This document shows, piece by piece, positions 1 to 36,728 of a stretch of 36,728 nucleotides of DNA. This DNA comes from Pirellulales bacterium. GTDB lineage: Bacteria > Planctomycetota > Planctomycetia > Pirellulales > UBA1268. The first letter of the stretch is position 1, and every line of letters begins with the position of its first letter. Under the pieces are notes generated by a model. It searched no databases and had not been told where the DNA came from. It worked only from the letters and a program-made list of their open reading frames with translations. Location of the stretch: positions 1 to 36,728 of the forward strand of contig JAQWMC010000026.1 of assembly GCA_029246985.1 (NCBI GenBank), in the 5' to 3' direction. The translations under genes were made by a program, and so were the position numbers.

Positions 1-299
1 AAATATTTCCCAAACAGCTGATCCTTATTGATTCGTCCAATCAAATCACTTGCCAAATCCCGTGGCTTTACACCCATTTTTTTAGCGAGTGGCATGGCCA
101 GTGTTGCCGTGAAGTCGCCGAACTTCGGGTCTGCCGTCTCACGAACCTGCTGAAGCAAAACCGGTATCTCTTCTGATGGTATTTTCAGGTCTCCTTCAGA
201 GACAGCTTGCTCAAGAACACCTGCAAGCACATCACGAAAAGCTCGCCTGAAATTTGTTACAGAACTTTCTTCGGACAACGAATTCGATCTTCTAGGCAT
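1..299 (-). CDS. argS: Arginyl-tRNA synthetase, N-terminal part (runs off window edge)
   Basis: Manual minus-strand translation from ATG at 299 to base 1, absent from the ORF track because it is open-ended: MPRRSNSLSEESSVTNFRRAFRDVLAGVLEQAV...ADPKFGDFTATLAMPLAKKMGVKPRDLASDLIGRINKDQLFGKYF. The '(D)PKFGDFTATLAMPLAKKMGVKPRDLA' stretch matches the ArgS N-terminal additional domain pattern. Confidence 0.8.
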   Translation of the reverse strand, partial: MPRRSNSLSEESSVTNFRRAFRDVLAGVLEQAVSEGDLKIPSEEIPVLLQQVRETADPKFGDFTATLAMPLAKKMGVKPRDLASDLIGRINKDQLFGKY

Positions 300-420
300 G
301 TGTACTCCAACAAAACAGAACTCCGGCCGGCACGTAAGCGGGCACTACAACTTACTTCCGTACCAACCGTTTTTGTGCTCCCAACACTCCTTACAGCCCA
401 AAGCGTTCATCTCAGAAAAC

Positions 421-846
421 TCAACTGTCTGTACTTCGGGGGCTCTCTTCGCTCTGGGGAAGTTCCACGCGTTTCGCATCACCCCAGAGATGCTCCAGAT
501 CCCAGTATTGGCGTGAGTCGGCATCGAAAAGCTGGACAATCACGTCGCCGTAATCGAGGACGATCCAACGACTCTCATCGTAACCTTCGATCCCTCGCTT
601 CTCATCGCCCCACTCGGCCTTCACAACACGCTCAATTTCATCGGAGACTGCATGCATCTGACGACGGCTCGACCCTGTCGCAATAACGAAGTAGTCAAAC
701 ACTTCAGTGACTGAACGCAAATCCAGTATCCGAATATCTTTTCCACGGGTTTCTTCTATGATCCGCGCGATAGCGATCGCCAAGTCATGACCACGAGCAT
801 TTTCACGAATACTCTTGGGACTGGGTGTAGATTCTGTCACCGGCAA
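421..846 (-). CDS. rsfS: Ribosomal silencing factor RsfS (Iojap family)
   Basis: 141 aa; 'KDIRILDLRSVTEVFDYFVIATGSSRRQMHAVSDEI...DESRWIVLDYGDVIVQLFDADSRQYWDLEHLWGDA' is characteristic of the RsfS/Iojap family. Confidence 0.95.
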   Translation of the reverse strand: MPVTESTPSPKSIRENARGHDLAIAIARIIEETRGKDIRILDLRSVTEVFDYFVIATGSSRRQMHAVSDEIERVVKAEWGDEKRGIEGYDESRWIVLDYGDVIVQLFDADSRQYWDLEHLWGDAKRVELPQSEESPRSTDS

Positions 847-925
847 CTCAAACGGTAAAAGGGTTCAGGAATTATCAATGCAATAAGAAGTTAACGAATC
901 TTGAGGCAAGGTAAAACGACAGAGC

Positions 926-1795
926 CTACAGGCCGGACATTCTCATGGCTGCAATGCCAATCCCGGACAGAACGAGGTCTGGAAACTCTCGGGCGTTTGA
1001 GAATTCGCCCCGAACAATCCCCCTCCACCCACCAGTCAGAAATATATCTGCTTCAGACCCAAGCTCTCGACGGGCTTCGTCTACCAGTCGACAAACCGCA
1101 CCACGAATTCCAAAACCAATTCCAGCGGCTATTGCATTATTTGTTGAACGGCCCGGCATGGGTGGAGGCGATGCGTTGCCAAGTGAAGACACTTCCGGCA
1201 AAAGGCTTGTTCCATCAGCAAGGGAACGAGCTAATAATGCCGGCCCTGGCAAGATGGCACCGCCAAGAAACTGCCTATCTGATGCCACCATGTCAACAGA
1301 AGCTGCAGTACCGCAGTCAATGACAATGCAGCCATTATTTGATGAAACAAGATGGCTTGCCGCGGTAGCCGCAGCAAGCCGATCAATTCCAACACGATCT
1401 GGCTGTTCAGTCTTCACTCCTAAAGGAAGATCTGAAAAATGAACTCGGTGCAGTTGGACAAGAAGTTGCCGAGTGCCGCTAATGGCTGAAATAGCTGTTT
1501 CGAGTTGCGCTGCCGCTGCATCACAAACGCTCGCTATATAAAATGTTGTCGAAGGAGAAACTACCGCCATCAACCAGCTTTCAAAATCGTCACAACTGAA
1601 GGCACGACTATCTAGCTCATACCGTCTTTCCAAAAGAGGCATGCCCTGACTAACCCCTGAAACGAGAGCCAGTTTTATCCTTGAGTTACCGACATCAGCG
1701 AGCAATACATTGCTCGTACGGTCAACTTCTTTTATGGAGACGTCAGCGGACATTACCGAATCTTTCCATCTAGCCTTATTGCGCATCACTGTCAT
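926..1795 (-). CDS. coaX: Type III pantothenate kinase
   Basis: 'LLADVGNSRIKLALV', 'GIDRLAAATAA', 'IVIDCGTAASVDMV', 'GGAILPGPALLARSLADGTSLLP' match CoaX motifs. The ATG at 1753 (MSADVSIKEV) is a plausible alternative start that avoids overlap with obgE. Confidence 0.92.
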   Translation of the reverse strand: MTVMRNKARWKDSVMSADVSIKEVDRTSNVLLADVGNSRIKLALVSGVSQGMPLLERRYELDSRAFSCDDFESWLMAVVSPSTTFYIASVCDAAAAQLETAISAISGTRQLLVQLHRVHFSDLPLGVKTEQPDRVGIDRLAAATAASHLVSSNNGCIVIDCGTAASVDMVASDRQFLGGAILPGPALLARSLADGTSLLPEVSSLGNASPPPMPGRSTNNAIAAGIGFGIRGAVCRLVDEARRELGSEADIFLTGGWRGIVRGEFSNAREFPDLVLSGIGIAAMRMSGL

Positions 1796-2783
1796 GGGTG
1801 CTCTTAAGCTTTTTCGTTATCGACTGAAGAAGCTGAGGTAGTCCATCTCCGGTTACGGCACTTACTGCAATCACGTGAAGTCCCGTCTCGCTGGAAAGCT
1901 CTTCTCTCACCGTTTTCGCCTCTGCTAACTCGGATTTGCTTACAACGAGTATCTCAGGACGAGCACCGAGGGATTCATCATAGAGGCTCAATTCCTGACG
2001 TATTTTTTTGTAATTCGTCAATGGATCACTGCCATCAAGTGGAGCTGGCTCCACAACATGAACCAGAATACCTGCTCGCTCAACATGGCGAAGAAACTCA
2101 TGGCCAAGACCAACACCGGCATGGGCCCCTTCAATCAAACCTGGTAAATCAGCTAATACAAAACTCTGTTCTGGAGAAACCTCGACAATTCCAAGAACTG
2201 GTGACTTGGTTGTAAATGCATAGTTTGCAATTTCTGGGCGTGCATGAGACAGTCTCGATAATAACGTGCTTTTTCCTGCATTCGGAAGTCCAACCAGCCC
2301 CACGTCTGCAATAACCTTGAGCTCTAGAATCACGAGTCTCGAGACACCTACTTCACCAGCCGTCGACTCACGAGGTGCTCGATTAACTGACGACTTGAAA
2401 TGCACATTCCCACGGCCCCCAGAACCACCCTTGGCTACTACGATTTTTTCACCAGGGCGAGCAAGGTCTTTGATCTGAAGTCCTGTTGATTGATCGACAA
2501 CGATTGTGCCCGGAGGAACAAAAAGGGTGACGTCCTTCGCTGATCGCCCCTGGCGATTGTGAGGTCCACCTGACTTCCCGTGTTCAGCTCGCCATTGCTT
2601 TCTGTGAGAAAGACCTGCAAGTGAATCGACCCCAACCTTCGCTTCGAGAATAATACTGCCACCGCGTCCGCCGTCCCCACCATCGGGGCCGCCGCGGGCA
2701 ACATATTTTTCTCTACGAAAACTACTAATGCCGTTGCCGCCGTTGCCAGCGACTAACTCGACCTTGATTCGGTCAACAAACAC
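1776..2783 (-). CDS. obgE: GTPase ObgE/CgtA
   Basis: Obg glycine-rich N-terminal domain (FVDRIKVELVAGNGGNGISSFRREKYVARGGPDGGDGGRGGSI) and G motifs GLPNAGKSTLL, DLPGLIEGAHAGVGLGHEFLRHVERA. Confidence 0.97.
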   Translation of the reverse strand: MFVDRIKVELVAGNGGNGISSFRREKYVARGGPDGGDGGRGGSIILEAKVGVDSLAGLSHRKQWRAEHGKSGGPHNRQGRSAKDVTLFVPPGTIVVDQSTGLQIKDLARPGEKIVVAKGGSGGRGNVHFKSSVNRAPRESTAGEVGVSRLVILELKVIADVGLVGLPNAGKSTLLSRLSHARPEIANYAFTTKSPVLGIVEVSPEQSFVLADLPGLIEGAHAGVGLGHEFLRHVERAGILVHVVEPAPLDGSDPLTNYKKIRQELSLYDESLGARPEILVVSKSELAEAKTVREELSSETGLHVIAVSAVTGDGLPQLLQSITKKLKSTHDSDAQ

Positions 2784-2816
2784 GTGATGGCCTCTCGGGC
2801 CCAGTACTGGAAAAAA

Positions 2817-3068
2817 TTAGTCTGCAACTTGATCAATATTCACTCGACGCCCTTTGCGATCAAAGCGAACTACACCATCGGAGAGAGCAAAGAGAGTGTA
2901 GTCATTGCCAATACCGACATTTGAGCCAGGGTGGAACTTTGTACCGACTTGACGAACCAAAATGCTGCCTGCAGTGACAGCCTGCCCACCAAACCTTTTT
3001 ACGCCGCGTCGCTGGGCGTTTGAATCTCGCCCATTCCTGCTGGAGCCTTGTCCTTTTTTATGAGCCAT
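2817..3068 (-). CDS. rpmA: 50S ribosomal protein L27
   Basis: [69 protein letters not shown] is a typical L27. Confidence 0.98.
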
Positions 3069-3141
3069 AGCTCAATCCTCAATCTTCTAAAATTTACTAA
3101 ATGACGAAACTGACAGGTCCACTGCTATCAGTTTTTGGAAA

Positions 3142-4878
3142 TTATAGAATATCCTCCTGCCGGGCATCGCGGAAGTCCCATACATATTCCTCGCCTTCGT
3201 TGGCTTTCATAGCCCTTTTGAAGAGTTCTGGACCCTCATGGCCAAACAATCCTTTAAGAAGTTCCTCACGATCATCTTCTTTTCGATCACCGACCCGTCC
3301 CGTGTCATCCTCAGCCGGATTTGCCACCGTTAAAAGCTTCGGCAACACCACTTCAAGCGCCCGTCGACTTCCTGCCTGTTGAAGCTTCTCGCCATCCACC
3401 TGCATGAGATGCAACAACGCAGCGGTACGAGCAATTGCTACCTCATGAGAAATTTGATCCAGGACAGGAGAGGCTTCTCCAAAAAATCCTGCTGCCTCCT
3501 GACGTCGAATATTCATATCCGGTGCTTTTTCAAGTTCATTCACGATTCGAGCAAATGAGGTTAATGGATCGGCTAGCACCTGCTCTGGAGTCAGATTGAT
3601 TTTCCCAAGAGACTCTCGCCTTCGTCTATCTTGCTTCGGTGATACCGGCCCTGCTACTGCCTCCAGCAATTCTTCCATCCAGCCGACAGCCTGCTCTCCA
3701 AGAAAGGCCTCCACCAGACTCTCGCGTTCCGTCACGCTGTCAACTTTCGCTAACGTTTGGGCAAACTTTTCAACCGGTACTAAGCCAGCGCCTCCCTCCC
3801 AGTTTTCTTTCTCTGGTTCGAGGAAATCTTGCCAACGCACTCCAAGGTCACGCACACCTTCGACATATTCAGCCTGCGTAAGAGCCGCTCGACTGGTAGC
3901 CTCAAGGAGTCGTGACCCAAGCGTTAATTTTTCAAATAGCCCCGAATGAACAACACGTACTTCATCGAAATCATCATGATCGGCATCCCCCGGATGATAA
4001 AAATCGAGACGCAGGCACTCTAACTCACGACGTTCATACTCTGGAGCATGCTCAAGATCTGTCTCAAATTCTGCGTCGTGTCGCCACCGAATGGAGTTTG
4101 TTAGTCCATAAATAAATACTGTAAAAAAATCTATTCGTGGATCAATTTCCTGCCATATAGCTACACCCCACCGCTCTTCCCCGGGCTGGATAGGACGCTC
4201 TGAAATCGAAACACTGTCGTGCAGCATATCGAATGGAATTTTTTCCCGACGGCTAATTGGTGCAACTGCTGTTGAAACGAGCCGATCGAGATGATCCTGA
4301 TGCTCTAAAAGCCCTTCGTCCCGACTTAATGCCTCATGAGTCTCAAAAACAAAGTGAGGTTCAAAGTGAATCGATTGATTAACACACTGCGTAGTCGGCT
4401 TCGTAAGGTCATCGTTACCCTCCTCATCTTTTTCAAAAACAACTCGCCGCGTGGATCCCTTTGAACTGGTAGTCGCTTTTGCACGTTCATCAACAGCAAC
4501 GTTCCGAACTCGATACAGGAGATACCAGACTCGCTCTTTTTGTATTTCAAGATTCTTCCCAGGCACCTCAACTTCTATTGTCCGTGGTGGCCGGTACGCA
4601 AACTCAAGACACCAGACGTCTCGCAGAAACTGTCGGTCACTTGCTAAACCAATTAACGTCTCATGCGTTGGCGCGTGGGAAGGATCCCATGCTCCACCTC
4701 GTCCCTGAGCTAACTCATGAAGATTGGCTTTTTGAGCAACGTCATCAACTGATTGATCTGGTGGGATCACAGTCAGGCTTTCTGTACTTGGGCGGTCATC
4801 CGCAAGGACGAATGCCAGACCTGTACAGCCAATACATGCGATTGCACACAGACGCACGAGTTGATTCATCCCACACAT
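3142..4878 (-). CDS. Hypothetical secreted/periplasmic protein (578 aa)
   Basis: Long ORF with N-terminal hydrophobic signal-like segment (MNQLVRLCAIACIGCTGLAFVLADD) in the same orientation as the rpmA-obgE cluster; no recognised family. Confidence 0.8.
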   Translation of the reverse strand: MCGMNQLVRLCAIACIGCTGLAFVLADDRPSTESLTVIPPDQSVDDVAQKANLHELAQGRGGAWDPSHAPTHETLIGLASDRQFLRDVWCLEFAYRPPRTIEVEVPGKNLEIQKERVWYLLYRVRNVAVDERAKATTSSKGSTRRVVFEKDEEGNDDLTKPTTQCVNQSIHFEPHFVFETHEALSRDEGLLEHQDHLDRLVSTAVAPISRREKIPFDMLHDSVSISERPIQPGEERWGVAIWQEIDPRIDFFTVFIYGLTNSIRWRHDAEFETDLEHAPEYERRELECLRLDFYHPGDADHDDFDEVRVVHSGLFEKLTLGSRLLEATSRAALTQAEYVEGVRDLGVRWQDFLEPEKENWEGGAGLVPVEKFAQTLAKVDSVTERESLVEAFLGEQAVGWMEELLEAVAGPVSPKQDRRRRESLGKINLTPEQVLADPLTSFARIVNELEKAPDMNIRRQEAAGFFGEASPVLDQISHEVAIARTAALLHLMQVDGEKLQQAGSRRALEVVLPKLLTVANPAEDDTGRVGDRKEDDREELLKGLFGHEGPELFKRAMKANEGEEYVWDFRDARQEDIL

Positions 4879-5169
4879 AACACGCTCCAGGCATCATTTC
4901 GAAAGATTAAACTGATTCAAAATCCACTATTATTGTTTGTCAGAGAGCAAATAAACCAGTTGGAACTCCTACAAACACTTCTTCTTACTTTTTTATTTTC
5001 TCAAAATCTTGTATTTCATGACCACCTTATGAACCTTGGGTATCAATAAGCCAAAAAATCCATCATCCGGCTCATAATCTGTTTGCACTCCTCACCATCT
5101 GGCTGAAAATTTATCGCCCACGAACAAGATCAGCCCGAAACACAACATATTTCTACTAAAGGATTCTGC

Positions 5170-6060
5170 CTAGGCTGCCATTTTATTTATTTCACATGGC
5201 TCTCCGAGCTGCAATTTTGGCAGAACAGCAGCATCCACTTCAGCGGCCAGGTTGTGATAGTCAGATGCGCCATTGGAATCATTGGCGTATTCGAAAATCG
5301 ACTGACCAAAGCTTGGTGCCTCAGCCAATCTGATATTTCGTCGAATCTTCGTCTGAAAGACTCTGGCATCCTTCCACGCTGGGTGCCCTTTACCCGTTTC
5401 TGCAAAAAAAGATTCAACATCTCGTCCAACCTCAGCAGCGAGTCGCGTACCTGCCTCGTACAGGCAGAGTGCCACTCCGAGTAAACGCAAACGGGGGTTG
5501 ATGTGTTCCGCTGAGAGTTCAATCGTCTCAAGTAGTTTACTCAGCCCGTGGAGAGCGAGGAAATGTGGTTGCAGAGGAAGCAAAACCTCATCAACCGCTG
5601 CCATCGCATTTAATGAAAGCAGTCCTAACGACGGTGGGCAATCGATAATAATGTAGTCAAATCGTAACGGCTGCTTGTCATCGTGAGTGCTTGTAATCTG
5701 GTGGGAACCACTACTATCAGCCACGCTTTTTAGCCTCTCACGCAGGATCGACTCCCGACCAGAACGCCCGGCAAGAGCCATTTCTGCCACCGAAAGATCG
5801 AGATGTGAAGGAACGACCCAAAGGTTTTCTTGAGCTCGAACAATTGCATCTACTATTGGTTGCTCGTTAACAAGTACATCGTAAGCCGTACATGGAGTCG
5901 ATGTCGGTGAGACACCGACATGAAGCGTCGCATGGGCCTGAGGATCAAGATCAATGAGACAAACCTTTTTCCGTAATCGAGACAGTGCGACGGCAAGATT
6001 CACCGAAGTCGTTGTTTTGCCAACACCTCCCTTTTGATTCGCTATCGCAATCGATCGCAT
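5170..6060 (-). CDS. parA: ParA/Soj-family ATPase
   Basis: MRSIAIANQKGGVGKTTTSVNLAVALS (deviant Walker A), LIDLDPQAHAT, YIIIDCPPSLGLLSLNAMAAVDEVLLPLQPHFLALHGLSKLLETI. Confidence 0.92.
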   Translation of the reverse strand: MRSIAIANQKGGVGKTTTSVNLAVALSRLRKKVCLIDLDPQAHATLHVGVSPTSTPCTAYDVLVNEQPIVDAIVRAQENLWVVPSHLDLSVAEMALAGRSGRESILRERLKSVADSSGSHQITSTHDDKQPLRFDYIIIDCPPSLGLLSLNAMAAVDEVLLPLQPHFLALHGLSKLLETIELSAEHINPRLRLLGVALCLYEAGTRLAAEVGRDVESFFAETGKGHPAWKDARVFQTKIRRNIRLAEAPSFGQSIFEYANDSNGASDYHNLAAEVDAAVLPKLQLGEPCEINKMAA

Positions 6061-6158
6061 GTCACCAGCCTCTCGGAAACGGTGCTGAAAAAACTCAAAT
6101 GTCGGTTACCTCATCAACTGCCTCTTTCAGAGACGATAGCTCCGGCAATATGTTCAAC

Positions 6159-6172
6159 AAAAGACGTCTTTT
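6159..6172. promoter_or_regulatory. 14-bp perfect palindrome AAAAGACGTCTTTT upstream of parA-like gene
   Basis: Direct reading: AAAAGACGTCTTTT equals its own reverse complement. It lies in the 6061-6202 intergenic gap upstream of the minus-strand parA start. A regulatory role is inferred only. Confidence 0.3.
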
Positions 6173-6202
6173 CCCCGTGTTAACTGCAGGCCAACCCAGA
6201 AA

Positions 6203-6748
6203 TCAGTTCGAACCGTCCCATTTCGCTGTGCTTTCAACCCACGTTTTCAGACCTTTTGCCATTCTTCCCAAAGCAACCCGCCCAGGCCTCCCAGCTACCG
6301 TCAAGTTCGCTCCTTCAGAATTTCCCACGAAATCGATAACAACCACGGTTTGTTCGACACCAGTTTTTTGTTTGGTATCAGAAAAAACCAGAGCAAGATC
6401 CCATGCAGCATCCGGCAACGGTACGAGCTTCGCATTGTCTTTTCCTACCCAGCGAAAATTTGCATCTTCAACAAGGCCCCTCCGGAGATGCACCAGCCCT
6501 TTTGCTTCGGTAATGTCTTCGACCCGAACAGCTTCTAAACGGCCCGTGTGCCGACTGCCAGAGAGTGGCTTCAGCTGCCACAATTCAACGAATGGTGATT
6601 TCGATATCTGCTCGGTGGCCCTTGTGCCATAAAAAGCCAGACATCGACGGGTCTGCTGCCATTGAAACCAAACACCGACTCCGGCCGCCATGAGACCAAG
6701 AAAAAGAAGACCGATAACGAGCATGGAACCGGGTGTGCTTCGGGCCAC
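6203..6748 (-). CDS. Hypothetical membrane-anchored protein (181 aa)
   Basis: Single N-terminal TM (GSMLVIGLLFLGLMAAGVGVWFQW) followed by a soluble region; open frame co-oriented with parA. Confidence 0.7.
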   Translation of the reverse strand: MARSTPGSMLVIGLLFLGLMAAGVGVWFQWQQTRRCLAFYGTRATEQISKSPFVELWQLKPLSGSRHTGRLEAVRVEDITEAKGLVHLRRGLVEDANFRWVGKDNAKLVPLPDAAWDLALVFSDTKQKTGVEQTVVVIDFVGNSEGANLTVAGRPGRVALGRMAKGLKTWVESTAKWDGSN

Positions 6749-6877
6749 AACGCTGCCTTTTTATGAAAAAACTGCTGAAAAACAAAGAATAGTCGAGCCA
6801 CTCACTTTCTCAATATATACTCATCAGTAAATTTGTACGAATGAAACGTTACAACATAATTGTCAGAGAAAGCACCG

Positions 6878-7105
6878 ATGCCTAATCAGTTTGATCCATA
6901 CAGGGATGCACTCGTCGTCGAAAAGCACACCGTTTGGCCTGATGAGTACGAAGATTGGTCGGAGAACGACCGTAGCCGCATTGAGACACTGCTTCATGCT
7001 ACTCCAGAAGAAGCATTAGATCTTGACTACGTGCGTCAACATTCCGGATTCGCTCGCATTATTACTGTGACTCCCGACGACCTTGAACGAGTGGCGGCGG
7101 CATAA
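6878..7105 (+). CDS. Small hypothetical protein (~75 aa) upstream of aroB
   Basis: ATG at 6878 (MPNQFDPYRDALVVEKHTVWPDEYEDWSENDRSRIETLLHATPEEALDLDYVRQHSGFARIITVTPDDLERVAAA). The track start at 6860 is a TTG. Stops just before the aroB GTG at 7107. Confidence 0.65.
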   Translation: MPNQFDPYRDALVVEKHTVWPDEYEDWSENDRSRIETLLHATPEEALDLDYVRQHSGFARIITVTPDDLERVAAA

Positions 7106-7106
7106 C

Positions 7107-8240
7107 GTGGAACGACATGAAATCAATGTGCGGCTGGATGAAAGCGTTGCAACGACCCAACCAGCAACTCGTTCGTACACAATTCATGTTGGTGACACGA
7201 TACTTCAAGACCTTGGGGTTTTACTTGCGAATGACGGTGTGCAAAGAGCGGTCGTTGTTTCTGATCAAGCCGTGAGTGGGACACACGGAAAGACGGTGAC
7301 AAGAGTTCTGCGAGACACGTCGATAACACTCGACCACCTCTCGATTCCATCAGGTGAAGCATCCAAGTCTCTTACTGAATCTGAGCGGTTGTGGAATGAA
7401 TTCGCTCGTCTCAAGATCGATCGCAAAACAGCAATACTCGCAGTCGGCGGTGGTGTTGTGGGCGACCTTACGGGGTTTGTCGCTGCAACATTTTCGCGAG
7501 GCTTACATTTCTGGCAGGTACCAACGACATTAGTTGCCCAGGTTGACAGCGCTATCGGCGGAAAAACAGGGGTGAATCTTCCAGCGGGTAAAAATCTCGT
7601 TGGAGCTTTTTGGCAACCTCGAGGAGTCGTGGCCGACATAAGTACGCTTACAACTCTTCCTGATCGTGAATATGTCAGCGGGCTCGCTGAAGTCGTAAAA
7701 TATGGAATGATTTTAGATACTGAATTTTTTCATTGGCTCGAAGACAATGCTCTTCGGGTTCGAGATCGAGAAAAACAATCTGTAGTCCATATTGTGCGTC
7801 GCTCTGCAGAGCTCAAGACCTTTGTTGTCGAGAGGGATGAACGAGAAATCACTGGACTGCGAGCCTGCTTAAACTACGGTCATACATTCGCCCATGCATT
7901 CGAAACAGCAACTGGCTACGGCACACTTCTCCATGGCGAGGCCGTTTCTCTTGGGATGATGGCGGCAGCAAGCCTCGCCTGCTCAATGAACCGTATTGAT
8001 CAACTCATTGTTGATCGACAACAAAAACTTCTTGAAACACTTGGACTACCTGTTTCAACAACAACACTAAACGGTATAGAAGACGAAAATCTTCTGGGGA
8101 TTATGTCCCGAGACAAAAAAAACATTGGCGGCAAACTACGATTTATTCTCCCAAGTACGATCGGCAAAGTCGAAACTGTTGACAATGTTTGTCGTGAATT
8201 TGTCATCTCAGCAATCAACAGAATCCGCCGGGATGCCTAG
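7107..8240 (+). CDS. aroB: 3-dehydroquinate synthase
   Basis: AVGGGVVGDLTGFVAATFSRGLHFWQVPTTLVAQVDSAIGGKTGVNLPAGKNLVGAFWQP, LNYGHTFAHAFE, LHGEAVSLGM, RDKKNIGGKLRFILP. Start taken as GTG 7107; the track used TTG 7083. Confidence 0.95.
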   Translation: MERHEINVRLDESVATTQPATRSYTIHVGDTILQDLGVLLANDGVQRAVVVSDQAVSGTHGKTVTRVLRDTSITLDHLSIPSGEASKSLTESERLWNEFARLKIDRKTAILAVGGGVVGDLTGFVAATFSRGLHFWQVPTTLVAQVDSAIGGKTGVNLPAGKNLVGAFWQPRGVVADISTLTTLPDREYVSGLAEVVKYGMILDTEFFHWLEDNALRVRDREKQSVVHIVRRSAELKTFVVERDEREITGLRACLNYGHTFAHAFETATGYGTLLHGEAVSLGMMAAASLACSMNRIDQLIVDRQQKLLETLGLPVSTTTLNGIEDENLLGIMSRDKKNIGGKLRFILPSTIGKVETVDNVCREFVISAINRIRRDA

Positions 8241-8352
8241 CCTGTTTCGAGAAGCAAACAGCAGGTTATTCAGCAGATATGTAGCCAAAAATCACATGAG
8301 ACGTGTCATCACACATTGCATGCCATTGGCATCACTCTTTGTAAAGTGATTC

Positions 8353-9798
8353 CTACCAGCTCGCTTCCAGCCCCAGCCCGCCTTGATCACCGACTGGAAC
8401 TGGTACAACTCGTACTTGGAAGCCCGCGAAATGATGCTCTGTCCGACTGACTGCTAATGAACTCGCCCAGGCGAGGTACCAACCCAGAAAAGCCTGAGAA
8501 GAGTAATGTGCATCATCATTGATTCGTGAAAAGCCAACAAATGTAGAGCAGACGTAAAGCGTTCCTTTGGCAATTGGGTGCTCGACCATATCAGCCGCCG
8601 CAAGAAATGGAATCGCCCCCATAAAGGAGTGGCCACTTACTCCATTATTGTCTTGAAAAAACTTCCAGTCGCTTCCTGAAGGTGATTCTGTATTGGCCGA
8701 GCCATTATTACTTGGGCGAGAGGCACCGGTCGCCAACTGAAGAACGTAGACGGGTGGACCTCCAACCAAGAATATTCGGAGGCTTCGCGACCCCCACCCT
8801 CCCAAGGCATCTCCAACCGGCATCCCTTCAAGTGCAACACCTGCCGCTGCGGCTATCCCGGCAGCTGGTAACAAGTAAATCCCATCACCGATGTCTTTTG
8901 TCGCCGAGAAAAAATCTCCGGTTTGCGACCCTGTTATTCCTGTCTGCCAAGCATTTTGCATAGTCGTATCAAAGCCGGTATTTGCCATCAGTGCACCCGC
9001 GCCAAAAGCAGCGGTGACACACGTGAGATTTTCACAGGAGTAAAAATTCCTGTAATCCTCGAAAATCTTGTGCCCTGTGCGAGAAAGCCGTGGAAACTTG
9101 CTCCCTACCCATGGTGGTTTTTGAACAGTCTGCGAAGAAATAATTTCTGGTGGTGTTGGCAAAGAATAAACGGGCTCACTGTCGAGATCCATTCTTTGCG
9201 CGAGATCGGTAGTTGCATCGACTGATTGCTGTCCCTGCAAGTTGGTCTCCCAACCGCCAGTGAGCACGACTCGTTCCGGCATAAGGCTGGCATCATTCGA
9301 TGCTAATGGTTGTGTCTCCACTACCGCATCGACCCAAGCACCATTGACAGCAGGAAGCACTTGAACAACCACTCGCTGCCGTTGCTGAGGCCAGTGCCGC
9401 CAAGAAGTACTCAATCCGTCTGCCAGATCACCCTGCCTTTTTTCTGACGGTGGCAGTTCTACCCATGCTGACACAATCCTGCCAGCCCGGGGGGGTATTG
9501 AATCAAAGTCTGGTGGAATAGTTTTAATAACAGGCCAGTCAGTGGCAACTGTCTTGATTGTTTTCTCCCATATCGCATGACCATCTTCTGCGGTTAAAAA
9601 CATTCCATCCGATGCGACGGGCAATGAATTGCGAACAGATACTCCCGGAGAGGATTCAGCAACTACCGAATTTCTTTCATCTGCAGAGGATTCAACAGGG
9701 AACTGAATCCCGAGCAAGATAAAAAGATAACCAAGACACCACTGCCAAGACGGCAAGGAGCCAGAACGCGAACAGGAAAAACGGGAAAAGTTAATCAT
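8353..9798 (-). CDS. PAP2-family phosphatase with long N-terminal extension and signal peptide
   Basis: C-terminal 'NNGVSGHSFMGAIPFLAAADM' and 'SRINDDAHYSSQAFLGWYLAW' resemble the PAP2 GH and SRxxxxxH(Y) motifs; N-terminal signal-like segment. Confidence 0.75.
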   Translation of the reverse strand: MINFSRFSCSRSGSLPSWQWCLGYLFILLGIQFPVESSADERNSVVAESSPGVSVRNSLPVASDGMFLTAEDGHAIWEKTIKTVATDWPVIKTIPPDFDSIPPRAGRIVSAWVELPPSEKRQGDLADGLSTSWRHWPQQRQRVVVQVLPAVNGAWVDAVVETQPLASNDASLMPERVVLTGGWETNLQGQQSVDATTDLAQRMDLDSEPVYSLPTPPEIISSQTVQKPPWVGSKFPRLSRTGHKIFEDYRNFYSCENLTCVTAAFGAGALMANTGFDTTMQNAWQTGITGSQTGDFFSATKDIGDGIYLLPAAGIAAAAGVALEGMPVGDALGGWGSRSLRIFLVGGPPVYVLQLATGASRPSNNGSANTESPSGSDWKFFQDNNGVSGHSFMGAIPFLAAADMVEHPIAKGTLYVCSTFVGFSRINDDAHYSSQAFLGWYLAWASSLAVSRTEHHFAGFQVRVVPVPVGDQGGLGLEASW

Positions 9799-9981
9799 TT
9801 GGTGATGCGGACTTTCGCAACGACTCGTGCACCAATCAAGACAGATTTCCCTGACGCCCCGCCTTTCGTGCCCCTCTTGAGGCTCCCCTTCCTGCCCTAC
9901 CTTCCTTAGACAACTCCTTTTGTGGCCAAATGCTATTCTGCTGACTAAGAAGATTCATTCCTAGAAGGAGGTCCGGTATCT

Positions 9982-11874
9982 ATGCCAAGGAAGGTAAACG
10001 AACAAATGCCTCCCTCTCATCAAGTTGGTGGACAGGAACCAACTGATTCAAAAATCCACCAAACACTTCTTCGCTGGTGGGGATTCGATACATTTCGGCC
10101 GCTGCAAATTGAAGCAATCTCTGCTGCCATTCATGGCAGGGACTCTGTTGTTGTACTCCCAACGGGTGGCGGCAAAAGCCTCTGCTACCAGCTGCCACCT
10201 TTGCTAAGCCAAACAACTGATATTGTTGTCTCGCCGTTGGTATCACTTATGAAGGACCAAGTGGACTCACTTGAATCTATTGGCTACCCGGCGGCAGCAA
10301 TTCACAGCGGCCTCTCTCACAACGACCGAAGCAGAACGTACCGAAAGCTTCGCAGTGGGAATCTTCGTTTGCTTTTTATAGCTCCCGAAAGGCTTTTTAA
10401 TTCGAATCTTGTTGAAACACTTTCGCACTTATCAATCCAACGATTTGCCATAGATGAGGCACATTGCATCAGCCAGTGGGGCCATGACTTCCGTCCCGAG
10501 TACCGTCAACTTTCAGCGTTGAGAGAACGCTTCCCTCAGACGAGTTTCCATGCCTACACCGCTACTGCAACACCTCAAGTAAGAAACGATATTGCCGAAC
10601 AACTGCACCTCAAAAACCCAGAAATTCTTGTCGGCACGTTCGACCGACCAAACCTCACCTACCGTGTCATCCAGCGTACTGATAGAACAGCACAGATACT
10701 CGAAATTCTTGGGCGCCATCCCAAGGAAGCATCGATTATTTACTGCATTTCACGACGTGAAACAGAAAGGCTAGCGAAACACCTCACAGCAGCTGGGCTT
10801 CTTGCACATCCATACCATGCAGGACTCGATGCGAAGACACGACACAAAACACAAGAAGCTTTTGCAAAGGAAACTCTTGATGTTGTTGTCGCGACTGTAG
10901 CATTTGGCATGGGCATAGATCGATCAAATGTGAGACTCGTCCTACACACCGGACTTCCAAAAAGCCTCGAAGCCTACCAGCAAGAAACAGGACGGGCCGG
11001 ACGTGACGGGCTTGCTGCAGAATGTGTACTGCTTTATTCACCAGCTGATGTCTTCAGCTGGGAGGCATTAATTCGACGGGGGGCGGAATCTGCTGAACTG
11101 ACTGAAGAGGAATCACAGAAACTCATCGACTCGCAGATACAACATCTCCAACGCATGCGGCAGTATGCCCAAGCAGCACGCTGCCGGCATGCTTTTTTAT
11201 CAGAGCATTTTGGTCAATCATACAAGCTCTCTAATTGTAAAAACTGTGATATTTGCCTAGAGGAAACAACCAACCTTGCTGACAGCACTACCGTTGCTCA
11301 GAAAATCATCTCGTGCGTCGCCCGAATTGAAGAACGGTTTGGCGTCCGTCACCTTTGCGAGGTGCTTCGTGGCGCACAAACAGAAGCAGTACAACGAAAC
11401 GGACACTACCACTTATCAACATATGGATTGCTAAAAAGCTTTGACCAGCGAATGTGCGAGAATCTCGTCCATCAACTCCTCGACCAAGAATATCTTTCGA
11501 GAAGCCAAAGCGACCGACCGGTTGTCATGCTGAACAAAAAATCTTGGGAAATTCTTCGAAGCCAACGAAACGTCACACTTCTTGAGCCACGATTAAAGAA
11601 CGCAGTGCGATCTCGAAAAGAGTCTGATGACTGGAATGGAGTTGACCGACAACTCTTTGACCACCTTAGACAGTGGCGCAGAAAAATAGCCGACGGTCGA
11701 GGGAAGCCAGCCTGGACAATTCTTGATGATCGTGCATTACGTTCAATCGCTCGTGAAAAGCCAGACACACTGGCAACGCTCCTGCAATGTAAAGGCATTG
11801 GCGAAAAGCGACTGGCTGATCACGGAACAGCAATTCTTAAACTTGTAAAACAATGCGACCACGAATCAGCATGA
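9982..11874 (+). CDS. recQ: ATP-dependent DNA helicase RecQ
   Basis: FRPLQIEAISAAIHGRDSVVVLPTGGGKSLCYQLPPLL, DEAHCISQWGHDFRPEYRQL, ATVAFGMGIDRSNVRLVLHTGLPKSLEAYQQETGRAGRDG, RQC Cys motif CRHAFLSEHFGQSY...NCKNCDIC, C-terminal HRDC-like segment. Confidence 0.95.
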   Translation: MPRKVNEQMPPSHQVGGQEPTDSKIHQTLLRWWGFDTFRPLQIEAISAAIHGRDSVVVLPTGGGKSLCYQLPPLLSQTTDIVVSPLVSLMKDQVDSLESIGYPAAAIHSGLSHNDRSRTYRKLRSGNLRLLFIAPERLFNSNLVETLSHLSIQRFAIDEAHCISQWGHDFRPEYRQLSALRERFPQTSFHAYTATATPQVRNDIAEQLHLKNPEILVGTFDRPNLTYRVIQRTDRTAQILEILGRHPKEASIIYCISRRETERLAKHLTAAGLLAHPYHAGLDAKTRHKTQEAFAKETLDVVVATVAFGMGIDRSNVRLVLHTGLPKSLEAYQQETGRAGRDGLAAECVLLYSPADVFSWEALIRRGAESAELTEEESQKLIDSQIQHLQRMRQYAQAARCRHAFLSEHFGQSYKLSNCKNCDICLEETTNLADSTTVAQKIISCVARIEERFGVRHLCEVLRGAQTEAVQRNGHYHLSTYGLLKSFDQRMCENLVHQLLDQEYLSRSQSDRPVVMLNKKSWEILRSQRNVTLLEPRLKNAVRSRKESDDWNGVDRQLFDHLRQWRRKIADGRGKPAWTILDDRALRSIAREKPDTLATLLQCKGIGEKRLADHGTAILKLVKQCDHESA

Positions 11875-11891
11875 GTGGGCCCCGACCCCAT

Positions 11892-13136
11892 CTAGTTTGG
11901 TGAAAGATGCACTGTACGATCACAGATCAGCGCAAACGGATCACTTCCTGCTGAGGTCACGACCAGCGTCAATGCTCCCTTACAGACTTCCTTCAGGAGG
12001 TCTGCCATCGCATGCTGCTGCTGAGTGTTCATACCGTCGGCTGGTTCGTCAACGAGAAGAATCCGAGGATCCATGGCCAGGCCGCGCGCAATTTCCAAAC
12101 ATCGTTGCTCGTAACGTGTCAGATTTGAAGCAAACGAGAATGATTGATCGATCAGTCCCACAGACCGAATGAGATCTTCGGTCCGCTCAATACAGTTCGC
12201 TTTATTAACATGTGGCCACCATGATGAAGATTTTCGATAAACGCCCTGCTCTACTGCAACAAGTATATTTTCAAACACCGTCATCGCAGGAAAGTTTCTT
12301 GGAGATCGAAAGGTGCGGGCCACTCCAGCCCGAGCAGCAACCTCTGGCGAACGTCTCCCTCGCTGCCAGATTGCTAGCGACATTCCAATCCCAAGAAACA
12401 AACCACAAATAAAAGCAGACCAACCACGAAAACGAATTCGACGCTTTCCAGCTGCCAACCGGTCAAGAGTCGTTTCATCCAATAGTAGCTCGCGTTGCGG
12501 TTCATTCGCATCACCCACTAAATCGGTTATGTCGGGAACAACACCCGGACCAGTTCGCCGAGCAGTCACTGCTGCTTGCATTTGATTCCGTAATTCTTGG
12601 GCTTCCGACAGATCGCGACGTACTGCAAGAACTTCACGCCCGTCTGCAGTGACAATTCGCCAATTACCGGCAAGCCGGTCAACAGCCAGTTCCGCGCGAA
12701 AATAACTACGAAGTCGTCTCCCAAAAGTTGCTGGAGTAAATGGTTCATCAACTACAAGACCTCGCTTTACAACAGCCAGCCACAAACGATCGATGTCTAC
12801 CGCAGCTGCCGCACATAACAAACCAACAAGAATGCCTGTGAACAGTACACCCCAGAATGTTTTCACCGAGAACGCCTGTTTCAATCGACGCCCATCCAAT
12901 CGGACGGAACCGGAAAATGCAGGCCTTAGTCCACAGATAGCATCGAGCAAAGCAGCTTTCGATCCTCTTCCCGAATCTATAATGGCAACACTAGTGCCTG
13001 CCGACACATCGAGTTCTAATTCATCGATGAGCGGTATCCCACCTGATTGAACCGTAAGCCGATCAATACTCAGAAGCGGAATGTCTGCTGAGAGGACAGG
13101 GCCGTCGCTCGCTTTCATATTCTCTCCATGAGTCAT
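11892..13136 (-). CDS. LivG-like ABC ATPase domain with two-TM insertion and degenerate catalytic motifs (putative pseudo-ATPase)
   Basis: LivG-type N-half (LLSIDRLTVQSGGIPLIDELELDVSAGTSVAIIDSGRGSKAALLDAICGLRPAFSGSVRLDGRRL) and C-half (ARTFRSPRNFPAMTVFENILVAVEQG...LTRYEQRCLEIARGLAMDPRILLVDEPADGMN) are separated by ~180 aa with two hydrophobic helices (FWGVLFTGILVGLLCAAAAV; WSAFICGLFLGIGMSLAIW). Same operon orientation as LivM/LivH/LivK. Confidence 0.85.
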   Translation of the reverse strand: MTHGENMKASDGPVLSADIPLLSIDRLTVQSGGIPLIDELELDVSAGTSVAIIDSGRGSKAALLDAICGLRPAFSGSVRLDGRRLKQAFSVKTFWGVLFTGILVGLLCAAAAVDIDRLWLAVVKRGLVVDEPFTPATFGRRLRSYFRAELAVDRLAGNWRIVTADGREVLAVRRDLSEAQELRNQMQAAVTARRTGPGVVPDITDLVGDANEPQRELLLDETTLDRLAAGKRRIRFRGWSAFICGLFLGIGMSLAIWQRGRRSPEVAARAGVARTFRSPRNFPAMTVFENILVAVEQGVYRKSSSWWPHVNKANCIERTEDLIRSVGLIDQSFSFASNLTRYEQRCLEIARGLAMDPRILLVDEPADGMNTQQQHAMADLLKEVCKGALTLVVTSAGSDPFALICDRTVHLSPN

Positions 13137-14215
13137 TGCTGTGACTCCTGAAGCTCAGCGGCGAAACGTCGTGACGGAATGAGTCCTACGGGACGGAATC
13201 GCATCACAACGATTAATGCGATGCCTACAAGAGCTAATCGCCAACTTCCAAGTGTAAAAAAACTTACATCAAATACCTGCTCCTGAATACGCTGCATCCA
13301 GGAATCAACCCACGGGATAACAACTATGTCAAAACCAAACAAGATTGTGACGCCGACAAGTGTTCCTGAAATACTCCCAAGGCCACCTATTATGACTGCA
13401 CAAAGAATCGCAACTGATCGATTAAAACCAAACGCATTGGGATCTCCAGTCGTACCGATGCTTGCGACAGACAGGCAGCCAGCAAGTCCGGCTATCCCTG
13501 CTGCTATTGTGAAGGCCGAAAGCCGAACTTTCGTTGCAGAAATACCTATTGTCGCAGCCGCGAGTGGCTCCTCACGAACAGCAATCCAGGCCCGGCCAAG
13601 CGTTGATTTTTCAAGAACTCGCACAAGCAGCACCACAACAAAAAGTACAATGAGCGACAGGTAGTAGAACCATCGTGAATCAACAACGAACTCTCTACCG
13701 AGATCTATCCCCGTAACAAATATTCCAGATCCTGGGGGTGGAATCGGACCAAGCCCCTGTGTCCCACCTGTTACATTTTCTAGATTCAGAAATAAGACAC
13801 GAACGACTTCACCAAAACCAAGAGTAACAATAGCAAGGTACTCGCCTCGAAGACGCAAGGTTGGCGAGCCGAGCAGCGTCCCTATTGCGGCGGTCACACT
13901 AACACTGACAAAAACCGCTGGGAGAAAACCTATCTCCAAGGGATTCATCGGGACAGTGAGAATCGCAAGAAAGAGACCTCCCAAGCCAAAAAAGGATGCA
14001 ATTCCTAGATGGAGTAATCCCGTGAAGCCAACCATAACGTTGAGCCCAAGAGCCGCTATGCAAATTATTAAGACTGATGTTATCTGTCCGCCCAGCCCTC
14101 CAGCCAATGCCGGATGAAACCATGGCGCCAGGGCCAGAATTGTAAAAACTGGTATTTCCCAATTTTTTTTTGACCATTTCATGAGACAAGATAAGGAGGC
14201 ACATTGAATGTTCAT
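13133..14215 (-). CDS. livM: Branched-chain amino-acid-type ABC transporter permease (LivM-like)
   Basis: ALGLNVMVGFTGLLHLGIASFFGLGG, REEPLAAATIGISATKVRLSAFTIAAGIAGLAGCL, GGLGSISGTLVG. Start taken as ATG 14215 (MNIQCASLSC), which overlaps the livH stop as ATGA; the track start at 14311 overlaps livH by 100 nt. 4-nt overlap with the downstream ABC gene. Confidence 0.9.
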   Translation of the reverse strand: MNIQCASLSCLMKWSKKNWEIPVFTILALAPWFHPALAGGLGGQITSVLIICIAALGLNVMVGFTGLLHLGIASFFGLGGLFLAILTVPMNPLEIGFLPAVFVSVSVTAAIGTLLGSPTLRLRGEYLAIVTLGFGEVVRVLFLNLENVTGGTQGLGPIPPPGSGIFVTGIDLGREFVVDSRWFYYLSLIVLFVVVLLVRVLEKSTLGRAWIAVREEPLAAATIGISATKVRLSAFTIAAGIAGLAGCLSVASIGTTGDPNAFGFNRSVAILCAVIIGGLGSISGTLVGVTILFGFDIVVIPWVDSWMQRIQEQVFDVSFFTLGSWRLALVGIALIVVMRFRPVGLIPSRRFAAELQESQQ

Positions 14216-15129
14216 CGCTGTCCTCCTCTCGTCTTTGACTTCCCAAAAATTCCTTGTGGGCGAAAAGCAAGAAAAATAATCAGTACAAGAAAAACCGATG
14301 CGATAGCCCAACGAGGGCCGAGAAGGGCTACCGAAATCGCACGAATTAATCCAACTATAAGCCCACCAACTAGTGCACCAGGAACACTCCCTATACCTCC
14401 AAGCACTGCTGCAGTAAGCGCGTACAACCCCATCTGATGCCCCATCTGATAGTTAATCGTCGTTGCGTGAACACCTGCGGCAACACTCGCAACACCACCG
14501 AGAAATCCGCTTATAAAAAACGCAGCAATAACAAGTTTCCCTGCTTCCCCCGAACGAGCTGTCGCACGGGTGATTGCAGCAATGGAACGCAACGATCTTC
14601 CGAAACGGGTTTGACGAAAAAGAAGGTACAGGCAGAGAACGGGTGGCACGATGATGACAAGGACCAGAAGATCAGCCATCGCAATAGAAAATCCACCAAC
14701 TGAACGCGTAGATTCGAGAAAAATCTCAGGAAATGCACGATCAGTCGGACCGATCCAAATAAGCCCCACATTCATGAGTACAAACGAAACACCGATTGTT
14801 GAAACGAGGGGGGATAGAGGAGGGGCATTTCGCAGCGGACGATAGACAAACTGATCAATGCAAACGTTCAGGCAGCCACAAAACAGTCCACTGCACGTAG
14901 CAGCCAAAACCACTACAAGGCAACCAGTCAGCGGATCGACCGGAAGTGGCACAAGGAATGATAAGATTGCCAGTGACAAGCAGCCACCGAGCATGACTAC
15001 ATCCCCATGGGCAAAGTGGATGAGGCCTACGGTTCCGTACACCAACGTATATCCGACAGCAATTAGCCCAAGAAAACCACCACTTGTGATTCCGATACCA
15101 CATTGCTCAAGAAAGGATGCTACGTCCAC
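14212..15129 (-). CDS. livH: Branched-chain amino-acid-type ABC transporter permease (LivH-like)
   Basis: GLIAVGYTLVYGTVGLIHFAHGDVVMLGG, STIGVSFVLMNVGLIWIG, TAAVLGGIGSVPGALVGGLIVGLI are typical LivH features. Confidence 0.9.
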   Translation of the reverse strand: MDVASFLEQCGIGITSGGFLGLIAVGYTLVYGTVGLIHFAHGDVVMLGGCLSLAILSFLVPLPVDPLTGCLVVVLAATCSGLFCGCLNVCIDQFVYRPLRNAPPLSPLVSTIGVSFVLMNVGLIWIGPTDRAFPEIFLESTRSVGGFSIAMADLLVLVIIVPPVLCLYLLFRQTRFGRSLRSIAAITRATARSGEAGKLVIAAFFISGFLGGVASVAAGVHATTINYQMGHQMGLYALTAAVLGGIGSVPGALVGGLIVGLIRAISVALLGPRWAIASVFLVLIIFLAFRPQGIFGKSKTRGGQR

Positions 15130-15178
15130 GCATATGTCCCGACAAAGTAATCCGTTGGAAAATTCTTTGTCCTAAGTC

Positions 15179-16444
15179 TTATCTGCTGCCGTCCTTTTTG
15201 CCTATGTCAGCAGTCGACATGACTTCCTCATGCACAAACTTGCCATCCCGAACAACACTTACAGACACCTCCTGAAGTGTTGTATCCCCATTTGCATCAA
15301 TACTCCATTGCCCAAGCACACCATCGTCCACCTGGCTCGCAAAAGCCGATTCTACGATGGCTCGACGATCTTTCTGGCCAACATCTGCAATAGCTCGAAT
15401 CACGAGCCTCGCCGCCTCGTAACCGTGAATTGCCCCGTTGCTTGGACATGTTCCATATTTCTGCCGATAGCGAAGAAATAATAATTTCTCATCGCAATCT
15501 GCTTGCTGTGGTGAAAGCCCTGCAGATGTGGCGAAACACCGACCCTCGAGAGAAGCTGCGCCTGCAGCTTCAAGAAAAGCTTCGGTGCGACATCCATCAG
15601 AAACCAACAGAATTGCCTCGCTCTCAGCTGACACAAGATCACGTGCGAGTTGCCCACCTTTGGTTCGAGCACTACCACCAAAGTAGATAAGGTCTGGATC
15701 AGCACTCATGACGGACCCTACAAAGGATTTGAACTCCGCTGCTTGGGGATCAATCGAGACGTGGTCGAGAACCGTCATGCCTTGCTCACGACACCGATCA
15801 GCAAATAAAGATGCTACACCTCGCCCATAAACACCGGCATCATCAATGACAAAAACACGACGCACCCCACGCTCGAATGCCCAATCTGCGGCAAGTGGAC
15901 CTTGAAGGTCATCGGCAGGCACAACTCGGATGTAGTTTAATCTGCCAGACGGTCGGTAAACGTTCGGCTCGCCAGGAAGACCAAGGCCCGGTTTGGTCAA
16001 CCCAACGGCGGTATTCGCTGGAGATACCATCAACAAATCTGCATAGTTAAGAATGGGCATGGAGACTCGGGCTGCTCCTGAGTTCAAGGTACCAATGTAA
16101 GCCATTACATCCGGATCCTGAACCGCCATACGAGCGTTGGCTGCCTCCCCTTCACTTGTCCACCGGCCAGACGCTGCTGCACTATTATCAAGATCACGAT
16201 ATTCCAAAGTAAACCGCCCGGCTTTTTCTTTCACCTCATCAATTGCGAGCCGAATACCTCGAACAACCTCATCACTGACCTGCCTAGACACACCTGTACG
16301 CGGCAAGCTCGAAACAAGACACACTCGATTGGATTCTATTTTTTGACAGCCGAAAGAATTTAGTCCAATCGTCAGACAAACTACGATGCTCCATATCAGC
16401 CGAAACGATGCTGGCTTTTGCGGATAAAACCAAATACGTCTCAT
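15179..16444 (-). CDS. Periplasmic substrate-binding protein (LivK-like, receptor ligand-binding type 1 fold)
   Basis: N-terminal signal ending ...GLNSFGCQK (possible lipobox), VVRGIRLAIDEVKEKAGRFTLEYRDLDNSAAASGRW, ADPDLIYFGGSARTKGGQLARDLV, NGAIHGYEAARLVIRAIADVG. Confidence 0.88.
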   Translation of the reverse strand: MRRIWFYPQKPASFRLIWSIVVCLTIGLNSFGCQKIESNRVCLVSSLPRTGVSRQVSDEVVRGIRLAIDEVKEKAGRFTLEYRDLDNSAAASGRWTSEGEAANARMAVQDPDVMAYIGTLNSGAARVSMPILNYADLLMVSPANTAVGLTKPGLGLPGEPNVYRPSGRLNYIRVVPADDLQGPLAADWAFERGVRRVFVIDDAGVYGRGVASLFADRCREQGMTVLDHVSIDPQAAEFKSFVGSVMSADPDLIYFGGSARTKGGQLARDLVSAESEAILLVSDGCRTEAFLEAAGAASLEGRCFATSAGLSPQQADCDEKLLFLRYRQKYGTCPSNGAIHGYEAARLVIRAIADVGQKDRRAIVESAFASQVDDGVLGQWSIDANGDTTLQEVSVSVVRDGKFVHEEVMSTADIGKKDGSR

Positions 16445-16481
16445 GATTTCACCTTCTTCATGTAGTTACCAAGAAACTTTT

Positions 16482-18722
16482 TCAGGTCTTTTTCACAAAC
16501 TTCCATGAACGATGTATCCGAGTATTCCGGAAATCCTCTGGTACTGTCTTCCGGCTAATCTCATATATATCGTACGTATGAGCGAGGAGCTTTTCATCAA
16601 ATTTGAACCGCCGGTAATTTGTTGAAAAATAGATAATACCACCTGTACTAAGATTCTCGGCAACTGCTTGGAGCAAACCGGCATAGTCTCGCTGCACATC
16701 CCAGTCCTGTAGCTGTCTCGTCGAACGTGAAAATGTTGGTGGATCAACTACTACAAGATCAAATGGACGCTCGCCTCGACGACCACGGTGCTTGAGGAAT
16801 TCACGAGCGTCATCTCGAAGAAGGGTATGTTGCCGCCTATCTAAAAACCCATTTTCCATGAGATTCCTCCTCGCCCATTCGAGATAGGTATTTGAAAGAT
16901 CGACAGTTGTGGTTGCTTCTGCTCCACCAGCAGCGGCAGCCACAGAAAAACTGCCTGTATAACCAAATAAATTCAGGAAAGACCGACCTGCCGCATCACC
17001 ACGAACCATCGCACGAGTTTGGCGATGATCGAGAAAAAGTCCCGTATCAAGATAATCAGAAAGATTGACCTCAAACTTCAAACCGTGTTCGCTGACTGGA
17101 AAAGTAACAGAGCGGTCATCTACTTTTTCGTACTGCCCCCCAGTTCGCTGTCGGCGACGCACCTTGAAGAACACACTGTCCGAGGCAAGGCCGAGCTGAT
17201 CAGCTGCAGCCTCAATAAGTCGATCGAGCCACACGTCATGCTCAATAGCTGTCCGCTCATGAGGACGCTCATATTCGGCCGCATGCAGCCAATCACCATA
17301 CCTGTCAATAACTAGAGGGATTTCTGGAATATCCCGATCGTAGAGACGATATGCCTCAATCCCTTGCTTCCTTGCCCATCGCCCAAGATGACGAGATCGC
17401 TTTGCAAGCCGTCGCCGAAAATCGCCTATCTGGTCACTTACGCTGCGTGACATTGTTTTCGTTGAAGTGGAATGCTCTGCATTCGATTCTATCGACGTTT
17501 GATTTCCAACAAACGTGCCTGAGACTTTCTCTCCGTGAACAACTAGCTCTATCAACCGACACTCAATTGGACCATTCAAAAGAACGACACGGCGATATGG
17601 TTTCAGCCCAATTGATTTGGCAAGCTCAACTGGTGCGAGCACTCCAGCTCGCCAGCCTGGACACGCATTTTTCAACCAGTCACCGATCCTTCGGAATACT
17701 GCCCCTGCTCTTGGCTGCGCAAGTCGCTCACCATACGGCGGATTGGTGAGCACCAAACCGGGCCCACCTTCTGGACTCACCGCTTCAAAATGATTGCATG
17801 AAAATTTGATGGCACCTGCTACTCCAGCCAATTGAGCCGATTGTTCTGCAATCTGAACTACAGCAGGATCAAGATCACTTGCATGAAACGTACCCAAAGG
17901 CGCCTTGGCTCTATTCTCAAGATCGAAAAGAATTTTTTTGGCAAGCTCTCGATCAAAATCATGAAAACGAAAAAAACCCTGCTTCCGATTCCTTGCTCGT
18001 AACAGACCCGGTGCAAGACCAGCCGCTTGGGTTGCCGCCTCAATAATGAACGTTCCGGAACCACACAGTGGGTCCATCAGTGGTTCGCCCGGTTGCCAGC
18101 CTGAAATCCCAAGAATACCGGCAGCCAGAACCTCTGACAGAGGAGCCTCGACCTTCCCTTTCCTCCAACCACGCTGGTGCAAAGACTGACCCGCTGCATC
18201 ACGAAACAGAGTTGCTGTTTCTCCGGAAAGATGAAGTGACAGCCGAAGGCTTGCCCCATGCAACTGTACATTAGGCCGGCGGCCGTGCGCCGCTCGCACG
18301 CCATCTACCACCGCGTCTTTAACAACTTGGGAGGCGTAGAGTGAATGATCTATGAATGAATCATGAACTCGTGCATCGACTCTCAATGTTTGAGTCGGAC
18401 GAAGATGCTTTGCCCAATCTACGCTTGATATTGATTTATAAAGTGATTCTGGTGAACTCACTGCGAATCGACCAAGTGGCTCGAGGATCCGAATAGCTAC
18501 CCGAGACTCCAGCACTGCTCTATACAGCGTCTCTGTTGTTCCAGTGAATTCGATTGTTCGACGCCCAATTCTTAAATTTGTAGCGCCAAGTTCTGACAAC
18601 TCTCTCGCTAGCAACCACTCGAGGCCATCAAGTGTTCTTGCTGTCAGGCTTGGCGGCACATCCGGCTCACTTGGAAGCAATGGTCGTGGAGCTGGGGGTA
18701 CTTCAGGGAAAAGAGATTCCAT
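16482..18722 (-). CDS. rlmKL: Bifunctional 23S rRNA methyltransferase RlmKL
   Basis: THUMP-like N-terminus, DPLCGSGTFIIEAATQAAGLAPG, LVLTNPPYGERL, then a second methyltransferase half with VNLSDYLDTGLFLDHRQTRAM, LNLFGYTGSFSVAAAAGGA, DLVVVDPPTFSRS. Confidence 0.95.
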   Translation of the reverse strand: MESLFPEVPPAPRPLLPSEPDVPPSLTARTLDGLEWLLARELSELGATNLRIGRRTIEFTGTTETLYRAVLESRVAIRILEPLGRFAVSSPESLYKSISSVDWAKHLRPTQTLRVDARVHDSFIDHSLYASQVVKDAVVDGVRAAHGRRPNVQLHGASLRLSLHLSGETATLFRDAAGQSLHQRGWRKGKVEAPLSEVLAAGILGISGWQPGEPLMDPLCGSGTFIIEAATQAAGLAPGLLRARNRKQGFFRFHDFDRELAKKILFDLENRAKAPLGTFHASDLDPAVVQIAEQSAQLAGVAGAIKFSCNHFEAVSPEGGPGLVLTNPPYGERLAQPRAGAVFRRIGDWLKNACPGWRAGVLAPVELAKSIGLKPYRRVVLLNGPIECRLIELVVHGEKVSGTFVGNQTSIESNAEHSTSTKTMSRSVSDQIGDFRRRLAKRSRHLGRWARKQGIEAYRLYDRDIPEIPLVIDRYGDWLHAAEYERPHERTAIEHDVWLDRLIEAAADQLGLASDSVFFKVRRRQRTGGQYEKVDDRSVTFPVSEHGLKFEVNLSDYLDTGLFLDHRQTRAMVRGDAAGRSFLNLFGYTGSFSVAAAAGGAEATTTVDLSNTYLEWARRNLMENGFLDRRQHTLLRDDAREFLKHRGRRGERPFDLVVVDPPTFSRSTRQLQDWDVQRDYAGLLQAVAENLSTGGIIYFSTNYRRFKFDEKLLAHTYDIYEISRKTVPEDFRNTRIHRSWKFVKKT

Positions 18723-18749
18723 TACGTCTGCCAGAACTCTCGTTAACGG

Positions 18750-21700
18750 TCATCGATCAATCGATGCTGCCCCTGCCATGAACCTATCCTGCATTGCCTG
18801 CACCTTCATTGGCTCACTTCTCTGGGCTTCCATCGCCCGCACGCACGCTTCAGCGGCCGCAAGTGTCGTTATGCAAGGAACCCCGTAGAGCACACTTGCC
18901 GCCCGGATTCTCCCTTCATCAGTGCGGGCACCCTTACCACGAGGCGTATTGAATATCAGTTGAACGCGACCATCGATCAGATGATCTATGAGGTTTGGGT
19001 GTCCCTCCTGTAATTTCTTAACTGTCTCAACTTCAATTCCAGCTTGCGATAGTGCTTCAGCGGTGCCGGAAGTACCAATCAATTCAAAGCCCAACTTCAC
19101 GAGCCGTTGAGCCAGGTCCACCATTAATTTTTTTTCCGACTGACTTGCAACGCTCAGGAAAATCTTTCCTGTTTCTGGCAAAACTGTCCCTGCCGCAAGC
19201 TGGCCCTTTGCAAAGGCGAGGCTGAATTTATCGCTTACTCCCATTACCTCACCAGTACTTCTCATCTCCGGCCCAAGCGCAATATCAACGCCGGCGAACT
19301 TGACGAAAGGAAATACACTTTCCTTCACGCTAACATGTGAAGGAACAGGATCAGTGATGACTCCTTGTTCAGGAAGCGTTTCCCCAACCATGACTTTTAC
19401 AGCGATCTTTGCAATCGGCACACCTGTTGCTTTTGAGACAAACGGGACTGTTCGGCTCGCCCGTGGATTCACCTCAATGACGTATAAGGCGTACTCACTG
19501 CCCTCACGTTTTACCGCGAACTGAACATTCATAAGGCCAACAACCCCGAGGCTCTTAGCTAAGTTCACAGCAGCCTGCTTGATTTCCGAAACGGTCTGCT
19601 TGCTCAGATTGTGCGGCGGTATACAGCACGCCGAGTCACCCGAGTGCACACCAGCTTCCTCTATGTGCTCCATCACTCCGGCTACTATCACATCCGTGCC
19701 ATCACAGATGCAATCGACGTCAACTTCTGTCGCATCCTCAAGAAAACGATCTATTAACACTGGTTGCCCTTGAGCAACTATAAATGCTTCTGCCACAAAT
19801 CTTTCAAACTGAGATTGGTCATAACAAATTTCCATCGCACGACCGCCGAGTACAAAGCTCGGGCGAACCAACGAAGGAAAACCAATCCTGGAAACCTCCT
19901 TCCGGGCCTGCTCAAGAGTACGAGCAATTCCACTTGCAGGCTGCTTCAGATTCAGTCGATCCAGAAGCTCACGAAACTTTTCACGATCCTCTGCTTCTTC
20001 AATCGTGTCAACACTTGTCCCGATGATTGGTAGACCTGCGGCAGCAAGTGCTCTCGCCAGATTAAGTGGGGTCTGTCCACCAAGCTGAACAATCACTCCA
20101 TCAGGATTAATTCGATCCGCAATGTTCAGTACATCTTCACTTGTCAAAGGCTCAAAAAACAGCAGGTCACTGGTGTCGTAATCGGTGCTGACTGTCTCAG
20201 GGTTCGAGTTCACCATTACGCTCTCAATCCCTAATTCTCGCAGTGCAAAACTTGCATGGCAGCAGCAATAATCGAATTCGATCCCCTGCCCAATTCTGTT
20301 AGGCCCACCTCCGAGTATCATGACCCGTTTTACGCCATCTGCTTTTGGCGGGGTCTCGTCTTCATCCTCCCACGTTGAATAGTAGTAAGGGGTTTCAGCC
20401 TCAAACTCTGCGGCACAGGTATCAACTGCCTTAAACGTGGCGACAATTCCTCGAGATTTCCTGTTCTCTCGGACATCGAGTTCCACCTCTCCCAAGAGGG
20501 TCGCTAACTGCCGATCTGAAAATCCTGCCTGCTTTGCCTGGCGAAGCGTTGTGTCATCAATGCTCTTCAGACTCCCGGCATCTCGCACGCGTTGCTCTAA
20601 CTCAACAATCTGTAACAACTGATCCAGGAACCATCGATCAATACCCGTCAGTGCGTGTAGTTCGTCAATATCCAAACCAGCTAATATTGCATACCGCAAG
20701 AACCAAACTCTGTCCGGATCAGGCCGGGCAACTCTTGCACGAATATCATCGATTGATGGCTGTGTTGGCGTGCCCCAAAGGTCTCTTCCATCGCAACCAA
20801 ATCCAAACGATCCTACTTCAAGCCCTCGAAGTGCTTTTTGGAATGCTTCCTTAAAAGTCCGACCTATTGCCATCGTTTCGCCAACACTCTTCATTTGAGT
20901 GGAGAGCCTGCTATCGGCCTCAGGGAATTTCTCGAATGCAAAACGAGGGACTTTTACCACGACATAGTCAATTGAGGGTTCAAAGCAGGCCTTCGTCTTC
21001 CGTGTAATATCGTTCGCCAACTCGTGGAGCCGCCACCCTACGGCAAGTTTGGCTGCTATTTTTGCGATCGGAAAACCGGTCGCCTTGCTCGCAAGTGCTG
21101 ATGACCGACTCACTCGAGGATTCATCTCGATAACAATCATCCGACCCGTAACAGGATCAACCGCAAATTGGATATTCGAGCCTCCCGTCTCAACACCTAT
21201 TGCACGAATGACTGCAAAACTCGCATCTCGCATGAGTTGATATTGACGATCAGTAAGAGTCATCGCCGGGGCGACCGTAACTGAATCACCTGTGTGAACA
21301 CCACAAGGGTCAAAATTCTCGATAGAGCAAATGACAACTGCGTTATCATCAGCATCTCGCATGACCTCCATCTCGTATTCTTTCCAGCCAAGTATTGACT
21401 CCTCAACGAGGACCTCACTTACTGGCGAAAGATCAAGACCACGCTGTACCTTCTGGTCAAACTCTTCCCGGTTGAATGCAACACCTGAACCAGAACCACC
21501 CAGCGTAAAGCTCGGCCGTATGACTGCTGGCAAACCTATTTCGGAAAGTATTTCACGCGCCTCTGGCAGAGACTTCACAAGCCGTCCGCGACAGGTATCC
21601 AAACCGATTTTTTCCATCGTCGATTTGAACTGCTCTCGGTCTTCTCCCCGTTGAATTGCTTCAGCCCGCGCGCCAATCATCTCGACGCCATACTTCTTAA

Positions 21701-22022
21701 GAACGCCGTGGTGTTCAAGCTCCATGGCCAAGTTCAGTGCTGTCTGACCTCCTAATGTCGGAAGGACAGCATCTGGTTTTTCTTCAGCAATGACCTTTTC
21801 CAATACTTGCCATGTAAGCGGTTCGATATATGTTCGATCTGCAGTCTCCGGGTCAGTCATGATGGTCGCTGGATTGGAATTGACCAGCACAACTCGGTAC
21901 CCGTCATCTCTCAGAGACTTACAGGCTTGTGTGCCTGAATAGTCGAATTCACAGGCTTGACCAATAACAATTGGTCCAGAGCCGATCAACAAAATAGTGC
22001 GAAGGTCATCGCGGCGGGGCAT
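18750..22022 (-). CDS. carB: Carbamoyl-phosphate synthase large subunit
   Basis: 1090 aa; [58 protein letters not shown], internal duplicated synthetase halves, [23 protein letters not shown]-terminal MGS-like domain. Confidence 0.98.
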
Positions 22023-22153
22023 GTGGCAAGGTCTTTATCGAGGTAAAAAAAAAATTTCGTCGACTCTAGCATCCAAACCCCTATTCGTTCAATAAATGGC
22101 TACAATTCACGGGAAAGCACACTTCATTTGCCTCCCTAAGGAGAAAAATCACC

Positions 22154-22696
22154 ATGTCGATCCCAACTCCTGCCCTCGACAAACTTCGTGAAACGCTGCC
22201 GGATGAACTGAAAGATATACGGCTTAATCTCTCGAGCGTTTTGACGGGAGAACACCTTGAACCATCGCAGGCCCTTGGAATAGCGCTTGCCTGTGGGTTT
22301 TTTGTCCGGTCAGATGAATTTGTCTCGGCTTTACAAACAGACCTCAAGGACGCATTGGGGGATGGCAGTGAACCAATCATCAGTGATGCCAGAGCTGCTG
22401 GAGGAATAATGGCGATGAATACGGTGTACTACCGCTTTCGGCATATGATCGGTAAGGAGAGCTATTCAGCGAGACCAGCACGTCTTCGGATGAATCGCAT
22501 GAATCAGCCAAAGACCACAAAAGCTGACTTTGAACTCATGAGCCTCGGATGCGCCGCACTGGCAGGATGCGAAATGTGCCTTCAAAGCCACGAATCAAGC
22601 CTCCTTCAACTCAACCTGAGTGAAGAGGCTTGTCACGATGCAATTCGGATCGCCGCCGTGGTCAACGCCACCGTTGTTGGAATCGTGAACGGGTAA
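22154..22696 (+). CDS. ahpD: Alkyl hydroperoxidase AhpD family
   Basis: 180 aa; LPDELKDIRLNLSSVL near N-terminus, DFELMSLGCAALAGCEMCLQSHESSLLQLNLSEEACHDAIRIAAVV gives the E...CxxCxxxH active-site pattern of AhpD. RBS-like AAGGAG at ~22138. Confidence 0.88.
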   Translation: MSIPTPALDKLRETLPDELKDIRLNLSSVLTGEHLEPSQALGIALACGFFVRSDEFVSALQTDLKDALGDGSEPIISDARAAGGIMAMNTVYYRFRHMIGKESYSARPARLRMNRMNQPKTTKADFELMSLGCAALAGCEMCLQSHESSLLQLNLSEEACHDAIRIAAVVNATVVGIVNG

Positions 22697-23005
22697 TCAT
22701 CCCAATTCATGCAGATACTCCAGGGTATAGATACCACTGTCGTGACCGTCTGAAAAAAAAACTTTGTACGCATACTGCCCAACAGGCTCCATGGCATTGA
22801 CTGCCATTTCAACAACATCTGCAGGCTGAAGCACTTGAAGCGGGTTCGTATCTGTCGGAGCTGTTCTCTTTTCTCGACAAGTAGCGCAGGGACAGGCATC
22901 ACGGAGGAATTGTGGCGAATACTCCGATTTCATGCCGTCACTCCAATCAATTTCAATACCACCATCGTTACGACGACGGATGGCTGAAGGTCGGTAATCA
23001 CTCAA
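22697..23005 (-). CDS. DUF971 family protein (gamma-butyrobetaine hydroxylase-like N-terminal domain)
   Basis: RPSAIRRRNDGGIEIDWSDGMKSEYSPQFLRDACPCATCREKR...VGQYAYKVFFSDGHDSGIYTLEYLHEL. Confidence 0.88.
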   Translation of the reverse strand: MSDYRPSAIRRRNDGGIEIDWSDGMKSEYSPQFLRDACPCATCREKRTAPTDTNPLQVLQPADVVEMAVNAMEPVGQYAYKVFFSDGHDSGIYTLEYLHELG

Positions 23006-23030
23006 TCAAAGTTCCCTTTCAAGTGACTGG

Positions 23031-24314
23031 TTAAAACTTTTTTCGGTTATCAATTACTCTTCGAGCCTTGCCTTCAAATCGAGGCAACGTACCAACAGAA
23101 ACATTTGTGACGTCTACTCGAAGACCAAGCCGAACATGTAACTCCTGAGCAACCCGATCAGGTGCAGAGAGGCGATCCTCTATCTCGATGCTTAATACAT
23201 CCAGATTTTCCGCACGATTGACTATGAGTCTGTACTCAAGAACTTCTGGAAATCCTCGAATAATATTCTCAACTGCAGATGGAAAAACGTTCACACCTCT
23301 GACTACCAGCATGTCATCCGATCGACCGAGAATTCCGCCTTTGAGCCAAACCCTCGGCGACCGACCCGCTTCGACCTCTTGTTCTGTTGGCCATACGGGA
23401 TGAACAACATCACCTGTTCGATAACGAATCACAGGGCAACCATTACGACCGAGTGTTGTCAGCACCAGCTCGGCTGACTCACCCTCTCTCGCAGGTCGAC
23501 CTGTTGAGATGTCGAGGAATTCTGGATGGAACCAGTCCTCTAACACCTCAAGCCCCGAGTGTTCAAGCCACCCAGCGCCCCATGGGCCAATCTCCGTCGC
23601 GCCAGCATGATCAAGAACATCAGCACCCCAGGCTGAGCTAATCCGTTGCCGGACTGCTTCCAGAGAGCCACCAGGTTCCCCAGCAACAAGAACACAACGA
23701 ATTGCCGACGTAGACGTTTCGTATCCTTGCTCCCTGGCCACTTCGGCCAAATGCAATGCGTACGTTGGAGTCGCGACCAGGACTTTTGACTCTGTTTTTC
23801 TAAGGAGTTCCAAGCGAGCAACACTCGACAACCCTCCTGAAGAAATCGCCCGCCCGCCACTTGCCACTGCACCTTCGAAAGCACTCCAAAAGCCGATGTA
23901 TGGACCGAAGGAAGCCGCGACAAAGACTGGTTCACCGGGCTGGAGTTCTGCCCGTGAGTAAATTGACTTCCAGCATGTCATCCACCAATTCCAATCATCT
24001 TGTGTGTCCCAGACCTGAAGCGGATGGCCACTGGTGCCACTTGTCTGGTGAAACCGAACATACTTTTGGTCACTCCACGTTCTGTTTCGAGCAGAAACTG
24101 TATCCTCGCTCCCAACAAGTTCGGACTTTATCGTGCACGGAAAATTGGCAAATTGCTCGAACGATTGAACCGGTGTTGTACAGCCGGAGAACTTCTCGCG
24201 ATAGAAACAATTCGCAGGAAGTACTTCTGCGAACATGGCATTCAAGCGGTGAAGTTTTTTTGCCTCGAGTTGCTGACGGGAGCAAAAAACATCTTTTCTA
24301 GGTAATGGAGACAT
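23031..24314 (-). CDS. Phenylacetate-CoA ligase-like AMP-forming enzyme
   Basis: VRFHQTSGTSGHPLQVWDTQDDW, FVAASFGPYIGFWSAFEGA, DHAGATEIGPWG, RTGDVV, GRSDDMLVVRGVNVFPSAVENIIRGFPEV are PaaK-type motifs. Start taken as ATG 24314 (MSPLPRKD); the track's 24479 start runs into the PEGA gene. Confidence 0.88.
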   Translation of the reverse strand: MSPLPRKDVFCSRQQLEAKKLHRLNAMFAEVLPANCFYREKFSGCTTPVQSFEQFANFPCTIKSELVGSEDTVSARNRTWSDQKYVRFHQTSGTSGHPLQVWDTQDDWNWWMTCWKSIYSRAELQPGEPVFVAASFGPYIGFWSAFEGAVASGGRAISSGGLSSVARLELLRKTESKVLVATPTYALHLAEVAREQGYETSTSAIRCVLVAGEPGGSLEAVRQRISSAWGADVLDHAGATEIGPWGAGWLEHSGLEVLEDWFHPEFLDISTGRPAREGESAELVLTTLGRNGCPVIRYRTGDVVHPVWPTEQEVEAGRSPRVWLKGGILGRSDDMLVVRGVNVFPSAVENIIRGFPEVLEYRLIVNRAENLDVLSIEIEDRLSAPDRVAQELHVRLGLRVDVTNVSVGTLPRFEGKARRVIDNRKKF

Positions 24315-24354
24315 GGCCTCATTATGCCACATAACTTCAATTACCCACCCGTAT

Positions 24355-25041
24355 TTATTGCGGTAGCGGAAACACTGGACCTGCTGTTGGTGACGGAAGT
24401 GGCTCAACTGGAGCCTGTGGCAACACGTTTGGTGAAGCAGGAGTTGTACTTGGCGAGAATGATGGAGGTGGTACAGCAACGGGAGCCACCGGAACCGGCG
24501 GCCCGCTTCCGGCAGACCGTCTTGCTAACTCCGCTCGGCTTACAACTGTCTCTGCAGGAACAGTTCCGGCAGGTATCATTGCGAGGTCGACAACACGCTC
24601 ATCCCGAATTTCCCAGGGCCAAAGATTCTCCGTCACAAAATCAAGAGGGAAAATCTCGTACCAAGGAACTGGAAATGGCTGTTGAACGGTGAGGGTATCG
24701 TACCCATCTTTAATGAGTCGGATTTTCCTTGTGCCGTAATAGACAAAGTCTGTAGACACCGGCGTTGTGCCAATCTGGTAATCATCAACATAAACCAGCG
24801 CACCTGGGGGATTACTTCTGACCGTCATTCGCCGCTGGACACAGCCAATGGACATCAAAAGAAGTGCCACCACACAGAACATCATGCCTAATGAAGGTGC
24901 TCTCCTTAGGGAACGACCTGAACACAACTTGGATCGTGCCTTAGCAGGTAACGAATTTTCGCGATGTTTGATCATCATAGCCCTAAGGCTAGGGCGATTT
25001 ATTTGATTAAACCAGACCAGATTGACGTTGTGTGTCACCAA
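24355..25041 (-). CDS. PEGA-domain lipoprotein with Pro-rich C-terminus
   Basis: VALLLMSIGCVQRRMTVRSNPPGALVYVDDYQIGTTPVSTDFVYYGTRKIRLIKDGYDT: lipobox SIGC followed by a PEGA motif. The true start may be an internal Met. Confidence 0.82.
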   Translation of the reverse strand: MVTHNVNLVWFNQINRPSLRAMMIKHRENSLPAKARSKLCSGRSLRRAPSLGMMFCVVALLLMSIGCVQRRMTVRSNPPGALVYVDDYQIGTTPVSTDFVYYGTRKIRLIKDGYDTLTVQQPFPVPWYEIFPLDFVTENLWPWEIRDERVVDLAMIPAGTVPAETVVSRAELARRSAGSGPPVPVAPVAVPPPSFSPSTTPASPNVLPQAPVEPLPSPTAGPVFPLPQ

Positions 25042-25142
25042 AAAGAATGATTTGGATTAAGAAATTTCCCCCCAATCCTGCTACATTTCTTACTTTGACT
25101 ACGTTGCTACGAAGGCAGCGTAGGGCACACCGTTCATCGTGA

Positions 25143-26522
25143 ATGATCTCGCGAGGCAATTCAGTGGGACAGGGCAACACTCTTCAACACCACGTGCGTT
25201 CTCATGTAGGCCGCAGACGATCCAACAATCAGGACTCTGCCGTAGTCATACCAGCCGAGTCGTCAAACATTTTCCGAAAGCACGGATGGCTCTTTATTGT
25301 TGCTGACGGAATGGGCGCTCATGCGGGTGGTGAAGAAGCGAGCCGCATCGCGGTCGCACGCATTCCTGAAATTTACAGCGAACTCAAGCCAGAGTATTCA
25401 CCACCACTTGCTCTCTCACAAAGCCTTTGTCAAGCCAATAAAGAAATCCACTCGAAAGGCGAAAGCGACCCCAACTACAAGGGAATGGGTACAACCTGTT
25501 CAGCACTTGTAATACTTCCTCAAGGAGCCGTTGTCGGCCACGTTGGTGACAGTCGAATTTACAGGGTTCGCGGACATTCCATCGAGCAACTTTCACGCGA
25601 CAATTCACTCGCCTGGGATGTTGCTGCAGCAAGTGGACAAAACGACTCTACGCAAGGAGCCAATCTTCCGAGTGTTCCAAAAAATATTATCACTCGCTCA
25701 ATGGGCCCTCACAGCGATCTTGACATTGACCTTGAAGGCCCATTTCCCGTCGAGCAAAATGATCTTTTTGTCTTATGTAGCGATGGTCTCTCCGGAACAT
25801 TGAGTGATGAAGAGATTGCAGTCTTTGCTTCGGAACTGTCTTTAGAAGATGCTACAGCTGCCGTTGTCGGACTTGCTCTTGTGCGAGGTGCGCCCGACAA
25901 CACCACCGTAATTATCATTAAAGCTGGCCCTGAAGAAGTGACGCATTATTCACGACGCGAAGCGCCATGGCCACTAGCAGATGACGGAGGGAGCCTTGCA
26001 AGTCACCGTCGCCCTTGGATTTTTCTTGGAGTAGCCGCTGTAAGTTTCTTTCTTTGCTTGGTGTCCTATTCTGCATACAAATCAGCGATCGGAAATGATG
26101 AGTTTTTTCGTCGCATGTTGCTTGCAGGCAGCATTATCACAATGGGACTGACGCTTGGTTCAGTTTTTGGTTCATTCTTTAGTTTTGCTCTCCTCAAACC
26201 GAGAAAAAAAATCAAGGTAATTTCACCAGGCAGAGGAACACTTCTTGGGAGAGCGCCTTACCGGCGTTATGACAGCACCCCCTCTGAAAAATTATTTAAT
26301 CGCATGATTCGGTCTCTCGACCACGCAAAAAAAGAACTTGGAGAGAACAATCTGACGAAGGCATCACAGAAACTTGCCGAATCAACTGAAAAAGCCCGAA
26401 GCGCCGTTCAGTCACGTGATTTCTCAACGGCAACTCAGGCGATATTCGCGGGGCTTCAGACGTTTTCTGACACCATACAATCGTCTATGCTGACAGACAC
26501 TGATCCCAAGGGATCGTCATAG
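25143..26522 (+). CDS. PP2C-family Ser/Thr phosphatase with C-terminal TM helices
   Basis: VRSHVGRRRSNNQDSAVV, WLFIVADGMGAHAGGEEAS, GTTCSALVILPQGAVVGHVGDSRIYRVRG, DLFVLCSDGLSGTLSDEEI, APDNTTVIIIKA; then two hydrophobic helices (PWIFLGVAAVSFFLCLVSYSAY; AGSIITMGLTLGSVFGSFFSFALL). Confidence 0.93.
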   Translation: MISRGNSVGQGNTLQHHVRSHVGRRRSNNQDSAVVIPAESSNIFRKHGWLFIVADGMGAHAGGEEASRIAVARIPEIYSELKPEYSPPLALSQSLCQANKEIHSKGESDPNYKGMGTTCSALVILPQGAVVGHVGDSRIYRVRGHSIEQLSRDNSLAWDVAAASGQNDSTQGANLPSVPKNIITRSMGPHSDLDIDLEGPFPVEQNDLFVLCSDGLSGTLSDEEIAVFASELSLEDATAAVVGLALVRGAPDNTTVIIIKAGPEEVTHYSRREAPWPLADDGGSLASHRRPWIFLGVAAVSFFLCLVSYSAYKSAIGNDEFFRRMLLAGSIITMGLTLGSVFGSFFSFALLKPRKKIKVISPGRGTLLGRAPYRRYDSTPSEKLFNRMIRSLDHAKKELGENNLTKASQKLAESTEKARSAVQSRDFSTATQAIFAGLQTFSDTIQSSMLTDTDPKGSS

Positions 26523-26568
26523 GGCTACTGACCAGCTCTCTCTGACGATCCTTCAGGCCAGCGAAGGA

Positions 26569-27762
26569 ATGCGGCCAATGAAAATAATCACTCGTTACGT
26601 GCTCTCAGAAATGCTTCAAGTTTTTCTTGTTGCACTTACGGCACTCACCCTTTTTATGCTCGTCATTGGGCTCACCAAAGAAGCACAGCAACAGGGACTA
26701 GGACTGCTGCAAATACTCGCACTCATTCCATATGTCTTGCCTGATGCTATGCGGTTCGCTGTTCCTGGAACGATACTGTTTGCAGTTGCAAGTGTTTTTG
26801 GACGTTTTTCAAGCTCCAATGAAATCATCGCTCTCAAGGCTGCCGGCATCACCCCAATGGCTCTCATCTGGCCAGTCGCCTTCTTGGCCATTTTGATCAG
26901 CTTGAGTTGCGTTTGGCTTAATGACATCGCCGTCTCATGGGGGCGTGAGGGTGTCCGCGGCGTTGTTGTTCAAAGTCTAGAAGAAATCATCTACAGCCGA
27001 TTACAACAGCAACGTTCCTACAGTACCGACAAACTGGCAATTAATGTAAAAGGCGTTCAAGGACGTCGCCTCATTCGGCCAACAATGTCATTCCAGCCGA
27101 ACAACTCGAGCCCCTCCGTGACACTCTCCGCGATGGAGGCCGTGCTCAAGACCGATGCCAAAAATGCAAGCATTACTGCTGTTTGTACGAATGGAATCGT
27201 CCGGGTTGGTGACGTTGAGGTTGCCTTCCCAGATACTATCGAACGAGTTATTCCTCTGGAGTCAATTGGTAAGAACAATCCCTTATCTAAAAGTCCATCT
27301 CAAATAGCGATGAACGAATTTAATGCGGCACGAAAAGATTCAATCCTGAATATTAGTCGGGCCAGACAACAAATTGCTGGCCGACTTGCTGAGGCCTTCC
27401 TAACTGGCCATGCTGAACTTACAGCACCGCAACACTTCGCTGGCGAACGGGCAACCATTAATCACTACCATAATCGTCTCAATCGCATTGCAATGGAACC
27501 ATGGAGACGGTGGGCAAATGGCTTTAGCTGCCTCGCTTTTGTTCTTGTGGGTGCTCCGATGGCAATCCGAATGAAGAACGCTGATTTTCTAACAAGTTTT
27601 TTCTTATGTTTCTTACCGATTCTTCTTGTCTACTACCCAATTTTCATGGCCGGTGTTTCCGAGGCAAAAGCTGGTGACTTACCGCCTATTGCTGTCTGGG
27701 GAGGAAATATTCTCGTTGCAACTTGGGGCTGTCTACTTCTCCGCAGTGTTGTGCGTCGCTGA
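26569..27762 (+). CDS. LptF/LptG (YjgP/YjgQ) family permease
   Basis: MKIITRYVLSEMLQVFLVALTALTLFMLVIGL, ALIPYVLPDAMRFAVPGTILFAVASVFGRFSSSNEIIALKAAGITPMALIWPV, C-terminal WRRWANGFSCLAFVLVGAPMAIRMK. The track ATG is 6 nt upstream of the MKIITRY Met. Confidence 0.93.
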   Translation: MRPMKIITRYVLSEMLQVFLVALTALTLFMLVIGLTKEAQQQGLGLLQILALIPYVLPDAMRFAVPGTILFAVASVFGRFSSSNEIIALKAAGITPMALIWPVAFLAILISLSCVWLNDIAVSWGREGVRGVVVQSLEEIIYSRLQQQRSYSTDKLAINVKGVQGRRLIRPTMSFQPNNSSPSVTLSAMEAVLKTDAKNASITAVCTNGIVRVGDVEVAFPDTIERVIPLESIGKNNPLSKSPSQIAMNEFNAARKDSILNISRARQQIAGRLAEAFLTGHAELTAPQHFAGERATINHYHNRLNRIAMEPWRRWANGFSCLAFVLVGAPMAIRMKNADFLTSFFLCFLPILLVYYPIFMAGVSEAKAGDLPPIAVWGGNILVATWGCLLLRSVVRR

Positions 27763-27807
27763 AAACGATTTATTCGAGTCTCGACTGGTATCGATACTCG
27801 CCGTTTT
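27762..27807 (+). terminator. Candidate stem-loop terminator downstream of the LptF/G-like gene
   Basis: Nested dyad: AAAACG (27762-27767) / CGTTTT (27802-27807); CGAGT (27775-27779) / ACTCG (27796-27800); TCGA (27781-27784) / TCGA (27791-27794), loop CTGGTA, followed by a short T-rich stretch. Starts at the stop codon. Confidence 0.4.
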
Positions 27808-27958
27808 ATTGCACACAAAGCGGATCTCTTGGCGATCACTCTGCGGCATGGTTTTCAACTGATAGAAAATCTGCCAGAATCCAAGAAGGTTCTAAAAACA
27901 CATTGCTCAATGTTTCTTTCATCAGTCTCTCTTCACACTTTTCAAGGAGTTCGCTGCG

Positions 27959-28960
27959 ATGGGTCGTCCTGTCACACTATTCACCGGCCAGTGGGCCGAC
28001 ATGCCGCTGGAAAATCTCGCTCGAAAAGCCCGTGAGTTTGGGTATCACGGACTCGAGTTAGCGTGCTGGGGTGATCATTTTGAAGTCGACAAAGCAATCT
28101 CTGATGACAGCTACTGCGCAACGAAGCGCGACCTTCTTGAACAGCATGACCTGATGGTGCATGCAATTTCCTGTCATCTTGTTGGGCAGGCCGTTTGCGA
28201 CCGAGTGGACGAACGCCACAAAGCGATTCTACCCGCATACATCTGGGGTGATGGCGATCCGGAAGGCGTACGACAACGGGCTGCTGAGGAGGTTAAGCAA
28301 ACTGCCAGGGCCGCGAAAAAACTTGGGGTGTCTGTTGTCAACGGCTTTACCGGATCAAGCATCTGGCACCTTCTATACTCCTTCCCACCGGTTCCTGAAT
28401 CAATGATTGAAGCCGGCTTTCAAGATTTTGCTGATCGGTGGAACCCTATCTTGGATGTTTTTGCTGAATCTGGTGTACGTTTTGCACTGGAGGTACATCC
28501 AACTGAGATAGCTTTTGATATCATTACTGCTGAACGAGCACTTGAAGCAGTCGATCACCGAGAGGAGTTTGGTTTCAACTTTGACCCAAGTCACCTTCAC
28601 TGGCAAGGCGTTGATCCAGTGGAATTCATTCGTACATTCCCGGATCGTATCTATCATGTTCATATCAAAGATGCCGTCGTTCTCCTGAACGGCAAGGGAG
28701 GAATTCTTGCTAGCCACCTCAATTTTGGTGATCCTCGACGTGGATGGGACTTTCGGTCTCCTGGACGGGGTGGTGTCGACTTTGAAGAGATTATCCGGGC
28801 TTTAAATGAGATTGGCTACAGCGGTCCGTTGTCTGTTGAATGGGAAGATTGTGGAATGGATCGTGAGCATGGCGCAACCGAGGCATGCGAATTTGTTCAA
28901 AATATTGACTTTGCTCCCAGTAATGTGCAGTTTGATTCTGCTTTCGACAAAGAGGAATAA
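27959..28960 (+). CDS. Sugar phosphate isomerase/epimerase (xylose isomerase-like TIM barrel)
   Basis: [97 protein letters not shown]-like AAGGAG just upstream. Confidence 0.92.
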
Positions 28961-28970
28961 CGCCATCGCA

Positions 28971-30437
28971 ATGAAGGTTGCATGGCCCCCTATTCTTTTC
29001 CTTTTTTGTCTTGTAAGCACTGGATTTGATTGTCTCCAAAGGCTGCATGCCGATAGCGGGGAGAATAGAACTCCGATCGGCGTGGGGTGGAATGATTGCT
29101 GCTTGGAGATAGTTCGCGCCGCTCGGGCTTGTGGCGACGAGCGACTGGCGGCCTACATTGAAAAATGGCCTTTGCCAGATGAACTGGGGCCGATCCAGTC
29201 TCAAATTGTTGCGAGAATCGACAAAAAACTTCAGAGGCCTGCTTGGCTTGGGAAGGCAAGTGAGCATGCGTGGACCGACTTTGTACACCTTCGACAAAAA
29301 CGCGCTCTCTATTTTTTTGACAGAGCCAAAAATGAAATTCAAAAGCAGAGAAGAATTCACCCTCGCGATGGCATGCAATCAACCAATGACTCCATGCGGC
29401 TTCTTGTTCGTGTTCTTCGTGAAAACCCTGACCATGCAATGAGCCGTCGTGCTCTTGGATATGTCCGGCATGGCGACCAATGGGTCTGGCCAAATGTTGC
29501 TCGTCAACTTACGCAAAAAAAAGAGTACTCTCCTGAAGAAGGTTGGCTGAGGAATGGGAAAAAAACTATCCAAACATCGCCTCAGGATTTCTTGCTCCTT
29601 CCCGGCAGGTCGAGGACACAGCCTTTCGATACAACACTGCAACTGTTTCATTCAGACCACTGGCACATTCAGTCGACCGCTGGGCTTCTTCATACAGCCG
29701 CTCTAGCAAAACAGCTCGAACTGACTCGTTTCATCTGGCGGCAAGTTTTTCCGGGTTTTGTACTCACTCCAGTCGAGTTAAGTCGCAGAATCATTGGACA
29801 AGCAAGGCCTCGCCCAACAAGTTTATTCAAGGTGGTCTTGCTTGCGAATCGTGAGGAGTACATCGACAGTTTGCAGCCTTTGGAGCCGAACATTGGGAGA
29901 ACCCTTGGCATGTACTGGACACCCACACAAACAGCATGGTTCTTTTCCAATCAAGACTCAGACATCCAAACTGTAGAACACGAAGCCACCCATCAGCTCT
30001 TCGCAGAATCTTGGCCAACAAGCCCCTTAGCTGGGAGCAAGCACGGCATGTGGGCGCTGGAGGCTGCTGCCTGCTACATGGAGAGCCTTGAGGAGACTGA
30101 TTTTGGTTTCACGGCTGGTGGGCGCCGCAATGGCCGCGTTCCTGCGGCACGGGAAAGACTTCTCGACGACAATTACTTTATTCCGTTACGCCAACTGTCA
30201 AAACTTGGGAGAAGTGCGTTACAGAAGGAACCTGAATTACCTAAAATATATAGCCAACTATCTGGTCTCGCAGACTTCTTTATGAATGGTGAACGCGGCC
30301 GTTACCGAAACGCGTTTATCGAATACCTCGTTCAGCTGTACCGCGGAACGGCTGAACAGGAAACGCTATGGAAACTCTGCGAGAGAAGCCCGGAAGAACT
30401 TGATGCCGCGTATAAGCGGTATCTGTCGTCACCATGA
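28971..30437 (+). CDS. DUF1570-like secreted protein with HExxH motif
   Basis: Start taken as ATG 28971 (MKVAWPPILFLFCLVSTGFDC: signal/lipoprotein-like) rather than 28806, which lies inside the isomerase gene. 'DIQTVEHEATHQLFAE...GMWALEAAACYMESLE' gives HEATH followed by a downstream Glu, as in gluzincin-like DUF1570/peptidase-MA-like proteins. Confidence 0.75.
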   Translation: MKVAWPPILFLFCLVSTGFDCLQRLHADSGENRTPIGVGWNDCCLEIVRAARACGDERLAAYIEKWPLPDELGPIQSQIVARIDKKLQRPAWLGKASEHAWTDFVHLRQKRALYFFDRAKNEIQKQRRIHPRDGMQSTNDSMRLLVRVLRENPDHAMSRRALGYVRHGDQWVWPNVARQLTQKKEYSPEEGWLRNGKKTIQTSPQDFLLLPGRSRTQPFDTTLQLFHSDHWHIQSTAGLLHTAALAKQLELTRFIWRQVFPGFVLTPVELSRRIIGQARPRPTSLFKVVLLANREEYIDSLQPLEPNIGRTLGMYWTPTQTAWFFSNQDSDIQTVEHEATHQLFAESWPTSPLAGSKHGMWALEAAACYMESLEETDFGFTAGGRRNGRVPAARERLLDDNYFIPLRQLSKLGRSALQKEPELPKIYSQLSGLADFFMNGERGRYRNAFIEYLVQLYRGTAEQETLWKLCERSPEELDAAYKRYLSSP

Positions 30438-30540
30438 GCATTATCGCTTATAGTAGTTCGCATTCCAGCATACGCTAAGAATTTATTACAAGCCTGATTG
30501 TGATACCGAAACACACCACTCCAAGCCTGAAAGCCAATTC

Positions 30541-32607
30541 ATGCCTAGCTCAGATACAACAACACTCACCGACATAGATCAACTTGCAATTGACACAATC
30601 CGAACGTTGTCGATGGATGCTGTCGAGGCTGCAAAAAGCGGGCACCCTGGCACCCCAATGGCGCTTGCCCCAGTTGCCTACACCGTTTGGAAAGACTTTC
30701 TGCAGTACGACCCCCATGATCCGAGTTGGCCGAATCGTGACCGTTTTGTCCTTTCGTGTGGCCATGCCTCAATGTTGCTGTATAGCCTGATCCATCTCGC
30801 GGGTATAAGACAGGGCAGACCAAACACCGACGCTAACAAAATTCCAGCGGTCAGCCTTGATGACATTCGGGCATTTCGTCAACTCGATAGTGTTTGTGCC
30901 GGACATCCAGAACACCACTTGGCTGTGGGCGTCGAAACAACAACGGGACCGCTTGGTCAAGGATGTGCAAACTCAGTTGGCATGGCTATTTCCTCTCGAT
31001 GGCTGGGCGCACAATACAACCGTCCTGATGCGACACTGTTTGATTTTGATACATATGTACTGTGTAGTGATGGTGATTTGATGGAGGGGGTTGCAAGTGA
31101 GTCTGCGTCACTCGCTGGCCATCTTCAACTGGCAAACCTCTGCTGGATTTACGATGACAACAAAATAACAATCGAGGGTGAAACCGACCTTGCGTTTAGT
31201 GAGGACGTTGGGCGTCGATTCGAAGGATTTGGATGGCGAATTGAATATGTTGATGATGCAAACGATGCATCCTCCCTGAGTCGTGCTCTTCAAGCGTTTA
31301 AACGTGAAACTGAGAAACCGACTTTGATCGTAGTCAAAAGCGTAATTGGCTTTGGCGCACCAACAAAAGCTGGTTCTCATTCATCTCACGGCGCTCCGCT
31401 TGGACCAGATGAGATCGCTGGGGCGAAAGAAGCTTATGATTGGCCCACACAAGAGGCATTCCATGTTCCAAATGGAGTTGCGGAACATTTCCAGGGCTCG
31501 ATAGGTACACGCGGTCAACACGCAAATGCTTCATGGCAGACAGCTCATCAAAAATTAGCCTCTTCCGAACCAACCGCCGCGAAGGAACTGGACTGTATGC
31601 TCGCTGGAGAGTTGCCAGAGGGCTGGGCAGATGCAATTCCAGAATTTTCGACTGACGCAAAGGGACTGGCTAGTCGAGTCTCGTCAGGAAAAGTTCTCCA
31701 AGGTCTTAGCACCACTATCCCATGGTTCTTAGGTGGCTCAGCTGACCTTGCACCATCGACGATGACTCTCATCCCTGATGCAGGTGACTTTGGGCCTGAG
31801 AACCTCCGCGGGCGCAACTTCCACTTTGGTATCCGTGAGCACGCCATGGCTGCTGCTTGTAACGGCATGGCTTTGTGCGGCCTGCGGCCTTATGCCGCAA
31901 CCTTTTTTGTATTCTTTGACTACCTCAAACCAGCTCTTCGACTTTCTGCTTTAGGGGAGCTTGGTGTCATCTATGTTCTTACGCATGATTCAATTGGTCT
32001 TGGTGAGGATGGTCCCACTCATCAGCCTATTGAACATCTTGCAAGTGCCCGAGCTGTCCCTGGGTTGAATGTTTTTCGGCCGGCCGATGCCAACGAAGTT
32101 GCAGAGGCGTATCGGAGCTCATTACTGAACCCGAAACAGCCAGCCGTCATGGTACTTTCACGACAAAATCTCCCAACACTCGACCGAACCAAACTTGGGC
32201 CAGCGCACGGCGTTGCCAAGGGGGGGTATATATTAAAAGAAGCTACAGGAGGCGAGGCGGAATGCATTCTCATCGGAACCGGTAGCGAGATACCACTTTG
32301 TCTTGATGCAGCTGACGTTCTTGACTCCGAGGGTATTCGAACTCGAGTCGTAAGCCTTCCGTGCTGGGAGCTCTTTGCCGAACAAGATGATGAGTACCGT
32401 GAGCACGTTCTTCCAGCGAGTATTCCAGCGAGAGTAGCATGTGAAGCTGCCTCAGGATTTGGCTGGGAACGGTGGCTCGGTCAGAAAGGCACATTCATCG
32501 GTATGAATGGATTCGGTGCTTCTGGTCCGGCCAAGAAGTTGTTCGAGCACTTTGGCATAACTACTCAAGCCGTTGTCGCTGCCGCCCGAAATCTCGTTCG
32601 TAAATAA
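30541..32607 (+). CDS. tkt: Transketolase
   Basis: DAVEAAKSGHPGTPMALAPVAYTVW, DRFVLSCGHASMLLYSLIHL, GPLGQGCANSVGMAI, CSDGDLMEGVASE, HDSIGLGEDGPTHQPIEHLASARAVPGLNVFRPADANE. Confidence 0.97.
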   Translation: MPSSDTTTLTDIDQLAIDTIRTLSMDAVEAAKSGHPGTPMALAPVAYTVWKDFLQYDPHDPSWPNRDRFVLSCGHASMLLYSLIHLAGIRQGRPNTDANKIPAVSLDDIRAFRQLDSVCAGHPEHHLAVGVETTTGPLGQGCANSVGMAISSRWLGAQYNRPDATLFDFDTYVLCSDGDLMEGVASESASLAGHLQLANLCWIYDDNKITIEGETDLAFSEDVGRRFEGFGWRIEYVDDANDASSLSRALQAFKRETEKPTLIVVKSVIGFGAPTKAGSHSSHGAPLGPDEIAGAKEAYDWPTQEAFHVPNGVAEHFQGSIGTRGQHANASWQTAHQKLASSEPTAAKELDCMLAGELPEGWADAIPEFSTDAKGLASRVSSGKVLQGLSTTIPWFLGGSADLAPSTMTLIPDAGDFGPENLRGRNFHFGIREHAMAAACNGMALCGLRPYAATFFVFFDYLKPALRLSALGELGVIYVLTHDSIGLGEDGPTHQPIEHLASARAVPGLNVFRPADANEVAEAYRSSLLNPKQPAVMVLSRQNLPTLDRTKLGPAHGVAKGGYILKEATGGEAECILIGTGSEIPLCLDAADVLDSEGIRTRVVSLPCWELFAEQDDEYREHVLPASIPARVACEAASGFGWERWLGQKGTFIGMNGFGASGPAKKLFEHFGITTQAVVAAARNLVRK

Positions 32608-32691
32608 ATATCCTGCTCGATCGTTCTGCCACATGCCGACTGAGGACACCAACTCTCTTCAGTGACGAGTACTCTCGAGACTCAGCCTTCA

Positions 32692-33660
32692 CTACGGCTG
32701 GTGATGGGAATCACCGATAACTGCATCTTCTGAATTTTTTCCAGCAGCAATTTCCCCATCGTTATTGAGATACAGATGATCATCTTTATGTAACTTATCA
32801 AGAGTCGAACTTGTAACCCAGATGCGCTCGACATGACCATCCTCGTACACAATATGATGTGCTCCGTCGGGGTGGTTGCTACTTTGCTTCCCGCTCGCGT
32901 CAGGGGCGTCTGCCATGATCGGATGGTGGCTTCGTTGCTGGTTGCGATTCGGCTTCAAACGACCAGCTTCATCACGATAGCCAAGTGTATAGCCGTAATC
33001 ACCTCCCATAATATCGATTAACCTTTCAAATCTCTCAGTGCCAATAGCTGCCTCAAGTTCTTCCTTTGAAGGCACTTGAAAATCTCCATCCCGGTTGAGT
33101 GATGATCCTGGGTACACAAGCAAGCCGTCGTCCGGTCGAATCCTATGCTCTGATACGAGCGTCGGAGCGTATAGCCCTGCGCGTGACAGTGGCCCTTCAC
33201 TAGGCGGCGTCGGGTACATGCTGTGCACATCGGCATATCCCTGAAGAGCCGTTGCTACCTTTTGTAGATTCTGTTGGGCCCTGGTAGCCCTGGCATCTTC
33301 CATTGTTTCAAGCAAGAGAGGAGCCAAAAGAATGATTGCCGCAAGAGAGGCTGCTGTGAGGATCACGCGATCAAGCCAAACTCGTGGTCGAATGATGGAA
33401 TCAGATTCTGCTGGTTCCGAAAGGGTTGGTCTCTTATCGGCAGCGGCCTGCTTTACTGCAGCAATTGTTCTTTCCGCCAAACCAGATGGTGGCGAGAGAA
33501 CGCCTCGGTCGCGTTCCAGTGGCTGCAACGCACGTTCAAGGATTGCAAGATCGTGCTCAACTTTGCTCGCTGTTTCAGGACTTTGACGCGCCGATTCAAT
33601 CTCCGCCCGTTCATCCTCATTCACGCTATCCAGCAAATAGCCGATTAAATCTTGACGCAT
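32692..33660 (-). CDS. Anti-sigma-factor-like membrane protein fused to a DUF1559/pseudopilin-like C-terminal domain
   Basis: Directly downstream of an ECF sigma gene. N-terminal cytosolic segment (MRQDLIGYLLDSVNEDERAEIESARQSPETASKVEHDLAILERAL), one TM (VILTAASLAAIILLAPLLLETM), then ATRAQQNLQKVATALQGYADVHSMYPTPP and C-terminal NHPDGAHHIVYEDGHVERI resembling DUF1559/H-X9-DG motifs. Start taken as ATG 33660. Confidence 0.72.
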   Translation of the reverse strand: MRQDLIGYLLDSVNEDERAEIESARQSPETASKVEHDLAILERALQPLERDRGVLSPPSGLAERTIAAVKQAAADKRPTLSEPAESDSIIRPRVWLDRVILTAASLAAIILLAPLLLETMEDARATRAQQNLQKVATALQGYADVHSMYPTPPSEGPLSRAGLYAPTLVSEHRIRPDDGLLVYPGSSLNRDGDFQVPSKEELEAAIGTERFERLIDIMGGDYGYTLGYRDEAGRLKPNRNQQRSHHPIMADAPDASGKQSSNHPDGAHHIVYEDGHVERIWVTSSTLDKLHKDDHLYLNNDGEIAAGKNSEDAVIGDSHHQP

Positions 33661-33739
33661 GTCACCCTTCCCTCCTTTGGCGACAAGCAACTTCGACTTT
33701 TGTCGTGCTTGACTCGTTGATGCCTGGCAAATTGTTCCA

Positions 33740-34441
33740 TCATGCCTTTAACTCCGACTGATCAGTGCTTGTCCATGCACGATTAAGTTTTAATAACGCT
33801 GCGTGAAGCCTGCTCTTAACGGTTCCAACAGGTATTCCGAGAACGTCAGCAGCTTCACGATATTTCAATCCTTGGTGATACACTAAAATCAACGCCGCTC
33901 GCAGTGTATCTGGCAAGTCGTCTACGGCCCCACGCACCCATTCTCTCGCTTCTTCATCTTCAAGATTTTCAACCGCCGTCGGACCTGCCGACGACACAAC
34001 TGACATTAAATCTCCCTCTTCATCATTACCCACCCGTTGATCAAGGCTTACCATGCGATGCCGTCGATTCCGTCGTTGTGCATCAATGGCCTGATTCGTT
34101 GCAACCGTGTACAGCCACGGACGAAACCGCCTTCCCGCTTCAAACCGATCCCGCTTGATATAAATTTGTAGGAATGTTGCCTGAAAAACATCCTCTGCCA
34201 TCTCGGCACTCCCAACATACCGGCGCAGATAACTAAATAATTCTCGTTCATAACGCGAAACCAACACCTCATAGGCGTTGGTATCTTCAGTGTCACAAAA
34301 AGTCTTGAAAAGTTGCTCATCGGACGGCTCTTCCGCCGGGGGACGTAGACGACCTGTAGTATTACCAGTCGTCTCACCATGAAGAGATGATCCCCCAGCG
34401 AGTGGATGGATTCTCTCCGAAGATGGCTGGTCAATATCCAT
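33740..34441 (-). CDS. RNA polymerase sigma factor, ECF subfamily
   Basis: Region 2: AYEVLVSRYERELFSYLRRYVGSAEMAEDVFQATFLQIY...RFRPWLYTVATNQAIDAQRRNRR; region 4: LPDTLRAALILVYHQGLKYREAADVLGIPVGTVKSRLHAALLKL. Confidence 0.95.
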   Translation of the reverse strand: MDIDQPSSERIHPLAGGSSLHGETTGNTTGRLRPPAEEPSDEQLFKTFCDTEDTNAYEVLVSRYERELFSYLRRYVGSAEMAEDVFQATFLQIYIKRDRFEAGRRFRPWLYTVATNQAIDAQRRNRRHRMVSLDQRVGNDEEGDLMSVVSSAGPTAVENLEDEEAREWVRGAVDDLPDTLRAALILVYHQGLKYREAADVLGIPVGTVKSRLHAALLKLNRAWTSTDQSELKA

Positions 34442-34671
34442 GGGTTACTACGTGGAAGGTTGTCTTCTGGTTCGGCTCAGTTCGCCAATATTATTTTATA
34501 GAGGAGAGCACGCAATAAGTTGTCCCTCCTAATGCCATGAAAAAGAGTAACTACTCGTTTTTCGACTCAAACTGAGTATAGTCCGTACCGTTACCGGCTG
34601 CGACCATCAGGTCAAACAGACGGTTAGGGGTATCTATAGACCTAAAAACTCAGTCATCTAAGAGATCTTCT

Positions 34672-36363
34672 ATGCCGCCATCCACTCACTATCGCTGGGC
34701 AACACGCGGTGACACTAATGCTTTTTTTGGCCTATCGCTTGACAATTTGGCTGATTTGACACTTGCCGTGTCATTGTTGGTGACCGTCTTCAATTATCCA
34801 CTTGAATTTGCGCTATCACATTTCGTTCCTGGAACTGCTCTTGGCGTTATCGTCGGTGACCTGCTTTTTACCTGGATGGCGATTCGTCTTGCGAAGCAGA
34901 CTCGTCGAAGTAACATCACCGCAATGCCCTTAGGGTTGGATACACCGAGCACATTCGGAATGGTCTTTTTTGTAATCGGACCAGCCTACCTAGAAGCAAC
35001 TGGAAATGGTTTATCTGAGACTGATGCCGCTCGCCAGGCATGGCACATTGGCATGTGCTGCATAGTTGCAAGTGGTATCTTCAAACTTTGCTGTGCACCT
35101 GTTGCCTCAAAGGTACGTCAACTTATCCCTCGAGCAGCATTGCTCGGGAGCCTTGCTGCGATCGCGCTGGCGCTCATTAGCTTCCTGCCATTTGTTGAGT
35201 TGTTTTCACAGCCCGTTATTGGCCTTGTCTCGTTGGGCATTGTCTTAGCAAGCCTTACAGCAAAAGTTCCTCTGCCTTGGCGTGTTCCTGGTGCTCTTGC
35301 TGCTCTTATTGTTGGTGGATCAATCGCCGCTGTTGGCCAATCACTTGCCTGGTTACCGTCAAGTGAACCCCATGCAGGTTTCGATCCTCTCTCTGCCCTT
35401 TGGCCAACTGGCTGGCTGGACGTCTTTCAATTCACATGGATCACAGCATGGCCTTTGACCTTTAAATATTTACCCATTGTCATTCCATTTGCTCTCGGAA
35501 CTGTTATTGGTGGCATTGACTGTACAGAGAGCGCCGCTGCTGCCGGTGATGAATATGACACACGAGGTGTTATTGCAATTGAGGGACTCGCAACCCTTGT
35601 TGCAGGGATATGCGGCGGTGTCATCCAATCCACGCCATATATTGGTCATCCGGCATACAAGGCTATGGGTGGTCGGGCGGCCTACACACTGGCGACTGCC
35701 CTTTTTATTGGCCTCGCTGGACTTACTGGGTCTTTTGCATTGCTCTACGAACTTATTCCTGCCCCTGCGATTCTTCCAATCTTGATTTTCATTGGCCTTG
35801 AAATCTCTGCTCAAAGCTTCGAAGCCACTCCAAAACGTCATTATCCAGCTGTAGCTATCGCGTGCGTACCAGCGCTTGCTGCTCTTGTTGTCATCCAGAC
35901 TAATAAACTGGTGGCTGCAGGCGCCGCTCCAGAAGGCCAACTAGCGAGCGAACTCTACAGCCTCAGGCTCCTCGCTTCCGGCTTCATCATTACGAGTTTA
36001 TTATGGGCAGGGATGACTGCTGCACTAATTGATCGAAAATTAATTCAAGCAGCAGCATGGTGTACTTCCGCTGCAACACTTACTCTTTTCGGGATCATCC
36101 ATTCTCCGTTCGCTGATGGACGGATGTTTTTGCCCTGGGCGATTGGGGATTTGCCACCAGAGTCAAACGGCCGTAGCCCTTTTGAATTGATGACCGCATA
36201 TCTTCTGCTCACGATTACTTTTGTTGGGTGGGGCGTCTGGCTCGCACGTCAACAAAATCATTCGAGCCCATACGCTCCGGCAACCGGTGTACCACTTGGT
36301 GAGCCACCAAATGCAGACGTTCCAGCAGCTGAATCAGAAAGTCCAGCACCACCAGCAAACTGA
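34672..36363 (+). CDS. NCS2/AzgA-like multi-TM permease (substrate unknown)
   Basis: 563 aa with many TM segments; NITAMPLGLDTPSTFGMVFFVIGPAYLEATG, GTVIGGIDCTESAAAAGDEYDTRGVIAIEGLATLVAGICGGVIQSTPYIGHPAYKAMGGRAAYTLATALFIG resemble the nucleobase/ascorbate-type permease core. Confidence 0.75.
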   Translation: MPPSTHYRWATRGDTNAFFGLSLDNLADLTLAVSLLVTVFNYPLEFALSHFVPGTALGVIVGDLLFTWMAIRLAKQTRRSNITAMPLGLDTPSTFGMVFFVIGPAYLEATGNGLSETDAARQAWHIGMCCIVASGIFKLCCAPVASKVRQLIPRAALLGSLAAIALALISFLPFVELFSQPVIGLVSLGIVLASLTAKVPLPWRVPGALAALIVGGSIAAVGQSLAWLPSSEPHAGFDPLSALWPTGWLDVFQFTWITAWPLTFKYLPIVIPFALGTVIGGIDCTESAAAAGDEYDTRGVIAIEGLATLVAGICGGVIQSTPYIGHPAYKAMGGRAAYTLATALFIGLAGLTGSFALLYELIPAPAILPILIFIGLEISAQSFEATPKRHYPAVAIACVPALAALVVIQTNKLVAAGAAPEGQLASELYSLRLLASGFIITSLLWAGMTAALIDRKLIQAAAWCTSAATLTLFGIIHSPFADGRMFLPWAIGDLPPESNGRSPFELMTAYLLLTITFVGWGVWLARQQNHSSPYAPATGVPLGEPPNADVPAAESESPAPPAN

Positions 36364-36728
36364 GTACCCGACAGGAAGCGTGGCTCAATGGCAAATGTCA
36401 CTCCAACATTATTACGGCTGTAGTCAACATTAAACCCAAAACTCATTAAAAAAGATTCGCCTATTCGGACAAGCTGGAAGCGTTGGCCAATGTTTGCTCC
36501 CGTAAGGTCAACCGACGACCCAAATGAACTCGCCCACTTTGGGCTCATTCGATACGTATACGAACCAGTAAGCACACTGGCGTTGATGGGGCCACCAAAT
36601 GATTGATACCCCATATAGAGACTCCCACGAGCTGAACGATTCAGGAGAGCACCAACGGTATAGAGTTGCTGACCGCCGGTGAAAAAATCAACATCAGCAG
36701 TCGAGAGAATGGTTGTACGATCGCCAAC
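36258..36728 (-). CDS. C-terminal part of an outer-membrane beta-barrel-like protein, possibly LptD-like (runs off window edge)
   Basis: The frame is open from the window edge: VGDRTTILSTADVDFFTGGQQLYTVGALLNRSARGSLYMGYQSFGGPINASVLTGSYTYRMSPKWASSFGSSVDLTGANIGQRFQLVRIGESFLMSFGFNVDYSRNNVGVTFAIEPRFLSG. Alternating beta-strand pattern; the LptD-like assignment is tentative. Confidence 0.6.
   Translation of the reverse strand, partial: VGDRTTILSTADVDFFTGGQQLYTVGALLNRSARGSLYMGYQSFGGPINASVLTGSYTYRMSPKWASSFGSSVDLTGANIGQRFQLVRIGESFLMSFGFNVDYSRNNVGVTFAIEPRFLSGTQFAGGAGLSDSAAGTSAFGGSPSGTPVAGAYGLE

Follow-up and report, generated by a model that had tools for sequence, protein, structure and literature searches.

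A LivG-type nucleotide-binding subunit with a membrane hairpin and degenerate ATP-site motifs in a putatively motorless Liv importer of Pirellulales

Organisation of the liv locus

We analysed a 36,728 nucleotide stretch of a Pirellulales genome (contig JAQWMC010000026.1, hereafter the window), in which livK, livH and livM lie upstream of a LivG-derived gene, livG*, within one operon on the minus strand. Plus-strand translation across 11892..13136 is full of stops. livG* and livM share a 4-nt overlap. The mechanical livM ORF is longer, with a TTG start at 14311 inside livH, while the ATG at 14215 gives a 4-nt livM/livH overlap. The convergent recQ gene lies downstream, 17 bp beyond the livG* stop.

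15179..16444, minus strand: livK, substrate-binding protein with a likely lipobox (...LNSFGC), likely a lipoprotein
14212..15129, minus strand: livH, permease
14524..14601, minus strand: degenerate EAA-like coupling loop of LivH, one residue of which is deleted
13133..14215, minus strand: livM, permease; the ATG at 14215 agrees with relatives
13520..13597, minus strand: EAA-like coupling loop of LivM, conserved
11892..13136, minus strand (start at 13136): livG*, LivG-derived ORF of 414 amino acids encoding a degenerate nucleotide-binding domain (NBD) split by a two-TM insertion with an outside domain
11875..11891, no strand: 17 bp gap between the recQ and livG* stops, the site of livF in relatives, with no remnant here

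Relatives show the order rlmKL-livK-livH-livM-livG-livF-recQ, with livF between livG and recQ at the 14 loci that carry it. Loci of the window's genus have the same order minus livF in every member where the downstream side is covered, and no livF remnant was found there even in the longest gap (348 bp, G006). The genes next to the operon, rlmKL, carB and recQ, have housekeeping roles. At four loci of relatives (L049, L052, L053 and L054) another gene cluster lies between recQ and the 8353-like gene, a position at which it is absent from the window's genus; it comprises a permease-like protein starting MLWIAWKMLIGNRVKYLG, joined at some of these loci by an ABC NBD and by a third gene.

Degenerate ATP-site motifs in LivG*

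12948..12980, minus strand: degenerate Walker A, IDSGRGSKAAL, residues 53-63 (IGPNGAGKTT in relatives)
12801..12866, minus strand: TM helix 1 of the insertion, residues 91-112, an AlphaFold helix (hydropathy 2.33)
12426..12800, minus strand: outside domain, residues 113-237, predicted a-a-b-b-b-a
12363..12422, minus strand: TM helix 2, residues 239-258, inside a predicted 40-residue helix (221-260)
12306..12308, minus strand: Q-loop Gln replaced by Arg277 (ARTFR); Arg in 9 of the 9 genus members covered
12102..12122, minus strand: degenerate signature, LTRYEQR, residues 339-345 (LPYGDQR in relatives)
12042..12062, minus strand: Walker B, ILLVDEP, residues 359-365, kept in the window; Glu replaced by Asp in two sister species
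11940..11957, minus strand: H-loop region, TSAGSD, residues 394-399 (IEHHMN in relatives)

The four degenerate motifs and the intact Walker B that an earlier note had described can all be read directly in the 414-residue translation. Sequence comparison adds the A-loop aromatic Phe31, which is replaced in the genus, the D-loop, which is likewise lost, and a C-terminal tail of about 30 amino acids that is gone relative to relatives. We identified livG* in 9 of 10 genus species with an uninterrupted frame at identities down to 57-60%, and the motifs are degenerate in all copies where covered; the species without a match is represented by a genome that is 62% complete. The livG* copy of G004 is split across the ends of two contigs (L045 end, L046 start), an assembly break and not a gene break. 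Walker A is broken in every genus member, the closest to intact being G006 (GPGHTGKA), and the signature Tyr-Gly and H-loop Glu-His are gone from all members having livG*. The retained lysine and catalytic glutamate that the same note had described hold for the window and not throughout the genus: most sister species have Arg in place of Lys60, and two have Asp in place of the glutamate, so that motif loss goes beyond the window sequence alone.

The window protein scores above the gathering score of PF00005 (42.9 versus 25 bits), and ABC_tran is its sole Pfam match, in two stretches. The features of an active ATPase (Walker A, Q-loop, signature and H-loop) are all degenerate across the genus. 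Against the LivG family NF008449 (PRK11300) it reaches 87.1 bits, below the curated cut-off of 362, which the intact hairpin LivG of locus L074 also falls under at 299 bits. As regards the operon setting of a LivG, the LivK, LivH and LivM partners are present and the LivF partner is absent.

A membrane hairpin and outside domain within the NBD

The insertion comes after the strand that follows Walker A and before the strand of the Q-loop. Hydropathy peaks at residues 97-115 (2.33) and 238-256 (1.81), together with AlphaFold helices at 91-112 and 221-260, bear out two hydrophobic helices around a loop. The AlphaFold model of the window protein (39 sequences; pLDDT 87.9, pTM 0.77) shows a complete NBD fold, the C-half included, and in a Foldseek search both halves aligned to many ABC NBDs across the insertion over about 400 columns, with target TM-scores up to 0.83. 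The NBD-side flanks of the hairpin each carry a net charge of +4 (5 K/R, 1 D/E), as expected if the NBD is cytosolic and the loop outside; as had been proposed, the loop is thus predicted to lie outside, and in the model both NBD halves fold together.

The outside domain is modelled as two helices, three strands and one helix. It showed no relative by Pfam, PDB-sequence or PDB-fold search, the last of these being weakened by a poor stand-alone model (pLDDT 62). A profile of the insertion scores the window protein at 292 bits, this sequence being included in the profile. None of the 24 conserved outside-domain columns is lost in the genus, and 205 of 215 conserved cells are kept.

The insertion is older than the motif loss

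The insertion profile (186 positions) was searched in 197 genomes of the order and in a phylum sample of 392 genomes, matching 47 of the former, including 32 of the 36 family genomes, and 2 others in the latter. Whole-genome searches recovered full-length homologues with the same insertion from the family's other genera as well as from additional families of the order. Outside the genus the ATPase motifs are intact in every insertion-bearing genome with the motif region covered, reading GPNGAGKTT (Walker A), RTFQN (Q-loop), L(P/A)YG(D/Q)QR (signature) and IEH(H/E)M (H-loop). Among 29 further non-genus genomes Walker A is intact in all 29, LIEHHM is present in 27 and livF is adjacent in 26, with contig ends among the exceptions. 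Since the insertion occurs in relatives with intact, LivF-paired ATPases, these sequences indicate that it is ancestral, older than the motif loss and of separate origin. The two had been treated in the earlier note as one unit, and a single derived package is ruled out by the ancestral insertion. We found no LivG without the insertion at the family's liv locus: those insertion-negative family genomes that we checked also lack LivM, and the whole operon is missing from a few family genomes.

Other hairpin forms were seen further afield. Fimbriiglobus and Gemmata carry a shorter-looped hairpin with intact motifs, and another planctomycete carries a longer one. A short-form profile matched some 40 genomes, all from a single other family within the class, probably the Gemmataceae. 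In these proteins (L076, L077 and L203-L208) about 45 residues lie outside, and the motifs are intact in L076 and L077; the short-looped form seems to be part of a class-wide, undescribed subgroup of membrane-anchored LivG proteins. The hairpin LivG at L081:3160-4902 (the same protein as L184) has an outside part of about 270 amino acids in which several W-V-DG b-b-a units are discernible by eye; an HMM gave a single weak match and we do not claim tandem repeats. L074 (CAMBFA010000001.1), from a MAG titled Candidatus Kuenenia stuttgartiensis, encodes a hairpin LivG of the window-family type, and this genome is probably mislabelled or contaminated. The LivG of L061 (G038) has two extra hydrophobic stretches, near residues 294 and 326, in the C-half of the NBD, which are perhaps a second hairpin.

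Loss of livF and of the LivH coupling loop in one genus

In a tree of LivH, LivM and LivK all motorless loci fall on one branch (support 100/100, stem 0.82), which points to a single loss of the motor on the stem branch of the window's genus. Searches of the 10 genus genomes yielded no LivF orthologue at any other site, the best candidate reaching 33% identity and 125 bits versus 60-80% and at least 296 bits for true orthologues, and we found no second relative of LivG in the genus either. A LivF query gives 12-27 NBD matches per genus genome; at completeness of 62-95%, these genomes could still hold a distant, unrecognised NBD partner.

The permeases differ in what they retain. The LivH coupling loop reads AMRAVSQDPTAAALVGVDVDRV in relatives and SLRSIAAITRATARSG-EAGKL in the window, and every genus member has lost 7 of the 13 columns conserved in this loop, versus 22 of 123 in the rest of LivH (p=0.007). 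The LivM coupling loop keeps 84% of conserved cells in the genus. Each permease loop of an ABC importer provides the seat for one NBD; with the LivH loop lost and the LivM loop kept, LivF probably sat on LivH and departed with its seat, and LivG* would remain on LivM. These comparisons establish that the system descends from an ordinary LivKHMGF importer with the two-TM insertion already in its LivG, and that the genus shed livF, the ATP-site motifs of LivG and the LivH coupling loop while keeping the rest under purifying selection.

Selection on the outside domain and the NBD

Codon models on the close genus set gave an omega of 0.034 for the outside domain and 0.146 for the whole NBD (0.087 for the N-half, 0.179 for the C-half). 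A common omega within the genus is rejected (lnL about -3011.0 versus -2996.9; 2dlnL about 28, 1 df), and for the NBD an omega of 1 fits worse by about 109 lnL units and is likewise rejected. A wider eight-genome set gave 0.038 and 0.155, and the ranking flips in relatives whose motifs are intact, at 0.109 for the outside domain versus 0.070 for the NBD; synonymous sites are probably near saturation in the wider sets, so the close set bears the omega argument. Selection has shifted from the ATPase part to the outside domain in the genus. The other subunits are all under purifying selection (omega 0.067 for LivH, 0.116 for LivM, 0.084 for LivK).

These values, far below 1, and the open frames in nine species rule out sequencing error or recent decay, and they bear out the earlier note's view that this is not simple decay. 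That the operon is a decaying remnant heading for loss is highly improbable. livF, the LivG tail and all motifs except Walker B are indeed gone, and a few family genomes are without the whole operon; however, frames stay open in all members at the depth of divergence noted above, LivK, LivH and LivM are likewise constrained, and an omega of 0.15 for a dead ATPase and 0.034 for its outside domain is not that of decay, which is refuted at this depth.

A candidate ATP-independent complex

We put at about 0.6 the probability that LivG* is a catalytically dead, membrane-anchored NBD with a structural or regulatory role as one subunit of a LivK-LivH-LivM-LivG* complex that has no motor, a reading drawn from sequence and structural models. 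The motif losses, omega values and predicted fold support the earlier proposal of a non-hydrolysing, membrane-tethered NBD under purifying selection. In ABC transporters each ATP site pairs the Walker A of one NBD with the signature of its partner NBD; as LivG* is without both, no partner could complete either composite site, and ATP-driven transport by LivKHMG* would be very unlikely. The dead ATPase is nonetheless strongly preserved, so the former ATP-driven pump appears to work without its motor. On our preferred model LivG* would dock on LivM from the cytosol and act as a scaffold, its outside domain would be held beside LivK and the permease, and the complex may pass ligand passively by LivK-gated facilitated diffusion. 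The last step is the least certain, and counting against it a passive pore has no obvious need for an NBD fold. At roughly even odds, the importer has turned into an ATP-independent ligand-gated conduit or receptor in which the former ATPase is a membrane-spanning scaffold with a novel outside domain.

A receptor or sensor is a close second to the conduit, and a tentative one: ligand-loaded LivK would dock on LivHM and LivG*, and the hairpin and dead NBD would relay this state to the cytosol with no transport. Such a role would suit an outside domain under the strongest constraint, and an NBD fold and LivM coupling loop retained despite lost catalysis, but the operon contains no signalling gene, its neighbours are housekeeping genes, and the permease cores are conserved as in transporters. 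LivG* might instead have left the transporter, with a separate job for the outside domain and the NBD as carrier only. The outside domain being most constrained while the NBD motifs vary freely is what this would predict; we consider it unlikely given that the operon persists, with LivK, LivH and LivM conserved in all genus members that are covered, and that LivM retains its coupling loop. The idea that the complex is still an active pump, with an ATPase borrowed from another ABC system paired to LivG*, can draw on the many other NBDs in each genome and on the retained LivM loop. Broken Walker A and signature motifs would disable both composite sites with any partner, the LivH loop is lost, and the 10 genus genomes yielded no LivF orthologue, all of which makes it quite improbable; for the same reasons, together with the lack of a second LivG relative in our searches, the transporter "energised in trans" envisaged in the earlier note is unlikely.

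Relation to known ABC systems

LivG* resembles the LivG of LivFGHMJK branched-chain amino acid importers (NF008449; MJ1267, PDB 1G6H, is a relative of solved structure) in its NBD fold, its LivK, LivH and LivM partners and its sequence over both halves. It differs in the hairpin and outside domain before the Q-loop strand, in keeping only Walker B of the ATP-site motifs, in having no LivF and in the loss of about 30 C-terminal residues. The best-scoring NCBIfam family is UrtD of urea importers (TIGR03411), matched over the C-half at 94 bits versus a cut-off of 304, and otherwise the differences are those from LivG.

Solitary BioY, an ECF S component, reportedly occurs without an ATPase module (work attributed to Finkenwirth, 2013, and cited in PMC4820897). 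There, as in the Liv case, the membrane part of an ATP-driven importer persists without ATPases, although the fold is unrelated and no dead NBD is present. CFTR and SUR are ABC proteins that changed from pump to channel or regulator; unlike LivG* they are exporter-type and eukaryotic, keep at least one ATP site and have no NBD hairpin. Heterodimeric ABC exporters keep a degenerate nucleotide site within a working complex (PMC12038006, PMC4046567), but they retain one intact site whereas the LivG* complex can form none. Pairs with one dead site and ATPase-less ECF S components are thus already known; within open-licence papers we found no description of a hairpin-inserted NBD (hairpin LivG) or of a motorless Liv-type importer.

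The separate NBD subunits of ABC importers are highly conserved and, to our knowledge, strictly cytosolic. Here, in members of a whole bacterial class, one such subunit is interrupted by a membrane hairpin with an outside domain, and one genus then drops catalysis. With intact and motorless forms at the same locus in closely related genera, the parts needed for energy and those needed for structure are directly testable, as is the possibility that an importer of the binding-protein type turns into a channel or receptor. If true, this would be a bacterial, importer-side counterpart of the pump-to-channel change of CFTR.
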